From Streptomyces humidus (GTDB lineage: Bacteria > Actinomycetota > Actinomycetes > Streptomycetales > Streptomycetaceae), in assembly GCF_014649655.1 (NCBI RefSeq), contig NZ_BMTL01000004.1, positions 80,340-144,339 on the forward strand: 64,000 nucleotides of DNA, given 5' to 3'. Shown here in pieces: positions 1-64,000 of the stretch; position 1 is the stretch's first letter, and the number at the start of each line of letters is the position of its first letter. The notes below the pieces were generated by a model. It was not told the DNA's origin, ran no database searches, and saw only the letters and a list, made by a program, of their open reading frames with translations. The position numbers were made by a program, and so were the translations under genes.

Positions 1-150
1 TCCGGAGGCGGAGACCGAGCCCGAGCCCGCTCCGGAGGCGGAGACCGAGCCCGAGCCCGCTCCGGAGGCGGAGACCGAGCCCGAGCCCGCTCCGGAGGCG
101 GAGACCGAGCCCGAGCCCGCTCCGGAGGCAGAGACCGAGCCCGAGCCCGA
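1..150 (+). repeat. 30-bp in-frame tandem repeat, about 5 copies
   Basis: Four identical 30-bp units (1-30, 31-60, 61-90, 91-120) and a fifth diverging unit (one G-to-A change, different end) encode [10 protein letters not shown] repeats in the VWA protein. The array probably continues to the left of the window. Confidence 0.95.
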
Positions 151-1090
151 GACGGCAACCCCCACCGAGCCCCAGCCCGAACCGGTGCCCGAAGCCGCAC
201 CCGAAGCCGCACCCGCCGCTGACGCGGAAGAGCCCGCGGCCGCCGACGGCGAGGACGCCCCGCAGGAGGCGCCCGAGGCCGCCGCCGAGAGCCGCACGGA
301 CGGTGCGGACAGTGCGGACGTTGCCGACGATGCCTACAGTGCGGACGGCAAGGCCGAGGACGACTCCGCCGAGAGCGAAGCCGAGACGCAGACCCCCGTC
401 CCGGCCCCCGCCCAAGCCCCGGTTCAGGCCAAGGCCCCCGCCCAGCCGCCGGCCCAGGCACTCGCCGGCCTCACCACCGCCTACCAGGCAGCCGCCGCCG
501 CCCTCGAGAACACCGGCCTCACCGGCGCCCGTGCCGACGTCTACCTCGTGCTGGACCGCTCCGCGAGCATGCGCCCGTACTACAAGGACGGCTCCGCCCA
601 GGCCCTCGCCGAGCAGACCCTCGCTCTCGCGGCCCACCTCGACCCCGAGGCCACGGTCCACGTCGTCTTCTTCTCCACAGAGCTGGACGGCACCGGCGAG
701 CTGACCCTCACCGACCACGAGAACAAGATCGACGAGCTGCACGCCGGCCTCGGCCGCATGGGCCGCACCAGCTACCACGCCGCGGTCGAAGCCGTCGTCG
801 GACACCACGAGAAGAAGGCCGCCCCGGACGTCCCCGCCCTGGTCGTCTTCCAGACGGACGGCGCACCGGACGCGAAGACCCCGGCCACCCAGGCCCTCAC
901 CGACGCGGCGAAGAGCCACCCCGGCGTCTTCTTCTCCTTCGTGGCCTTCGGCGAGCACGACAACAAGGCCTTCGACTACCTCCGCAAGCTCAAGACCCCC
1001 AACACGTCCTTCTTCCACGCGGGCCCGACCCCGCGTGAGCTCACGGACGCCGAGCTCTACGAGGGCGTACTGGCCGTCTGGCGGCCGTAA
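1..1090 (+). CDS. VWA-domain protein (TerF/TerY-like), 3' part; 5' end outside window
   Basis: The frame is open from the window edge, so the gene is cut at its 5' end; a GTG at 185 is only an internal candidate start. The visible 362 residues begin with five copies of a [14 protein letters not shown] decapeptide, followed by a long Ala/Glu/Pro-rich linker and a C-terminal von Willebrand A domain (about nt 535-1085). The domain carries a MIDAS motif DRSAS (nt 554-568) and a later QTDGAPDA segment. VWA domains of this kind occur in tellurite-resistance-type (Ter) proteins, often behind a TerD domain, and bind a divalent metal for protein contacts. The missing N-terminus decides the subfamily. 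A strong hairpin follows the stop. Seen: VWA domain and repeats. Inferred: Ter link. Confidence 0.75.
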
Positions 1091-1118
1091 CCTCCGCCGA
1101 CGCCGGGCGACACCCCCC

Positions 1119-1162
1119 GGGCCGCCCGCCTCCCACCCTGTAAAACGGGAGGCGGGCGGCCC
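1119..1162 (+). terminator. Hairpin terminator after VWA gene
   Basis: Perfect 16-bp arms GGGCCGCCCGCCTCCC (1119-1134) and its complement (1147-1162) flank a 12-nt loop, 28 bp after the stop codon and ahead of metG. Confidence 0.85.
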
Positions 1163-1239
1163 ACCCATGTCGGCTACGATTTCCCTTTCACGGCTCGTAG
1201 AACGACCGCCCCGCACGACCGACCTGGGAGCAGCCTCCG

Positions 1240-2964
1240 ATGGCTCGACACCTCATCACCAGCGCCCTTCCGTACATCAACGGAATCAAGCACCTGGGCA
1301 ACATGGTGGGGTCCATGCTCCCGGCGGACGTGTACTCCCGCTACCTGCGCCTGCGCGGCCACGACGTGCTCTACATCTGCGCGACGGACGAGCACGGCAC
1401 CCCCGCCGAGCTGGCCGCGAAGGAGCTGGGCGTCCCGGTCGCCGAGTTCTGCGCGCAGGCGCACGACGCGCAGAAGGCCGTCTACGACGGTTTCGCGCTG
1501 GCCTTCGACTACTTCGGCCGGAGCTCCTCCCCGCAGAACGTCGAGATCACCCAGCACTTCGCCCGTCGCCTGAACGAGAACGGCTTCATCGAGGAGCGGG
1601 CGATCCGCCAGGTGTACAGCCCGGCCGACGGACGCTTCCTGCCGGACCGCTACGTCGAGGGCACCTGCCCCCACTGCGGCTACGACAAGGCCCGCGGCGA
1701 CCAGTGCGAGAACTGCACCCGCGTCCTGGACCCGACGGACCTGATCGACCCGCGCTCGGCGATCTCGGGCTCCACGGACCTGGAGGTCCGCGAGACCAAG
1801 CACCTGTTCCTCCTCCAGTCGAAGCTGCAGCACGAGGTCGAGGAGTGGGTGTCCCGCCACGAGGCGGACTGGCCGCAGCTGGCCTCCTCCATCGCTCGCA
1901 AGTGGCTCACCGAGGGCCTGCACGACCGCGCCATCACCCGCGACCTGGACTGGGGCGTCCCGGTTCCGGCCGACACCTGGCCGGAGCTGGCCGCCGAGGG
2001 CAAGGTCTTCTACGTCTGGTTCGACGCCCCGATCGAGTACATCGGCGCGACGAAGGAGTGGTCCGACCTCGACCCGGAGAACCGCGACTGGAAGTCGTGG
2101 TGGTACGAGGCGGACACGGGCGAGAACCCCGTCCGGTACACGGAGTTCATGGCCAAGGACAACGTCCCGTTCCACACGGTGATGTTCCCCGCCACGGAGC
2201 TGGGCGTGCGCGAGCCGTGGAAGAAGGTCGACTACGTCAAGGCCTTCAACTGGCTGACGTACTACGGCGGCAAGTTCTCCACGAGCCAGAAGCGCGGCGT
2301 CTTCACGGACCAGGCGCTCGACATCCTCCCGGCGGACTACTGGCGCTACTTCCTCATCGCCAACGCCCCCGAGTCGGACGACTCCTCCTTCACCTGGGAG
2401 CACTTCACGGCCACGGTGAACAAGGACCTCGCCGACACCCTGGGCAACTTCGTCAACCGCGTCCTGTCCTTCTCCAAGAAGCGCTTCGGCGAGGAGGTCC
2501 CGGCGGGCAGCGCGCCCGGCGAGGCGGAGGCGAAGCTCGGTGAGCAGATCGCCGGACTGCTCGCCGAGTACGAGTCGCAGATGGAGGCCCTGCAGTTCCG
2601 CAAGGCGGCCGCCGCCCTGCGCGCCCTGTGGTCCGCGGGCAACTCCTACCTGGAGGAGAAGGCCCCCTGGCTGGAGATCAAGACCGACAAGGACGGCGCG
2701 GCCCTCACCCTGCGCACGGCGATGAACCTGATCCACCTCTACGCGGTGGTCTCCGAGCCCTTCATCCCGGCGACGGCGAAGGTCATGCGGGAGGCGTTCT
2801 CCCTGGCCGACGACACGGCGGCCTGGGTCACGGCCGACGAGGCCCGCGCCCTGGCCTCCGTCCCGGCCGGCACCCCCTTCACCGTCCCGCCGGTCCTGTT
2901 CGCCAAGCTCACGGACGAGGACCTGGCGGCGTACAAGGAGCGCTTCGGCGGCGCCGACGCATGA
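1240..2964 (+). CDS. metG: Methionyl-tRNA synthetase
   Basis: Charges initiator and elongator tRNA-Met with methionine in the cytosol; 574 aa, class I aminoacyl-tRNA synthetase. The HIGH signature appears as HLGN at residues 18-21. A single four-cysteine zinc knuckle is at C143/C146/C156/C159. The KMSKS loop reads KFSTS at 345-349, so Thr replaces the second Lys. The catalytic core is followed by an alpha-helical anticodon-binding domain with a [13 protein letters not shown] segment; there is no C-terminal EMAP-like tRNA-binding domain, as in short actinobacterial forms. ATG start with a GGGAG ribosome site. Transcribed alone: terminators lie before it and right after it. The match to the Streptomyces family is essentially full length. 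Confidence 0.97.
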
Positions 2965-2971
2965 CGCACGG

Positions 2972-3008
2972 CGCGTGCGGAGGGATGTTCCGCGTCCCTC
3001 CGCACGCG
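2972..3008 (+). terminator. metG terminator
   Basis: 13-bp perfect arms CGCGTGCGGAGGG (2972-2984) and CCCTCCGCACGCG (2996-3008) with an 11-nt loop, starting 8 bp after the metG stop. Confidence 0.85.
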
Positions 3009-3115
3009 TCCGTCACTCCTCTGAGGGGGAAGCCGAAAAGGAGAAGATGTAGAGGAAAAGGCGGACGGCTTCCCCCCGCTTCGGCATGTTCCCGCTGAGC
3101 CGTATGGTTTCCGCC

Positions 3116-3607
3116 ATGGCAGTCCCCGAGGTCATCCCGATCGCCTATGAGCCGAGGCACCGCACCGAGTCCATCGGCCGGTACGCGGAAGGCCAGTTCC
3201 TCGCGTCGGTCACGTACGCCTTCCCCCAGGGCTTCCGTCTCGACGACGGCTGGGAAGAGCACAAACGCCTCTACACCGTGCTGCACACCTTCGACGCGGA
3301 CGGCCACTACCGTGACTCGGACATCTGGTGCGCCGGCACCTGGGCCGAGCAGCAGCGCGACCCGCACGGCGACGACTCGGTCCTCACCCGCGCCCGCGTC
3401 CGTCTGGCCACGCTCCTGCGCAGCCTGCCCCGCCGCTCCTACACGGACATCGCCGTCCGCCCTTTCCGCATCACCTACGAGGGCGTGCTCTTCGGCCTGG
3501 TGATCCGCGAGGACAAGGACGAGGACGGCGCCCCCGAGACCTGGGCGGAGCTCTACCCGGACCGCCTCGCCTTCGCCGCCCCGTGGGACGGCACATACGA
3601 CACGTGA
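3116..3607 (+). CDS. Conserved hypothetical protein
   Basis: 163 aa from the ATG at 3116, chosen over the upstream 3086 start because translation from MAVPEVIPIAYEP looks like the conserved beginning. Soluble, acidic, with several aromatic residues (DDGWEEHKRLYTVLHTF, RDSDIWCAGTW) and no signal peptide or membrane segment. Third-position GC is typical of real Streptomyces genes. I do not recognise a named domain. It follows metG, separated from it by a terminator, and faces the leftward DUF397 gene, so it is probably monocistronic. Function unknown. Confidence 0.8.
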   Translation: MAVPEVIPIAYEPRHRTESIGRYAEGQFLASVTYAFPQGFRLDDGWEEHKRLYTVLHTFDADGHYRDSDIWCAGTWAEQQRDPHGDDSVLTRARVRLATLLRSLPRRSYTDIAVRPFRITYEGVLFGLVIREDKDEDGAPETWAELYPDRLAFAAPWDGTYDT

Positions 3608-3690
3608 CCGGCTCTCGCGAGCCGATCCGCGTGGTGCCGTGAGCGTTGCCGCGCGGTCGGGAACACCCCGGGGCGACGGCGGTTACGGGA

Positions 3691-3900
3691 TCAGCATCCC
3701 GACGCGAAAGTCACGAAGTCCGTCCACGCCTCCGGCGCGAGCGCAAGCTGAGGGCCGCCTATGTTCTTGGAGTCGCGGACATGCACCGTGCAGAGGGAAG
3801 TGGCGATCTCGATGCAGTCGTTGCCGTCCCCGCTGCTGCTGTAGCTGCTCTTGAACCACGCCAGTTCGGTGGTCTCCCGGGTGGTTGACGTGCGGATCAT
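3691..3900 (-). CDS. DUF397 domain protein
   Basis: 69 aa. Shows the DUF397 signature: WFKSSYSSSGDGNDCIEIA near the N-terminus and VRDSKN in the middle, ending WTDFVTF. DUF397 proteins are small partners encoded next to Scr1-type HTH regulators and are very common in Streptomyces (whiJ/abaA-type loci), where some affect development or antibiotic production. The start ATG overlaps the stop of the upstream regulator by 4 bp (ATGA), so the two are translationally coupled. Family assignment is secure; what this copy controls is unknown. Confidence 0.92.
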   Translation of the reverse strand: MIRTSTTRETTELAWFKSSYSSSGDGNDCIEIATSLCTVHVRDSKNIGGPQLALAPEAWTDFVTFASGC

Positions 3901-4772
3901 GTCTCTCCAAGCATCTGCTCGATGAAGGCCCGGGACTCTCGGATCGTGAGGGCCTGGGCCCGGATCATGCCATAGCGCAGTTCAAGGATTCTGAGCTGCT
4001 TCGGGTCAGACACCGGGCGCCCGCTGAACGCTCCCTCGGAGCGCCCCACCGCAGTGCCGTCCGGAAACTTGAGCACCTCGATCAGCCCACCCGTGCCGAA
4101 GTGTTCGTCGCAGTCGGTCGGCATCACCTGGATCGAGACGTTCCGCAACTGGCCCAGCTCCAGCAGCCGCTCGAGCTGCCGACGCCAAACCATTCTGCCC
4201 CCGACCGGACGGCGGAGCGTCACCTCTTCCTGGACAAAGCTGAGCGCCGGTCCTGGTGACCGCTCGAAGATCGAATGCCGGGCCATCCGTGCGGCCACCA
4301 TGCGCTCCGTCTCTTCATCCGAGTAGCCGGGCAGCCACACGTGGAAGAGCGCGCGCATGTGCTCCTCCGTCTGCAACAAGCCATGGATGTTGTGGTTGCT
4401 GTACAGCCCCACTTCAACCGCCTGGGCCTCCAGCTTCCCAAGCTCCCGGACTCTCTTCGGATACCGGACCTTCTTCACGTCCTCCCAGGCCGCCGCGACC
4501 AGTCCGCCCGCGCCCAGCACGTCGTCGGCCTTGTCCAGGTACTCCTGCCGGGGGATCCGCTTGCCGCCCTCGACCTTGTAGACCAGGTCCTCGCCGTACC
4601 CGACCGCCACCGCGAAGTCGGCGGCCCGCATCCCCACCGCTTCCCGCCGCAGCTTCAACTGCCTGCCCACCGTGGCGAGTACGGCCACGCCCCACTCGTC
4701 GTCCGGGTCCACCTCCCACCCCGGCTCGTCCGCCTCGGTCCGGAGCCGTACCGCCTCGCCGTCCACCGACAT
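3897..4772 (-). CDS. Scr1-family XRE/HTH regulator (DUF5753)
   Basis: 291 aa from the ATG at 4772 (MSVDGEAVRL), which has a GAGGGG ribosome site; a longer in-frame extension to 4844 is less likely. The N-terminal XRE-type helix-turn-helix (VGRQLKLRREAVGMRAADFA then YGEDLVYKVEGGKRIP) is followed by the DUF5753 sensor-like domain (GLLQTEEHMRALF, ERMVAARMARHSIF, MVWRRQLERLLELG, VSIQVMP). Regulators of this family pair with DUF397 proteins and with an anti-sigma-like ATPase, as here: DUF397 overlaps its stop, and the ATPase gene is divergent. The 154-bp gap at 4773-4926 probably holds operators for both directions. DNA target unknown. Confidence 0.93.
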   Translation of the reverse strand: MSVDGEAVRLRTEADEPGWEVDPDDEWGVAVLATVGRQLKLRREAVGMRAADFAVAVGYGEDLVYKVEGGKRIPRQEYLDKADDVLGAGGLVAAAWEDVKKVRYPKRVRELGKLEAQAVEVGLYSNHNIHGLLQTEEHMRALFHVWLPGYSDEETERMVAARMARHSIFERSPGPALSFVQEEVTLRRPVGGRMVWRRQLERLLELGQLRNVSIQVMPTDCDEHFGTGGLIEVLKFPDGTAVGRSEGAFSGRPVSDPKQLRILELRYGMIRAQALTIRESRAFIEQMLGET

Positions 4773-4926
4773 ACCGCACCCCTCTGTCGTACTGCCGTGG
4801 CGTAACGCCGTTACCCGCAGGCCCGGTTCCGACGGTCCGGACAACGGCCGACAAGCTCCGGACAGTCACCCTACGTATCAGCGCTGTCACTGTTCACGGT
4901 AAGCGTGTAAGGCCACGCTCGGTCAC

Positions 4927-5370
4927 GTGAACAGCGAAAAGTCCACCCAACTCCCCTCGCCCGCAGACCATTTCAGCGTGTTCCTGTCACCCACGCCCCG
5001 TGGCGCCCGCCTCGCCCGGCTGCTCGCCACGGACTGGATGCGCGACCGGGACCTGCCCCACCGCGTCGCCGAGGCCGCCGAACACCTCGTCGCCGAGCTC
5101 GCGGCAAACGCGGCCACCCACGGCCGGCTCCCCGGACGGGACTTCCGCCTCGTCCTCCTGACCCGCGACGCGACCCTCCGCATCGAGGTGACCGACACAC
5201 GCGGTGACGATCTCCCGCACCGCCGACCACCCACCCCCGACGCCGACTCCGGGCGCGGGCTCCTTCTCGTCGAGGCCCTCGCCGACCACTGGGGCGTCGA
5301 ACTCGGCCCCGACCCCCGCAAGACCGTGTGGGCCGAACTCGACCTCTCACCGGAGTTCAGATACGTGTGA
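4927..5370 (+). CDS. ATP-binding anti-sigma-factor-like protein (HATPase_c, RsbW-like)
   Basis: 147 aa from GTG 4927. It has the GHKL fold of anti-sigma kinases: AAEHLVAELAANAATHG (N box), VTDTRGDDLPHRRP (G1 box) and SGRGLLLVEALADHWGV (G2 box). Such small Streptomyces proteins bind ATP and are thought to hold sigma factors or anti-anti-sigma factors. It is transcribed divergently from the Scr1-type regulator, completing the usual DUF397/HTH/ATPase triad. No dedicated sigma factor lies in the window, so its partner must be elsewhere. Confidence 0.93.
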   Translation: MNSEKSTQLPSPADHFSVFLSPTPRGARLARLLATDWMRDRDLPHRVAEAAEHLVAELAANAATHGRLPGRDFRLVLLTRDATLRIEVTDTRGDDLPHRRPPTPDADSGRGLLLVEALADHWGVELGPDPRKTVWAELDLSPEFRYV

Positions 5371-5621
5371 TCCGGTGGCTCGGACGCCCTCCTCCAAGAA
5401 ACACGAGAGGGAAAGAAACCTCACCAAGCCCCACCCCTCCCGCCCACGGCGCATGCTCACTCTCGCGAGTGAACATCACCAACTCAGCTGGATTCGGCAC
5501 CGGTTGCCTGCCCTACGCTCAGCGCGACAGCACACGCCCCCCCCCAGACATGCGACGGCCCCCGCCGGGACTGCAATCCCGAGGCGAGGGCCTGACCACC
5601 AAGGAAGTTAGGCCCTTCCCG
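5371..5621 (+). other. Leader region ahead of the broken HTH gene
   Basis: No gene is supported. It contains a palindrome CTCTCGCGAG (5460-5469) and the 5530-5610 stretch around ACATGCGACGGCCCC, which resembles leaders I associate with this HTH family in Streptomyces. That resemblance is from memory and was not tested. Confidence 0.4.
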
Positions 5622-6150
5622 ATGGACACCCAAAACCCTAGCGCGCACCCGCACTCCCAGTCCCGTATCGGCGGGAAAAACCACCCGCCCCGTCACGCCT
5701 CCACGGACGGGCACTCCGGCGGCGTCATCCATGACAGCACCCGCCACACCACCCGCTTCACGGTTGATCGGCAACCACCTCGCGCAGCACCCCGACCTCT
5801 CAGGACTCGCCATCGGGCTGGCCGTGCACATCCAGTCCCTCCCCGCCGGCGCGCGCGTCGACATCAAGACCCTCGCCGCCCGCTTCCCGGAGGGCCCGAC
5901 CCGTACCGCCGCCGCCCTGCGCGAGCTGGAGACCCACGGCTACCTGCGCCCGCCCCCGCGAACGCACCGAGAGCGGCCGCATCGTCACCCGCACGGTCTC
6001 CTGCAACCAGCCCGGCCGACACGGCAGCGCACCGGCCGAGGCACCCGAACCCCCGGCCCGCCGAGCAGCGGCGGCCCGACAGCAGAGACCCGCCCGCCGC
6101 GCCCTCCCCGCCGTACCGCAGCCCGCGTACAACCTGACGAGAGGCCCGAA
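5622..6150 (+). pseudogene. Frameshifted, 3'-truncated helix-turn-helix regulator
   Basis: A common Streptomyces wHTH protein can be reassembled only across three frames. The start ATG 5622 (MDTQNPSAHPHSQSRIGG) is in frame 0 to about 5768. The core IGNHLAQHPDLSGLAIGLAV and AARFPEGPTRTAAALRELE is in frame 1 to about 5950. RERTESGRIVTRTVSCNQPG follows in frame 2. Each step is a +1 shift, and the second lies at a CCCCC run (5953-5957). After PAVPQPAYN the usual C-terminal region (an LLADLRRHDP-type helix) is missing and the sequence runs into the Rpn-like gene. An intact frame from ATG 5731 exists for 148 codons but becomes low-complexity after the shift. Inferred to be non-functional. Confidence 0.75.
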
Positions 6151-6157
6151 CCCCACC

Positions 6158-7042
6158 ATGGTCAGCTCCCCGCATGAGGCGATGCACCGGATCTTCCAAC
6201 ACGATCTCGAACTCTTCGGTCGCGTCTCGCGCATCCTCGGGCTCGGACTCCCCGCCCCCGTCAAGATCACCGTTCTGCCCACCGATCTCACCGAGACCAG
6301 CCCCGTCGAACGCCGCGTGGACACGCTCTTCCGTCTGGACAACCCGGAGCACGGCCCCTTCATCCTGGCCATCGAGGCGCAGGGGAGGAAGGATCCCTCC
6401 AAGCCCGCCAGCTGGGCTTACTACACCTCCTACGTGTGGACGAAGTACCGGATCCCCACGGCGCTCATGGTCGTGTGCCAGGACCACGCGACAGCGGCGT
6501 GGGCTCAGCAACCGGTAGCCAGCGGTCCGCCCCAGTTGCCCACGCTCACCCTGAAGCCCCTCGTCGTGGGCCCGCACAACATGCCCGTGATCACCGATCC
6601 GGACGAGGCCCGCGCGGACCTCGCGCTGGCCGCTCTGTCCGCGATCACACACGCTGCCGATCCGGACATCGGTGCCATACTGAAAACCCTGTCCACCGCT
6701 CTGCGGGGTGTCCCCGAGGACATCGCCGACCCCATCATCGAGTTCACCGCACAGGGTCTGGGCAAGCGCCCGGCCAAGCAGATCTGGAGGAAACTGGTGG
6801 CCGTGGACCTCTCCTTCTACAAGTCGTACATCTCGGAAGAGATCCGGGACGAGGGCCGCGCGCAGGGCCGCGCGCAGGGCCGCGCCGAAGCTCTGCTGCT
6901 CGTCCTGGAACAACGGGGTATCGACGTGCCTGAGCACATCCGTGAACGCATCACGGACTGCAACGACCCGGAAACCCTCGGCCGCTGGCTCGCCCGATCC
7001 GTCACGGCTCCCACAGCCGAGGACGTTGTCGCAGACGAGTAG
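6158..7042 (+). CDS. Rpn/PD-(D/E)XK nuclease-family transposase-like protein
   Basis: 294 aa, starting MVSSPHEAMHRIFQ. The N-terminal half carries a PD-(D/E)XK-like core: VDTLFRLDNPEHG (Asp), then FILAIEAQGRKD (Glu-x-Gln ... Lys), with WAYYTSYVWTKYRIP after it, as in the recombination-promoting Rpn (YhgA/PD-DxK transposase-like) superfamily. The C-terminal region has a charged RAQGRAQGRAEALL linker and a short helical tail. Members are frequent in Streptomyces accessory DNA, often multicopy. Its reading frame is continuous with the broken HTH gene upstream, so an ATG-proximal fusion is possible; the ATG at 6158 in ACCATGG is the conserved family start. Molecular role unproven. Confidence 0.8.
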   Translation: MVSSPHEAMHRIFQHDLELFGRVSRILGLGLPAPVKITVLPTDLTETSPVERRVDTLFRLDNPEHGPFILAIEAQGRKDPSKPASWAYYTSYVWTKYRIPTALMVVCQDHATAAWAQQPVASGPPQLPTLTLKPLVVGPHNMPVITDPDEARADLALAALSAITHAADPDIGAILKTLSTALRGVPEDIADPIIEFTAQGLGKRPAKQIWRKLVAVDLSFYKSYISEEIRDEGRAQGRAQGRAEALLLVLEQRGIDVPEHIRERITDCNDPETLGRWLARSVTAPTAEDVVADE

Positions 7043-7057
7043 CCACGGACGCGTTCC

Positions 7058-7250
7058 ACACGTCGCGCCATGCCACGGCGGTCGCGGTGCCGAACTCGCA
7101 TCTGATCACCCTGATCGACGCCTACGACGAGGCGGAGCTGGTCGAGACCGGCCGCCGGGTCGCCGGGTCGCCGGAGGTGTTCCCGATCGGCGCGAACCTC
7201 TCCTTCGTGCTGCCCCTCTCGCAGGACGAGGTGTTCGTCCACACCTGCGC
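7058..7250 (+). pseudogene. Diaminopimelate epimerase-like (DapF) gene remnant
   Basis: The frame through 7087 encodes SRHATAVAVPNSHLI, GRRVAGSPEVFP and GANLSFVLPLSQDEVFVHT. These align with the DapF segment running from the SMGNPH motif to the residues before the second catalytic Cys (YERGxGxTxxCGxG). Both ends are gone: there is no N-terminal half, and the catalytic YERG...CGSG block is replaced by unrelated sequence. It must be a relic, not a working epimerase. The family call is from motif order by eye. Confidence 0.55.
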
Positions 7251-7363
7251 CGTCACCGCAGGGCCTTGGCCCTCGGGTCGGCGCGTGACGCCCCAGCCGT
7301 GCCGGCCGGTCGGCAGAGGGACGCCGATCAAGGCGGTCAGGACCTGTCCGGTGGATCAGGTCA

Positions 7364-7620
7364 CAGGTACTCGACGGCACCCTGAGCAGCGACGCCTGTC
7401 TGCGATCACGCAGAGAGACTCGCCTGGGCCAGGGACGTCGAGATCGCCCGCCGCCCCGACCGGCACACCGCCCTGCGGGGGAAGTGCCGACCTCACCGAA
7501 CGCGCCCTGTCCGACAACATCGAGCTCGGTGTGGTGCTGCGGGATCCGTACGTGGTGGAGCCGCTGGTCTACCACTTCCCCTGGCTGCCGGCCCCGGAGA
7601 ACAAGGTCATGCGCCCTGTG
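7364..7620 (+). pseudogene. Unidentified gene remnant spread over three frames
   Basis: Protein-like sequence with Streptomyces codon bias moves from frame 2 (VLDGTLSSDAC, 7364) to frame 0 (RLAWARDVEIARRPDRHTAL, about 7416-7480) to frame 1 (ADLTERALSDNIELGVV and VVEPLVYHFPWLPAPENKV, 7486-7615). The pieces read as one protein broken by two +1 shifts. I do not recognise the family. The stretch 7621-7702 holds nothing I can support. Confidence 0.45.
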
Positions 7621-7702
7621 TGCCGCCTTGCGGGGGGCATGCCTGACAGGTGGTCGCGAGGGCCGGGGGCTCGTGGTCACCCGGCCCTCGCGAGTCTCGG
7701 TG

Positions 7703-8059
7703 TTACTTCAGGACGCCCGCGCCCGTCGTCGTCGCCAGGGTCGTCGCCAGGGTCGTCGGCAGGTTCTTCGCCGAGGTCTCCAGGCCCGTCGTCAGGGTCG
7801 GCGTCCCGTTGACGGTCGTCTTCAGCGTCGTCTTGTCGTGGTCGGTGTGCGCGGCATCCGCCCTGGCGCCACCGGTCGTGCCCGTGCCGGAGAAGGCCCG
7901 GCCGTCCTTCGCGGCGAGCGTCCGGTGGCACAGGCCGACGGTCCCGGCCCCGGCGTTCACCACGACGACGCCCGCGCCGGTGCCCGCGGCCACGGCGGCG
8001 GCGGTGACCACGAGGACGCGGCGTGAGCGGAGGGACCAGCGGTGGGCGGGAGCCGGCAC
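7703..8059 (-). CDS. Small putative secreted or membrane-anchored protein
   Basis: 118 aa from GTG 8059. The N-terminus has Arg/Arg (RSLRSRRV context) and then a hydrophobic stretch LVVTAAAVAAGTGAGVVVV (about residues 15-35), typical of a signal peptide or single membrane anchor. The rest is Thr/Ala-rich (TTLATTLATTTGAGVLK end) with one Cys. There is no recognisable domain. It sits between decayed genes on the opposite strand and may itself be a truncated product. Codon use looks normal. Confidence 0.45.
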   Translation of the reverse strand: MPAPAHRWSLRSRRVLVVTAAAVAAGTGAGVVVVNAGAGTVGLCHRTLAAKDGRAFSGTGTTGGARADAAHTDHDKTTLKTTVNGTPTLTTGLETSAKNLPTTLATTLATTTGAGVLK

Positions 8060-8189
8060 GGGGAATCCTTACGGGAGGAGCGTGCTTACCACCCGTCAGT
8101 GGTCGCCGCCGCGGGAAGAGTTGCCGCGCGAGGAGAATCTTTTTCTGCGGCACCGCCCGCGCGCGTTCGGACGCCTTCACGATTCCCGC

Positions 8190-8421
8190 ACCGTCTTCCG
8201 ACAACGGGCAGGCCCAGCAGGACCACGCGCGTCTGCTGGGTCAGGGCGAGCAGGTGCACGCCGCGTTCCTGGCTGATCCGCGACACCCTCCTGTTCACCG
8301 ACCACCGGCTGCTGCTCGGATCTGGGTCTCGGGCACGCCGGCGCCGATCCAGAAGACGTTCACCAAGGGCGTCGACATCCACGAGGTGCAGGCGATCCTC
8401 ACGCAGTTCGTCGCGAGGTAG
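8190..8421 (+). pseudogene. Remnant of a bacterial PH-domain protein (bPH_1/DUF1696-like)
   Basis: Frame 1 gives AQQDHARLLGQGEQVHAAF, frame 2 gives LIRDTLLFTDHRLLL, and frame 1 again gives WVSGTPAPIQKTFTKGVDIH and EVQAILTQFVAR before a TAG. This order matches the start and end of YokE-like PH-domain proteins, with the middle (the VTGRKVEYHSIPY-type strands) deleted. Two frame changes and the internal deletion make it a pseudogene. Confidence 0.65.
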
Positions 8422-8615
8422 GCGAGGCGGTCCCGAGCCGGGCGGGGGGGCCGCTACCGTCCACGACGCCCGCCCGTCCCCCGCCCCCTCGGCATCGCGG
8501 CGGCCCGCGACGGTGGCCGCTCCCGACGGCGGCCGCTTCAAGTGCGGCCGCTCCGGACCTCAGCCGCCTCAGCCACCCCGGCGGCCCCGGCAGCCACGCC
8601 GCGAACGCGCCGCGT

Positions 8616-9335
8616 GTGCCGGCCCCGCGTACCGGCCGGACCTGCTACGACTACTCGGTGGACCTTCTTCGACCCCACCTCCGCCTCTGCGCCGAGATCT
8701 TCGGCATGCCCGCCCCCACGGCCTCCTGGGTGCTGGCCGGCGGCTACGCGCTGCAGGCGCACGGGCTGCTGCGACGTCCCCACGACAACGTGGACCTCGC
8801 GACGGAGAGCGCGGAGCCGATGCCCCTGCTGGCGCAGACGCTGGCCTCCGCGCTGACTTCCCTGGGCCGCCACGAGGCGACGCCGCAGGACCTGGACCCG
8901 CTGTCCGCGCACCTGTCCGTGCGGGACCGCGAGACCGGCGCCGTTCTGCGACTGGCTCTGCACAAGGAGACCTTCTGGAGCCGGCCCGTCCTGACCCCCT
9001 ACGGTCCGGCCCTCTCGCCTCAGGACGCGGTGGGCACGAAGATCCGGGCGCTGTACGACCGCGGACTGGCGGTCGACATGATCGACGCGCGCGCGGCGAA
9101 CGCCCTCTTCACCTACTCCGGCCTGGAGGAAGCGGCCCGCCGGCACGCCCGCGACGACTTCGACCTGCCCGCGCTGCAGGCGCGGCTGGAGGGCACGGAC
9201 CACTATCCGGACTCGGCGTTCACGCAGTACGGCCTCGCCGAGCCCGACATCTCCGCCCTGCGGACGTGGGCCCAGTCGTGGTCGACGGATATCGCGGAAC
9301 GTCTGCTGGAGGAGGGGACGTCACCGGACGCCTGA
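8616..9335 (+). CDS. AbiEii/AbiGii-like nucleotidyltransferase
   Basis: 239 aa from GTG 8616; a GTG at 8658 (VDLLRPHLRL) is an equally good start. The nucleotidyltransferase signature is visible as VLAGGYALQAHGLLRRPHDN followed by VDLATE (GG...DxD-like; the first Asp is replaced by Asn in HDNVD). A SPQDAVGTKIRALYDRG helix matches the AbiEii fold. AbiEii proteins are toxins of type IV toxin-antitoxin/abortive-infection systems, but solitary Streptomyces versions without an AbiEi antitoxin are common, and none is adjacent here. It lies at the right end of a decayed island. Activity unproven. Confidence 0.75.
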   Translation: MPAPRTGRTCYDYSVDLLRPHLRLCAEIFGMPAPTASWVLAGGYALQAHGLLRRPHDNVDLATESAEPMPLLAQTLASALTSLGRHEATPQDLDPLSAHLSVRDRETGAVLRLALHKETFWSRPVLTPYGPALSPQDAVGTKIRALYDRGLAVDMIDARAANALFTYSGLEEAARRHARDDFDLPALQARLEGTDHYPDSAFTQYGLAEPDISALRTWAQSWSTDIAERLLEEGTSPDA

Positions 9336-9527
9336 GCGGGCCGGAACGCCTCCGCCCCCGCTTCTGCCCCACCTCGGCCCCGCCGTCGCCGCCGTAGCCA
9401 CCGCCGTCGCCGGACGCGTTCCGGATCGGTCCGCAGGCGCCGGAGCCGATCACCTTCCGGGCAAGGAGGAGCGGGATGCCCTCCCGGTCCTCGGTGATGA
9501 CCCGGCGCAGCGGGAGAACGAAAGCGG

Positions 9528-9555
9528 CCCGGAACCGACGTCGGTTCCGGGCCAC
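9528..9555 (-). terminator. aspS terminator
   Basis: Perfect 28-bp palindrome with 14-bp arms GGCCCGGAACCGAC/GTCGGTTCCGGGCC, 44 bp downstream of the aspS stop. Read leftward it is followed by GCTTTCGTT, giving a short U-rich tail. The rest of the 9336-9598 gap has no supported gene. Confidence 0.85.
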
Positions 9556-9598
9556 CCCGTGTTTCCGCGCTCCTGCCGCCCCGCCGGGCGCTCGCCGG

Positions 9599-11362
9599 CT
9601 ACTTCGGCTGCGGCTTGCGCACCGACAGGTGCAGCTCCCTGAGCCGGGCCTCCTCCAGCTCCGTCGGCGCGCCCATCATCAGGTCCTGGGCGTTGCCGTT
9701 GAGCGGGAAGGCAATGGTCTCGCGGATGTTCGGCTCGTCGGCCAGCAGCATGACGATGCGGTCGACTCCGGGGGCGATGCCACCGTGCGGCGGGGCGCCG
9801 AAGCGGAACGCGCGCAGCATGCCGGCGAACTTCTCCTCGACGGTCTCGCGGTCGTAACCGGCGATCTCGAACGCCTTGAGCATGATCTCGGGCTCGTGGT
9901 TGCGGATCGCGCCGGAGGACAGCTCGACGCCGTTGCAGACGATGTCGTACTGCCAGCCGAGGATGTCCAGCGGGTCCTGGGTCTCCAGGGCCTCCAGGCC
10001 GCCCTGCGGCATGGAGAACGGGTTGTGCGAGAAGTCGATCTTGCCGGTGTCCTCGTCCTTCTCGTACATCGGGAAGTCGACGATCCAGCAGAAGCGGAAG
10101 ACGCCCTCCTCGAAGTGCCCGGCGCGCTTGGCGGCCTCGACCCGCACCGCACCCATGATCTTCGAGACCTCGTCGAACTCGCCCGCGCCGAAGAACACCG
10201 CGTGGCCGGCGGCCAGGGACAGGCGCTTGGTCAGCTCGGCCACGTTCGCCTCGGTCAGGAACTTGGCGATCGGGCCGGTCAGCGAGCCGTCCTCGGCGAC
10301 GCGGACCCAGGCCAGCCCCTTCGCGCCCTGCGAGACGGCGAAGTCGCCGAGCTGGTCGAAGAACTTCCGGGGCTGAGCGGAGACGTCCGGCACCGGCAGC
10401 GCCCGCACGTGCTTGCCCGCGAACGCCTTGAACTCCGAGCCCTCGAAGACGTCGGTGATGTCGACGAGTTCGAGCTGAGCCCGCAGGTCCGGCTTGTCGG
10501 AGCCGTACTTCAGCATCGACTCGCGGAACGGGATCCGCGGGAACGGCGAGGTGACATGGCGGCCGCCGCCGAACTCCTCGAACAGCTCGGTCATGAGCTT
10601 CTCGATCGGCTGGAAGACGTCCTCCTGCTCGACGAAGCTCATCTCGACGTCGAGCTGGTAGAACTCGCCCGGCGAACGGTCCGCACGGGCGTCCTCGTCA
10701 CGGAAACAGGGGGCGATCTGGAAGTAACGGTCGAAGCCCGAGATCATCAGCAGCTGCTTGAACTGCTGCGGGGCCTGCGGCAGCGCGTAGAACCTGCCCG
10801 CGTGCAGCCGGGACGGGACGACGAAGTCGCGGGCGCCCTCGGGGGAGGTCGCCGACAGGATCGGCGTCGCCATCTCGTTGAAGCCCAGCGCCGTCATCTT
10901 GTGCCGCATCGCCGAGATGACCGACGTACGCAGCATGATGTTGCGGTGCATGCGCTCACGGCGCAGGTCCAGGAAGCGGTACTCCAGGCGCCGCTCCTCG
11001 TTGACCCCGTCCTCGGCGTTGATCGTGAAGGGCAGCGGGGCGGCCGCGCCCAGCAGCTCGACCTCTCCGACCTCGACCTCGACCTCGCCGGTCGGCAGAT
11101 CCGCGTTGACGTTCTCCGCGCCGCGCGAGACGACCTTGCCGTCGACGCGGACCGTCGACTCCTTGGTCAGCTTGTCCAGGGCCTCGTACGCGGGCGTGCC
11201 CGGCCGGGCCACGAGCTGCGTGATGCCGTAGTGGTCGCGCAGATCGATGAAGAGGATGCCGCCCAGGTCGCGCCGATTGTGCAGCCAGCCGCTCAGCCGG
11301 ACGTCGCTGCCGACGTCAGAGGCGCGGAGCTCGCCGCAGGTGTGGGACCTGTACCGATGCAT
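9599..11362 (-). CDS. aspS: Aspartyl-tRNA synthetase (bacterial type)
   Basis: 587 aa, class II synthetase. It has an N-terminal OB-fold anticodon domain (1-110), motif 2 with FRDED at 220-224, a GAD insertion domain (about 290-410) and motif 3 GIAPGVDR at 528-535. The N-terminal [10 protein letters not shown] has His in the position that, in bacterial AspRS, goes with relaxed tRNA-Asn recognition. It may therefore be a non-discriminating enzyme feeding the GatCAB amidotransferase route (inference). Start ATG 11362. A perfect parS-like palindrome sits 45 bp upstream in its promoter region. Monocistronic with its own terminator. Confidence 0.97.
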
Positions 11363-11406
11363 CGTCGTTCATCCAGTCTTCGCGGATCGGGGTCTGGGTT
11401 TCATGG

Positions 11407-11422
11407 TGTTTCACGTGAAACA
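11407..11422. promoter_or_regulatory. parS site (ParB-binding palindrome)
   Basis: TGTTTCACGTGAAACA is a perfect 16-bp palindrome containing the Streptomyces parS consensus GTTTCACGTGAAAC (11408-11421). ParB loads on such sites around oriC to organise chromosome segregation. It lies between aspS and the divergent SpoIIE-type gene. Confidence 0.93.
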
Positions 11423-11527
11423 ACCCCAGCGTACCGGGCACGTGGTGATCGCCTCCCACCATTACCGGGTGGCAGCGATGCCGGTGAGCAGTGGCACTCT
11501 TCGTTCCCCTCTTCTTAAAGTGGGGCA

Positions 11528-13711
11528 ATGCGCACTGGCGAGCCGCTGCCCGCCGTGGGGGAGGTCCTGGTCTCTCTCGCGACCGGCGTGTGGCACTGGG
11601 ACACCGCCACCGGGCTGGTCACGGTCGACGCCGAGGCGGCCCGGCTGCTCGGTCTGCCCGCCGAGGAGACGGTCCTCACGGAGGCCCAGACCCGGGCCCG
11701 TCTGCACCCCGTCGACTGGAACGAGATCACCGGCGTGGTGCAGCTCGCCGTCGCCGAGGGCACCCTCGCCGAGGTGCGGATCCGGATCATGGACGAACAG
11801 GGGCGGGTCGTCCGGGTCGTCCGCAGTCGCTCGAAGCCGTCGTTCGATCCGGCGAGGAAGGCGTACGAGCTGATCGGCACCCTCCAGGAGGTCACCGAGC
11901 CGACTCCGGGCACCGCCGCCGGACGGACCGCCGTCACCGGCGACTGGCGGCGCTCGCGTGAGGCGTTCCTGCTGGACGCGGGCCGGGCGCTGGCCGAGGC
12001 GCGCTCCACGGCGGAGGTGCTGCGGGTCGCCGCGGCCCTGTCGATGCCGGGCTTCTCACCGGACGGACTGGCCGTCTTCGGCGTCACGGGCGACCGGCTG
12101 ACGATCATCGGCCACCACGGACAGCAGCCTGGCGACGAAGTCCCCTTCACTCAGATGTCCCTCCAGACCGACTATCCGGCCGCCGAGGTCGTGCGCACGG
12201 GGCGGGCCGTCTATCTGTCCTCGCCCGAGCGGTACAAGGAGCGCTACCCGCTCACCTGGCCCCTGGCCGAGCCCTTCCGCCGTCACTCGTGGGCCTTCCT
12301 GCCGCTGACCGTCGCCGGCCGCACAATGGGCGCGTGGATGGCGGCCTTCACGTATCCGGTGGCCTTCACCCCCGACGAGCGGTCCGTGCTCACGACCGTC
12401 GCGAGGATGCTCGCCCAGGCGCTGACCCGCGCGAGCGCGGCGGAGAACCAGCGCGAGCTGACCGACGGTCTGCAACGCTCCATGCTGCCCACCCTGGGTC
12501 CCGAGATACCGGGCTTGACGCTCGCCGCCCGCTACATACCGACCGGCGGCGGCCTCCAGGTCGGCGGTGACTGGTACGACATGATCCCGCTGCCCGGGGG
12601 CGCGTCCCGGGCGAAGCGCGACGGCGGCCGGTTCGCCCTGGTCATCGGCGACGTCCAGGGCCATGACGTCCGCGCGGCTGGCCTCATGGGCCAACTGCGC
12701 ATCGCGCTTCGGGCGTACGCCGCCGAGGGACACCGCCCCGACGCCGTCCTCTCCCGCGCCTCCGGCTTCCTGCACGGTCTCACCGACGCGAACGGAGGCG
12801 CCGACCTGCGCTTCGCCACCTGTCTCTACGTCGAGGTCGACCCGGCGACCGGCGTCCTGGAAGCCGCGAGGGCCGGCCATCTGGACCCGGCGGTCCGGAT
12901 GTCGGACGGAACAGTGCTGGTCAGGGCCACCGCGGGCGGCCTGCCCCTGGGCATCGACCCGGACGCCGACTACCCCACCACCCGGCTCGTCCTGGAGCCC
13001 GGCGAAACGCTGATGCTGTGCACCGACGGCCTGTTGGAGACCGGGGGCCACGACCTCGAAACCGGCTGGCAGCGCGTCCGCAAGACCCTGGAGGCGCACG
13101 AGGGCGACCTGGAGGAACTGGCCGACGCCCTGGTCCAGGCGGTGCACGGGCCCTCCTCGCACCACACCACGGGCCCCCTCGCGGACCGTCGCGAGGACGA
13201 CATAGCCCTCCTGCTGCTGTGCCGGCAGGGCGAGGGCGGCTGCGGGCAGGAGGGCGCCCTCCTGCCCGCGCGGCGGCTCGTGCGCCGTTCGATGCTGACG
13301 GTCGCGCAGGCCGAACCGGAGCGGATCGCCGTAGCCCGGCAGCAGGTGCGCGAACTGCTGCACGACTGGACCTGTGCCGACCAGGTCGACTCCGCGGTCC
13401 TGCTGGTCTCCGAGACCCTCACCAACGTCCTCGTCCACACCGACGCCGACGCGCTGCTCGTCGCCGAGGTCACCGGCACGCCCGGCGAACGCCGGCTGCG
13501 CGTCGAGGTCACCGACACCAGCGACGCCCTCCCGCACAAGCGCCGCCCCGGCGAACTGGCCTCCTCGGGCCGCGGCCTCGTCCTCATCGAACTCCTCGCC
13601 CACACCTGGGGCGTGGCGCCCCGGGGCGAGGGCAAGAGCATCTGGTTCGAGTTCTGCGAGCCCCAAGAGCCGGGCAAAACCGAAGAATCGATGCCTCAAA
13701 CTCCCCTGTAA
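11528..13711 (+). CDS. PAS-GAF-SpoIIE PP2C phosphatase with C-terminal ATPase domain
   Basis: 727 aa. Domains in order: PAS-like sensor (about 10-125, GVWHWDTATGLVTVD ... IGTLQEVTE), GAF (about 145-300), SpoIIE-type PP2C phosphatase (about 320-560, with VGGDWYDMIPLPGG, LVIGDVQGHD, CTDGLLETGG and a REDDIALLLL end), and an RsbW-like HATPase_c domain (about 585-720, SSGRGLVLIELLAHTWGV). Such proteins control anti-anti-sigma phosphorylation in response to signals sensed by PAS/GAF; having both phosphatase and kinase-like modules suggests a self-contained partner-switching device. It begins just downstream of the parS site. The start ATG 11528 lacks a strong ribosome site, so a leaderless transcript is possible. 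The targets are unknown. Confidence 0.93.
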   Translation: MRTGEPLPAVGEVLVSLATGVWHWDTATGLVTVDAEAARLLGLPAEETVLTEAQTRARLHPVDWNEITGVVQLAVAEGTLAEVRIRIMDEQGRVVRVVRSRSKPSFDPARKAYELIGTLQEVTEPTPGTAAGRTAVTGDWRRSREAFLLDAGRALAEARSTAEVLRVAAALSMPGFSPDGLAVFGVTGDRLTIIGHHGQQPGDEVPFTQMSLQTDYPAAEVVRTGRAVYLSSPERYKERYPLTWPLAEPFRRHSWAFLPLTVAGRTMGAWMAAFTYPVAFTPDERSVLTTVARMLAQALTRASAAENQRELTDGLQRSMLPTLGPEIPGLTLAARYIPTGGGLQVGGDWYDMIPLPGGASRAKRDGGRFALVIGDVQGHDVRAAGLMGQLRIALRAYAAEGHRPDAVLSRASGFLHGLTDANGGADLRFATCLYVEVDPATGVLEAARAGHLDPAVRMSDGTVLVRATAGGLPLGIDPDADYPTTRLVLEPGETLMLCTDGLLETGGHDLETGWQRVRKTLEAHEGDLEELADALVQAVHGPSSHHTTGPLADRREDDIALLLLCRQGEGGCGQEGALLPARRLVRRSMLTVAQAEPERIAVARQQVRELLHDWTCADQVDSAVLLVSETLTNVLVHTDADALLVAEVTGTPGERRLRVEVTDTSDALPHKRRPGELASSGRGLVLIELLAHTWGVAPRGEGKSIWFEFCEPQEPGKTEESMPQTPL

Positions 13712-13783
13712 GGATGAACCTCCGCAACGCGCCCACGCGGTGGTGGGGCATATGCCTAGCGTCCGAGGCGGAGGTGATGCTCG

Positions 13784-14671
13784 ATGCACGAGCAGAACAA
13801 CACGCCGCCGCCTCAGTCGGCGGCACGGCGGGACGCGATCGACGTCAACGACTTCGTCTTCGCGGCGACGGGGGCGCGGGTACGGAGGCTGACGACAGCG
13901 GACGGGATCCACTGGTTCCCGGCCGTGGACGTGGCCACAGCACTCGGTTATGCGAACACGCGGGACGCGTTGCGTCTCCGGGTCGCACACCAGCACACAA
14001 CATCTCTCGACGATCTTGCACGAAGCGTCGGTACGGCCGACGCTTTGTGCAACATTGCAGGTCACGGGCTCAAGAAGTCCATGAGGATGGTGAATCTCCG
14101 CGGTCTCGTCCAGCTGGTGAACGGCTCCACCAAGCCGGAGTCACAGCCCTTCAAGCTCTGGGTCTCGGAGGTCGTCGCGACCATCCAGCAGGAGGGCTCC
14201 TACTCCCTGGAGCCGGCCCCCGTGCAGCCCGCCCCTGCCGGCGGCACCGCGTACGTCATGCCGACGCAGGTCGTCGAGGCCATCGTCCGTCTCGAAGAAC
14301 GAGCCGCGCGGACGAACGACGTCCTCGGGCAGATCCTCGACAACCAGCGGATGATGGCCGGCGTGCTGCGGGACATCGCCGGGTCCCTGAGGCCCCCCGC
14401 CGTGGACACGTCGAAGCCGACGCCCCGCGAGCTCCTCGCCACCTGGAAGTCGAAGAACCTCGTCGTCACCGAGGACGTGCACGCGGTCGCCGCGCTCCTC
14501 GCCCCGGCGTTGACGCGCGGCGAGGCCCGCTACCGCGTGGAGGAGATCGCCACCCGCACGGGCCTCTCGCACGAGCGCGTCCACGACTGTCTGCGCATGC
14601 TGCTCAAGCGGGGCTGCGTGCGTCAGACGGGCTGCACCGCGGACGGAGCGTCGGTCTACGTGCTGCCGTAG
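13784..14671 (+). CDS. Bro-N domain DNA-binding protein with C-terminal winged helix
   Basis: 295 aa from ATG 13784 with a GGAGG ribosome site. The N-terminal BRO/antirepressor-like domain (about 20-140) includes VRRLTTADGIHWFPAVDVAT and ALGYANTRDALRLRV, then a MVNLRGLVQLV segment, as in phage antirepressors. A coiled middle (VRLEERAARTNDVLGQIL) precedes a winged-helix-like end (YRVEEIATRTGLSHERVHDC, LRMLLKRGCVRQ). No phage genes surround it, and it seems to be a chromosomal fixture between aspS and the pirin locus. It is likely a transcription regulator; the target is unknown. Confidence 0.85.
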   Translation: MHEQNNTPPPQSAARRDAIDVNDFVFAATGARVRRLTTADGIHWFPAVDVATALGYANTRDALRLRVAHQHTTSLDDLARSVGTADALCNIAGHGLKKSMRMVNLRGLVQLVNGSTKPESQPFKLWVSEVVATIQQEGSYSLEPAPVQPAPAGGTAYVMPTQVVEAIVRLEERAARTNDVLGQILDNQRMMAGVLRDIAGSLRPPAVDTSKPTPRELLATWKSKNLVVTEDVHAVAALLAPALTRGEARYRVEEIATRTGLSHERVHDCLRMLLKRGCVRQTGCTADGASVYVLP

Positions 14672-14692
14672 CAGGCCCCGCGGAACGGAAAG

Positions 14693-14729
14693 GGCCCGAA
14701 GTCGCAATCCAACGTTGCGGCTTCGGGCC
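14693..14729. terminator. Bidirectional terminator
   Basis: GGCCCGAAGTCGCAA and TTGCGGCTTCGGGCC form a 15-bp stem with one G-T wobble around a 7-nt loop. It is followed by TTCT rightward and by CCCTTTCC leftward, between the convergent Bro-N gene and pirin remnant. Confidence 0.85.
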
Positions 14730-14749
14730 TTCTCGCAAGGTACCGGAAC

Positions 14750-15457
14750 TCAGCCGGCCTGCGGGCCGCCTTCCGCCATTCCGTGGACCGCCGGGATCGT
14801 GCCCAGGCGCCCCTTCTGGAAGTCGTCGAAGGCCTGCTGGAGCTCGTCGCGGGTGTTCATGACGAACGGACCGTAGTGGGCCATCGGCTCGCGGATCGGC
14901 TGCCCGCCGAGGAGGACGACCTCCAGGTCGGGCGTGTGGGAGTCCTGCTTCTCGTCCGCGCGGACGGTCAGCGAGGATCCCGCGCCGAAGACGGCGGTCT
15001 GGCCCAGGTGGATCGGGCGGCGCTCGGTGCCGACCGAACCGCGGCCCGCCAGGACGTAGGCGAGGCCGTTGAAGTCCTCACGCCACGGAAGAGTGAGTTC
15101 CGCACCCGGTGCGAGGGTCGCGTGGACCATGGTGATGGGGGTGTGCGTGATTCCCGGGCCGGCGTGTCCGTCCAGCTCGCCCGCGATGACACGCAGGAGC
15201 GCGCCGCCGTCCGGGGTGGTCAGGAGCTGCACGTGTCCGCCGCGGATGTCCTGGTAGCGCGGGGCCATCATCTTGTCCTTGGCCGGGAGGTTCACCCACA
15301 GCTGGAGGCCGTGGAAGAGACCGCCGGACATGACCAGCGACTCCGGCGGCGCCTCGATGTGGAGCAGGCCCGAACCGGCCGTCATCCACTGGGTGTCGCC
15401 GTTGGTGATGGTGCCGCCGCCGCCCTGGCTGTCCTGGTGGTCGAAGATCCCGTCGAT
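14750..15457 (-). pseudogene. 5'-truncated pirin-family gene
   Basis: From IDGIFDHQDSQGGGG (15457) to the stop, the sequence matches the C-terminal two thirds of a Streptomyces pirin: QWMTAGSGLLHIEAPPES, GLFHGLQLWVNLPAKDKMM, PWREDFNGLAYVL, then the C-terminal cupin. Family members carry about 95 more N-terminal residues, including the metal-binding HPHRG motif; here these are absent. Upstream, the frame reads through GTHVAQGGT to a TAA with no start codon. A Shine-Dalgarno AAGGAGGT (complement of 15461-15468) sits just before the junction, as if a deletion joined the leader to codon ~96. Translation could only restart at the internal ATG 15385 (211 aa), lacking the first cupin's metal ligands. 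Probably inactive. Confidence 0.75.
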
Positions 15458-15460
15458 CGT

Positions 15461-15468
15461 ACCTCCTT
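15461..15468 (-). promoter_or_regulatory. Orphaned Shine-Dalgarno of the pirin gene
   Basis: AAGGAGGT on the minus strand, followed by ACGATCGAC with no ATG, GTG or TTG at the right distance. It marks where the original start codon and N-terminal coding sequence appear to have been deleted. Confidence 0.55.
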
Positions 15469-15528
15469 GGGCGACGTGCGTCCCAGTTTAGTTGAGCGTT
15501 GAACTTTCTGCCACCCGTAACAGCGAAA

Positions 15529-15552
15529 GCCCGGAGGGCATTCCCTCCGGGC
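15529..15552 (-). terminator. Terminator of the SseB-like gene
   Basis: Perfect 10-bp arms GCCCGGAGGG/CCCTCCGGGC with loop CATT; leftward it is followed by TTTCGCTGTT, a U-rich tail. It lies 39 bp past the stop of the SseB-like gene. Confidence 0.88.
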
Positions 15553-15590
15553 ACTCCGCCGACCGGGCGGGACAGGACCTGCGGAAACGC

Positions 15591-16070
15591 TCAGCCGTAC
15601 ATCCGGCGCATCGCGAACTCGACCATCTGCTCCACGGCCTTCGCGTCGAAGACCATCCGGTGCTCGCCCTCCATGTCGAGGACGAAGCCGTACCCGGTGG
15701 GCAGCAGGTCGATCACCTCGGCCCCGGTGATCACGAAGTACTTGGACTCCTTGCCCGCGTACCGGCGCAGCTCCTTGAGGCTGGTGAACATCGGGATCAC
15801 CGGCTGCTGGGTGTTGTGCAGGGCGAGGAAACCGGGGTTGTCGCCGCGCGGGCAGTAGACCTTGGAGGTCGCGAAGACCTGCTGGAAGTCCTCGGCGGCC
15901 AACTGACCGGTGGTGAAGGCCCGCACCGCGTCCGCGAGGGACGGCGGGGACGGCTCCGGATAGAGCGGCGGCTGCTGGCCGTAGCCGCCGTGGCCGCCGG
16001 GCATCTGCTGCTGCGGCGGGGCGTACTGCTGCTGTGCGGCCCCGTCCATGGGCTGGCCGTATCCGTACAT
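15591..16070 (-). CDS. SseB-family protein
   Basis: 159 aa. The N-terminal 50 residues are Gln/Gly/Pro/Tyr-rich (MYGYGQPMDGAAQQQYAPPQ), followed by an SseB N-terminal-type domain: LADAVRAFTTGQLAAEDFQQ, VFATSKVYCPRG, FLALHNTQQPVIPMFTS, then YFVITGAEVIDLLPTGYGFV. SseB-like proteins are linked by name to serine sensitivity in E. coli and, in secretion loci, to type III translocation; the actinobacterial members have no proven role. It is divergent from the large acyl-CoA dehydrogenase and has its own terminator. Confidence 0.8.
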   Translation of the reverse strand: MYGYGQPMDGAAQQQYAPPQQQMPGGHGGYGQQPPLYPEPSPPSLADAVRAFTTGQLAAEDFQQVFATSKVYCPRGDNPGFLALHNTQQPVIPMFTSLKELRRYAGKESKYFVITGAEVIDLLPTGYGFVLDMEGEHRMVFDAKAVEQMVEFAMRRMYG

Positions 16071-16208
16071 GGGCGCAAGCGTACCGAGACGAGCGGGTCG
16101 GTGAGCCGCAGGGGAATCATCCGGCCGCCGCCAGGAATCGCCCGCCGTCGCCGCCGTCGCGCCGACTAGAGCCTTCTCACACTTGGCCGAGTGGGGGTTG
16201 CGACTTAT

Positions 16209-16220
16209 TACCGACGGGTA
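16209..16220. promoter_or_regulatory. Possible operator upstream of acyl-CoA dehydrogenase
   Basis: TACCGACGGGTA is an inverted repeat (TACC/GGTA) about 90 bp before the dehydrogenase start, in a locally AT-richer stretch. TetR-type fatty-acid regulators often use sites of this shape; which one, if any, binds here is unknown. Confidence 0.35.
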
Positions 16221-16307
16221 GCATCATCGTAGCTACTTGTTGGTACGTGAACTAGCGCGAGGATCCAGTGCCTCGCCGATCTCTCTAGGGAGCCGGGAGC
16301 CGTCACC

Positions 16308-18134
16308 ATGGGGCACTACAAGTCGAATCTCCGCGACATCGAGTTCAACCTCTTCGAAGTACTCGGGCGCGACAAGCTGTACGGCTCCGGCCCGTTCGGC
16401 GAGATGGACACCGAGACCGCGAAGAGCATCCTGGGGGAGCTGACCCGCCTCTCGGAGAACGAGCTGGCGGAGTCCTTCTCGGACGCCGACCGCAACCCGC
16501 CGGTCTTCGACCCGGAGACGAACACCGCTCCGGTGCCCGCCTCGTTCAAGAAGAGCTACCAGGCCTTCATGGACTCCGAGTACTGGCGCCTCGGCCTGCC
16601 CGAGGAGATCGGCGGCACCACCGCCCCGCCGTCGCTGATCTGGGCGTACGCGGAGCTGATCCTCGGCGCGAACCCGGCCGTGTGGATGTACTCCTCCGGC
16701 CCGGCCTTCGCCGGCATCCTCTTCGACGAGGGCAACGACGTCCAGAAGAAGATCGCGCAGATCGCCGTCGACAGGCAGTGGGGCTCCACGATGGTCCTCA
16801 CCGAGCCGGACGCCGGCTCGGACGTCGGTGCCGGCCGCACGAAGGCGGTCCGGCAGGAGGACGGCTCCTGGCACATCGAGGGCGTCAAGCGCTTCATCAC
16901 GTCCGGCGAGCACGACATGTCGGAGAACATCCTCCACTACGTGCTGGCCCGCCCCGAGGGCGCCGGACCGGGCACCAAGGGCCTGTCCCTGTTCATGGTC
17001 CCGAAGACGCTCTTCGACTTCGAGACCGGCGAGCTGGGCGAGCGCAACGGCGTCTACGCCACGAACGTCGAGCACAAGATGGGCCTGAAGGCCTCCAACA
17101 CGTGCGAGATGACGTTCGGCGACCGGCACCCCGCCAAGGGCTGGCTGGTCGGCGACAAGCACGACGGCATCCGCCAGATGTTCCGCATCATCGAGTTCGC
17201 CCGCATGATGGTCGGCACGAAGGCGATCTCCACCCTCTCCACCGGCTACCTCAACGCGCTGGAGTACGCCAGGGAGCGCGTCCAGGGTCCCGACCTGGCG
17301 AACTTCATGGACAAGGCCGCGCCCAAGGTCACCATCACCCACCACCCCGACGTGCGCCGCTCGCTGATCACGCAGAAGGCGTACGCGGAGGGCATGCGCG
17401 CCCTCGTCCTCTACACGGCCTCGATCCAGGACGCGATCGCGGTCAAGGAGGCCGACGGCGAGGACTCCAGCACCGAGCACGCCCTCAACGACCTGCTCCT
17501 GCCGATCGTGAAGGGCTACGGCTCCGAGAAGGGCTACGAGCAGCTCGCCCAGTCGCTGCAGACCTTCGGCGGCTCCGGCTTCCTGCAGGAGTACCCGATC
17601 GAGCAGTACATCCGCGACGCCAAGATCGACACCCTCTACGAGGGCACCACCGCGATCCAGGGCCAGGACTTCTTCTTCCGGAAGATCGTCCGCAACCAGG
17701 GCGCCGCGCTGAACTCGCTCGCCGAGGACATCAAGAAGTTCCTGGCGCTCGGCACCGGCGGCGAGGACCTGGCGGGCGCCCGCGAGCACCTGGCCAAGGC
17801 CGCCGTCGAGCTGGAGGCCATCGTCGGCCTGATGCTGACCGACCTCGCCGCCACCGAGCAGGACGTCAGGAACATCTACAAGGTGGGCCTGAACACCACG
17901 CGCCTGCTGCTCGCCTCCGGTGACGTGATCGTCGGCTACCTGCTCCTCAAGGGCGCGGCGATCGCCGCCGAGAAGCTGGAGACGGCCTCCGCGAAGGACC
18001 GGGCGTTCTACACCGGCAAGATCGCGGCGGCGAAGTTCTTCGCGGCCAACGTCCTGCCCGGCGTCACCCTGGCCCGCAAGGTCGCCGAGACTGTCGAGCT
18101 CGACCTGATGGAGCTGGACGAGGCCGCGTTCTAG
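16308..18134 (+). CDS. Large acyl-CoA dehydrogenase (FadE5/DmdC-like)
   Basis: 608 aa, longer than classical acyl-CoA dehydrogenases (about 380). Catalyses FAD-dependent alpha,beta-desaturation of acyl-CoA. Flavin-site motifs are visible ([18 protein letters not shown], then [10 protein letters not shown]), as is the catalytic Glu in [13 protein letters not shown], after a [20 protein letters not shown] segment. A C-terminal helical extension (about 480-608) is typical of the AidB/FadE5 subgroup, which has broad chain-length specificity. The N-terminal [20 protein letters not shown] is also subgroup-typical. ATG 16308 with GGGAG 8 nt upstream. Followed by its own terminator, so monocistronic. 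Confidence 0.93.
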
Positions 18135-18245
18135 GACTCGACGGACTGTCCGGACCAGCCGGACCACCCGGACGACGGCGGAGCGCTCCGGCCGAGCGCT
18201 CCCGCTCAGCACTCCCGCTCAGCACTCCACACTGTCCACACGAGG

Positions 18246-18271
18246 GCCCGCTCCCGCCGCCGGGAGCGGGC
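18246..18271 (+). terminator. Terminator of acyl-CoA dehydrogenase gene
   Basis: GCCCGCTCCCG / CGGGAGCGGGC, 11-bp perfect stem with loop CCGC, followed by TTTCGT. Confidence 0.85.
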
Positions 18272-18297
18272 TTTCGTACGTCGTTAAGGTGAACCCC

Positions 18298-19596
18298 ATG
18301 AGCGAACCCTCCCGCTTCGACCGCGGCCACACCGACGATCTCATGACGTTCCTGACGGCGAGCCCGTCGCCGTACCACGCCGTGGCGACGGCCGCTGAGC
18401 GGCTGGAGAAGGCCGGTTTCCGGCAGGTCTCGGAGACGGACGCCTGGGACGGGACGAACGGCGGCAAGTACCTGCTGCGCGGGGGCGCGATCGTGGCCTG
18501 GCACGTGCCCGAGGGCACCACGCCGCACACGCCGTTCCGGATCATCGGCGCGCACACCGACTCCCCGAACCTGCGCGTCAAGCCGCAGCCCGACACCGGC
18601 GCGCACGGCTGGCGCCAGGTGGCCGTGGAGATCTACGGCGGCCCGCTGCTCAACTCCTGGCTCGACCGCGACCTGGGCCTGGCGGGACGGCTGACCCTGC
18701 GCGACGGCACGACGCGCCTGGTGGACGTGGGCCGTCCCCTGCTGCGCGTCCCCCAGCTCGCCATCCACCTGGACCGGTCGGTCAACACCGACGGCCTCAA
18801 GCTCGACAAGCAGCGCCACCTCCAGCCGGTCTGGGGTCTGGGCGGCGACCTGCGCGACGGCGATCTCATCGCGTTCCTGGAACAGGAGGCCGGGCTGGCC
18901 GCGGGCCAGGTCACCGGCTGGGACCTGATGGTCCACTCCGTGGAGCCGCCCGCCTACCTGGGCCGCGACCAGGAGTTGGTGGCCGGCCCGCGCATGGACA
19001 ACCTGCTGTCCGTGCACGCCGGGACGGCGGCGCTGGCGGCCGTGGCGACCGGCGGCGAAGAGCTTCCCCACATCCCGGTGCTGGCCGCCTTCGACCACGA
19101 GGAGAACGGTTCGCAGTCGGACACCGGCGCGGACGGACCGCTGCTGGGCAGCGTGCTGGAACGTTCGGTCTTCGCGCGCGGCGGATCGTACGAGGACCGG
19201 GCGAGAGCCTTCGCGGGCACCGTCTGCCTGTCCTCCGACACCGGGCACGCCGTCCACCCCAACTACGCGGAGCGGCACGACCCCACGCACCACCCGCGGG
19301 TCAACGGCGGACCGATCCTCAAGGTCAACGTCAACAACCGCTACGCGACGGACGGTTCGGGCCGGGCGATCTTCGCCGCAGCCTGTGAGAAGGCCGGCGT
19401 GCCGTTCCAGAACTTCGTCTCCAACAACTCCATGCCGTGCGGCACGACCATCGGCCCGATCACCGCCGCCCGGCACGGCATCCGCACGGTCGACATCGGC
19501 GTGGCCATCCTGTCGATGCACAGCGCGCGGGAGTTGTGCGGCGATGCCGACCCGTATCTGCTGGCCAACGCCCTGACGGCGTTCCTCCAGGGATAG
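18298..19596 (+). CDS. M18-family aminopeptidase
   Basis: 432 aa from ATG 18298, chosen because AAGGTG lies 6 nt upstream (a GTG at 18289 overlaps that ribosome site). Zinc-dependent aspartyl aminopeptidase family: FRIIGAHTDSPNLRVKP supplies the first His/Asp metal ligands, FDHEENGSQS the Glu pair, CLSSDTGHAVHPNY further ligands, and MPCGTTIGPI plus ILSMHSARE the C-terminal catalytic part with the last His. It removes N-terminal acidic residues from cytosolic peptides and forms dodecamers in known members. It stands alone between two hairpins. Confidence 0.95.
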   Translation: MSEPSRFDRGHTDDLMTFLTASPSPYHAVATAAERLEKAGFRQVSETDAWDGTNGGKYLLRGGAIVAWHVPEGTTPHTPFRIIGAHTDSPNLRVKPQPDTGAHGWRQVAVEIYGGPLLNSWLDRDLGLAGRLTLRDGTTRLVDVGRPLLRVPQLAIHLDRSVNTDGLKLDKQRHLQPVWGLGGDLRDGDLIAFLEQEAGLAAGQVTGWDLMVHSVEPPAYLGRDQELVAGPRMDNLLSVHAGTAALAAVATGGEELPHIPVLAAFDHEENGSQSDTGADGPLLGSVLERSVFARGGSYEDRARAFAGTVCLSSDTGHAVHPNYAERHDPTHHPRVNGGPILKVNVNNRYATDGSGRAIFAAACEKAGVPFQNFVSNNSMPCGTTIGPITAARHGIRTVDIGVAILSMHSARELCGDADPYLLANALTAFLQG

Positions 19597-19664
19597 CCCG
19601 CCGCCCGTCGGCCCGCGGGGTGGTCCGCCGCCTCTCGGGCCGCACCCCGGGCAGCCAAGGGCCG

Positions 19665-19691
19665 CCCCCGCATGCCGGTTGCCTGCGGGGG
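19665..19691 (+). terminator. Likely terminator after aminopeptidase
   Basis: CCCCCGCA / TGCGGGGG, 8-bp stem with 11-nt loop, 68 bp past the stop; no U-rich tail. Confidence 0.5.
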
Positions 19692-19744
19692 TACCCGGAT
19701 GTCGGAGCCGGACCGACCGGCGATCCTGACAGGGAGGCGACATC

Positions 19745-19993
19745 ATGGGCCTCGGCGGATGCATCATCCTCATCGCCGTGGGAGCCATCCTCACGTTTGC
19801 GACCGACTGGCACATGCAGGGGGTCAACCTCGACCTGGTCGGCGTCATCCTGATGATCGTCGGCCTGATCGGTGTGACGACCTTCAGCAGCATCGCCCGG
19901 CGCCGCCGGGTCATGGTGCCGCCCGCCTCGACCACGGTGGTCGAGACCGAACGACGTCACCACGACGGATACAGCGACGGCTACGGCGCCTGA
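19745..19993 (+). CDS. Small two-TM membrane protein (DUF6458-like)
   Basis: 82 aa. Two hydrophobic segments (GCIILIAVGAILTFAT, about 5-20; LVGVILMIVGLIGVTTF, about 31-47) are followed by a basic turn RRRR and a polar Tyr/His/Gly-rich tail HHDGYSDGYGA. This matches the short DUF6458-type proteins widespread in actinobacteria, which have no known function. ATG 19745 has GGGAGG at good spacing. It stands alone, with a minisatellite and a hairpin downstream. Confidence 0.85.
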   Translation: MGLGGCIILIAVGAILTFATDWHMQGVNLDLVGVILMIVGLIGVTTFSSIARRRRVMVPPASTTVVETERRHHDGYSDGYGA

Positions 19994-20043
19994 CGGACCG
20001 GCGGAGGCGGCGCTCCGAGCATGCGCATCCCGGTATGCCCGGC

Positions 20044-20118
20044 GCCTTCGGGTCGATCGCCTCCGGTGAATCGGCCTTGGGTGCACCGCCTTCGGGTGAA
20101 CCGCCTTCGGGTGGGTGA
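20044..20118 (+). repeat. 15-bp imperfect minisatellite, 5 units
   Basis: Five successive units related to GCCTTCGGGTGAACC, 15 bp each with substitutions, in the gap between the DUF6458-like gene and the LURP-one gene. No coding frame is supported across it. Confidence 0.75.
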
Positions 20119-20144
20119 ATGACGTGAGGACTCGGGAGCCTTGA

Positions 20145-20170
20145 GGCCCGGCAGGAAGTCCTGCCGGGCC
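20145..20170 (+). terminator. Hairpin terminator
   Basis: Perfect 12-bp arms GGCCCGGCAGGA / TCCTGCCGGGCC with 2-nt centre, ending the transcription unit upstream of the LURP-one gene. Confidence 0.75.
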
Positions 20171-20282
20171 CTCACCGTCGCGTCGCCCCTCCCGCGCACC
20201 GGGTACGGCAGTCGGGTCGAACGTCTCGTGGATTCCCGGCGCGTCCGGGAGACGTCGTCCGGTCCGGGGAAGCGGTACCCGT

Positions 20283-20834
20283 ATGAGACTCCTCGTGCGC
20301 GACCGGCTCCTCGGCTTCGGTGACGACTACTGGATCGAGGACGACCGAGGCAACAAGGTCTACCTCGTCGACGGCAAATCGATGCGGCTGCGGGACACCT
20401 TCGAACTGAAGGACACCCGCGGACGCGTCCTGATCGACATCCACCAGAAGATGTTCGCCCTGCGGGACACCATGGTGATCGAACGGGACGGCGAGCCGCT
20501 GGCCACGATCAGACGCAAGCGGCTGTCGCTGCTGCGCAACCACTACCGCGTGGCCCTGGCGGACGGCCGCACCGAACTCGACGTCAGCGGCAGGATCCTC
20601 GACCGGGAGTTCGCGGTCGAGTACGACGGCGAACTGCTGGCCGTGGTCTCCCGGCGTCTGCTGCACGTGCGGGAGACCTACAGCGTCGACATCGTGCGCG
20701 AGGACGCCGACACGGCGCTGCTGATCGCGGTGGCGGTATGCGTGATCCACCTCGCCGACAAGGAGCGGGAGGGCAAGGAGCGGGAGGACCGAGAGAACGG
20801 GGACGGGGAGGGCAGGGACGGGAAGGACGGCTGA
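20283..20834 (+). CDS. LURP-one-related (tubby-like fold) protein
   Basis: 183 aa. Shows the beta-rich LURP-one/scramblase-like pattern: MRLLVRDRLLGFGDDYWIED, NKVYLVDGKSMRLRDTFEL, LIDIHQKMFALRDTM, LLRNHYRVALADG, and a hydrophobic final helix (TALLIAVAVCVIHLAD) characteristic of the tubby-like barrel. The C-terminal 25 residues are a Glu/Arg/Gly/Asp-rich tail. Bacterial members are uncharacterised; the fold may bind lipid or membrane. It runs convergent with the nitrilase-family gene, only 4 bp apart at the stops. Confidence 0.88.
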   Translation: MRLLVRDRLLGFGDDYWIEDDRGNKVYLVDGKSMRLRDTFELKDTRGRVLIDIHQKMFALRDTMVIERDGEPLATIRRKRLSLLRNHYRVALADGRTELDVSGRILDREFAVEYDGELLAVVSRRLLHVRETYSVDIVREDADTALLIAVAVCVIHLADKEREGKEREDRENGDGEGRDGKDG

Positions 20835-20838
20835 GGGG

Positions 20839-21690
20839 TCACCGGCGTGGGGGCCGCAGCCCGAGCACCCGGTCCTTCAGGGCCGGGAACTGCTCACGGG
20901 TCACGGCCGCCTTCGCCGGGTCGAAGTCGACCGTGACGACCTCCTCGCCGGATCCCGCCTCGGCGAGGACCTCGCCCCACGGATCGACCACGATCGAGTG
21001 ACCCGCCTGCGGAACTCCGGCATGCGTCCCGGCCGTTCCACACGCGAGCACGAACGCCTGGTTCTCGACCGCCCGCGCCCGGGCCAGCAGCGTCCAGTGC
21101 TCCCGGCGGCGCTCCGGCCAGCCCGCGGGGATGACGAAGGTCTCGGCGCCTGCGTCGACGAGACCGCGGAACAGTTCGGGGAAACGGAGGTCGTAGCAGG
21201 TGGCGACGCCGACGGTCGTGCCGGGGAGTCGGACCGTCACCAGGTCCTCGCCCGCGTCCATCAGCACGGCCTCGCCCTTGTCGAAGCCGAAGCGGTGGAT
21301 CTTGCGGTAGGAGGCGGCCAGGTCACCGGAGGGGGAGAAGACGAGAGACGTGTTGTAGAGGGCGCTCCCGCCCCCGGCGGATGCGCTGCCCGCAGATGCG
21401 CCACCGGCGGATGCGCCACCGGACGGCGCCCGCTCCGGGATCGAGCCCGCGTGCAGCCAGACGCCCGCGTCGCTCGCGGCCTTCGCCATCGCCTCGGCCG
21501 TCGGCCCGTCGAGCGACTCGGCCTCGCTGCCGAACTCCTCGTAGGCGAACGCTCCGGTCGTCCACAGCTCCGGCAGCACCACGAGGTCGGCGGCGCCGGC
21601 CTGTTCCCGCACCAGCGCGGCGACCCTCGACCGCCGCGATTCAACCGATTCGCCCTCATTTACGGCGATCTGGATCAGAGAGGCGCGCAC
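20839..21690 (-). CDS. Carbon-nitrogen hydrolase (nitrilase superfamily)
   Basis: 283 aa from GTG 21690 (VRASLIQIAVNEGE); a longer start would read through non-conserved residues. The catalytic triad is visible: Glu in DLVVLPELWTTGAF, Lys in SYRKIHRFGFDKG, Cys in VATCYDLRFPELFRG. It hydrolyses amide or nitrile C-N bonds in a cytosolic enzyme; the substrate cannot be read from sequence, though the set resembles omega-amidase/NIT-type members. An odd GGASAGGASAGSASAGGG insertion (about nt 21365-21425) interrupts a loop between the Glu and Lys blocks. Convergent with the LURP-one gene. Confidence 0.9.
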   Translation of the reverse strand: MRASLIQIAVNEGESVESRRSRVAALVREQAGAADLVVLPELWTTGAFAYEEFGSEAESLDGPTAEAMAKAASDAGVWLHAGSIPERAPSGGASAGGASAGSASAGGGSALYNTSLVFSPSGDLAASYRKIHRFGFDKGEAVLMDAGEDLVTVRLPGTTVGVATCYDLRFPELFRGLVDAGAETFVIPAGWPERRREHWTLLARARAVENQAFVLACGTAGTHAGVPQAGHSIVVDPWGEVLAEAGSGEEVVTVDFDPAKAAVTREQFPALKDRVLGLRPPRR

Positions 21691-21775
21691 ACTACCACCG
21701 TCCTGGCATTCGAGTAGCCCACAGGGCCTACGATCGTCACACGAAAGCACTGCCGGGGTGCCTCACAGCAGCGTA

Positions 21776-21830
21776 GCTTGGGGGTCCCCCCGATTCGAGC
21801 GCAGCCGAGAACGGGGGGAGTCTCGAGACG
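21776..21830. repeat. Intergenic GGGGGTCCCCCC-type repeat element, copy 1
   Basis: TTGGGGGTCCCCCCGATTCG then GAGCGCAGCCGAGAACGGGG and GGAG. The inner CCCCCCG and CGGGGGG arms form a hairpin. A related copy occurs at 29823-29860. I associate this motif with a dispersed Streptomyces intergenic repeat (memory only). Confidence 0.6.
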
Positions 21831-21907
21831 CCGCCGACAGCGCCCGCTCCCGCAGGCAACGCCGCCACAGCCCACCCGAGTACCGATCGCCGAGGGGTCC
21901 CGTTTCC

Positions 21908-22732
21908 GTGAGTCTGCATCCCACCCTCCAGCCCTACGCCGACGCCTGGACCCACTCCATCGAAGCGATATCCGAGCTGGTGGAGCCTTTGGTGGAGGCT
22001 GACTGGAACCGCCGGACGCCCTGCCCGGGCTGGTCGGTGCGCGACATCGTGTCGCACGTCATCGGGCTGGACTGCGAGATGTACGGCGATCCTCGTCCCA
22101 TCCACACCCTGCCCCGTGACCTCTTCCACGTCACCAACGACCTGCAGCGCTACATGGAGATGCAGGTCGACGTCCGCCGCCACCACACGGCCCCCGAGAT
22201 GACGTCCGAGCTGGAGTACACCGTCATCCGCCGCAACCGGCAGCTGCGCAACGAGTCGCGCCAGCCCACGACGACGGTGCGCGGGCCGCTCGGCACCGAG
22301 CTCACGCTCGAGGAGTCCATGCGGCTGCACGCGTTCAACGTGTGGGTGCACGAGCAGGACCTGCGCGCCGCTCTGGGCCGCCCCGGCAACCTCGACTCCC
22401 CGGGCGCGCACATCGCCCGGGACGCGCTGCTCGCCGAGCTCCCCGCGGTCGTCGCCGAGAAGGCCGACGCGCCCCGCAGTTCCGCGGTCGTCTTCGACGT
22501 GCACGGCCCGATCGAGTTCCTGCGCACCATCCGCGTGGACATCCAGGGCCGCGGGACCCTGGAGACGGCCCCCGCTCTCGGGCCCGCCGCCACGTTCACC
22601 CTCGACTGGGAGACGTACGTCCGCCTGGCCTGCGGCCGGGTGACGGCGGAGGCGGTGGCCGACCGGGTGAAGGCGGAGGGCGAGCCGGAGCTCACGGCGG
22701 CCGTTCTGCGGAACTTCGCGGTCACCAGATAG
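21908..22732 (+). CDS. Maleylpyruvate isomerase-family mycothiol-dependent enzyme
   Basis: 274 aa from GTG 21908 with GAGGGG upstream. The N-terminal DinB-like four-helix domain shows the mycothiol-enzyme pattern: WNRRTPCPGWSVRDIVSHVI (His metal ligand), then LEESMRLHAFNVWVHEQDLR (second metal-binding His/Glu/His cluster). The C-terminal part is the small SCP2-like region (TFTLDWETYVRLACGR). Members use mycothiol as cofactor in isomerisation or thiol transfer; the substrate is unknown. It ends against a very strong bidirectional terminator shared with the D,D-carboxypeptidase gene. Confidence 0.9.
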   Translation: MSLHPTLQPYADAWTHSIEAISELVEPLVEADWNRRTPCPGWSVRDIVSHVIGLDCEMYGDPRPIHTLPRDLFHVTNDLQRYMEMQVDVRRHHTAPEMTSELEYTVIRRNRQLRNESRQPTTTVRGPLGTELTLEESMRLHAFNVWVHEQDLRAALGRPGNLDSPGAHIARDALLAELPAVVAEKADAPRSSAVVFDVHGPIEFLRTIRVDIQGRGTLETAPALGPAATFTLDWETYVRLACGRVTAEAVADRVKAEGEPELTAAVLRNFAVTR

Positions 22733-22758
22733 CCGGTGCGGGCCGGGTGCGGCGCTCT

Positions 22759-22803
22759 ACGGAACAGGGCCCGTCGTGACGATCACGACGGGCCCTGTTC
22801 CGT
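22759..22803. terminator. Strong bidirectional terminator
   Basis: 21-bp perfect stem (arms from GGAACAGGGCCCGTCGTGA at 22761-22779 to 22783-22801, extended by AC/GT) with a 3-nt CGA loop, between two convergent genes. Confidence 0.93.
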
Positions 22804-22825
22804 GTGCTCAGCGGTCGACCGGAGG

Positions 22826-23728
22826 TCAGCCCAGCCGGGCGAAGCCGTAGTTCAGCAGCTTGGTCGCGTCGGCGGCACGCACCGTCACGCTGGTGGAGGC
22901 CAGCACCGTGCCCACGACGGTCTTGCCGTTGCGGGTGGCGGCGAAGACGAGGCAGTACTTCGCCTCCGGGCCGGAGCCCGTCTTCACGCCGATGGTGCCG
23001 CTGTAGCTGCTGAGCAGCGTGTTGGTGTTGGTCCACGCGCCCATGGTGCGGATCGAGCCGGTCTTGGTGATCGTCTTGGCGGTGTAGGACTTGGTCTTGA
23101 CGACCGCACGGAAGTTCGCGTTCTTCAGCGAGTTGCTGGCGAGCTTCGTGAGGTCCTTGGCGGTCGAGTAGTTGGCTCCGCTGCCGATGCCGTCGAACGA
23201 GTCGAAGTGCGTCTTCGTCATGCCGAGCGCCGTCGCCTTGCTGTTCATCTTGGCGATGAAGCTCTTCACGCGCGCGGCCCTCGTGGTGCCCGTGCCGAAC
23301 TTGTCGGCCAGGGCGTACGCGGCGTCGCAACCGGACGGCAGCATCAGCCCGTAGAGCAGCTGACGGACCGTGACCTTGTCACCGACGATCAGCCGCGCGG
23401 ACGACGCGGTGTTCGCGACGATGTAGTCGCTGTAGGCCTTCTGGATGGTGACCTTGGCGTCCAGGTTCAGGTTCGCCTGCGACAGCACGACGTTGGCCGT
23501 CATGATCTTGGTGGTGGAGCCGGTGGGCAGCTTGGTGTCCATGCCCTTGTTGTAGAGCGCCGCGCCGTTCGCGTTGTTCATCACGAAGCCGGTCTTGGCG
23601 GCGATCGTGGGCGTCGCGACAGCCTGCGCGGGCGCCGCGGTGAGGGCTCCGGTCGCGAGCACTGCGCCGGCGGTGACGGCAACGGCTGCGGCCCTGCGGA
23701 CTCGGACGCCCTTGATGGCGGTTATCAA
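22826..23728 (-). CDS. Serine-type D-alanyl-D-alanine carboxypeptidase (S11)
   Basis: 300 aa from TTG 23728 (LITAIKGVRVRRAAAVAV), the start that gives a clean signal peptide with AQA cleavage near residue 36; a longer ATG at 23827 would bury it. Penicillin-binding motifs: S71-T-T-K74 (nucleophile and general base), SGC in place of SxN, and KTG in the IGVKTGSGPEA segment. It trims the terminal D-Ala of peptidoglycan stem peptides outside the membrane. The Cys in SGC is usual for this Streptomyces subgroup. No C-terminal anchor helix is seen, so it may be released or bound otherwise. Confidence 0.93.
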   Translation of the reverse strand: MITAIKGVRVRRAAAVAVTAGAVLATGALTAAPAQAVATPTIAAKTGFVMNNANGAALYNKGMDTKLPTGSTTKIMTANVVLSQANLNLDAKVTIQKAYSDYIVANTASSARLIVGDKVTVRQLLYGLMLPSGCDAAYALADKFGTGTTRAARVKSFIAKMNSKATALGMTKTHFDSFDGIGSGANYSTAKDLTKLASNSLKNANFRAVVKTKSYTAKTITKTGSIRTMGAWTNTNTLLSSYSGTIGVKTGSGPEAKYCLVFAATRNGKTVVGTVLASTSVTVRAADATKLLNYGFARLG

Positions 23729-23973
23729 CTGAAATACCCCGATTACGTCGAATGCCCCTGCGGTGCGGCCAAGTTCAAAGGGGGAAACAGATGGGCCGCA
23801 CATGTGTGACACGTAAGTAGCACACAAAGTTGTGCGTCTGCCGGGCAGAATTTCCGATTACTTGGTCCATCCCTTACCCGGACCCGACGCACCGACTCCC
23901 ACCGGCCCCCGTCCGCGGGTCCGCATCCTGGACCGGTCCCCCCATGCGTACGTGTTGTATCTATCCTGTGGGC

Positions 23974-24645
23974 ATGCAGTCCTCCGCTCCGCCTGCCCTC
24001 ACCCCCGTCAAGCAGCCGCCCGCCGCCGACCGTGTGTACGCCCACGTCAAAAAGGGTGTCCTGGAACGCCGTTACGAGGGCGGCGCCCTGCTCACCGAGG
24101 GAGAGCTCGCCGAGGCCGTGGGGGTCTCGCGCACGCCGGTGCGCGAGGCACTGCTGCGGCTGGAGGCGGAAGGGCTGATCAAGCTCTACCCGAAGAAGGG
24201 CGCGCTGGTCCTGCCGGTCTCCGCACAGGAGATCGCCGACGTGGTGGAGACCCGCCTGCTGGTCGAGGAGCACGCGGCGCGCAAGGCCGTGCCCGCGCCG
24301 GCCGCGCTCGTCGCACGCCTGGAAGAACTGCTCGCCCAGCAGAGGGAACAGGCCGCCGCGGGCGACCTGGCCGCGGCCGCCGTGACCGACCGCTGCTTCC
24401 ACGCCGAGATCGTGCGCAGCGGCGGCAACGAGATCCTGTCGCGGCTCTACGACCAACTCCGCGACCGCCAGCTGCGGATGGGCGTCGCCGTCCTGCACTC
24501 GCATCCGGACCGGATCGCCAAGACCCTGACCGAGCACGCGGAGATCCTTCAGGCGCTGCGCTCCGGCGACGCCGAGCGGGGCGTCGAACTCGTGCGCCGG
24601 CACATCGGCTGGTTCTCCCACCTCGCCCGCGGGGAGGTCCGATGA
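23974..24645 (+). CDS. GntR-family (FCD) transcriptional regulator
   Basis: 223 aa from ATG 23974 (MQSSAPPALTPVKQ). The N-terminal winged helix (RVYAHVKKGVLERRYEGGAL, LAEAVGVSRTPVREALLRLE) is followed by the all-helical FCD ligand domain: DVVETRLLVEEHAARKA, the metal-binding region DRCFHAEIVRSGGNEIL, and HPDRIAKTLTEHAEILQAL with two His. It overlaps the MFS gene by 4 bp (ATGA), so it probably regulates that transporter's operon in response to an organic acid-like ligand (inference). A -10-like TATCCT lies just upstream. Confidence 0.94.
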   Translation: MQSSAPPALTPVKQPPAADRVYAHVKKGVLERRYEGGALLTEGELAEAVGVSRTPVREALLRLEAEGLIKLYPKKGALVLPVSAQEIADVVETRLLVEEHAARKAVPAPAALVARLEELLAQQREQAAAGDLAAAAVTDRCFHAEIVRSGGNEILSRLYDQLRDRQLRMGVAVLHSHPDRIAKTLTEHAEILQALRSGDAERGVELVRRHIGWFSHLARGEVR

Positions 24646-25955
24646 GCCCCGTGTCCCGCGGTGTGAACTCCACCCTTCCGGGTGACCCCCCCGGCGGACG
24701 GCGCGCCATGGCCGTCTGGGGGATCGGCGTCTCGGTCTACTTCGTCGCGGTCATCTTCCGCACATCGCTGGGAGTGGCCGGCCTCGACGCCGCCGACCGT
24801 TTCCAGGTGAACGCCTCGGCTCTGTCGACGTTCTCCATCCTGCAGCTCCTCGTCTACGCCGGCATGCAGATACCGGTGGGCCTGCTGGTCGACCGGCTCG
24901 GCACGAAGAAGGTGCTGGCCATCGGCGTCGTGCTGTTCACGGCCGGTCAGCTCGGCTTCGCCTTCTCCCCGTCCTACGGCACGGCACTCACCTCGCGCGC
25001 CCTGCTGGGCTGCGGGGACGCGATGACGTTCATCAGCGTGCTGCGGCTGGGGACCCGGTGGTTCCCGGCGCGGCGCGGGCCGATGGTCGCCCAGCTCGCA
25101 GGCCTCGCCGGGATGGCGGGCAACCTCGTCTCCACCCTGGTCCTGGCCCGTCTGCTGCACGACGTCGGCTGGACGGCGGCCTTCGCGGGCAGCGCGCTGG
25201 CGGGCGTGGTGGTGCTGGTCCTGCTGCTGCTGTTCCTGAAGGACCACCCCGAGGGCTACGAACCGGAGCCGTTCCCACACCGGGGCGCGGCCTACGTGCG
25301 CCGCCAGATCGCCGCGTCCTGGCGTGAGCCGGGCACCCGGCTGGGCCTGTGGGTGCACTTCACCACGCAGTTCCCCGCCATGGTGTTCCTGCTGCTGTGG
25401 GGGCTTCCGTTCCTGGTGCAGGCACAGGGCCTGACCCGGGCCACGGCCGGTGAGCTCCTCACGCTGGTGGTCGTGTGCAACATGGTCGTGGGTCTGGTCT
25501 ACGGCCAGACGGTCGCCCGTCACCACGGGGCGCGGCTGCCGCTGGCCCTGGGCACGGTGGGCGCGACGGCCCTGATGTGGGCGGCGACACTGGCCTGGCC
25601 CGGCGACCACGCGCCGATGTGGCTGCTCGTGGTGCTCTGCGCGGTCCTCGGCGCGTGCGGACCCGCCAGCATGCTCGGGTTCGACTTCGCCCGGCCTGCG
25701 AACCCGCCCGAGCGCCAGGGGACGGCCTCCGGCATCACGAACATGGGCGGCTTCGTGGCGTCCATGACGACGCTGTTCGCGATCGGCGTGCTGCTGGACG
25801 CGACCGGCGGCGACTACACCATCGCCTTCTCCTTCGTCTTCGTCCTGCAGGCCCTCGGCGTCAGCCAGATCCTGCGCCTGCGCGGGCGGGCGGCCCGGCG
25901 GGAGCGGGAGCGGCTGGTGGCCAGCAGGGTGGAGACGGTGCACGTGCCCGCCTGA
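24642..25955 (+). CDS. Major facilitator superfamily transporter
   Basis: 437 aa, about 12 membrane helices. The loop 2-3 signature is seen as GLLVDRLGTKKVL; other helices include LALTSRALLGCGDAM-like, VVVLVLLLLFLKDHPEGYEP (helix 6 and central loop) and PMWLLVVLCAVLGACGPAS. The GVAGLDAADRFQVNASALST start resembles sugar-acid/oxalate-type MFS permeases. Start ATG overlaps the GntR stop, indicating a two-gene operon under GntR control. The substrate cannot be assigned. Confidence 0.93.
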   Translation: MSPVSRGVNSTLPGDPPGGRRAMAVWGIGVSVYFVAVIFRTSLGVAGLDAADRFQVNASALSTFSILQLLVYAGMQIPVGLLVDRLGTKKVLAIGVVLFTAGQLGFAFSPSYGTALTSRALLGCGDAMTFISVLRLGTRWFPARRGPMVAQLAGLAGMAGNLVSTLVLARLLHDVGWTAAFAGSALAGVVVLVLLLLFLKDHPEGYEPEPFPHRGAAYVRRQIAASWREPGTRLGLWVHFTTQFPAMVFLLLWGLPFLVQAQGLTRATAGELLTLVVVCNMVVGLVYGQTVARHHGARLPLALGTVGATALMWAATLAWPGDHAPMWLLVVLCAVLGACGPASMLGFDFARPANPPERQGTASGITNMGGFVASMTTLFAIGVLLDATGGDYTIAFSFVFVLQALGVSQILRLRGRAARRERERLVASRVETVHVPA

Positions 25956-25983
25956 GGACGGCTGCACGCCTGAGGACTGCTGC

Positions 25984-26076
25984 CCGTCCTCGCGCGGCGC
26001 GAGGACGGCCGGCCCGTCCCCGCGCGGCTCGACGGAGAGGGAGCCGCGTCCCGTGCGACCGGGTCGCGGCTCCCTC
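25984..26076. terminator. Two hairpins between MFS gene and bkdC (first bkd operon)
   Basis: First hairpin: CCGTCCTCGCGC / GCGCGAGGACGG at 25984-26008, ending the MFS operon. Second: GAGGGAGCCGCG (26037-26048) / CGCGGCTCCCTC (26065-26076), next to the end of the leftward bkd operon. Confidence 0.8.
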
Positions 26077-26092
26077 CGCCGGGCTCGGCCGC

Positions 26093-27556
26093 TCAGCCCC
26101 AGGTGATCAGTCTCTTCGGCTGCTCCAGGATCGCCGCCACGTCGGCCAGCACCCTGGAGCCCAGTTCCCCGTCCACGAGGCGGTGGTCGAAGCTCAGCGC
26201 CAGGGTGGTGACCTGGCGGGGCTTGACCTTGCCCTTGTGGACCCACGGCTGGAGCTTGATCGCGCCGATCGCGAGGATGGCGGACTCGCCGGAGTTGAGG
26301 ATCGGGGTGCCGGTGTCGACGCCGAAGACGCCGACGTTGGTGATGGTCACGGTGCCGCCCTGCATGGCGGCGGGGGACGTCCTGCCCTCCCTCGCCGTGG
26401 ACACCAGTTCGCCGAGGGACTCCGCCAGCTGCGGCAGCGTCTTGGCGTGCGCGTCCTTGATGTTCGGGACCAGCAGCCCTCTGGGGGTGGCCGCCGCGAT
26501 GCCCAGGTTGACGTAGTGCTTGACCACGATCTCCTGCGCCGCCTCGTCCCAGGACGCGTTGATCTCCGGGTGTCGCTTGACGGCGACCAGCAGAGCCTTG
26601 GCGATGAGGAGGAGCGGGTTGACCCTGAGGCCTTCCATGTCCTTGTCCCGCTTGAGCTCCTCGACGAGCTTCAGCGTGCGGGTCACGTCGATCGTCACGA
26701 ACTCCGTGACGTGCGGCGCGGTGAACGCCGAGCCGACCATCGCCGCCGCCGTCGCCTTGCGCACGCCCTTGACCGGGATGCGGGTCTCCCGGGCCGTGTC
26801 GTACGAGGCCACGGGCGCGGCCGCGGGGGCCGTGACCAGGGCCGGGGCGGCCGGCTCGGGCGCCGTCGGAGCGGACACGGCGGCCGGGGCCGCCGCCGCG
26901 TGGACGTCCTCACGGGTGATGACGCCGTCCGGGCCGGACGGCACCACCGTGGCGAGATCGACGCCCAGGTCCTTGGCCAGCTTGCGGACCGGCGGCTTGG
27001 CCAGCGGCCGTTCCCGCACGGCGGCCGGGCCGCCGTGGCCGTTCAGCTCCGCCTGGAGGGTCTCCGGGACCCGCGGGACGGTGATCTCCGGGCCCTTGCG
27101 CGGCCGGCGCTTGGTGGAGGACGCGGCCACGCCGTAGCCGACGAGCACCGGCTGCCGGCCCGAGCCCGCCGGCTTCGCCGCCTCGGGCTTCACGGACCCG
27201 GCCGACGTCGCCTCGGCCTTCGGCCGGGCTTCCTCCGGCGAGGCCTGCGGCTGCGCGGGAGCCTGCGCCGGTACCCCGGCGACCGGGCCCGCGCCGCCCG
27301 CCACGTCCACCGCGATGATCGATGTGCCCACGTCGACCGTGGTGCCCTCGGGGAAGTGCAGCGCGCGCACGACGCCGTCGTAGGGGATGGGCAGTTCCAC
27401 GGCGGCCTTTGCGGTCTCGACCTCGCAGACCACCTGGCCGTCCGTCACCGTGTCGCCCGGCTGGACGTACCACTTGAGGATCTCGGCCTCGGTGAGCCCC
27501 TCGCCCACGTCGGGCATCTTGAACTCGCGTACGGACGCTTCCGTCATCGTCGTCAC
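26093..27556 (-). CDS. bkdC: Branched-chain 2-oxo acid dehydrogenase E2 (dihydrolipoyl acyltransferase), operon 1
   Basis: 487 aa from GTG 27556 (AGGAG 6 nt upstream); ATG 27547 is the alternative. The N-terminal lipoyl domain has the lipoylated Lys in EVETAKAAVELPIP. A long Ala/Pro linker leads to the peripheral subunit-binding domain (PPVRKLAKDLGVDLATV), then the catalytic acyltransferase domain ending in SFDHRLVDGELGSRVL (HxxxDG active site). E2 moves the branched acyl group from lipoyl to CoA, making isobutyryl-, isovaleryl- and 2-methylbutyryl-CoA. Last gene of the bkdABC order; E3 is not in the window. Confidence 0.95.
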   Translation of the reverse strand: MTTMTEASVREFKMPDVGEGLTEAEILKWYVQPGDTVTDGQVVCEVETAKAAVELPIPYDGVVRALHFPEGTTVDVGTSIIAVDVAGGAGPVAGVPAQAPAQPQASPEEARPKAEATSAGSVKPEAAKPAGSGRQPVLVGYGVAASSTKRRPRKGPEITVPRVPETLQAELNGHGGPAAVRERPLAKPPVRKLAKDLGVDLATVVPSGPDGVITREDVHAAAAPAAVSAPTAPEPAAPALVTAPAAAPVASYDTARETRIPVKGVRKATAAAMVGSAFTAPHVTEFVTIDVTRTLKLVEELKRDKDMEGLRVNPLLLIAKALLVAVKRHPEINASWDEAAQEIVVKHYVNLGIAAATPRGLLVPNIKDAHAKTLPQLAESLGELVSTAREGRTSPAAMQGGTVTITNVGVFGVDTGTPILNSGESAILAIGAIKLQPWVHKGKVKPRQVTTLALSFDHRLVDGELGSRVLADVAAILEQPKRLITWG

Positions 27557-27566
27557 GACCCTCTCC

Positions 27567-28559
27567 TCAGTACGCCAGGGCACGGTCGACGGCGTCGAGC
27601 ACCCGGTCCAGGCCCGGCAGGTACTCCTCCTCCAGGCGCGCCGGCGGGTACGGGGCGTGATAGCCGCCGACCCGCAGAACCGGCGCCTCCAAGTGGTAGA
27701 AGCAGCGCTCGGTGATCCGGGCGGCGATCTCCGCGCCCGAACCGAAGAACACCGGCGCCTCGTGGACGACGACCAGGCGTCGGGTCTTCTCCACCGACGT
27801 CTGGATCGAGTCGAAGTCCAGCGGGGACACCGAGCGCAGGTCCAGGACCTCCAGGTTCTTGCCCTCCTCGGCGGCCGCGGCGGCGACCTCCTGACAGAGC
27901 TTCACCATCGGTCCGTAGGCGACGAGGGTCAGGTCCGTGCCCTCGCGGACCACCTGGGCCTTGTGCAACGGGCCGGGGATGGCCTCGGTGTTCACCTCGG
28001 CCTTGTCCCAGTAGCGCCGCTTCGGCTCGAAGAAGATCACCGGGTCGTCGCTCTGGATGGCCTGCTGCATCATCCAGTACGCGTCGGACGCGTTGGACGG
28101 GGAGACGATCTTCAGGCCCGCCACATGCGCGAAGAGCGCTTCCGGCGACTCCGAGTGGTGCTCGACCGCGCCGATGCCGCCGCCGTAGGGGATGCGCACG
28201 ACGACCGGCAGCTTGACCTTGCCCAGCGAGCGCGCGTGCATCTTCGCGAGCTGGGTGACGATCTGGTCGTAGGCCGGGAAGACGAAACCGTCGAACTGGA
28301 TCTCCACCACCGGGCGGTAGCCGCGCAGGGCCAGCCCGATCGCGGTGCCGACGATGCCCGACTCGGCGAGCGGGGTGTCGATGACACGGCTCTCGCCGAA
28401 GTCCTTCTGCAGACCGTCCGTCACCCGGAAGACGCCGCCTAGCTTGCCGACGTCCTCGCCCATGATCAGGACCTTGGGGTCCGCTTCCAGGGCGCGGCGC
28501 AGCGACTCGTTGATCGCCTTGGCCAGGGCCATGTTCTTGGTGCTCGCGGTGACCGCCAT
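27567..28559 (-). CDS. bkdB: Branched-chain 2-oxo acid dehydrogenase E1 beta, operon 1
   Basis: 330 aa. Typical transketolase-like beta subunit: VLIMGEDVGKLGGVFRVTDG, RVIDTPLAESGIVGTAIGLA, QFDGFVFPAYDQIV, VRIPYGGGIGAVEHHSESPE and FFEPKRRYW; the C-terminal part holds a TPP-stabilising domain ending YLPGLDRVLDAVDRALAY. It pairs with E1 alpha to decarboxylate 2-oxoisovalerate and related acids. It lies 1 bp after bkdA and 10 bp before bkdC, forming a tightly packed operon. Confidence 0.96.
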   Translation of the reverse strand: MAVTASTKNMALAKAINESLRRALEADPKVLIMGEDVGKLGGVFRVTDGLQKDFGESRVIDTPLAESGIVGTAIGLALRGYRPVVEIQFDGFVFPAYDQIVTQLAKMHARSLGKVKLPVVVRIPYGGGIGAVEHHSESPEALFAHVAGLKIVSPSNASDAYWMMQQAIQSDDPVIFFEPKRRYWDKAEVNTEAIPGPLHKAQVVREGTDLTLVAYGPMVKLCQEVAAAAAEEGKNLEVLDLRSVSPLDFDSIQTSVEKTRRLVVVHEAPVFFGSGAEIAARITERCFYHLEAPVLRVGGYHAPYPPARLEEEYLPGLDRVLDAVDRALAY

Positions 28560-28560
28560 C

Positions 28561-29781
28561 TCAGTTCCCCCCCGTACCCGCGGCGAAGCCGCTCTCGGAT
28601 TCCGTCGCGAACGACGCCTGGTACGCGGCGAACTGCGCCCGCTCCTCGTCGACCAGCGCGTGTCCGTCCGCGTACACGTTCTCGAAGATCGCGAAGTGGT
28701 CCGGGTCCGGCATGGCGCGGACCGCTTCGCGCACTCGCCTGCCCAACGCCTCGCTCTCCGCTTCGAGTTCCGCGAAGAATCCCTCGTCCGTGTGGTTTGA
28801 GGCCTCCAGGTGTCGGCGCAGGCGCAGGATCGGGTCCTTCGCCTCCCAGGCCTCGCGCTCCTCGTCGGCCCGGTACTTCGTCGGGTCGTCGGAGGTGGTG
28901 TGGGCGCCCATGCGGTACGTGTACGCCTCGACGAGGGTGGGACCCTCGCCGTTGCGGGCCCGCTCCAGTGCCCACCGGGTGACCGCCAGGCAGGCCAGCA
29001 CGTCGTTGCCGTCCACGCGGACGCCCGGGAAGCCGTAGCCCTGCGCGCGCTGGTAGAGCGGGACGCGGGTCTGCTTCTCGGTGGGCTCGGAGATCGCCCA
29101 CTGGTTGTTCTGGCAGAAGAACACGACCGGCGCGTTGTAGACCGCGGAGAAGGTGAAGGACTCCGCCACGTCGCCCTGGCTGGAGGCGCCGTCGCCGAAG
29201 TAGGCGATGACCGCGCTGTCCGCGCCGTCCTTGGCGACGCCCATCGCGTACCCGGTCGCGTGCAGCGTCTGGGAGCCGATGACGATGGTGTACAGGTGGA
29301 AGTTGTTGCTGTTGGGGTCCCAGCCGCCGTTGTTCACGCCGCGGAACATGCCGAGCAGGTTCGTCGGGTCGACCCCGCGGCACCAGGCGACGCCGTGTTC
29401 GCGGTAGGTCGGGAAGACGTAGTCGTCCTCGCGGGTGGCCCGGCCGGAGCCGATCTGGGCGGCCTCCTGGCCGAGCAGTGAGGCCCACAGGCCCAGTTCG
29501 CCCTGGCGCTGCAGGGCGGTGGCCTCGGCGTCGAAGCGGCGGGTGAGCACCATGTCGCGGTAGAGGCCGCGGAGGTCTTCAGGGGTGACACCGGAGACGT
29601 ACTTGGCGTACTCGGCGTTCTTGGCGTTCTTGACCCGCTTGCCCTCCGGCGTCAGCAGCTGCACGAGCTCGGGCTCGGCGCTCTTCCTGGCGGTGGTGCG
29701 GGTGCGCTCGGTGCCGCTGGCGCCGGCCTTGCTTCCGGCGCTGCGTCGCGGCTTGTGCGCGGCAGTGCTCTCCACGGTCAC
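28561..29781 (-). CDS. bkdA: Branched-chain 2-oxo acid dehydrogenase E1 alpha, operon 1
   Basis: 406 aa from GTG 29781, chosen because GGAGGAG lies 5 nt upstream; a longer ATG start at 29880 begins inside an intergenic repeat. The TPP motif runs from GDGASSQGDVAESFTF to CQNNQWAI. RYRADEEREAWEAKDPI and the YTYRMGAHTTSDDP loop are the phosphorylation-loop region of BCKDH alpha chains. The N-terminal 60 residues are a basic/Ser-Thr-rich extension (PRRSAGSKAGASGTERTRTT) not needed for catalysis. First gene of the operon. Confidence 0.95.
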   Translation of the reverse strand: MTVESTAAHKPRRSAGSKAGASGTERTRTTARKSAEPELVQLLTPEGKRVKNAKNAEYAKYVSGVTPEDLRGLYRDMVLTRRFDAEATALQRQGELGLWASLLGQEAAQIGSGRATREDDYVFPTYREHGVAWCRGVDPTNLLGMFRGVNNGGWDPNSNNFHLYTIVIGSQTLHATGYAMGVAKDGADSAVIAYFGDGASSQGDVAESFTFSAVYNAPVVFFCQNNQWAISEPTEKQTRVPLYQRAQGYGFPGVRVDGNDVLACLAVTRWALERARNGEGPTLVEAYTYRMGAHTTSDDPTKYRADEEREAWEAKDPILRLRRHLEASNHTDEGFFAELEAESEALGRRVREAVRAMPDPDHFAIFENVYADGHALVDEERAQFAAYQASFATESESGFAAGTGGN

Positions 29782-29822
29782 GTGTGCTCCTCCGTCGGTC
29801 CGGCCCCCGGGGTCGCCGGGTG

Positions 29823-29860
29823 GCTGGGGTCCCCCCGGCTCTCCAAGAGCCTGAGGGAGC
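29823..29860. repeat. Intergenic GGGGTCCCCCC-type repeat element, copy 2
   Basis: GCTGGGGTCCCCCCGGCTCT followed by CCAAGAGCCTGAGGGAGCGG. Its core shares GGGGTCCCCCCG with 21781-21792. The AGAGCC/GGCTCT pair makes the hairpin. Confidence 0.55.
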
Positions 29861-30004
29861 GGCTCACCTGTTTCCGACACCCGTGCACGGGGTGGGTGTC
29901 ACTCGGCCGGAACAGGCGTGACAGGTGCCCCGGCGAGCGCCCTGCGGTCGACACGTTACCCAGTGCTTCACATTTCTGTGTAACCCTCCTGACCTGCGTT
30001 TTTG

Positions 30005-30018
30005 CTTGGATTTCCAAG
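30005..30018. promoter_or_regulatory. Inverted repeat, possible operator
   Basis: CTTGGA-TT-TCCAAG, perfect 6-bp arms in an unusually AT-rich patch 224 bp upstream of bkdA. A regulator (for example an Lrp-type protein) may bind here; nothing in the sequence identifies it. Confidence 0.35.
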
Positions 30019-30408
30019 TAAATCGGCAAAGTCGGAAAGGAGCCTGGTCACAGCCTTGCAGGAGGCCGGAGCAACGGCACGTTATCCCGGCCACCCGCGC
30101 CACGGGAAGAGCCCTCGGGGAGCGACCTGCGGCCGTTCGGGCGGGCGGGGAGGAGGCCTGCGGGCCCCCGCGGCCGCCGACCGCCCCGCCCGGCGGGCCC
30201 CTCACCGGCTTCCTCGCGGCGCTCTCGTGGCGCTGTCATGGGCACGCTCGCCGGGGCCTCGTGACGCCCTCGCCGGCACCCTCTCCGGCACTCCGCCGCG
30301 GGCCTCGGCATGACCTGACGCGACCGCCTGTGACACCTGTTGACGTCCGGTGACCATCTGTGACAACGCCCAGCTCACGGGCCGGAATCGTGGCCTAGCA
30401 TCGGGCGC

Positions 30409-31710
30409 GTGCCGCGCTCCTGTGTACCCCCCTCAATGCCCCACGCGCCCCCTCTGGGCACGTTGCTCCACCGGTACGCCGCCGGCTCCGCACTCGCCTG
30501 CGAGCCCGTCGAGGAGGGGCTGCTCAACCGCGGATACCGGCTGCGCACCACCCGGGGTTGTTACTTCCTCAAGCACCACTTCGACCCGGACACCGCCGAC
30601 ACCGCGTCGATCACCCGTCAGCACCGGGTCACCGAGCGCCTGGCTGATCTGGGCGTCCCGGTCGCTCCCCCGCTGCCCGGCCGCGACGGCCGCACGGTCG
30701 CCGTCGTCGGCGGCCACGCCTACGCCCTCCACCCGTGGATCGAGGGCCGCCACCGCCACGGCTCCCAGCTCACCCCCGGCCAGTGCGGCCGTCTCGGAGC
30801 GCTGCTCGGGGTGGTGCACGCCAGCCTGGAGCACGTGATGCGCGCGCCCGCCGGGCAGTCGGCACCGGGGCCTGAGGCGCGGGTGCCTCCGGCGCGCGAA
30901 CCGGAGCGCACCACCCAGGCCGGGCGCGGCGCCCGCGCCGATCGCGCCCCCCGTTCGCAGCGCACCCCGCCCGCCGAGCCCGTCACCGCCCCGGCGGGTC
31001 CCCCCACGCCCGCCGCCCCTGTCCGGACCGACAGGGCCGACCGGCTCGACCGGCTCGACCGGGTAGGGCCGGTGCCGCCGGTCGGGCCCGCCGCCCCCTT
31101 AGGATCCGCCGCTGCGGAACGAGGCCGAACCGGAGTCCTCGCCCCGAGCCCCGACCCCGCGGACACCTTCGTCCTCATCGAGGATCTCCTCGCGCGGGTG
31201 CGACGCCACCGCCCCGCCGACTGCTTCGACGAACTCGCCCGCCACCGCCTCCTGGAGCGGCGCGGGCTCCTGGAACGGCACGCCGGCCGGCGCCCCCCGC
31301 ACGGCGGCCCGGTCGGCTGGGTGCACGGGGACTTCCACCCCTTCAACCTGCTCTACCGCGGGGACGCACCCGCCGCCATCATCGACTGGGACCGGCTCGG
31401 GGTGCAGCCCCCCGCGGAGGAGGCCGTCCGCGCGGCCGCGATCTTCTTCGTCCGGCCCGACGGCACGCTCGACCTGCCGAAGGCGAGGACGTACGCACGC
31501 GCGTACCGGCGGGCGGCGGGTGCCTCACCGCGCGAACTCGCGGCGGCCGTGCACCGCGTGTGGTGGGAACGGCTCAACGACTTCTGGATGCTGCGCTGGC
31601 ACTACGAGCGCGGCGACACCCGCGCGGACTCCCAGTTCCCGGCGTCCTCGGCGCTCGCCGTCTGGTGGACACGGGAGTACGACGCCGTCTGCGGGGCGTT
31701 CACGGACTGA
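30409..31710 (+). CDS. Aminoglycoside-phosphotransferase/choline-kinase-like protein with low-complexity insert
   Basis: 433 aa. The kinase-like APH fold is visible: YFLKHHFDPDT (N-lobe Lys), a hinge in HAYALHPWIEG, the catalytic loop VGWVHGDFHPFNLLYR (HxDxxxxN) and the metal motif AAIIDWDRLG. An insert of about 100 residues (nt about 30845-31140), rich in Pro, Ala, Arg and Asp-Arg-Leu repeats, separates hinge and catalytic loop, making it longer than the usual about 330 aa. Start GTG 30409 has a TAGCAT -10-like box 14 bp upstream, so it may be leaderless; ATG 30436 is an alternative. Substrate unknown; antibiotic resistance cannot be inferred. Confidence 0.85.
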   Translation: MPRSCVPPSMPHAPPLGTLLHRYAAGSALACEPVEEGLLNRGYRLRTTRGCYFLKHHFDPDTADTASITRQHRVTERLADLGVPVAPPLPGRDGRTVAVVGGHAYALHPWIEGRHRHGSQLTPGQCGRLGALLGVVHASLEHVMRAPAGQSAPGPEARVPPAREPERTTQAGRGARADRAPRSQRTPPAEPVTAPAGPPTPAAPVRTDRADRLDRLDRVGPVPPVGPAAPLGSAAAERGRTGVLAPSPDPADTFVLIEDLLARVRRHRPADCFDELARHRLLERRGLLERHAGRRPPHGGPVGWVHGDFHPFNLLYRGDAPAAIIDWDRLGVQPPAEEAVRAAAIFFVRPDGTLDLPKARTYARAYRRAAGASPRELAAAVHRVWWERLNDFWMLRWHYERGDTRADSQFPASSALAVWWTREYDAVCGAFTD

Positions 31711-31752
31711 TCCGGCGGAGCCCCTCGGCCCGGCCCGGTCCCGCCGGAACGC

Positions 31753-31794
31753 GCACGCGCGCGTGCAGCCCGGTCAGGGCCCACGCGCGCGTGG
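31753..31794. terminator. Paired self-complementary CG-alternating palindromes
   Basis: GCACGCGCGCGTGC (31753-31766) and CCACGCGCGCGTGG (31781-31794), each a perfect palindrome and able to pair with the other over a 14-nt loop. They lie between convergent genes and are a likely bidirectional terminator. Alternating purine-pyrimidine runs are also Z-DNA prone. Confidence 0.6.
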
Positions 31795-31863
31795 AGGACG
31801 AAGTGGAGGACGAGACGCAGCCGCCGGACCGGTGATCCACCGGCCCGTCACCCGGCGATCCGG

Positions 31864-33447
<1,584 letters not shown>

Positions 33448-33805
33448 CAGTCCTCGCCGTCGTTTCTGCCCGCGGTGCGCGCGGTGTTGTCACGGTCTCC
33501 GTCGGCCACGCTACAGCCTCCGCGCAAGCCGCCGGTCCGGGACGATCCCCGGAACGATCCCCGGGGAGGACCCCGGCGCCCGTCCGGGACGGACCGGCCA
33601 TCAAACCCGTACTCCGTGCAGCCGTGCAAATTCTGTGTACCGGCTGCACGGCACCTGTAACGCTTCCGCGACGCTTCTTTCTCTTAGGGTCACGGAACGG
33701 GCACCGAACTTGACGTGTCGGTGCCCTGCGGCAGACTTGGCCGGGAATAGCGCTTTCGGTCGACGACGGTCAACGGCGCCAGAAGGTCTACGGGGGACGC
33801 AGAAA
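33448..33805. other. Divergent promoter region of the two kinase genes
   Basis: 358 bp without a gene. Contains a short direct repeat GGACGATCCCCGGAACGATC at 33540-33559, AT-richer DNA at 33625-33700 and the GGGGGAC ribosome site of the rightward kinase. No operator can be named. Confidence 0.6.
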
Positions 33806-35437
33806 ATGAGCCAGGACGGCGCGCAGGGCCGGTACGCGGGGCGAGCGCTCGCCGCCGGACGCTATCAGCTGCGCGACTTGCTCGGCGAGGGCGGCATGGC
33901 CTCGGTTCACCTCGCCTACGACGCCGTGCTCGACCGCCAGGTCGCGGTGAAGACCCTGCACACCGAACTGGGCCGTGAGCAGGCCTTCCGCGAGCGGTTC
34001 CGCCGCGAGGCGCAGGCCGTGGCCAAGCTCACGCACACCAACATCGTCTCCGTCTTCGACACGGGCGAGGACGACGTGGACGGGCTCACCACGCCCTACA
34101 TCGTCATGGAGTACATCGAGGGCCGCCCGCTCGGCTCGGTGCTCGACGAAGACGTGCACCGGCAGGGCGCGATGCCGGCCGACAAGGCCCTGAAGATCAC
34201 CGCGGACGTCCTGGCCGCGCTGGAGATCAGCCACGAAATGGGGCTGGTCCACCGCGACATCAAGCCCGGCAACGTGATGATGACCAAGCGCGGCGTGGTC
34301 AAGGTGATGGACTTCGGCATCGCACGGGCCATGCAGTCCGGCGTCACCTCGATGACGCAGACGGGCATGGTCGTCGGAACCCCGCAGTACCTCTCGCCCG
34401 AACAGGCCCTCGGGCGCGGGGTGGACGCCCGCTCCGACCTGTACTCGGTCGGCATCATGCTGTTCCAACTGGTCACCGGGCGGCTGCCGTTCGAGGCCGA
34501 TTCACCGCTTGCGATCGCGTACGCGCACGTGCAGGAGGAGCCCGTGGCTCCCTCCTCGGTCAACCGGGCGCTGCCCCCGGCCGTCGACGCGCTCGTCGCC
34601 CGCGCGCTGAAGAAGAACCCGAACGAGCGTTTTCCGACCGCGGTCGCCATGCGTGACGAGTGTCTGCGGGTCGCCGCGTCCTTCCAGCCGGCCCCGCCGA
34701 GCATCGTCCCGGGCGCGCAGACGTCCAGCGGCGCCGGCGTCGGCTCGGCGGTGTTCCCGCCGGTCGGCCAGGGCACCCCGCCGCAGGGGAGCGTGCAGAC
34801 GCCGTACCAGCCCGGCCCCCACCCGAACCCCTACGGCGCTCCGACACCCGCCGCGTCCTACGGCTACCCGCAGCAGGGCGGTTACCAGACACCCGCTCCG
34901 GCGTACAACCAGCAGGCGCCGCACACCCCGCCCGGCTATCACCTCAGCCCGCAGCCGTCGACCGCCGTCCCCTCCGGCTCGGGCGACAGCCGCAGGAACA
35001 GCAGGACGGTCCTCATCGGCTCGGCCGTCGTCGCCGTGGTCGCGGTCGGCGGTCTGATCGCCAGTCTCACCGCGGGCGGCGGCAGCGACGACGCGAAGGG
35101 CGGCGGGACCACGCGCTCCTCGCCGGCTACGACGAAGGCGGCGGACTACCGCGCGCCGGACCCCTCCAAGACGATCGACGCGACGGAGTGCTCCGAACCG
35201 CAGGAGTCGTACAACGACCCCGCCAAAATCCGGGTGCCGAACTTCAAGTTCAAGTACATCGGCTCGGTCAAGGCGTGCTTCCAGGCCGCCGGCTGGCAGT
35301 ACAAGATCACGAAGGTCGACGAGAACACCTACGGCGACGGGGCAGTCATGGAACAGTTCCCCTCCGCCGACACGGACGTCGACCCCAGGGACATGCCCGA
35401 GATCGAGCTCAAGGTCTCCACCGGCAACCCGGCGTGA
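33806..35437 (+). CDS. Membrane Ser/Thr protein kinase with C-terminal PASTA-like domain
   Basis: 543 aa from ATG 33806 (GGGGGAC 8 nt upstream). Kinase domain about 20-275: GEGGMASVH loop (27-35), Lys49, HRDIKPGNVM, DFGIA, and MTQTGMVVGTPQYLSPEQAL activation segment. A Pro/Tyr/Gln-rich cytoplasmic linker (GYPQQGGYQTPAPAYNQQ) precedes a membrane helix (TVLIGSAVVAVVAVGGLIAS). Outside, one PASTA-like module (VPNFKFKYIGSVKACFQAAG ... VMEQFPSADTDVDPRDMPEI) could sense muropeptides. It shares strong similarity with the divergent kinase in the catalytic domain, so the pair probably arose by duplication. Confidence 0.95.
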   Translation: MSQDGAQGRYAGRALAAGRYQLRDLLGEGGMASVHLAYDAVLDRQVAVKTLHTELGREQAFRERFRREAQAVAKLTHTNIVSVFDTGEDDVDGLTTPYIVMEYIEGRPLGSVLDEDVHRQGAMPADKALKITADVLAALEISHEMGLVHRDIKPGNVMMTKRGVVKVMDFGIARAMQSGVTSMTQTGMVVGTPQYLSPEQALGRGVDARSDLYSVGIMLFQLVTGRLPFEADSPLAIAYAHVQEEPVAPSSVNRALPPAVDALVARALKKNPNERFPTAVAMRDECLRVAASFQPAPPSIVPGAQTSSGAGVGSAVFPPVGQGTPPQGSVQTPYQPGPHPNPYGAPTPAASYGYPQQGGYQTPAPAYNQQAPHTPPGYHLSPQPSTAVPSGSGDSRRNSRTVLIGSAVVAVVAVGGLIASLTAGGGSDDAKGGGTTRSSPATTKAADYRAPDPSKTIDATECSEPQESYNDPAKIRVPNFKFKYIGSVKACFQAAGWQYKITKVDENTYGDGAVMEQFPSADTDVDPRDMPEIELKVSTGNPA

Positions 35438-35527
35438 CGTCCGGCCGGCGAGTCTGACGTCGTCCGGCCTCGGCTGCGCCCGCACCACACCGGACGATGG
35501 CGCCCGACGGCGTCCGGCCTCATGTGA

Positions 35528-35556
35528 AAGGGCCCGGCGTCCGACGCCGGGCCCTT
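35528..35556. terminator. Bidirectional terminator
   Basis: AAGGGCCCGGCGTC / GACGCCGGGCCCTT, 14-bp arms around one C, between the convergent kinase and Bpa genes. Confidence 0.88.
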
Positions 35557-35590
35557 GACGTGTACTTCGTACGCCTACAGGTACGGCCGG

Positions 35591-36139
35591 CTACAGGTAC
35601 GGCCCGCCCGTACGCCCGCCCGCGGCGCGCGGGTCGTCCGCGCCCTCGTGGCTCACTCCTGGCGGCAGCGCGCGGCGCATCTGCTCCAACTGAGCCCGCG
35701 CGGCCATCTGCTGGGCGAAGAGCGTGGTCTGGATGCCGTGGAAGAGACCCTCCAGCCAGCCGACCAACTGGGCCTGCGCGATGCGCAGCTCCGCGTCGCT
35801 CGGCGTCGACTCCTCGTTGAACGGCAGGGACAGCCGCTCCAGTTCCTCGACCAGCTCAGGGGCCAGGCCGTCCTCCAGCTCCTTCACCGAGCTCGAGTGG
35901 ATCTCCTTCAACCGGGCCCGACTCGCCTCGTCCAGAGGAGCCGCGCGCACCTCCTCCAGCAGCTGCTTGATCATGCTTCCGATCCGCATGACCTTCGCCG
36001 GCTGCTCGACCTGCTCCGTCACCGGGATCTCGCGGGAGTCCTCGTCGGCGTCGATGCCGCCGAGGGCCATGCCGTCCTGGCCTACGACCAGGATCTTCTG
36101 GGCGTTCTCCGGCGAGCTTTCGTTCCTCGGCATCTCCAT
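35591..36139 (-). CDS. bpa: Bacterial proteasome activator (Bpa/PafE, DUF2587)
   Basis: 182 aa from ATG 36139 (GAGAGA 8 nt upstream), preferred to GTG 36157. The core is a four-helix-bundle protein: VMRIGSMIKQLLEEVRAAPL, LKEIHSSSVKELEDGLAPEL and AELRIAQAQLVGWLEGLFHG (a dodecameric ring in known members). The C-terminus GGPYL resembles the GQYL tail of mycobacterial Bpa, which docks into the 20S proteasome and opens its gate without ATP. It would feed unfolded proteins to the proteasome. The proteasome genes are not in the window. Confidence 0.9.
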   Translation of the reverse strand: MEMPRNESSPENAQKILVVGQDGMALGGIDADEDSREIPVTEQVEQPAKVMRIGSMIKQLLEEVRAAPLDEASRARLKEIHSSSVKELEDGLAPELVEELERLSLPFNEESTPSDAELRIAQAQLVGWLEGLFHGIQTTLFAQQMAARAQLEQMRRALPPGVSHEGADDPRAAGGRTGGPYL

Positions 36140-36302
36140 GCCGTCATTCTCTCGCACGACTCCACCGCATCACCGTGGTGCCCCCCGTGAAGGGTGATCC
36201 ATCGTTTCCGTTCGGCGGAGTCCGGAATGCGGTGAAAATTCGCCGATGCCACGCTTGGTGGGTGTTTTCTTGGCAACCGCTCATCGGGAGGGGGTCACGG
36301 AC

Positions 36303-36842
36303 GTGACTCCATGGCAGTGGGCATGGTGCGGGACGCGGGCGGCCACGACGGCCCTCGCGGGAGTTCTCGTCCTGTCGTACGGGGGCGCCGCGTCGTACGC
36401 GGCCGGCTCGGCGCACGGACGCGTGCCGGTGTCCGCCCAGGCTCCCGCGCCGGCCACGCCCTCCCCCTCCCCGCGCGAACCCGACCGGGCCGGCAGCCGG
36501 GCGGGCGAAGGGCGCGAGCGGCCCGGCCGCGGGGACGAAGGCGAGGACGGGACAGCGCAGGAACCGGGCGGCGAGGACGTCCCCGGTGAAGACCCCGACT
36601 CAGGGGACGGCGAGGCGGAGGCCGGCGACGGCGAACACGCCGACGACGGCGCCTCCCGGCCTCCGGAGTCCCCCGTCCCCGTGACCTCGACGGAGCCACA
36701 GGACTCCGTGGGGCAGGCGGCCACGCAGGGCGAGCGGGCCGACGGCCCCGTCCTGCAGATCCTGCCCCTCGGCAGCGGTCTCGTCCTGATCGGCCTGGGA
36801 ATCGCCCTCGCGATCGCCGCCCTCCGCCTGCGCCGCGGCTGA
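36303..36842 (+). CDS. Secreted/membrane-anchored hypothetical protein
   Basis: 179 aa from GTG 36303 (GGAGGGGG about 9 nt upstream). An N-terminal signal-like segment (ATTALAGVLVLSYGGAASYAA) is followed by an acidic, Gly/Pro/Glu/Asp-rich disordered middle of about 100 residues and a C-terminal membrane helix (SGLVLIGLGIALAIAALRLR) ending in basic residues, an architecture like a cell-surface protein with a C-terminal anchor but without LPxTG. No domain recognised. Confidence 0.75.
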   Translation: MTPWQWAWCGTRAATTALAGVLVLSYGGAASYAAGSAHGRVPVSAQAPAPATPSPSPREPDRAGSRAGEGRERPGRGDEGEDGTAQEPGGEDVPGEDPDSGDGEAEAGDGEHADDGASRPPESPVPVTSTEPQDSVGQAATQGERADGPVLQILPLGSGLVLIGLGIALAIAALRLRRG

Positions 36843-37000
36843 CACCGATCCGGGCGGACCGCTCCGGAGGGAGAGCTACGGAGTGACGGCTCCGGAGCGA
36901 CCGCTCCAAGGTGAGGGCTCGGCCGGACGGCGCCAGCTCGACGCCGTCTGCCCGACGCCACCGCAGGAGCGACTCCCGGCGAACCATTCCGGACCGGTGG

Positions 37001-37981
37001 CTAGGGCGCGACCAGCAGCACCTTGCCGATGTGGCCGCTCTCCTCCACGACACGGTGGGCGGCGGCCGCGTCGCTCATCGGGACTTCCCGGTCGACGACC
37101 GGACGCACCCGGCCCGCGGCGACCAGCGGCCAGACGTGCTCGCGCACGGCCTCCACGATCGCGGCCTTCTCCTCCAGGGGACGGGCCCGCAGCGAGGTCG
37201 CGCTGATGGCGGCACGCTTGCCGAGAAGCGCCCCGATGTTCAGCTCGGCCTTGGCGCCGCCCTGCATGCCGATGATCGCGAGACGGCCGTTGACGGCGAG
37301 CGCCTGGACGTTGCGGTCCAGATACTTGGCGCCCATGTTGTCGAGGATGACGTCGGCGCCGACGCCGGCGGTGGCCTGCTTCACCTCGGCGACGAAGTCC
37401 TGCTCGCGGTAGTTGATCAGGATGTCGGCGCCCAGCTCGGCGCACTCGTCCAGCTTCTCCTTGGTGCCCGCCGTGACGGCGACCCGCGCGCCGACGGCCT
37501 TGGCCAGCTGGATCGCCATGGTGCCGATGCCGCTGGAGCCGCCGTGCACGAGCAGCGTCTCTCCGGGACGGAGGTGGGCGATCATGAAGACGTTCGACCA
37601 GACCGTGCTCGTCACCTCGGGGAGCGCGGCGGCCTGCCGGAGGTCGACGCCCTCGGGCACCGGAAGCAGCTGGCCGGCCGGCACGGCGACCTTCTCGGCG
37701 TAACCGCCGCCCGCGAGCAGCGCGCACACCTCCTCGCCGACGGTCCAGCCGGAGACGCCGGGGCCGATCGCGGCGATCCGGCCGGAGCACTCGAGGCCGG
37801 GGTAGCGGGAGGCGCCGGGCGGCGGGTCGTAGAAGCCCTGCCGCTGCAGGATGTCGGCGCGGTTGACGGCGCCGGCCACCACCTCGACCAGGACCTCGCC
37901 CTCGCCGGGGACAGGATCGGGAACCTCGTCCCACACCAGCGCCTCGGGACCGCCAGGTTCGGGAATCGTGATCGCATACAT
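37001..37981 (-). CDS. NAD(P)H:quinone oxidoreductase, PIG3/TP53I3-like medium-chain dehydrogenase
   Basis: 326 aa from ATG 37981 (MYAITIPEPGG). Zinc-free MDR enzyme: substrate part AVNRADILQRQGFYDPPPGA and ECSGRIAAIGPGV; Rossmann fold LLVHGGSSGIGTMAIQLAKA; NADPH-side residues follow in VTAGTKEKLDEC. The YDPPPGAS motif is characteristic of PIG3-type quinone reductases. It reduces quinones or enones in the cytosol. It follows the orphan RCK gene on the same strand (67-bp gap), so may be cotranscribed. Confidence 0.92.
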   Translation of the reverse strand: MYAITIPEPGGPEALVWDEVPDPVPGEGEVLVEVVAGAVNRADILQRQGFYDPPPGASRYPGLECSGRIAAIGPGVSGWTVGEEVCALLAGGGYAEKVAVPAGQLLPVPEGVDLRQAAALPEVTSTVWSNVFMIAHLRPGETLLVHGGSSGIGTMAIQLAKAVGARVAVTAGTKEKLDECAELGADILINYREQDFVAEVKQATAGVGADVILDNMGAKYLDRNVQALAVNGRLAIIGMQGGAKAELNIGALLGKRAAISATSLRARPLEEKAAIVEAVREHVWPLVAAGRVRPVVDREVPMSDAAAAHRVVEESGHIGKVLLVAP

Positions 37982-38048
37982 GAGGACGACGCTACTCCTC
38001 GCCCCCGCCGGAAGACCGCGGCAGAACGACGCGCGGTCGCTGGAGAGT

Positions 38049-38747
38049 TCAGGCGGGCGGCAGCGGCGGCACGCCCGGCATCCCGGGAGCGCCGAGGCCG
38101 GCGTGTACCCGGTCCGGCCCCACCCGCACGATGGTGACCAGCCGGTCCGTGAGCTGCAGCACCCCGATCGCCGGGTCGTCGTAGGCCAGAACACGATGCC
38201 CGCGGACGACGCTGACCACCAGGTCGGCAGTCTCGCGCGGGCCGCGGCCCGCCTCGGCCTTGGTGACCGGACGCTCGACCAGGTCGAGTCCGTCGCCCTG
38301 CTGGATGAGGTCCTCCATGACCCGGCCCGCCGCCGGGCTGAGCACGGACAGCCCCAGCAACCGTCCGGCCGCCCCGGCGCTGGTGATGACCTCGTCGGCG
38401 CCCGACTGCTTGAGCAGCGGCGCGTTCTCCTCCTCGCGGACCGCTGCCACGATCTTCGCGCCCGGGTTGAGCTGACGCGCGGTGAGCGCGACCAGGACAG
38501 CCGTGTCGTCGCGCTGGGTCGCGATGATGATCCGGCCCGCCCGCTGCACCTCCGCACGCCGCAATACGTCGCTGCGCGTCGCGTCGCCGACCACGCCCTC
38601 GTAGCCTTCGGCCTTCGCCGTGTCGACCGCCTTGGCGCCCGGGTCGATCACCACGACCTGCTCCTTGCGCAGGCCCGCGGCACAGGCCGTCCGGATCGCG
38701 GACCGGCCCTTCGTGCCGAAGCCGACGACGACAGTGTGGTCGCGCAA
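38049..38747 (-). CDS. Stand-alone RCK (TrkA-N/TrkA-C) regulator
   Basis: 232 aa from TTG 38747 (GGAGG 5 nt upstream). It is a complete RCK unit with no pore: Rossmann motif VVVGFGTKGRSAIRTA, GDATRSDVLRRAEVQRAGRI, then LLKQSGADEVITSAGAAGRL and a TrkA-C-like end. It aligns throughout with the C-terminal half of the divergent channel gene (shared GDATRS, LTARQLN, ENxPLLKQSGAD, GLDLxERPxTxAEAG). RCK proteins bind nucleotide or cations and gate K+ channels as octameric rings; this one may mix with the channel's own RCK domains (inference). Confidence 0.9.
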   Translation of the reverse strand: MRDHTVVVGFGTKGRSAIRTACAAGLRKEQVVVIDPGAKAVDTAKAEGYEGVVGDATRSDVLRRAEVQRAGRIIIATQRDDTAVLVALTARQLNPGAKIVAAVREEENAPLLKQSGADEVITSAGAAGRLLGLSVLSPAAGRVMEDLIQQGDGLDLVERPVTKAEAGRGPRETADLVVSVVRGHRVLAYDDPAIGVLQLTDRLVTIVRVGPDRVHAGLGAPGMPGVPPLPPA

Positions 38748-38868
38748 GAGGACCTCCGGGGATCATGGGCATCTGAGGGTCTGGGACACATGTTGATTCA
38801 TGACGGGCGCGAACCCGCCGGGAACCATGGTGCCCACCGATCGGATCACCGTCAGCAGGGGGCACACG

Positions 38869-39984
38869 ATGAAGGACCACGAACGACAGCCCGGCCCGGC
38901 CAGGCTCTCACTGTTCAGGTCCCTCTGGTACCGCTCGCGCACCGAGGCCCGCGACGACGCCGAGGCGGGGCGCTCCATCGCGATGCCCGTGCGCGTCGGT
39001 GTGCCCCCGCTCCAGCAAGTGCTGCGGCGACTCGCCCTGGGGCTCCTGGTACTGGCCGTCACCACCCTGATCGTCTACGCCGACCATGACGGCTACAACG
39101 ACAACTCGGACGGCTCTGTCAGCCTGCTGGACGCGGCCTACTACGCGACCGTCACCCTCTCCACCACCGGTTACGGCGACATCACCCCGGTCAGTGACAC
39201 GGCCCGGCTCGTCAACATCCTGGTCATCACACCACTGCGCGTGCTGTTTCTGATCATCCTGGTCGGCACCACCCTGGAGGTGCTCACCGAGCGCACCCGC
39301 CAGCAGGTCCGCATCCACCGCTGGCGCGCCCGCACCAGCGGCCACGTCGTGGTCGTCGGATACGGCACCAAAGGCCGCCACGCGGTGCAGACCCTGATCG
39401 GGCAGGGCATCCCCAAGGACAACATCGTCGTCGTGGACACCGAACGCAAAGCCGCGCTCGTCGCCGGGGACGACGGCCTGGTGTCGGTGACCGGGGACGC
39501 CACCCGTTCGGAGACGCTCATCAAGGCCGAGGTACAGAGCGCCTCACGAGTGATCGTCTCGCCCCAACTCGACGAAACGGCCGCCCTGGTCACCCTCACA
39601 GCCCGTCAGCTGAACCGGCGCGCCACGATCGTGGTCGCCGCTCGGGAGGACGAGAACGTGCCGCTGCTCAAGCAGAGCGGCGCGGACACCGTGATCACCA
39701 GCTCCAGCTCCGCCGGACGACTGCTCGGCGTGTCGATGGTCAGCCCGACGGTGGCCAGGACGCTGGAGAGCCTGATGACCCTCGGCAGCGGCCTGGACCT
39801 CATCGAGCGGCCGATCACCGAGGCGGAAGCGGGCAAGGCGCCCCGCACCTGCGCGGATCTCGTCGTGGCTGTCGTCCGGGGCAAGGAACTGCTCGACTAC
39901 ACCGACCCCCGGCTCGCCCGTCTGCAGGAGGGGGACCGGGTGATCACGGTCAGCCGGGCCGCTTCGGTCCCCGAACAGGCATGA
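38869..39984 (+). CDS. Ion channel: K+ channel with C-terminal RCK domain
   Basis: 371 aa from ATG 38869 (AGGGGGC 6 nt upstream). One inner helix (ALGLLVLAVTTLIVYA), a pore helix and selectivity filter STTGYGD, then a second helix (ILVITPLRVLFLIILVG): the two-TM Kch/MthK layout. The remaining 220 residues are a TrkA-N Rossmann domain (VVVGYGTKGRHAVQTL) plus TrkA-C-like end. A tetrameric K+-selective channel is expected. The stop codon lies 5 bp before a parS cluster. Its RCK half is paralogous to the divergent RCK gene. Confidence 0.94.
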   Translation: MKDHERQPGPARLSLFRSLWYRSRTEARDDAEAGRSIAMPVRVGVPPLQQVLRRLALGLLVLAVTTLIVYADHDGYNDNSDGSVSLLDAAYYATVTLSTTGYGDITPVSDTARLVNILVITPLRVLFLIILVGTTLEVLTERTRQQVRIHRWRARTSGHVVVVGYGTKGRHAVQTLIGQGIPKDNIVVVDTERKAALVAGDDGLVSVTGDATRSETLIKAEVQSASRVIVSPQLDETAALVTLTARQLNRRATIVVAAREDENVPLLKQSGADTVITSSSSAGRLLGVSMVSPTVARTLESLMTLGSGLDLIERPITEAEAGKAPRTCADLVVAVVRGKELLDYTDPRLARLQEGDRVITVSRAASVPEQA

Positions 39985-39988
39985 CGCT

Positions 39989-40116
39989 GTTTCACGTGAA
40001 ACGGGGCGGGGTTTCATGTGAAACCGGAGCCCAGGTTTCACGTGGAATGAGAGCTGGGGTTTCACGTAGGAAGGGCAGAGGTTTCACGTGGAACGATGCG
40101 TCGTTTCACGTGAAAC
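39989..40116. promoter_or_regulatory. Cluster of six parS-like sites
   Basis: Sites of the GTTTCACGTGAAAC type: 39989-40002 (perfect), 40011-40024 (one mismatch), 40035-40048 (two), 40059-40072 (half-site, four), 40081-40094 (one), 40103-40116 (perfect). Spacing between starts is about 22-24 bp. The last site overlaps the moeA stop codon. Together with 11407-11422 they mark ParB loading near the origin. Confidence 0.93.
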
Positions 40117-41521
40117 ATGCACTGATCCCGGCCGTCGCCCACGGCAGGTCGAGCATCTCCGTCTCCTGACCCGCCCGTGCGCCGCCCGGCGGCACGACGG
40201 CGAGGGCGTCGGCCGCGGCGATGCCCCGCAGCATGGCCGGACCGTTGTAGTGCAGCGGCACGGCGCGGTCGCCCCGCAGGACCACCGGGATCAGCCGGGT
40301 GTCGTGCGGGTGCCCGTGCACCGTCTCCCGCAAGGGCAGCCTGTACGACTCGGGAGCACTGCGGGCGGCAAGAGTGCGCAGCAGCGGCTCAGCGAGCGTG
40401 AGCAGGCCGGAGACCGCCGCGAGCGGGTTGCCCGGCAGACCGACGAGGTGCTGGTCCTCCTTGACGCGCGCCAGCAGCATGGGGTGTCCGGGACGCACCT
40501 TGACGCCGTCGACGAGGAGTTCGGCATCGATCCGGCGCAGGGTGGGGTGCACATGGTCGACGGGCCCGGAGGCGGTCCCCCCGGTGGTGACGATCAGATC
40601 CGCGCGGGACGAGGTGATGGCCTTGTACAGGGCCTTCGCGTCGTCACGGAGCCTGCGTACGGCGATGACCTCGGCGCCCGAGGCACGCAGCCACGACGGC
40701 AGCATCGGGCCGAGCGCGTCCCGGATGAGGCCGTCGTGCGGGCGGCCCTCGGTGAGCAGTTCGTCGCCGAGAACCAGTACCTCGACCCGGGGCCGGGGCA
40801 CGGCGGTCACTGTGTCGTACCCGGCGGCGGCGGCGAGACCGAGGACGGCCGGGGTCACCACCGCTCCGGCGAGCAGCAGCTGATCGCCGGAGCGGCACTC
40901 CTGGCCGCGCGGACGGATGTCCTGGCCGTGCTGCATCTCACGGGTCGGATGCAGTCGGCCGTTGTCGTCGGTGCGACCGTGCTCGCTGCGCAGCACCGCG
41001 GTGGTGTCCGGGGGGATCCGGGCCCCGGTGGCGATCCGGACGGCTTCGCCGTCGGCGAGGGGAGCGGGCGCGGAGCTCCCGGCGAGTACGCCGCCCTCCC
41101 GAACGTGCCAGGGTCCGGGACCCGCGACCGCCCATCCGTCCATCGCCGAGGTGTCGAACGAGGGCAGGTCGGTGAGCGCGGTCAGCGGGGCGGCCAGGAC
41201 CAGACCGAGGGCGTCGCCGAGGCCGACGGAGACGGGAGTGGGACGGATGCCCGGCCGGACGGCGCGGGCGGCGATCGTCCTGGCCTCCGGCCAGGCGGTG
41301 GCTCGGTGGTGATGTTCGGCGGCGGCCCGGTGACCCGCCTCCGCGGCCCGCGCGGAAGCGTCCGCGGCCCGGGCGGACGGCGAGGCCTCGGGCTCGCGCT
41401 GTGCGGGGCGGAGGTCGCCGGCCGGGCGGGAGGAGCCGTTGCCGTGCTTCACGAGGGCGAGTGCCTCCTCGACGTCGAGGTCCTCGGCGTCGAGGCCCTG
41501 TCGGGCGCCGTGCGGGGTCAT
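40106..41521 (-). CDS. moeA: Molybdopterin molybdotransferase MoeA
   Basis: 471 aa; inserts molybdate into adenylated molybdopterin. Conserved blocks: DLPSFDTSAMDGWAVAGPG, AVRIATGARIPPDTTAVLR, VLVLGDELL, LIVTTGGTASGPVDHV (MoaB/MogA-like fold) and VGLPGNPLAAVSGLLTL. An N-terminal extension of about 85 residues, Ala/Arg/His-rich, precedes the family core. The C-terminal Cys-Phe-Thr-stop codons are themselves part of a perfect parS palindrome. ATG overlaps the stop of mobA by 4 bp (ATGA), so the two are coupled, with mobA first. Confidence 0.93.
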   Translation of the reverse strand: MTPHGARQGLDAEDLDVEEALALVKHGNGSSRPAGDLRPAQREPEASPSARAADASARAAEAGHRAAAEHHHRATAWPEARTIAARAVRPGIRPTPVSVGLGDALGLVLAAPLTALTDLPSFDTSAMDGWAVAGPGPWHVREGGVLAGSSAPAPLADGEAVRIATGARIPPDTTAVLRSEHGRTDDNGRLHPTREMQHGQDIRPRGQECRSGDQLLLAGAVVTPAVLGLAAAAGYDTVTAVPRPRVEVLVLGDELLTEGRPHDGLIRDALGPMLPSWLRASGAEVIAVRRLRDDAKALYKAITSSRADLIVTTGGTASGPVDHVHPTLRRIDAELLVDGVKVRPGHPMLLARVKEDQHLVGLPGNPLAAVSGLLTLAEPLLRTLAARSAPESYRLPLRETVHGHPHDTRLIPVVLRGDRAVPLHYNGPAMLRGIAAADALAVVPPGGARAGQETEMLDLPWATAGISACFT

Positions 41522-42432
41522 CCGGCGTCCGGTCCCGGGCCGCCGGTCTCCGCGGCCTTGTCCCGCCCGGCCTCCTGCCCGGCCTCCTTCTCAGCCTCCT
41601 GGGCCCAGCGCACCGCCAGCGCGGCGGCCTTGCGCGCGCCCTCGGCGACGGCCTCGGGGCCGCCACCGGCCTGCGCGGCCGCGTAACCGACCAGGAAGGT
41701 GGTCAGAGGGGCAGCCGGCCGGGCCACACCGTGGGCGGCGTCCCGGGCGAGGTCGAGGAGGACGCCGGTGTCGACGTCCAGGTCGACGCCGAGTTCGTCC
41801 TTGACTGCGGAAATCCATTCATCCAACACGTGGTCATGCTCCCTGATACGGGCTCTGGCAGTGGCGATGTCGTCCCAGGTGTCGCAGTCGAAGGACCCGA
41901 CCGGGTCGGGGACGCGGGCGAGGTCGAGCCCGGCGGTCAGCCGGCGCAGCGGCAGCCCCGTGAGGTTGCCGTGGGAGGTGGTGAGCACCGCCAGCTCGCG
42001 GCGCAGCGCCGTCGTGCGGTACGCGGCGACGAGCGGCTGGTCGCGGCCGTCCGCGTCGGTGAGCAGTGCGCCCTCGGCTCCGCCGGAACGCAGGGCGGTC
42101 AGCAGCCGCCGCACGGTGTCCGGGGCGAGGAAGGGCAGATCGGCCGAGAGGACGAGGACGTCGTCCTGCGTGACGCGGCGCAGCCCCGCGTCCAGCGCGG
42201 CGACGGGCCCCGCGCCGGGCGGCTCCTCACGCGTCCAGAGCACGGGTCGGGGGGTGGGGCGGGGAGCTGCGACGACGACGGTGGCGCGGGCGTCGGCGCA
42301 GGCGCCGAGGACCCGGTCCAGCAGAGCGCGCCCGCCGACCCGCACGCCCGGTTTGTCGGCCCCGCCGAGCCGACGGGCGCCGCCGCCGGCGAGCACGACG
42401 GCGTCGTAGGCGGCGGGCTCGTTCGAGTTCAC
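41518..42432 (-). CDS. mobA: Molybdenum cofactor guanylyltransferase-like protein fused to DUF6457
   Basis: 304 aa from GTG 42432. N-terminal nucleotidyltransferase: AVVLAGGGARRLGGADKPGV (LAGGxxxRxGxxK), then LVLSADLPFLAPDTV and DGRDQPLVAAYR. It attaches GMP (or CMP) to molybdopterin. The C-terminal about 90 residues (LDEWISAVKDELGVDLDVDT ... AALAVRWAQEAEKE) form the small helical DUF6457 domain, common as a fusion partner in actinobacteria and of unknown role. Operon mobA-moeA on the minus strand. Confidence 0.9.
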   Translation of the reverse strand: MNSNEPAAYDAVVLAGGGARRLGGADKPGVRVGGRALLDRVLGACADARATVVVAAPRPTPRPVLWTREEPPGAGPVAALDAGLRRVTQDDVLVLSADLPFLAPDTVRRLLTALRSGGAEGALLTDADGRDQPLVAAYRTTALRRELAVLTTSHGNLTGLPLRRLTAGLDLARVPDPVGSFDCDTWDDIATARARIREHDHVLDEWISAVKDELGVDLDVDTGVLLDLARDAAHGVARPAAPLTTFLVGYAAAQAGGGPEAVAEGARKAAALAVRWAQEAEKEAGQEAGRDKAAETGGPGPDAG

Positions 42433-42514
42433 CCCCCGAGTATGGGGGCCGATCCCCGGCTTCCGGGCACCAGGGACCACGCCGGACGCGGGAAGCGTGG
42501 CGACGCCCCCGCGG

Positions 42515-43885
42515 TCACAGGGTGCGCAACAGCACCGCCGGCTGCTCCACGCAGTCCGCGACATGGCGCAGGAAACCGCCCGCCGTGCCGCCGTCGCACA
42601 CCCGGTGGTCGAAGGTGAGCGAGAGCTGGACGACCTGGCGCACCGCCAGCTCGCCTTCGTGGACCCACGGTCTGGGGACGATGCGGCCGACGCCGAACAT
42701 GGCCGCCTCGGGATGGTTGATGATCGGCGTGGAGCCGTCGACGCCGAACACTCCGTAGTTGTTCAGCGTGAAGGTGCCGCCGGTCAGCTCCGCGAGGGTG
42801 AGACGTCCTTCGCGGCCGGCCTCGGTGAGCCGGGCGATCTCCGCGGTGAGCCCCTCGGCGTCGCGCATGTGCGCGTCGCGGACCACGGGCACGACGAGGC
42901 CCCGCTCGGTCTGCGCGGCGAAGCCGAGGTGGACCTGGTCGAACTGGACGATCTCACGGGCGGCCAGGTCGACGGTGGCGTTGAGTTCCGGGAAGCGGGC
43001 CAGCCCCGCGGTGCAGATACGGGCGAACAGCGCGAGGAGGGAGATCTTCGGCCCGCCGGCCGCGTTCATCGCGGTCCGGGCCCGCATCAGTTCGGTCGCG
43101 TCGGCGTCCACCCAGCAGGTCGCGTCCGGGATCTCGCGCCGGCTGCGGGAGAGCTTGTCGGCGACGGCGCCGCGGACGCCCTTGAGCGGGACGCGGCGGC
43201 TTCCGGTGAGGGCGGAGGGCCCGGCGGCCTGCCGCTGAGCCGCCCGCGCCGCCTGTGCCTCTTCTTCTCGGGGCGCGGCCACCCGCAGCGCGTTCTCCAC
43301 GTCCGCACGCAGGATCAGTCCCTCGGGCCCGGAGCCCGTGAGCTCCCGCAGGTCCAGTCCGTTCTCCCGTGCGAGCCTGCGCACCAGCGGGGAGATGACG
43401 GGGACGGGTCCGCCGGGCGCCTCGGCCGGTGCCGCCGACGAGGCCGGGCTCACCGAAACCGCCGGGGCCACCGGGGCCGTGCCGTCGACCGTGACGGTGG
43501 CGGCGGGTTCCGGCCGCGCGGCGCGGACCCTGCGCCTGCGCGCGGGCGCCTCCGACGTGCCGTATCCGACGAGCACGTTGCCCGAACCCCCGGTGCCGGC
43601 CCCGGCTTCCGCAGCGTCGGCCACGGCGTCGGAGGCCGGCGCGCCGACCGCGACCGTGATCAGCGGGGCGCCGACGGGCAGTTCCGTGCCCTCGTCGCCG
43701 AACCGTGCGGTCACCACCCCGCCGTAGGGGCAGGGCACCTCGACCATCGCCTTGGCCGTCTCGACCTCGACGACCGGCTGGTCGACGGCCACGACGTCGC
43801 CGACCTGGACCAGCCAGCGGACGATCTCCGCCTCGGTGAGCCCCTCACCGAGGTCGGGGAGCTTGAACTCCAGCACCTGTGCCAT
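42515..43885 (-). CDS. bkdC: Branched-chain 2-oxo acid dehydrogenase E2, operon 2
   Basis: 456 aa from ATG 43885 (MAQVLEFKLPDLGEGL). Lipoyl domain with Lys in VETAKAMVEVPCPYGG; Ala/Pro linker; E3/E1-binding module (SPLVRRLARENGLDLRELTG); acyltransferase domain with LTFDHRVCDGGTAGGF (HxxxDG) near the C-terminus. Stop and start of bkdB and bkdC overlap by 1 bp (TGATG), so the operon is translationally coupled. It differs clearly from the first operon's E2, so the operons are old paralogues rather than a recent duplication. Confidence 0.95.
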   Translation of the reverse strand: MAQVLEFKLPDLGEGLTEAEIVRWLVQVGDVVAVDQPVVEVETAKAMVEVPCPYGGVVTARFGDEGTELPVGAPLITVAVGAPASDAVADAAEAGAGTGGSGNVLVGYGTSEAPARRRRVRAARPEPAATVTVDGTAPVAPAVSVSPASSAAPAEAPGGPVPVISPLVRRLARENGLDLRELTGSGPEGLILRADVENALRVAAPREEEAQAARAAQRQAAGPSALTGSRRVPLKGVRGAVADKLSRSRREIPDATCWVDADATELMRARTAMNAAGGPKISLLALFARICTAGLARFPELNATVDLAAREIVQFDQVHLGFAAQTERGLVVPVVRDAHMRDAEGLTAEIARLTEAGREGRLTLAELTGGTFTLNNYGVFGVDGSTPIINHPEAAMFGVGRIVPRPWVHEGELAVRQVVQLSLTFDHRVCDGGTAGGFLRHVADCVEQPAVLLRTL

Positions 43886-44889
43886 CAGTTCCCGGCCTCC
43901 CACTGCAGCCGCGCCACGGCGTCGAGGATGCGGTCGACGCCGGGCAGGTGGTGACGCTCCAGCATCGGCGGCGGATAGGGCAGGTCGAAACCGGCCACAC
44001 GCAGCACCGGCGCCTCCAGATGGTGGAAGCAGCGCTCTGTGACACGGGCCGCGATCTCCCCGCCCGGACCGCCGAAGGAGCCCGACTCGTGGACGACGAC
44101 CGCGCGGCCGGTACGCCGTACCGACGCGGCGACCGTCTCGTCGTCGAAGGGCACCAGCGAGCGCAGGTCGACGACCTCCAGGTCCCAGCCCTCGGCGCGC
44201 GCCGCCTCGGCGGCTTCGAGGCAGACCGGAACCGACGGCCCGTACGTGATCAGTGTGGCGCTGCGGCCCGGACGCCGCACCACGGCACGTCCGATCGGCT
44301 CGACGTCCGCAGGCTCCTCCGGGTTCCAGGCGTCCTTCGACCAGTACAGGCGCTTGGGTTCGAGGAAGACGACCGGGTCGTCGGAGGCGATGGAGGCGCG
44401 CAGCAGGCCGTAGGCGTCGGCGACCGTGGCGGGGGTGACGACGTGGAGGCCCGGGGTCGCCATGTAGTAGGCCTCGGAGGAGTCGCTGTGGTGCTCGACG
44501 CCGCCGATGCCGCCGCCGTAGGGCACCCGGACGGTGATCGGCAGGGGCATCCGGCCGCGGGTGCGGTTGCGCATCCGGGCGACATGGCTGACGAGCTGCT
44601 CGAACGCCGGGTAGGCGAACGCGTCGAACTGCATCTCCACGACCGGCCGCAGGCCGTACATGGCCATGCCGACGGCGGCGCCGAGGATGCCGGCCTCGGC
44701 GAGCGGCGTGTCCGTGCAGCGGTCCTCGCCGAACTCCTTCGCCAGCCCGTCGGTGACCCGGAAGACGCCGCCGAGGGCGCCCACGTCCTCGCCCAGGACG
44801 TGCACGGACGGGTCGGCGGTCATCGCGTCGCGCAGCGCGCGCGTGAGGGCCTGCGCCATGGTGGCGGGCTTGAGGGCGACGGTCGTCAT
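43885..44889 (-). CDS. bkdB: Branched-chain 2-oxo acid dehydrogenase E1 beta, operon 2
   Basis: 334 aa. E1 beta blocks: VHVLGEDVGALGGVFRVTDG, CTDTPLAEAGILGAAVGMAM, MQFDAFAYPAFEQLVSHVAR, VRVPYGGGIGGVEHHSDSSE, FLEPKRLYW. It works as an alpha2beta2 tetramer with the product of the preceding gene. Start overlaps the E1 alpha stop by 1 bp and its own stop overlaps bkdC likewise. Operon 2 is the one next to bkdR. Confidence 0.96.
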   Translation of the reverse strand: MTTVALKPATMAQALTRALRDAMTADPSVHVLGEDVGALGGVFRVTDGLAKEFGEDRCTDTPLAEAGILGAAVGMAMYGLRPVVEMQFDAFAYPAFEQLVSHVARMRNRTRGRMPLPITVRVPYGGGIGGVEHHSDSSEAYYMATPGLHVVTPATVADAYGLLRASIASDDPVVFLEPKRLYWSKDAWNPEEPADVEPIGRAVVRRPGRSATLITYGPSVPVCLEAAEAARAEGWDLEVVDLRSLVPFDDETVAASVRRTGRAVVVHESGSFGGPGGEIAARVTERCFHHLEAPVLRVAGFDLPYPPPMLERHHLPGVDRILDAVARLQWEAGN

Positions 44890-46022
44890 CAGTGCGCGCC
44901 TTCCTGCTCGGCCTCGAGCTCGGCCCGCAGCAGCGCCTGCTGCTCGCGCAGCTGGGGAGTGGGCTCGGCGTACACGTGGGAGAAGAGGCCCATGGGGTCG
45001 AGGACCGGGTCCTGGTTCATCCGGGCTCGCAGATCGGCGGCCATCGCCTCGGCGGCGTCCCGCGCGGACTGCCTGGCGTCCTCGTCGAGCAGCCCGCGCG
45101 CGGTCAGCTCGTGCTCCAGCAGCTGGATCGGGTCGTGCTCACGCCAGGCCTGCACCTCGGCGTCGCCGCGGTAGCGGGTGGCGTCGTCGGCGTTGGTGTG
45201 CGCGTCGATGCGGTAGGTGACCGCCTCCACCAGGGTCGGGCCTCCGCCCTCGCGCGCCCGGCGCACGGCGTCGGCCAGCACCTCGTGCACGGCGGCCGCG
45301 TCGTTGCCGTCGACCAGGCGGCCCGGCATGCCGTAGCCGACGGCCTTGTGGGCCAGTGAGGGGGCGGCGGTCTGCTTGGCGAGCGGGACGGAGATGGCGA
45401 AGCCGTTGTTCTGGACGAGGAAGACGACCGGGGCCTGCCAGACGGCGGCGAAGTTCAGCGCCTCGTGGAAGTCGCCCTCGCTGGTGCCTCCGTCGCCGAC
45501 CATGGCGAGTGCGACCACGTCGTCGCCCTTGAGGCGGGCGGCGTGTGCGAGGCCGACGGCGTGCGGGAGCTGCGTGGCGAGCGGGGTGCACAGCGGCGCC
45601 ACCCGGTGCTCGTAGGGGTCGTAGCCGGTGTGCCGGTCGCCGCGCAGCAGGGTGAGGGCCTCGACGGGGTCCACGCCGCGTGCGACGACGGCGAGGGTGT
45701 CGCGGTAGCTGGGAAAGAGCCAGTCGCGCTCCTCCAGGACGAGCGCGGCGGCGATCTCGCAGGCCTCCTGGCCGGTGCTGGACGGATAGACGGCGAGTCG
45801 GCCCTGCTTGGTCAGGGCGGTGGCCTGGACGTTGTAGCGGCGGCCGCGCACCAGCTGGGCGTACAGCCGGCGCAGCAGCTCCGGGTCGGCGTGTGCGGCC
45901 GCGTCGGTGCCGAGGACGCGGAACGGCTCCGCGTCCGGCAGCAGCGGCGCGGGGTCGGTGCGGGGCTGCCAGGCCGGCGGCGGAGTCGGCCGGTACGTGC
46001 CCCGCTGCTCCATGACCGTCAT
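44889..46022 (-). CDS. bkdA: Branched-chain 2-oxo acid dehydrogenase E1 alpha, operon 2
   Basis: 377 aa from ATG 46022 (GAGGAGG 8 nt upstream). TPP motif MVGDGGTSEGDFHEALNF ... LVQNNGFAIS; PSSTGQEACEIAAALVL and YRIDAHTNADDATRYRGDAE are family blocks. It decarboxylates branched 2-oxo acids to supply starter CoA esters for iso/anteiso fatty acids and some polyketides. Promoter region is shared with the divergent bkdR and contains three candidate regulator sites. Confidence 0.95.
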   Translation of the reverse strand: MTVMEQRGTYRPTPPPAWQPRTDPAPLLPDAEPFRVLGTDAAAHADPELLRRLYAQLVRGRRYNVQATALTKQGRLAVYPSSTGQEACEIAAALVLEERDWLFPSYRDTLAVVARGVDPVEALTLLRGDRHTGYDPYEHRVAPLCTPLATQLPHAVGLAHAARLKGDDVVALAMVGDGGTSEGDFHEALNFAAVWQAPVVFLVQNNGFAISVPLAKQTAAPSLAHKAVGYGMPGRLVDGNDAAAVHEVLADAVRRAREGGGPTLVEAVTYRIDAHTNADDATRYRGDAEVQAWREHDPIQLLEHELTARGLLDEDARQSARDAAEAMAADLRARMNQDPVLDPMGLFSHVYAEPTPQLREQQALLRAELEAEQEGAH

Positions 46023-46082
46023 GACGGCACCTCCTCGGGGATGCGGCTACGGGAGGCGTGTCGGCTGTGACCCGCCTCACCT

Positions 46083-46096
46083 ACCGATTGTTCGGT
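46083..46096. promoter_or_regulatory. TetR-type palindrome, copy 1 (PaaR-like motif)
   Basis: ACCGATTGTTCGGT between bkdA and bkdR, 61-74 bp upstream of bkdA. It differs at one base from the 49055-49068 site and fits ACCG-NN-CG-NN-CGGT apart from CG to TG in the centre. The target is likely the TetR protein encoded at 46864-47487. Confidence 0.6.
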
Positions 46097-46123
46097 CGTC
46101 GGCACATTTTGGCTACAGGGCCC

Positions 46124-46159
46124 CTCAGGCTGTGGACAAACGGTTCTCCACAGCCTGAG
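46124..46159. promoter_or_regulatory. Long inverted repeat holding two DnaA-box-like sequences
   Basis: 13-bp perfect arms CTCAGGCTGTGGA (46124-46136) and TCCACAGCCTGAG (46147-46159) around a 10-nt loop. The inner parts read TGTGGACAA (complement of TTGTCCACA, 46131-46139) and TTCTCCACA (46144-46152), i.e. two facing DnaA-box-like 9-mers. It could be a DnaA site, a regulator site, or a leader hairpin. Confidence 0.55.
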
Positions 46160-46160
46160 A

Positions 46161-46177
46161 TGGACGCAGTACGTCCA
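46161..46177. promoter_or_regulatory. Inverted repeat before bkdR
   Basis: TGGACG-CAGTA-CGTCCA, 6-bp arms, ending 20 bp before the bkdR start. The position fits an autoregulatory operator for the Lrp-type protein BkdR (inference). Confidence 0.4.
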
Positions 46178-46197
46178 CACGGAGAAGGCGGGGGGAC

Positions 46198-46806
46198 ATG
46201 GCACCTGAACAAATGGCCGAAGGGCCGGAGAACGGTGCCGCGCTCCCGCCGACGGATTCCGCAACGACCGGCCCCCCGCCGTCACCCGTCCTCCCGCCGA
46301 CGGGCACTCTCTCGGCGTCGACGGGCCTCGCGCCGTCGGCCGGTGGCGCGCTGCCGCCGGCGCGCCCGCTCGACGCCATCGACCAGGACATCCTGCAGAT
46401 GCTGCAGGCGGACGGCCGCGCCTCGATACGGTCGGTCGCCGAGCGGGTCCACGTCTCGCGGGCCAACGCCTACGCGCGGATCAACCGGCTCATCGACGAC
46501 GGGGTCATCCGCGGCTTCGGCGCCCGCGTGAACCATGAGCGGGCCGGACAGGGCACGAGCGCCTACATCACCCTGAAGATCGTGCAGAACTCCTGGCGGA
46601 CGGTGCGCGAGCAGCTCAGACAGCTGCCCGGCGCCTCCCACATCGCCCTCGTCGGGGGCGACTTCGACGTCCTGCTGCTGGTGCACACGCCCGACAACAG
46701 GGCGCTGCGCGAGGTGGTGCTCACCCGGCTCCAGGCGATCCCCGAGGTGCTCAGCACCCGCACTCTGCTGGTGTTCGAGGAGGAGGACCTGGAGCCACAG
46801 GGCTGA
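46198..46806 (+). CDS. bkdR: Lrp/AsnC-family regulator of the bkd operon
   Basis: 202 aa. A Pro/Ala/Thr-rich N-terminal extension of about 55 residues precedes the AsnC-type HTH (LDAIDQDILQMLQADGRASI, VAERVHVSRANAYARINRLI) and the RAM ligand-binding ferredoxin-like domain (YITLKIVQNSWRTVREQL, HIALVGGDFDVLLLVHT). BkdR proteins activate or repress branched-chain keto acid dehydrogenase genes in response to amino acids. It is divergent from bkdABC operon 2 with inverted repeats in the 175-bp gap. The long N-terminal tail is unlike E. coli Lrp. Confidence 0.93.
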   Translation: MAPEQMAEGPENGAALPPTDSATTGPPPSPVLPPTGTLSASTGLAPSAGGALPPARPLDAIDQDILQMLQADGRASIRSVAERVHVSRANAYARINRLIDDGVIRGFGARVNHERAGQGTSAYITLKIVQNSWRTVREQLRQLPGASHIALVGGDFDVLLLVHTPDNRALREVVLTRLQAIPEVLSTRTLLVFEEEDLEPQG

Positions 46807-46863
46807 GCCCGAGGGCAGAGGCGCAGACAGGGACCGCAGGTGTGGACCGGGGAGGCACGGGCC

Positions 46864-47487
46864 TCAGGACGTCGGGCCGTTCGAGGTGGCCGGACCGGCC
46901 GGGGCACTCCGCAGGCCCTCGAAGACCAGCCGCACCACCGCGTCGGCCACCTCGCTCTCGACCATCCCCCGGCCGCCGGGCCGGTACCACTCGACGATCG
47001 AGTTGATCATGCCGAAGACCAGGCGGGTGGCGAGCCGCCCGTCCATGTCGCCGCGGACGTCCCCGTCGGCGGCGGCCGCCCGCAGCAGCTCGGCGACGCG
47101 GTGGTCGAAGTCGCGGCGCCGCTCCAGCGCCCACCGCTCGGTGTCGGTGTTTCCGCGCACCCGCAGAAGGAGCGTGACGTAGGGCAGTTCGCCGATGAGC
47201 ACCTCGACCATGCGCCGTACGACGTACTCCAGGCGGTGGGCGGCGGGCCCCACGCGCGCGTGCTCCTCGTCGAGGATCCCGAAGAGGCCGTCCAGGGCAC
47301 GGCTGACTGCTCGCTGCAGCAGCTCCTCCTTGCCGGCGACGTGGTGGTAGATCGAGGACTTGGAGATGCCGGCCGCCTTGGACAGGTGCTCCATGGAGGT
47401 GCCGTCGTACCCTCGCTCGTTGAACACCTGGACGGCGACGGACAGCAGGGTCTCCGGGGTGTAGGTGTCGCGCTTGGCCGTGGTCAC
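46864..47487 (-). CDS. TetR-family regulator, probable phenylacetate (PaaR-type) repressor
   Basis: 207 aa from GTG 47487, overlapping the paaH stop by 4 bp (GTGA). N-terminal HTH: LLSVAVQVFNERGYDGTSME, HLSKAAGISKSSIYHHVAGK; the rest is the helical TetR ligand domain. It is cotranscribed behind paaH. Actinobacterial PaaR is a TetR repressor that recognises ACCGNNCGNNCGGT and is released by phenylacetyl-CoA (recalled from Corynebacterium work). Matching palindromes occur upstream of paaH/paaN and of paaA, and one near match upstream of bkdA, supporting this role. Not proven for this protein. Confidence 0.85.
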   Translation of the reverse strand: MTTAKRDTYTPETLLSVAVQVFNERGYDGTSMEHLSKAAGISKSSIYHHVAGKEELLQRAVSRALDGLFGILDEEHARVGPAAHRLEYVVRRMVEVLIGELPYVTLLLRVRGNTDTERWALERRRDFDHRVAELLRAAAADGDVRGDMDGRLATRLVFGMINSIVEWYRPGGRGMVESEVADAVVRLVFEGLRSAPAGPATSNGPTS

Positions 47488-48998
47488 GAGGCGCCCTCCC
47501 GCTTCTCGGTGGCGTAGGAGTGCCGGTAGAGCGCGAGGGACGGCGCGTAGCGGCCGGAGGGATCGCGGTCGTGCAGGTCGTCCAGGAGGGAGTAGGCCCA
47601 CATGCGGCCGAGCCGGCGGCTCCACTCGAAGGGGCCGAGCGGGTAGTTCACGCCGAGCCGCATCGCGGTGTCGACGTCCTCCTCGGTGGCGACGCCCTTG
47701 GCCACGGCGTCGTGCGCGAGGTCGACGATCCGGGCGACCGTACGGGCGACGATCATCCCCGGGACGTCGCCGATGACGCTGACGTCCTTGCCGAGCGCCT
47801 GAAACAGGCCGATCGCCTCGGCCATCGTCTGCGCGGCGGTGTCCTGCGAGGCCGACAGGGCGATCCGGGTGGCCCTGCGGTAGTCCAGGGCGAGATCGAA
47901 GTACACGACGTCGCGGAACTCCACGGAGGTCTGGCCGTCGGCGAGCGCCAGCTGGCCGCCGCCGGGCAGCACGAGGCGGGTGCCGTGGTCCTCCTCGTCC
48001 TCGCGCACCTGGATGCCCGCCTCCCGGATCAGCGCGAGCAACTCGGAGGCGGGGCCCAGGTCGCCCTCGGCGACGACGTAGGCGGGCGGCTGGGCCTTCT
48101 CCGCGGTGTGCGGCTCGGCCGGCTCGGCCCCGTCCCGGTAGTCGTACCAGCCGTGGCCGGTCTTGCGGCCGAGCCGGCCCGACTCGACGAGACGGCGCTG
48201 CGCGAGCGACGGCGTGAAGCGCGCGTCCTGGAAGAAGGACTGCCACACGGAGTGCGTCACCGACTCGTTGACGTCCTGCCCGATCAGGTCGGTCAGTTCG
48301 AAGGCGCCCATCCGGAAGCCGCCCGACTCGCGCAGGACGGCGTCGATGGTGGCCGGGTCGGCGCCCTGCGCCTCGTAGACGGCGAACGCCTCGGCGTAGA
48401 AGGGCCGCGCGATGCGGTTGACGATGAAGCCGGGGGTGTCGGCGCAGGCGACCGGCGTCTTGCCCCAGGAGCGGGCGGTCTCGTACGCGCGCGTGGCCGA
48501 GGTGACGTCGGTGGCGTACCCCGAGACCACCTCGACCAGCGGCAGCAGCGGCGCCGGGTTGAAGAAGTGCAGGCCCACGAAGCGGCCGGGGTTGCGCAGG
48601 GCACCGCCCACGGCGGTCACCGACAGGGAAGAGGTGTTGGTGGCGAGCAGACAGTCCTCGCCGACCACGTCCTCCAGCTGCCGGAACAGCTCCTGTTTGA
48701 CCTCCAGGCGTTCGACGACGGCCTCGACGACCAGAGCGCAGTCGGCGAGGTCGGCGAGGTCCTGAGCGGCGTGCAGACGCCCGCGCGCCTCGTCGCGGTC
48801 ACCGGCCGCGAGGCGGTCCTTCTCGACGAGCCGGTCGAGGCGGGCGCCGATCGCGGCGGCCGCTTCACGGGCACGGCCCGGAACGGCGTCGTACAGCCGC
48901 ACGGGGTGGCCCGCGACCAGCGCGACCTGGGCGATGCCCTGGCCCATGGTGCCGGCGCCGACGACGGCCACGGGGCTGCTGAGGTCGAGTGCTGTCAT
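47484..48998 (-). CDS. paaH: 3-hydroxyacyl-CoA dehydrogenase, phenylacetate pathway type
   Basis: 504 aa, the length of PaaH (about 500) rather than of short 3-hydroxybutyryl-CoA dehydrogenases (about 290). NAD site AVVGAGTMGQGIAQVALVAG; catalytic region ATNTSSLSVTAVGG and VGLHFFNPAPLLPLVEVV (His); C-terminal 3HCDH domains are present twice (GFIVNRIARPFYAEAF and, later, GMIVARTVARIVDLAH). It oxidises 3-hydroxyadipyl-CoA late in phenylacetate breakdown. Divergent from paaN with a TetR-type palindrome in the gap; followed by the coupled tetR gene. Confidence 0.92.
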   Translation of the reverse strand: MTALDLSSPVAVVGAGTMGQGIAQVALVAGHPVRLYDAVPGRAREAAAAIGARLDRLVEKDRLAAGDRDEARGRLHAAQDLADLADCALVVEAVVERLEVKQELFRQLEDVVGEDCLLATNTSSLSVTAVGGALRNPGRFVGLHFFNPAPLLPLVEVVSGYATDVTSATRAYETARSWGKTPVACADTPGFIVNRIARPFYAEAFAVYEAQGADPATIDAVLRESGGFRMGAFELTDLIGQDVNESVTHSVWQSFFQDARFTPSLAQRRLVESGRLGRKTGHGWYDYRDGAEPAEPHTAEKAQPPAYVVAEGDLGPASELLALIREAGIQVREDEEDHGTRLVLPGGGQLALADGQTSVEFRDVVYFDLALDYRRATRIALSASQDTAAQTMAEAIGLFQALGKDVSVIGDVPGMIVARTVARIVDLAHDAVAKGVATEEDVDTAMRLGVNYPLGPFEWSRRLGRMWAYSLLDDLHDRDPSGRYAPSLALYRHSYATEKREGAS

Positions 48999-49054
48999 GT
49001 GCGCGATCCTCCCGCACGGGGTTTTCCACAGATGCGGCAGGCCCCCTTGTCCCG

Positions 49055-49068
49055 ACCGATCGTTCGGT
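49055..49068. promoter_or_regulatory. TetR-type palindrome, copy 2 (PaaR-like motif)
   Basis: ACCGATCGTTCGGT, fitting ACCG-NN-CG-NN-CGGT exactly, in the 159-bp gap between divergent paaH and paaN. It is the exact reverse complement of the site at 54270-54283. Confidence 0.8.
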
Positions 49069-49157
49069 TACTCTAGCGGTGACTGGCTGTTCCCGCCCAG
49101 GTTTCCGCCAGGCCATGAGCTCGACGGAGAGTTCTCAAGACGAGGAGTTGGTCCCGC

Positions 49158-50852
49158 ATGGCCGCCGCCGAACTGACCGCGCACGCTCTGATCGCCCAGC
49201 ACCGGCCCACCCTCGACCAGGCCCTGGAAGCGATCCGCACCCGCGCGTACTGGTCCCCGCACCCGGAACACCCCAAGGCATACGGGGAGAACGGGAGCCT
49301 GGACATGACGGCCGGCAAGGCCGCTTTCGACGCCGTCCTGAACACCCGCCTCGACCTCGGCCAGCCCGGCACCGACGACTGGGTGGGCGGCGAGGTGTCG
49401 CCGTACGGCCTCGAGCTGGGCGTGACGTACCCCCACCCGGACGTGGACGAGCTGCTGCCCGCCATGAAGGCCGGACAGCGCGCGTGGCGGGACGCGGGCC
49501 CGGAGGTCCGCGCGGTGGTCTGCCTGGAGATCCTCAAGCGGATCAGCGACCGGACGCACGAGTTCGCGCACGCGGTCATGCACACCTCCGGCCAGGCCTT
49601 CATGATGGCGTTCCAGGCCGGCGGCCCGCACGCGCAGGACCGCGGTCTGGAAGCGGTGGCCTACGCGTACGCGGAGCAGGTCCGCACCCCCGGCACGGCG
49701 GAGTGGAGCAAGCCCCAGGGCAAGCGCGACCCGCTCACGCTGACCAAGAGCTTCACGCCGGTCCCGCGCGGCATCGCCCTGCTCATCGGCTGCAACACCT
49801 TCCCGACGTGGAACGGCTACCCGGGCCTGTTCGCCTCCCTGGCCACCGGCAACGCCGTCCTGGTCAAGCCCCACCCGCGCGCGGTGCTGCCCCTCGCGCT
49901 CACCGTGGGCGTCGCCCGGGATGTGCTCGCCGCGGCCGGCTTCGACCCGAACCTGGTGGCGCTGGCCGCCGAGCGCCCCGGCGAGGGCGTCGCCAAGACG
50001 CTGGCCACCCGGCCCGAGATCAGGATCGTCGACTACACCGGCTCCACCGCCTTCGGCGACTGGCTGGAGGCCAACGCCCGCCAGGCGCAGGTCTACACCG
50101 AGAAGGCCGGCGTCAACACGGTGATCGTGCACTCCACCGCGAACTACAAGGGCATGCTCTCCAACCTGGCGTTCTCGCTGTCCCTGTACAGCGGGCAGAT
50201 GTGCACGACCCCGCAGAACCTGCTGATCCCCCGCGACGGCATCCGCACCGAAGAGGGTCCGAAGAGTTACGACGAGGTCGTCGCCGACCTCGCGCGGTCC
50301 GTCGACGGCCTCCTCGGCGACGACGCCCGCGCCAACGCCCTGCTCGGCGCGATCGTCAACCCGGACGTGAAGGCCCGCCTGGAAGCCGCGGCGGGTCTCG
50401 GCGAGGTCGCCCTCGCCTCCCGCGAGGTGAGCAACCCGGAGTTCCCGGACGCGGTCGTGCGCACCCCGGTGATCGTCAAGCTGGACGGTGCGAAGCCGGA
50501 CGACGAGGCCGCTTACATGAGCGAGTGCTTCGGTCCGGTCTCCTTCGCCGTCGCGGTGGACTCGGCGGCCGACGCAGTCGCCCTGCTGCGGCGCACGGTG
50601 CGTGAGAAGGGTGCGATGACCGTCGGCGCGTACACCACCGAAGGCGAGGTGGAGGCGGCGATCCAGGAGGTCTGCCTGGAGGAGGCGGCCCAGCTGTCGC
50701 TGAACCTCACCGGCGGGGTCTACGTCAACCAGACGGCCGCGTTCTCGGACTTCCACGGCTCGGGCGGCAACCCGGCGGCCAACGCGGCTCTCACCGACGG
50801 TGCGTTCGTCGCCAACCGTTTCCGTGTGGTGGAGGTCCGCAGAGAGGTCTGA
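49158..50852 (+). CDS. paaN: Phenylacetic acid degradation protein PaaN (aldehyde dehydrogenase type)
   Basis: 564 aa. Aldehyde-dehydrogenase superfamily member of the actinobacterial PaaN branch: GIALLIGCNTFPTWNGYPGL and ATGNAVLVKPHPRAVLPLAL (NAD site), VDYTGSTAFGDWLEANARQA, catalytic Cys in SGQMCTTPQNLLIP, and ECFGPVSFAVAV. It lacks the MaoC hydratase domain fused in classical PaaZ/PaaN of Proteobacteria. Role: probably oxidises the ring-opened semialdehyde intermediate (inferred from family and context). ATG 49158 with GAGGAG 11 nt upstream. Confidence 0.92.
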   Translation: MAAAELTAHALIAQHRPTLDQALEAIRTRAYWSPHPEHPKAYGENGSLDMTAGKAAFDAVLNTRLDLGQPGTDDWVGGEVSPYGLELGVTYPHPDVDELLPAMKAGQRAWRDAGPEVRAVVCLEILKRISDRTHEFAHAVMHTSGQAFMMAFQAGGPHAQDRGLEAVAYAYAEQVRTPGTAEWSKPQGKRDPLTLTKSFTPVPRGIALLIGCNTFPTWNGYPGLFASLATGNAVLVKPHPRAVLPLALTVGVARDVLAAAGFDPNLVALAAERPGEGVAKTLATRPEIRIVDYTGSTAFGDWLEANARQAQVYTEKAGVNTVIVHSTANYKGMLSNLAFSLSLYSGQMCTTPQNLLIPRDGIRTEEGPKSYDEVVADLARSVDGLLGDDARANALLGAIVNPDVKARLEAAAGLGEVALASREVSNPEFPDAVVRTPVIVKLDGAKPDDEAAYMSECFGPVSFAVAVDSAADAVALLRRTVREKGAMTVGAYTTEGEVEAAIQEVCLEEAAQLSLNLTGGVYVNQTAAFSDFHGSGGNPAANAALTDGAFVANRFRVVEVRREV

Positions 50853-51038
50853 GGACCGCAGGAAGGGCGCGGCGGCGCGAGGGGACGGCGCCGCCCCTGA
50901 AAGTTCCGCGAGACATCCTGCGGGTCCCGGGCCAGGTCCCGGGCCAGCCCCAGGCCAAATCCCCGGCTCACCGCCAAGTCCCAGGCCCCAGGCCCCGGGC
51001 GGGACCAGGCGTCCGGACCGGCGAGGGCGCGAGGGGGC

Positions 51039-51827
51039 CTAAGGGACGGGCGGCGCGCCGGGCGGGGCGCTCCCGTAGGCGCTCCAGTGGTACAGCGTCA
51101 TGGCCACACTGGTGGCGAGGTTGTAACTGGAGACCTGGGGGCGCATCGGCAGGGCGAGGAGATGGTCGGCCCGCGCGCGCAGCTCGACGGAGAGCCCGCT
51201 GCGCTCCGAGCCGAAGGCGAGAAGGGCGTCGTCCGGGAGCTTGACGCCCCGGAGGTCGTCGCCCTCCGGGTCGAGGGCGAACACCGGGCCGGCGGGCAGC
51301 TCGTCGACGGCCACACGCTCCACGGCGGTCGCGAAGTGCAGCCCCGCCCCGCCGCGCAGCACGGTCGGATGCCAGGGGTCGAGGGTGCCGGTGGTGACCA
51401 CTCCGGTCGCCCCGAACCCGGCGGCCAGCCGGATCACCGCTCCCGCGTTGCCCAGGTTGCGCGGATGGTCGAGGACCACCACGGGAGCCGCCCGGGGCAC
51501 GCGCCCCAGCCGCTCCAGATTGGCCGCCCGGGTGGGCCGCACGGCCAGGGCCGCGACCGCGGTGGGATGCGGGCGCGGCACCAGGGAGGCGTACGTGGCC
51601 TCGGGGACCTCCGTCAGCAGCCCGTCCAGGGTGTCGCGCACGTCGGGGGCGAGTTCCTCGGCGAGGGCGAGGGCCGCGCGCCGGTCGACGGCGACCGCCA
51701 CCGGGACCCGGGCCCCGAAACGCACGGCGTGCTTGAGGGCGTGAAAGCCGTCGAGCAGCACGGCGTCGCCGGCGAAGCGGCGCCACCGCCCGAGCGGATC
51801 AAGGCCGGCGGCCACGGGGTCGGTCAT
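51039..51827 (-). CDS. SpoU/TrmH-family RNA 2'-O-methyltransferase
   Basis: 262 aa from ATG 51827. An N-terminal substrate-binding region precedes the SPOUT knot with its three motifs: VVLDHPRNLGNAGAVIRLAA (motif 1, N..R), LLAFGSERSGLS (motif 2), LPMRPQVSSYNLATSVAMTL (motif 3, normally xSLNVSVAxxx; here SSYNLATSVA). It methylates a ribose in rRNA or tRNA with SAM. Overlaps the HTTM gene's stop by 4 bp, so it is the third gene of a coupled operon. Confidence 0.9.
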   Translation of the reverse strand: MTDPVAAGLDPLGRWRRFAGDAVLLDGFHALKHAVRFGARVPVAVAVDRRAALALAEELAPDVRDTLDGLLTEVPEATYASLVPRPHPTAVAALAVRPTRAANLERLGRVPRAAPVVVLDHPRNLGNAGAVIRLAAGFGATGVVTTGTLDPWHPTVLRGGAGLHFATAVERVAVDELPAGPVFALDPEGDDLRGVKLPDDALLAFGSERSGLSVELRARADHLLALPMRPQVSSYNLATSVAMTLYHWSAYGSAPPGAPPVP

Positions 51828-53041
51828 GCTGTGAACCCTACGCGCGCGGGCTCGGCGCCCTCCTGGTCCGCCGGCTCCGGCGCCGTCCTGCCCCCGCCGT
51901 CGCCCCGGGAGAACAACTCCTCCCACGCGCGCACCGCCCAGCCGCCGAGCCGGTGCAGGAACGGAGTGGGCAGGAAGACCGCGTCGGTCGTGATCATCGC
52001 CAGTGAGAAGAACGGCAGCCCCAGCACGACGGCGATCACCGCGTGCTCGGTCATCATCACCGCCAGCAGGACGTTCTTCAGCCGCCGGTTGAAGAGGGTG
52101 AACGGGAACGCCACCTGCACGATGACGGTCCCGTAGGTCACGATCACGACCATCGTGCCGCTGGCGGTGAGCAGGTCGGCGAGCATCGGCCAGGGAGAGA
52201 AGTAGTCCAGGTGCAGCGGGTAGTACACGGCGGTGCCGTCCTGCCAGCGCGAGCCCTGGATCTTGTACCAGCCGGCCGTCGCGTAGATCAGACAGGCCTC
52301 GACCATGATCACGACCAAGGCGCCGTTGTGCAGGACGTTGCCGATCACGTCCAGCAGGATCCGCGGCTCCGCCGACTTCCTCAGCCGCCCGACGGCCCAC
52401 CACAGGCCGTGCGCGCACCAGGCCGCCCACAGGAGCGCGGGAATGGTCCACTCGCTGTGGAAACGGTCCGCCACGCTCACCGTGACCAGCGCGCACCCGG
52501 CCACGGCCCACAGCACGGGTCCGACCCGGTCCGTGACCCGCTCGCCGCGCGCGCGTGCCTCCTGTTCGCGCCGGGCCCGTCGCGCGTCCAGCGACCACAC
52601 CCGGCCGCAGCGCATGAAGACCAGGTACATCGACATCAGGTGCAGAACGTTGTCGCCGCCGTCGCCGACGAAGACGCTGCGGTTCTGCAGCGACAGCACG
52701 CCGACCATGAACAGCACCGACATCGTGCGGGTGCGCCAGCCCAGCAGCAGCAGCGCGCTGGAGAGCAGCGTGAGCGCGTACACGAACTCGAACCAGCCCC
52801 GCCCGTCGGACCACATCAAGGCCGTGAACGCGCCGTTGGAGTCGATCAGCTGCCGGGCCAGCTCCCAGTTCCAGGGACCGTCGGGGCCGTAGAGCTCCTC
52901 ACGGTGGGGGAACTCGCGCAACAGGAACAGCAGCCACGTCGCGCTGAAGCCGATACGGACCACGGCGCTCTGGTACGGCCCCGCCGCCGACTCCGTGACA
53001 CGGGCGATGCCGGCGGACACCGCCAGTGAGAACCGGTTCAC
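51824..53041 (-). CDS. HTTM-domain membrane protein (gamma-carboxylase-like)
   Basis: 405 aa from GTG 53041, overlapping the DUF5819 stop by 4 bp. About 8-10 membrane segments, with family features VVRIGFSATWLLFLLREFPH, RSVFVGDGGDNVLHLMSMYL, ACLIYATAGWYKIQGSRWQD and GTAVYYPLHLDYFSPWP. The HTTM domain is shared with vitamin K-dependent gamma-carboxylase, but bacterial members have no established reaction. Together with the coupled DUF5819 gene it probably forms a membrane complex (inference from gene pairing). Confidence 0.9.
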   Translation of the reverse strand: MNRFSLAVSAGIARVTESAAGPYQSAVVRIGFSATWLLFLLREFPHREELYGPDGPWNWELARQLIDSNGAFTALMWSDGRGWFEFVYALTLLSSALLLLGWRTRTMSVLFMVGVLSLQNRSVFVGDGGDNVLHLMSMYLVFMRCGRVWSLDARRARREQEARARGERVTDRVGPVLWAVAGCALVTVSVADRFHSEWTIPALLWAAWCAHGLWWAVGRLRKSAEPRILLDVIGNVLHNGALVVIMVEACLIYATAGWYKIQGSRWQDGTAVYYPLHLDYFSPWPMLADLLTASGTMVVIVTYGTVIVQVAFPFTLFNRRLKNVLLAVMMTEHAVIAVVLGLPFFSLAMITTDAVFLPTPFLHRLGGWAVRAWEELFSRGDGGGRTAPEPADQEGAEPARVGFTA

Positions 53042-54066
53042 CTCGTGCCTCCTTCGGCAGCGCCGTCCGGCACCGACCACCAGGACAGTTCGCGGTACAC
53101 CGGGTCCGTCGACACCTTCTCGGTGCTCCACTTCGGCGGGGTCACATTGCTGGTCCGGGAGCGGACCTGGACCCGCTCGACGACACCGCCGCCGGCGGTC
53201 ACGCCGCCGCGCTCCAGTCGCAGCACCACGATGCGGCGCAGATACGTCTCGGCGAGGGCGCCTCGCAGCCCGACCGGGCGGTTGTCGTTGTCGTGCGTCG
53301 CGGTGAAGAAGTCCCACGCGCGGCGCAGCTCGTTCTGCTGGGTGTGGCTCGGCACCAGGTTGCCGTCGATGGCCCGGCCGTCCTGCGCGGACAGGTCGTA
53401 CCAGCCCGTGGCACTCGATCCGCCGTCCGCGGTGCGCACCTGAGCGCGTACCTGTACGGAGATGTTCTGCTGCAGCGGATTCGGCGCGAACAGCTTCCAG
53501 TTCTGCTCGAACTCCGGGTAGATCCAGTCGTCGATCGCCTTGCCGTGCGCCTTGGTGACGGTGTTCGACGGCGCGACGTGCAGGAACACCATCCCGACCT
53601 GCAGACAGACGGCGACCGCCACGACGGCGAGGGCCAGCGCGGCACAGACCTGATAACGGGGGGAGAGCGCCGCCACACCGGTACGGGGCCCGGGAGCGCC
53701 CGCCTCCGGTTCACCGGCCTCGGCCGCCACCGGCTCCGGGTCACCGGCCTCGTCAGCGACGCCCCCCGGCTCACCGGCCCCGGGCACACGGGCCTCCTGG
53801 CTGCCCGCCTCGGGGACGCCAGCCGCTTGGGTGTCGGCCCCGGGGCTGCCGGGCACGGGGCTGCCGGGCACGGGGCTGCCGGGCTCGGCGTCAGCGGGCA
53901 CGGCGTCGACGGGGTCGGCCTGCCGTCCGGGCTGAGGGCTCGGCAGCTCGGACCGCGGGCCCGGCAGGGCGCCGCCGGGAAGGGCGCCCTCGGCACGCGG
54001 AGTCTGCGGCTCGTCCGCTCTGCTGCGCCCCTGTGGAGCGCCGGAGCCTCCGTCGTACGCGTCCAT
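53038..54066 (-). CDS. DUF5819-family membrane protein
   Basis: 342 aa. The first 130 residues are Pro/Gly/Glu/Ala-rich with an in-frame GSPVP repeat. One membrane helix (QVCAALALAVVAVAVCLQVG) leads to an extracytoplasmic domain with DWIYPEFEQNWKLFAPNPLQ, QVRAQVRT, WYDLSAQD, HTQQNELRRAWDFFTATH and YRELSWWSVPDG. DUF5819 proteins are regularly encoded beside HTTM proteins. First gene of the operon DUF5819-HTTM-methyltransferase, divergent from paaA. Confidence 0.88.
   Translation of the reverse strand: MDAYDGGSGAPQGRSRADEPQTPRAEGALPGGALPGPRSELPSPQPGRQADPVDAVPADAEPGSPVPGSPVPGSPGADTQAAGVPEAGSQEARVPGAGEPGGVADEAGDPEPVAAEAGEPEAGAPGPRTGVAALSPRYQVCAALALAVVAVAVCLQVGMVFLHVAPSNTVTKAHGKAIDDWIYPEFEQNWKLFAPNPLQQNISVQVRAQVRTADGGSSATGWYDLSAQDGRAIDGNLVPSHTQQNELRRAWDFFTATHDNDNRPVGLRGALAETYLRRIVVLRLERGGVTAGGGVVERVQVRSRTSNVTPPKWSTEKVSTDPVYRELSWWSVPDGAAEGGTR
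53841..53885 (-). repeat. 15-bp tandem repeat, 3 copies
   Basis: Units CGGGGCTGCCGGGCA at 53841, 53856 and 53871 (last base differs), coding the Gly-Ser-Pro-Val-Pro repeat in the DUF5819 protein. Confidence 0.9.
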
Positions 54067-54191
54067 TCCGCCCCGTTCCCCGATCCCGGTGGTCCTCGCG
54101 CTGCGTCGCGCAATCGCGAACGGTACTCAGCATCACCCGTTCGGCGCAGCCCTCCCCCGACGGCACCAGGAAACGGCGGGGGGTGAAGCGG

Positions 54192-54224
54192 TTGTCCACA
54201 GGGGACGCACGCAGGTTATCCACA
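54192..54224. promoter_or_regulatory. Two direct DnaA-box-like sequences
   Basis: TTGTCCACA (54192-54200) and TTATCCACA (54216-54224), same strand, 24 bp apart, both matching the bacterial DnaA box (TTGTCCACA is the form preferred in Streptomyces). They lie in the DUF5819/paaA divergent gap, just upstream of a TTGACA (54229-54234). Confidence 0.65.
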
Positions 54225-54269
54225 GCGGTTGACACCATACGACGGCCGTCCCACCATGGAATCGCACGG

Positions 54270-54283
54270 ACCGAACGATCGGT
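54270..54283. promoter_or_regulatory. TetR-type palindrome, copy 3 (PaaR-like motif)
   Basis: ACCGAACGATCGGT, fitting ACCG-NN-CG-NN-CGGT, 67 bp upstream of paaA and 36 bp after a TTGACA -35-like box: a repressor position. Confidence 0.8.
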
Positions 54284-54350
54284 CGGTAGAAGGCTCGGGC
54301 AGAGCCGAGGTCGCGGCGCCCAGCCGGGGCCCTAGGTCAAGGGGGACCGC

Positions 54351-55360
<1,010 letters not shown>

Positions 55361-55364
<4 letters not shown>

Positions 55365-55648
55365 CCGACACGGACTGGCCCCTGTGGGAGGTCTTCGTGC
55401 GCTCCCGGCGCGGCCTCTCCCACACCCACGCCGGCAGTCTGCACGCGCCGGACGCCGCGTTCGCCCTGCGCAACGCCCGCGACCTGTACACCCGTCGCGG
55501 CGAGGGCGTCTCCCTCTGGGTCGTGCCGTCCTCGGCGATCACGGCCTCCTCGCCCGACGAGAAGGACCCGTTCTTCGAACCGGCCGCCGACAAGCCCTAC
55601 CGCCACCCGACGTTCTACGAGATCCCGGAGGGGGTGAAGCACCTGTGA
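55361..55648 (+). CDS. paaB: 1,2-phenylacetyl-CoA epoxidase subunit PaaB
   Basis: 95 aa. Small non-catalytic subunit: [51 protein letters not shown] and [16 protein letters not shown] are family blocks. It bridges PaaAC heterodimers in the epoxidase. It overlaps paaA by 4 bp (ATGA) and paaC by 4 bp (GTGA). Confidence 0.96.
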
Positions 55649-56385
55649 CGCGCGAAGCACCCGCGCCCACGGCGGCGCACACGGCCGACGCCGCCCTCGC
55701 TCTGGGCGACGACGCCCTGGTGCTCTCCCACCGCCTGGGGGAGTTGATGGGCCACGCACCCGTCCTGGAGGAGGAGGTCGCGCTCGCCAACATCGCGCTC
55801 GACCTGCTCGGCCAGGCCCGGATCCTGCTGTCGATGGCCGGCGACGAGGACGAGTTGGCCTACCTCCGCGAGGAACGCGCTTTCCGCAACGTCCAGTTGG
55901 TCGAACAGCCCAACGGCGACTTCGCCCACACCATCGCCCGCCAGCTGTACTTCTCCACGTACCAACACCTGCTGTACGACCGGCTGGCGGCCGGACGGAG
56001 CCCGTTCGCCGGGCTCGCCGCCAAGGCCGTCAAGGAGGTCGCCTACCACCGCGACCACGCCGAGCAGTGGACGCTCCGGCTCGGCGACGGCACCGAGACC
56101 GGCCACGAGCGCATGGGGCGCGCCTGCACGGCCCTGTGGCGGTTCACCGGCGAGCTGTTCCGCCCCCTGGACGGCCTCGACCTCGACCCCGCGGACCTGG
56201 AACCGGCCTGGCTGGAGTCGGTGGGCGACATACTGGGGCGGGCCGGTCTGGCGGTGCCCGACGGGCCGCGCACCGGAGCGTGGACCGCCGGCGCGGGCCG
56301 CGAGGGCCTGCACACCGAACCGTTCGGCTGGATGCTCGCCGAGATGCAGCACCTGCACCGCAGCCACCCGGGGGCGACATGGTGA
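55645..56385 (+). CDS. paaC: 1,2-phenylacetyl-CoA epoxidase structural subunit PaaC
   Basis: 246 aa from GTG 55645. Ferritin-like fold homologous to PaaA but structural: DDALVLSHRLGELMGHAPVL, ALANIALDLLGQARILLSMA, RNVQLVEQPNGDFAHTIARQ, YHRDHAEQWTLRLGDGT. It stabilises PaaA in the complex. Start overlaps the paaB stop; the next start lies 6 bp inside its end. Confidence 0.95.
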   Translation: MTREAPAPTAAHTADAALALGDDALVLSHRLGELMGHAPVLEEEVALANIALDLLGQARILLSMAGDEDELAYLREERAFRNVQLVEQPNGDFAHTIARQLYFSTYQHLLYDRLAAGRSPFAGLAAKAVKEVAYHRDHAEQWTLRLGDGTETGHERMGRACTALWRFTGELFRPLDGLDLDPADLEPAWLESVGDILGRAGLAVPDGPRTGAWTAGAGREGLHTEPFGWMLAEMQHLHRSHPGATW

Positions 56386-56966
56386 CGCCCACCGCACTGG
56401 AGGCGGAACTGTTCGAGGTCGCCGGCTCGGTGCCCGACCCCGAACTGCCTGTGCTCACCCTCCAGGAACTCGGTGTGCTGCGCTCGGTGCGCCTGGGTCA
56501 CGAGGACGCCGTCGAGGTGGAGCTGACTCCCACCTACACCGGCTGCCCGGCGATCGAGGCGATGTCCCTGGACATCGAACGGGCGCTGCACGAGCACGGG
56601 GTGCGCGAGGTGACGGTGCGCACCGTGCTCACCCCCGCCTGGTCGACCGACGACATCTCCGACGAAGGGCGCCGCAAACTACGGGAGTTCGGCATAGCAC
56701 CGCCTCGCACCGTGCGCGACGCGGGACCTGTCCCGCTGGAACTCGGACCGACCCGAACCGTCGGGGCCGCCGGTCGCCCCTGTGCGCCGAGTGCCGGGCC
56801 TGGTACCGGTCCGGGTGCCGGGCAGACGGCGCCGGACCCGGTCCGGTGCCCGCTCTGCGGCTCCGCCGACACCGAACTGCTGAGCCGCTTCTCCTCCACG
56901 GCCTGCAAGGCGCTGCGGCGCTGCCTGGCCTGCCGTGAACCCTTCGACCACTTCAAGGAGTTGTGA
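56379..56966 (+). CDS. paaD: PaaD, Fe-S assembly-type factor for phenylacetyl-CoA epoxidase
   Basis: 195 aa from ATG 56379 (GTG 56382 would give the classic 4-bp overlap). N-terminal MIP18/DUF59 domain with VPDPELPVLTLQELGVLRSV and TPTYTGCPAIEAMSLDIERA (conserved Cys). After a Pro/Gly-rich spacer (PSAGPGTGPGAGQTAPDP), a zinc-ribbon-like end has CPLCGSADTELLSRF ... RCLACREPF. PaaD is needed to mature the iron centres of the epoxidase or its reductase. Stop touches the paaE start. Confidence 0.94.
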   Translation: MVTPTALEAELFEVAGSVPDPELPVLTLQELGVLRSVRLGHEDAVEVELTPTYTGCPAIEAMSLDIERALHEHGVREVTVRTVLTPAWSTDDISDEGRRKLREFGIAPPRTVRDAGPVPLELGPTRTVGAAGRPCAPSAGPGTGPGAGQTAPDPVRCPLCGSADTELLSRFSSTACKALRRCLACREPFDHFKEL

Positions 56967-58183
56967 TGGCGCGCTTCCACCCGCTCCGGGTGGCCGCGGT
57001 GGACCCCCTCACGGACGACTCCGTCGCCCTCACCCTCACGGTCCCCGAAGCGCTGCGCGAGGAGTTCCGGCACGCTCCGGGCCAGCACCTCGCCCTGCGC
57101 CGGGCTGCCCGGAGAACGGGCCCCGTCCCCGCCCCCGCCCCCGGCTCCGTCCCCGCCCCCGGCTCCGACGCCGCCCTCAGCTCCGACGCGGCCGCCGGCT
57201 CCGCCGGAGCCGACATGACCGGGGGAGCCGACCGAGCCGACCGAGCCGACGGAGCCGACATGGCCGAAGGGTTCGAGGTCCGGCGCACGTACTCGATCTG
57301 CTCGCCCGCGCCCGACCCCGGCGGACCGGGACCGAGCACCCTGCGGGTGGGCGTGCGGCTGGTCGAGGGGGGAGCCTTCTCGACATACGCGATGAAGGAG
57401 ATCGGCGTCGGCGACGAGCTCGACGTGATGACTCCGGCGGGCCGCTTCACCCTCGACCCGGCACCCGGCCTCTACGCGGCGATCGTCGGCGGCAGCGGCA
57501 TCACTCCGGTGCTCTCGATCGTCGCGACGCTGCTGGCCCGCGAGCCCTCCGCCCGCTTCTGCCTCCTGCGCAGCGACCGTACGGCCGCCTCGACGATGTT
57601 CCTCGAGGAGGTCGCCGACCTGAAGGACCGCTTCCCCGAGCGTCTCCAGCTGGTCACCGTCCTCTCCCGCGAGGAACAGCAGGCGGGGCTGCCCTCCGGG
57701 CGGCTGGACCGGGCTCGGCTGACCGGGCTGCTGCCCTCGCTGCTGCCGGTGCGGCAGGTGGCCGGGTGGTTCCTGTGCGGGCCGTTCGGGCTCGTGCAGG
57801 GGGCTGAGCAGGCGCTGCGCGAGATCGGAGTCCCGCGGTCCCGGATCCACGAGGAGATCTTCCACGTCGACGTCGCAGCACCTCCCGCGCGCACGGCGGC
57901 CCCCGCCCACAGCACCGTGACCGCCCGGCTCGACGGCCGGGGCGGCAGCTGGCCCGTGCAGGACGGGGAGTCGGTTCTGGAGACGGTGCTGCGCAACCGA
58001 CCCGACGCGCCCTACGCCTGCAAGGGCGGGGTGTGCGGGACCTGCCGGGCCTTCCTGGTCTCCGGTGAGGTGCGCATGGACCGCAACTTCGCGCTGGAGC
58101 CGGAGGAGACGGAAGCGGGGTACGTACTGGCCTGCCAGTCGCACCCGGTGACGGAGGCGGTGGAGGTGGACTTCGACCGCTGA
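56966..58183 (+). CDS. paaE: 1,2-phenylacetyl-CoA epoxidase reductase PaaE
   Basis: 405 aa. Ferredoxin-NADP reductase module (FAD motif RRTYSICSPAPD, NADP region IVGGSGITPVLSIVATLL, WFLCGPFGLVQGA), then a C-terminal plant-type 2Fe-2S ferredoxin with Cys in YACKGGVCGTCRAF and a distal VLACQSH. It passes electrons from NADPH to PaaA. An unusual insert of about 55 residues (nt about 57105-57270, with GADRADRADGAD repeats) lies just before the FAD motif, making it longer than the usual about 355 aa. Last paa gene of the operon. Confidence 0.94.
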   Translation: MARFHPLRVAAVDPLTDDSVALTLTVPEALREEFRHAPGQHLALRRAARRTGPVPAPAPGSVPAPGSDAALSSDAAAGSAGADMTGGADRADRADGADMAEGFEVRRTYSICSPAPDPGGPGPSTLRVGVRLVEGGAFSTYAMKEIGVGDELDVMTPAGRFTLDPAPGLYAAIVGGSGITPVLSIVATLLAREPSARFCLLRSDRTAASTMFLEEVADLKDRFPERLQLVTVLSREEQQAGLPSGRLDRARLTGLLPSLLPVRQVAGWFLCGPFGLVQGAEQALREIGVPRSRIHEEIFHVDVAAPPARTAAPAHSTVTARLDGRGGSWPVQDGESVLETVLRNRPDAPYACKGGVCGTCRAFLVSGEVRMDRNFALEPEETEAGYVLACQSHPVTEAVEVDFDR

Positions 58184-58205
58184 GCGACCATCCGTTCCCT
58201 TCTCC

Positions 58206-58219
58206 TAGAACCTGTTCTA
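58206..58219. promoter_or_regulatory. KstR-type operator (TNNAACNNGTTNNA)
   Basis: TAGAACCTGTTCTA fits the KstR steroid/fatty-acid repressor consensus TNNAACNNGTTNNA at every fixed position and has perfect 6-bp arms, 46 bp upstream of the acyl-CoA dehydrogenase start. Confidence 0.65.
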
Positions 58220-58264
58220 TCTTGACGAACCGTCAGATCAGCTGACCCGTCGGGAGGACAGGCC

Positions 58265-59473
58265 GTGGACTTCACCTTCACCGAGGAGCAGCAGGCCGCG
58301 GCCGAGGCGGCGCGGGGAGTGTGCGCCGGGGTGGCCCCCGACGCCGTGCCGAGCCCCGCGCTCACCAGGGGCGCCGTGGCCGACACCTTCGACCGCGCGC
58401 TGTGGGACAGGCTCGCGGCGGCAGACCTGCTGAGTCTGCTGCTGGACGAGGAGTCGGGCGGCGCCGGACTCGACGCGGTCGCGCTCTGCCTCGTGCTGCG
58501 GGAGTCGGCGAAGGTGCTGGCACGGGTACCGCTGCTGGAGCACAGCGCCGCCCTGGCCGCCGTACAGGCCGACGGCGGCCCGGAGGCGAGATCCGCGCTG
58601 CTCGCCCGGGCGGGTCGGGGCGAAGTCGTCCTGACGGTCGCCGCCAACGGCCGCACCGGCCACGATCCGGCCGAACTCGCCGTGACGGCCCGGCTGGAAC
58701 ACGGAGACGACGCGGACACCCACACAGGCACAGGCACAGGCACAGGCTCCGGGGACGGTGCGGGCGGCACGGGCGGTGGCTCATGGGTGCTGGACGGCGT
58801 GCAGACGGCCGTACCGTGGGCGTACGACGCCGACTTCACCCTCGTACCGGCACGCACCGGGGACGACCGCAGCGTCCTCGCCCTCGTGCCGCGCGAGCAC
58901 CAAGGGGTCGTGCTCGCCGAGCAGATCTCCACCACCGGTGAACGGCTCGGCGAACTGCGCCTGGAATCGGTGCGGATCCCCGCTCGGGACGTCATCACCG
59001 CCGACGGCGCCTGGGAGCGTCTGCGCGCCCTGCTCGCCACGGGGACGTGCGCCCTGGCCCTCGGGCTGGGCGAGCGCGTCCTGCGGATGACCGGCGACTA
59101 CACGAGCAAGCGCGAGCAGTTCGGTCACCCCATCGCCAGCTTCCAGGCGGTCGCCGTGCAGACCGCCGACCGCTACATCGACCTGCGCGCGATGGAGGTC
59201 ACCTTGTGGCAGGCCGCGTGGCGGATCGCCTCCGGCGCACCGGGTGCGCTGCCGGCGTCCGGTGACGTCGCGGTGGCCAAGATCTGGGCCTCGGACGGCG
59301 TCCGGCGGATCGTGCAGACCGCACAGCATCTGCACGGCGGCTTCGGAGCCGACGCCGACTACCCGCTGCACCGCTACCACGCCTGGGCCAAACACCTGGA
59401 GCTGTCGCTGGGACCCGCCGCGGCGCACGAGGAGGCGCTGGGCGATCTGCTCGCCGCCCACCCTCTCGGCTGA
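58265..59473 (+). CDS. Acyl-CoA dehydrogenase (steroid side-chain/ChsE-like subunit)
   Basis: 402 aa from GTG 58265 (GGGAGG 8 nt upstream). N-terminal helices MDFTFTEEQQAAAEAARGV, a flavin-domain block RMTGDYTSKREQFGHPIASF (Arg-Glu-Gln-Phe-Gly) and C-terminal VQTAQHLHGGFGADADYPLH. The catalytic Glu of classical enzymes is not obvious, as in the heteromeric FadE-type subunits of actinobacterial cholesterol side-chain pathways, where a partner subunit supplies it. A THTGTGTGTGSGDGAGGTGG expansion interrupts a loop. A KstR-like operator precedes it. No partner subunit or steroid genes are adjacent. Confidence 0.85.
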   Translation: MDFTFTEEQQAAAEAARGVCAGVAPDAVPSPALTRGAVADTFDRALWDRLAAADLLSLLLDEESGGAGLDAVALCLVLRESAKVLARVPLLEHSAALAAVQADGGPEARSALLARAGRGEVVLTVAANGRTGHDPAELAVTARLEHGDDADTHTGTGTGTGSGDGAGGTGGGSWVLDGVQTAVPWAYDADFTLVPARTGDDRSVLALVPREHQGVVLAEQISTTGERLGELRLESVRIPARDVITADGAWERLRALLATGTCALALGLGERVLRMTGDYTSKREQFGHPIASFQAVAVQTADRYIDLRAMEVTLWQAAWRIASGAPGALPASGDVAVAKIWASDGVRRIVQTAQHLHGGFGADADYPLHRYHAWAKHLELSLGPAAAHEEALGDLLAAHPLG

Positions 59474-59587
59474 CCCGTGTCTGAGGCCGTCCCGGCGCCC
59501 GGAATGCGAGCGCCGCGTCCGGAGCCCGCCGTCCGACGCGACCACCCCACCGGACAATCACACCGGACAACCCGACAAGCCAGCCCC

Positions 59588-59668
59588 GCGCAGCCGTTCC
59601 ACAGACCCGCCCCCGCGCAGCCGTTCCACAGACCCGCCCCCGCGCAGCCGTTCCACAAGCCCCCTCCC
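59588..59668. repeat. 27-bp tandem repeat, 3 copies
   Basis: Units starting GCGCAGCCGTTCCACA at 59588, 59615 and 59642, the third diverging at its end. It lies in the gap between the acyl-CoA dehydrogenase and rhodanese genes; long frames through it on both strands look like shadows. Confidence 0.9.
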
Positions 59669-59743
59669 GCAGGGCCGTTGCACAACTCCGTCCCACGGAG
59701 CCGTCCCACGGGACCGTGGCGGCGGGGGACGTTTCCAGAGGAT

Positions 59744-60091
59744 CTAGAGGACGAAGCCCGGCTCGCCGTCGTCCGTGACGACCGGACGGCCCGTCGCGGC
59801 CCAGGCATGCATGCCGCCGTCGACGTTGACGGCGTCCACGCCCTGCTGCGCGAGGTACATGGTGACCTGGGCCGAACGACCGCCGGAGCGGCAGATCACA
59901 TGAATCCGCCCGTCCTGCGGAGCCGCCTCGGTCAGCTCTCCGTAGCGGGCCACGAAGTCGCTGAGGGGGATGTGCAGGGCCCCTTCGGCGTGCCCCGCCA
60001 GCCACTCGTCGCTCTCGCGGACGTCCAGCAGGAAGTCGTCGTCCTTGAGGTCCCCGACCTCGACCGTGGGCACTCCAGCTCCGAAACTCAT
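59744..60091 (-). CDS. Rhodanese-like sulfurtransferase domain protein
   Basis: 115 aa from ATG 60091 (MSFGAGVPTVEVGDL); the upstream 18 codons do not look conserved. Single rhodanese domain: FLLDVRESDEWLAGHAEGAL, HIPLSDFVARYGEL, active-site loop VICRSGGRSAQ with catalytic Cys, then YLAQQGVDAVNVDGGMHAWA. It transfers sulfur to thiol acceptors in the cytosol. It stands between the paa block and the J-domain gene on the same strand as the latter. Confidence 0.94.
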   Translation of the reverse strand: MSFGAGVPTVEVGDLKDDDFLLDVRESDEWLAGHAEGALHIPLSDFVARYGELTEAAPQDGRIHVICRSGGRSAQVTMYLAQQGVDAVNVDGGMHAWAATGRPVVTDDGEPGFVL

Positions 60092-60157
60092 GGCCCCGAC
60101 GCTACCCGACCGACGCCACGCCTCGACGGCACTCCCCGACGGCACTCCCCGACAGCG

Positions 60158-60955
60158 TCAGCCCACCAGCTCGGCCAGCTCCGCCTCGCGCGCCGCGACG
60201 TCGGCGAGGAGCTTGTCGGCGATCTCGTCCAGCAGACGATCGGGGTCGTCGGGGGCCATCCGGAGCATCGAGCCGATCGCGCTGTCCTCCAGTTCACGGG
60301 CGACCAGCGTGAGCATCTCCTTGCGCTGGGCGAGCCACTCCAGGCGAGCGTAGAGCTCCTCGCTGGGGCTCGGGGTGCGCTCGGCAGGCGCCGGACCGGC
60401 CGCCCACTCCTCGGCCAGCTCGCGCAACAGGACCTCGTCGCCCCGCGCGTAGGCCGCGTTGACGCGGGTGATGAACTCCTCGCGCCGGGCCCGCTCCTCG
60501 TCCTCCTGGGCCAGGTCGGGGTGAGCCTTGCGGGCCAGCTCGCGGTAGAGCTTGCGGGCCTCCTCGCTGGGCCGCACCCGCTCGGGGGGCCGTACCGACT
60601 GGTCCGTGAGCATCGCCGCGGCCTCGGGGAACAGCCCTTCGCCGTCCATCCAGCCGTGGAACAGCTCCTCGACCCCGGGCATCGGCAGCACCCGGGCCCG
60701 CGCCTCGGCGGCCCTGCGCAGATCCTCGGGGTCACCGGTGCGGGCTGCCCTGGCCTCGGCGATCTGCGCGTCCAGCTCGTCGAGCCGGGCGTACATCGGA
60801 CCGAGTTTCTGGTGGTGGAGCCGCGAGAAGTTCTCGACCTCGACGCGGAAGGTCTCCACCGCGATCTCGAACTCGATCAACGCCTGCTCGGCGGCCCGCA
60901 CGGCCTGCTCCAGCCGTGCCTCGGGCCGGGGCTGCTCAGCTTCGGGGGTCGTCAC
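60158..60955 (-). CDS. J-domain protein
   Basis: 265 aa. N-terminal long coiled coil (LEQAVRAAEQALIEFEIAVE, LDELDAQIAEARAARTG), a divergent J domain in the middle (PSEEARKLYRELARKAHPDL with the HPD motif, then REEFITRVNAAYARGD), and a helical C-terminus. J domains stimulate DnaK ATPase; the coiled coil likely picks the client. Typical actinobacterial hypothetical J protein. Gap of 66 bp to the rhodanese gene, so possible cotranscription. Confidence 0.88.
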   Translation of the reverse strand: MTTPEAEQPRPEARLEQAVRAAEQALIEFEIAVETFRVEVENFSRLHHQKLGPMYARLDELDAQIAEARAARTGDPEDLRRAAEARARVLPMPGVEELFHGWMDGEGLFPEAAAMLTDQSVRPPERVRPSEEARKLYRELARKAHPDLAQEDEERARREEFITRVNAAYARGDEVLLRELAEEWAAGPAPAERTPSPSEELYARLEWLAQRKEMLTLVARELEDSAIGSMLRMAPDDPDRLLDEIADKLLADVAAREAELAELVG

Positions 60956-61156
60956 CCGACCAGCCTAGGGCCTCTCCGGCGGATCGTGCCGGACAGGCCC
61001 CCGCCCGTACGCCGCGCCGAGCCCTTCTGCGCACGCGGCACGCGGCCCCCAGAACGCAGCACACGGCACACGGCAGGCCACACACCACACACAGGCCGCG
61101 GCGCGCAGCACACATGCGGCGCATCCGCCGCGCACCGCCCTGAGGACCGGCACGGC

Positions 61157-62617
61157 TCAGACCCCGGTCTCGGCCGCGATCCTTCCCGCCCGTACCGCCG
61201 CGACCAGGTCCGTGTGGTCGGCCTCGGTACGGTCGGCGTAGGCCACGGCGAACGCCGCGATCGCCTCGTCGAGTTCCTCGTTCTTGCCGCAGTAGCCGGC
61301 GATCAGCCGGGGGTCGGCGCTGTGGGAGTGGGCACGGGCCAGCAGGGCGCCGGTCATCCGGCCGTAGTCGTCGACCTGGTCGGCGGCGAGCGCGGCCGGG
61401 TCGACGCTGCCCTTGCGGTTGCGGAACTGCCGCACCTGGAAGGGGCGACCGTCGACCGTCGTCCAGCCCAGCAGGATGTCGCTGACGACCTGCATGCGCT
61501 TCTGGCCGAGCACCACCCGGCGGCCCTCGTGGTCCACCTCCGGCGCGTCGAGGCCGGCGGTCACCAGGTGCGGGACCAGCGCCGAGGAGCGTGCCTCCTT
61601 CACCTGCAGGATCAGCGGCTCGCCCCGGTGGTCCAGCAGCAGGACCACGTACGACCGCGTCCCCACACTGCCCGTGCCGACGATGCGGAAGGCGACGTCG
61701 TGCACCGCGTGGCGGGACAGCAGGGGATGACGGTCCTCGGACAGCGTGGTCAGGTAATGCTCCAGGGACGCGGCCACCTCATGGGCCTCCGCGTCCGGGA
61801 CCCGGCGCAGCACCGGCGCCGCGTCGACGAAGCGACGACCGCCGTCCTGCGTCGCCTCGGTCGACTTGGCCGCGAACCGCCCGCTGGTGTTGGCCCGAGC
61901 CTTCTCCGAGACCCGTTCCAGGGTGCCCAGCAGGTCGTGGGCGTCGGCGTGGGAGACGAGCTCCTCGTCGGCGATGGCGTTCCACGCGTCCAGCACCGGG
62001 AGCTTGGCCAGCAACCGCATGGTGCGCCGATAGGAACCGGCCGCGCCGTGCGCCGCCCGGCGGCAAGTGTCCTCGTCCGCGCCGGCCTCCCGGCCCGCGA
62101 GCACCAGGGAGGCGGCGAGGCGCTTGAGATCCCACTCCCAGGGGCCTTCGACCGTCTCGTCGAAGTCGTTGAGATCGATGACCAGACCGCCCCGGGCATC
62201 GCCGTACAGACCGAAGTTGGCGGCGTGGGCGTCCCCGCAGATCTGGGCGAGCACGCCGGTCATGGGGGTGCGGGCCAGGTCGTACGCCATGAGCCCCGCC
62301 GAGCCGCGCAGGAAGGCGAACGGTGTCGCCGCCATCCGGCCGACCCTTATCGGCGTGAGCTCCGGGATCCGGCCCCGGCCGGACTCCTCGACCGCTGCCA
62401 CCGCGTCCGGCCTGGAGGCGTCCAGGACGAGTTCGGCATGCGCTGACCGCGGCACCCTGTGGCGCAGCTGCCGGCCCTCCGTCTTGGGCGTCACGGGAGC
62501 CGCGTCCGGTCCCGCCCCGGCGGGACGCCCGACGGGCCACTCGGCGAACCCTCGCACCCGGGGGAGCCTGCGCGCCTCGCCCGTCCCCGCCACTGCACCT
62601 TCGGCCTCGGTCGACAT
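61157..62617 (-). CDS. DUF2252 protein (kinase-like fold)
   Basis: 486 aa. DUF2252 blocks: MAATPFAFLRGSAGLMAYDL, QICGDAHAANFGLYGDARGG (GDxHxxNxG), LVIDLNDFDETVEGPWEWDL (DFDE), then LKRLAASLVLAGREAG and VVLLLDHRGEPLILQVKEAR. The GDxHxxNFG/DFDD pair resembles kinase-fold catalytic and metal sites, but no reaction is known. Starts at ATG 62617. Ends 200 bp before the J-domain gene start, with nothing else supported in between. Confidence 0.93.
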   Translation of the reverse strand: MSTEAEGAVAGTGEARRLPRVRGFAEWPVGRPAGAGPDAAPVTPKTEGRQLRHRVPRSAHAELVLDASRPDAVAAVEESGRGRIPELTPIRVGRMAATPFAFLRGSAGLMAYDLARTPMTGVLAQICGDAHAANFGLYGDARGGLVIDLNDFDETVEGPWEWDLKRLAASLVLAGREAGADEDTCRRAAHGAAGSYRRTMRLLAKLPVLDAWNAIADEELVSHADAHDLLGTLERVSEKARANTSGRFAAKSTEATQDGGRRFVDAAPVLRRVPDAEAHEVAASLEHYLTTLSEDRHPLLSRHAVHDVAFRIVGTGSVGTRSYVVLLLDHRGEPLILQVKEARSSALVPHLVTAGLDAPEVDHEGRRVVLGQKRMQVVSDILLGWTTVDGRPFQVRQFRNRKGSVDPAALAADQVDDYGRMTGALLARAHSHSADPRLIAGYCGKNEELDEAIAAFAVAYADRTEADHTDLVAAVRAGRIAAETGV

Positions 62618-62869
62618 GACCGCCTCCCCCGCACACGTACGCCCGTCGACCCGACGAGCTGAACATCAACTCGTGCAGACCGTACAGCCGCGGACGGGGA
62701 CCCGTCAGGCTCCGGAGGGCCCGGTCTTTCCCCCGGCGGACCTGGACCTGCGGGGCTTTCGGGCCGGTGAGTCACCGACGGAGGCCGCCGGCCAGGCTCT
62801 GCAGGGGATCCGCAGGAGGTGTGCAGGGGGTGCGCAGAGGAATCTGCAGGGATCGTCTCCCACCCCTCC

Positions 62870-64000
62870 TCAGATGATGCGGTACGGTCCCCAGCCGGTA
62901 CCGGCCTGATAGCGGGTGCCGAGCGTCTCCATGCCGGACTTTCCGGTGCCGGGGTACACCCACAGCGTTCCGTCGGACGCCTGACGGGACAGCACGTCGG
63001 TGCGCCCGTCACTGTTGAAGTCCCCGGTGCGGATGGCGTCCTGGCTCTGCCAGCCCCTGCCGACCTGGTAGCGCGCCGCGAAGGTCTCCATCCCGGGCCT
63101 CCCGGTGCCGGGGTACACCCACAACGTTCCGTCGGACGCCTGACGGGACAGCACGTCGGTGCGCCCGTCGTTGTTGAGGTCGCCGGTGGTGACGGCGTCC
63201 TGGCTCTGCCAGCCGGTGCCGGCCTGGTAGCGGGTGCCGAGGGTGCCCATACCGGGATTCCCGGTGCCGGGGTACACCCACAGCGTTCCGTCGGACGCCT
63301 GACGGGACAGCACGTCGGTGAGCCCGTCACTGTTGAAGTCCCCGGTGCGGATGGCGTCCTGGCTCTGCCAGCCCCTGCCGACCTGATAGCGGGCCGCGAA
63401 GGTCTCCATCCCGGGCCTCCCGGTGCCGGGGTACACCCACAGCGTTCCGTCGGACGCCTGACGGGACAGGAGGTCACCGATGCCGTCGTTGTCGAGGTCT
63501 CCGACGGTGACGGCGTCCTGGCTCTGCCAGCCGGTGCCGGCCTGGTAGCGGGTGCCGAGGGTGCCCATACCGGAGTTCCCGGTGCCCGGGTAGATCCACA
63601 GAATGCCGTCGCTCTTGACGGCCGCGATGTCGGCCTTGCCGTCACCGGTGAGGTCGTCGGGGTTGCGGGAGACGGCGCGACCGACCCAGTCGCCGATGTC
63701 GTCGACACGGGTGTCGACGGCGCCGGTACGGGTTTCCGCGGGATCGATCCCGAGACATCCGCCCTGCCAGGAGCGGGAGTTGACGGCGACGAGTTCCGTG
63801 GCGCCGTTGACGGTGCGCAGGGCGGGGCCGCCGGCGTCGCCCTTGCAGACGGTCGCGGTGTCGGAGCCGTTGAGTTCCACTGTCGCGTCCGTGGTGGAGG
63901 CGACGGTGAACGTGCCGGTGTGGAGCTTGTCGGGCACCCATTCGGTCTTGGTGCGTCCGAATCCGGCGCTCACCAGCTCCTCACCGGCAGCGGCGGGCGT
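62870..64000 (-). CDS. Trypsin-fold protein with FG-GAP/VCBS repeats, C-terminal part; 5' end outside window
   Basis: The frame is open to the window edge, so the N-terminus (signal, His and Asp regions of the protease) is missing here. Visible: the end of an S1-type trypsin domain with CKGDAGGPALRTVNG, where Ala stands where the catalytic Ser of GDSGGP normally is, a paired Cys in WQGGCLGI, then DIGDWVGRAVSRNPDD. Five FG-GAP-like 53-residue repeats follow (TGDFNSDGRTDVLSRQASDG type with Asp-rich Ca-binding turns), which usually fold as a propeller on secreted Streptomyces proteins. The likely role is extracellular binding rather than proteolysis (inference). Confidence 0.88.
   Translation of the reverse strand, partial: TPAAAGEELVSAGFGRTKTEWVPDKLHTGTFTVASTTDATVELNGSDTATVCKGDAGGPALRTVNGATELVAVNSRSWQGGCLGIDPAETRTGAVDTRVDDIGDWVGRAVSRNPDDLTGDGKADIAAVKSDGILWIYPGTGNSGMGTLGTRYQAGTGWQSQDAVTVGDLDNDGIGDLLSRQASDGTLWVYPGTGRPGMETFAARYQVGRGWQSQDAIRTGDFNSDGLTDVLSRQASDGTLWVYPGTGNPGMGTLGTRYQAGTGWQSQDAVTTGDLNNDGRTDVLSRQASDGTLWVYPGTGRPGMETFAARYQVGRGWQSQDAIRTGDFNSDGRTDVLSRQASDGTLWVYPGTGKSGMETLGTRYQAGTGWGPYRII
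62880..63662 (-). repeat. 159-bp tandem FG-GAP coding repeats, 5 units, alternating in two types
   Basis: Units of 53 codons alternate between a GTLGTRYQAGTGWQSQDAVT end and an ETFAARYQVGRGWQSQDAIR end, so the true higher-order period is 106 codons (318 bp). DNA identity between like units is very high. Confidence 0.92.

Follow-up and report, generated by a model that had tools for sequence, protein, structure and literature searches.

The intergenic region between a K+ channel gene and the molybdopterin biosynthesis gene moeA of Streptomyces humidus contains a row of six parS-type units within 128 bp, an element of a known kind in an unusual layout. Its right-hand unit overlaps the moeA stop codon, and this site is an anchor, kept by most of the sampled Streptomyces, beside which the copy number of parS varies. 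The row probably acts as a loading platform for sliding ParB clamps, which would build a segregation complex left of the origin. The window, that is the whole stretch of 64,000 nucleotides that was analysed, belongs to contig C4 of a 9.71-Mb genome; coordinates given without a contig name refer to the window.

The row is bordered by the K+ channel gene (38800..39984, plus strand; Pfam Ion_trans_2 and TrkA_N) and the convergent moeA (40106..41521, minus strand; Pfam MoeA_N, MoCF_biosynth and MoeA_C). Unit 1 (39989..40002, no strand assigned) is a perfect copy of the 14-bp parS consensus GTTTCACGTGAAAC and begins 4 nt past the stop codon of the channel gene, a place that is occupied in the same way in L118, L119, L120, L121, L136, L142 and L190. 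It is followed by unit 2 (40011..40024, no strand assigned; GTTTCATGTGAAAC, 1 mismatch), unit 3 (40035..40048, plus strand; GTTTCACGTGGAAT, 2 mismatches), unit 4 (40059..40072, plus strand; GTTTCACGTAGGAA, 4 mismatches) and unit 5 (40081..40094, plus strand; GTTTCACGTGGAAC, 1 mismatch). Unit 6 (40103..40116, no strand assigned), the conserved anchor, is again a perfect GTTTCACGTGAAAC and holds the moeA stop codon, a TGA on the minus strand at 40106-40108, so that the MoeA translation ends with CFT-stop inside this unit. From start to start, the units are 22, 24, 24, 22 and 22 bp apart. Two perfect and two one-mismatch units conform to the consensus, and units 3 and 4 stand at two and four mismatches. 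Unit 4 lies below the 3-mismatch limit of our search and was recognised solely by its intact left part, GTTTCACGT, and by its place in the row.

Reading of the sequence thus bears out the description from which the analysis started, namely six parS-like palindromes in 128 bp at a spacing of 22-24 bp, with two perfect sites flanking four imperfect ones (eight mismatches in all in the inner units, none in the outer ones) and with the TGA, Thr and Phe codons of moeA inside the right-hand perfect site. Six matches to GTTTCACGTGAAAC were counted in the window when up to 3 mismatches were allowed, five of them inside the array; 100 shuffles of the window gave 0.99 matches on average and five at most, and none of them reached six. 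One of the eight mismatches is located in a left half-site (two-sided p = 0.07), and we do not claim a preference for intact left halves. The sole other perfect site in the window (11408..11421, no strand assigned) is a single one and begins a 107-bp interval before a frame that encodes a SpoIIE phosphatase domain.

The distribution of such sites in the genome points to chromosome segregation. All 27 sites with at most one mismatch in the whole genome (17 perfect and 10 with one mismatch) were found on contig C4, between positions 91,747 and 267,561, and five of the six two-mismatch matches are single matches on other contigs. Contig C4 also carries dnaA (182570-184579, minus strand), parB (190779-191918), which was recognised by similarity to solved Spo0J/ParB structures (E = 3e-49), and a ParA-like frame at about 190 kb, identified by its KGGVGKTT motif and its position only. 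The earlier note had proposed that the sites would be clustered near the origin, and this is indeed the case; they are not scattered randomly over the chromosome, because all perfect and one-mismatch sites share the contig with dnaA, the ParA-like frame and ParB. The cognate ParB (by similarity) and ParA (by motif and position) are thus both encoded on the contig of the array. In an alignment with Caulobacter ParB that was read by eye, the S. humidus protein has kept the equivalents of R173, T179 and G201 of the parS-specific set, and position 184 is K, not A. The predicted assignment of the array units as parS-type sites close to the origin is supported by these comparisons. Perfect parS sites are also present inside the parB frame (C4 190998) and the ParA-like frame (C4 189874), and each of them is read as Val-Ser-Arg-Glu-Thr.

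The search for oriC via DnaA-box clusters found no cluster, and dnaA serves here as a proxy for oriC. The array is located 62 kb from dnaA on its left side, where six of the 27 sites lie; four of these six belong to the array, which makes it the largest left-side group. A survey of 20 closed Streptomyces genomes gives a mean of 22.8 parS sites per genome (range 11-65) and places 79.86% of the sites to the right of oriC (PMC8743542); the distribution in S. humidus fits this survey.

Not all units need to be active. If only the two perfect outer sites acted and the four inner units were remnants of an expansion being lost, the concentration of all eight mismatches in the inner units would be accounted for, and degenerate sites with at least three mismatches are reported not to have recruited ParB in Corynebacterium glutamicum (PMC7083940). 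We consider such a restriction to the outer sites unlikely, since units 2 and 5 represent the two variants that form all 10 one-mismatch sites of the genome, all of them near the origin, and since the complement of unit 5, GTTTCACGTGGAAC, corresponds to the core of the optimal Bacillus subtilis site (PMC8299390). Eight of these 10 sites are GTTTCACGTGGAAC or its complement, and the unit 2 variant GTTTCATGTGAAAC has one further copy in the genome, also near the origin. The activity of unit 3 as a predicted parS is doubtful. Unit 4 is probably inactive as a ParB site, because it exceeds the number of mismatches at which the C. glutamicum sites failed. It retains an intact GTTTCAC half, the motif of the half-parS that is bound in Pseudomonas aeruginosa; however, according to the same study, B. 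subtilis showed no binding to half-sites and Caulobacter only a weak one (PMC10419367).

The spacing of about two helical turns had been taken to place ParB dimers on the same face of the DNA, and this part of the earlier note is not supported. With 10.5 bp per helical turn, the directions of the six sites are 0, 34, 137, 240, 274 and 309 degrees, i.e., all round the helix and not at whole-turn intervals. Among 107 distinct neighbouring pairs of sites (at most 100 bp apart), which include related species and loci chosen for their arrays and are therefore not independent, 27 pairs are 21-24 bp and 41 pairs 35-40 bp apart, with 20 bp as the smallest distance. The two favoured distance classes differ by about 14 bp and are mutually out of phase. 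A cooperative array of dimers on one helix face might be suggested by the 22-24 bp spacing, which is found again in sister species, and by a Rayleigh test with p ~0.01 at 10.5 bp for the pairs up to 80 bp apart, but the signal of the same test is stronger at 12 bp and, given the directions of the six sites and the two classes that do not share one phase, we regard this arrangement as improbable. A clamp that loads and slides would not require any phasing.

The anchor at the moeA stop codon is widespread in the genus. The 3' end of moeA was readable in 57 of 61 genus genomes, S. humidus included (no locus could be obtained for G001, G048 and G050, and the locus of G051 is without the end). A perfect parS lies over the stop codon in identical register in 41 of these 57 genomes and a site with 1 mismatch in one more, and in the other 15 there is no site with up to 2 mismatches at the moeA stop. 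Among 75 named loci, which were found through the S. humidus channel protein and lean to its relatives (a further one, L133, is without a moeA end), 67 have a perfect anchor and 2 an anchor with one mismatch. Another 16 genera of the family were covered by 21 genomes, whose loci were identified by protein guidance; no anchor was detected at the moeA stop in any of them, and none of these 21 MoeA proteins ends with FT. In this outgroup, a pair of two-mismatch sites occupies the gap in locus L220, and in L222 a perfect site is located about 1 kb away. The anchor most likely arose within Streptomyces. In L006 (G013), both convergent stop codons, those of the channel gene and of moeA, are inside parS sites 21 bp apart.

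A perfect anchor in this register forces MoeA to end with FT-stop, as is the case for all 67 named perfect anchors, and an altered anchor site can lead to an altered protein end, as in G017 and L141, where MoeA ends with CST. Genomes without a perfect anchor mostly have other MoeA ends, with exceptions such as G040, which retains CFT-stop without any site at up to 2 mismatches. This coupling, together with G040, is what could be put forward for a site that is retained for the CFT end of MoeA and not for ParB; we hold this to be very improbable, since the conserved match extends 3 bases beyond the stop codon, the same codons are used throughout, the extra copies outside the gene are also perfect, and other endings are found in the 16 of 57 genus genomes without a perfect site (G040 with its CFT excepted) and in 21 of 21 outgroup genomes. 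A transcription terminator or insulator, which the convergent genes and the inverted repeat in every unit might suggest, is hardly credible either, since nothing resembling a terminator or promoter was matched between 39800 and 40300 and since the channel gene has the same direction as moeA in most relatives, where the parS site is still present.

The alignment of the K+ channel with its relatives often begins only at about residue 20 or later, and the real start may be located further inside the frame. Channel proteins that are 92-93% identical are found in the named records of Streptomyces sp. LUP30, Streptomyces sp. IBSBF 2953, S. rishiriensis and S. hilarionis. On the minus strand at 38121-38804, in divergent orientation to the channel gene, a second TrkA-N protein is encoded, which shares about 52% identity with the C-terminal part of the channel; the match between the two contains one TGA. 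This paralogue adjoins the channel gene also in G013, G017 and G045.

Beside the anchor, the number of copies changes from relative to relative. Near the moeA stop, 0, 1, 2, 3 and 5 sites with at most one mismatch were counted in 5, 48, 7, 14 and 1 of the 75 named loci, respectively, and S. humidus has 4 such sites, or six if the degraded ones are included. Five perfect copies, spaced 23, 32, 23 and 23 bp, were found in Streptomyces sp. yr375 (L190), and three copies, 23-24 bp apart, in each of L118, L119 and L136. The sister array of S. rishiriensis consists of three perfect sites. Of the more distant genomes, G014 carries four sites that are all perfect, and of the four in G010 one has 1 and one has 2 mismatches. 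A protein tree built from 47 chosen loci requires a minimum of 15 copy-number changes, including 11 among the 37 loci with an inverted channel gene; this was a quick tree with 13 weak inner branches and long branches for L008 and L052.

In relatives, the copies look as if they were maintained by selection, because 61 of 61 counted sites (at most one mismatch) in the 22 named loci with at least two sites are perfect. The comparison of L118 with L119 revealed differences at 0 of 42 site positions vs 5 of 19 spacer positions (P = 0.002), whereas the third positions of moeA predict 5.8 changes for the 42 site positions. This difference between sites and spacers and the frequency of the perfect anchor (41 of 57 genus genomes, 67 of 75 named loci) indicate a conservation beyond that of the surrounding DNA. 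A scan that tolerated up to 3 mismatches and reached 260 bp from the stop codon yielded no further decayed copies in the named loci; decayed extra copies are clear in S. humidus and weaker in two distant genomes, G010 and G040 (L025, 3 mismatches). Local duplication of the site followed by drift, the origin suggested earlier, is thus upheld in part: the comparison with relatives speaks for a local gain of copies, but the relatives' extra copies are perfect and not drifting, and the array retains no trace of tandem duplication, since its spacers are no more alike than shuffled ones (mean best match of 4.30 vs 4.27 in shuffles). In L121, the gap between the sites at -114 and -3 is a run of 8-bp GGGTGCAC-type repeats, which points to local slippage at the moeA-end locus.

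The parS sites of Streptomyces chromosomes are well documented, with 24 sites reported for S. coelicolor, 16-17 for S. venezuelae and the above range of 11-65 for the 20 closed genomes (PMC4852455, PMC12511625, PMC8743542), as is a 22-copy cluster in Myxococcus xanthus (PMC3899335). The S. humidus array shares with the scattered Streptomyces sites the 14-bp palindrome and the proximity to oriC, and differs from them in its six copies within 128 bp, its stop-codon anchor and its position on the site-poor left side, most of the scattered sites being right of oriC; the available texts of the three Streptomyces studies describe no comparable six-copy, stop-anchored array. Like the array, the M. 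xanthus cluster consists of many chromosomal repeats packed together, which are bound by ParB in vitro; unlike the array, it is longer (22 repeats in 3 kb) and adjoins parAB, near parA, and no gene-end anchor is described in the accessible part of that report (PMC3899335). The parS of plasmid pSM19035 likewise consists of contiguous short repeats, at least four of which are required for full ParA activation, but these are 7-bp repeats recognised by an unrelated ribbon-helix-helix ParB, for which the text at hand shows no clamp loading (PMC9499535). A parS site within the moeA stop codon was not described in the parts of the parS literature that were compared, the site list of Jakimowicz (2002) for S. 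coelicolor and the supplements lying outside this comparison. Neither an anchor in a stop codon nor a turnover of copies next to it is shown in the literature searched, and both are, relative to it, new.

Similar arrays are present elsewhere in the genus. Three half-sites in a row were detected in 76 of 392 genus genomes, with a pattern that reads half-sites in one direction only and that includes at least one unrelated repeat among the matches listed (G236:C3); the table contains one control match (G131). Four of 30 examined array loci are at moeA, one of them that of S. humidus. Among the matches listed, 38 arrays in 23 genomes have dnaA on the same contig, a set that leaves out G215 C7, G289 C19, G363, G236:C3, one array of G161 close to the end of its record and the genomes whose dnaA location was not searched. 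The distances of these 38 arrays from dnaA bunch at +19 to +20 kb (ten arrays), +60 to +67 kb (seven), -59 to -69 kb (six) and -24 to -27 kb (three); the array of G390 (L115), at -65 kb, does not lie at moeA. This bunching, in which kinship is ignored, is a lead only. S. humidus itself has a second row of three parS-type sites (C4:248586-248669), with arrays at homologous genes in 10 of the 30 examined loci, and its two arrays are nearly equidistant from dnaA, since they lie about 62 kb to the left and about 65 kb to the right. As a tentative extension, it is conceivable that Streptomyces centromeres expand and contract from fixed anchors, a parS that has captured the stop codon of a gene being a protected seed for repeated gain and loss of copies beside it, and that such arrays return at fixed distances to the left and right of oriC, where they would tune the loading of ParB and SMC on each chromosome arm.

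ParB is a CTP clamp that loads at parS and then slides off. The loading platform that we favour for the S. humidus row would start from sites that match the chromosomal parS consensus, in a genome in which all strong sites surround dnaA and parB. It would be built on the right-hand site, the anchor in the moeA stop codon that most sampled Streptomyces genomes have, and it would be extended by additional copies whose number, judged by comparison, varies among relatives, those of the named relatives being perfect beside changing spacers. ParB would bind to the two perfect and the two one-mismatch sites, close as a CTP clamp and slide away; since the clamps close and then slide off, several sites in a row would raise the local loading rate. 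The array might in this way be the main entry point of ParB and SMC on the site-poor left arm, with unit 4, and perhaps unit 3, presumably no longer functional in S. humidus.

Several reports on other systems are relevant for the platform. In vitro, ParB loading and condensation were reported to rise with the number of parS copies, 5 to 7 copies being needed to see condensation (PMC8299390). The ParB of S. venezuelae is described to bind 17 sites and to spread up to 2.5-3 kb from them (PMC12511625), and the loading and binding of SMC depends on ParB in this species (PMC8410768). Counterpoints to a loading platform are the degradation of two of the six units, the single site in 48 of 75 named loci and the lack of a site with up to 2 mismatches over the moeA stop in 15 of 57 genus genomes. 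The array is not required, because C. glutamicum is reported to grow near-normally with one parS (PMC7083940) and because so many of the named loci have a single site.

In most of the sampled members of Streptomyces, a centromere site determines how an unrelated protein ends. The relatives provide a natural copy-number series at one fixed position, which would allow a direct test of how the number of parS sites affects ParB loading, SMC entry and arm alignment. The finding thereby bears on the question of why Streptomyces have so many parS sites and why these are unevenly spread around oriC.
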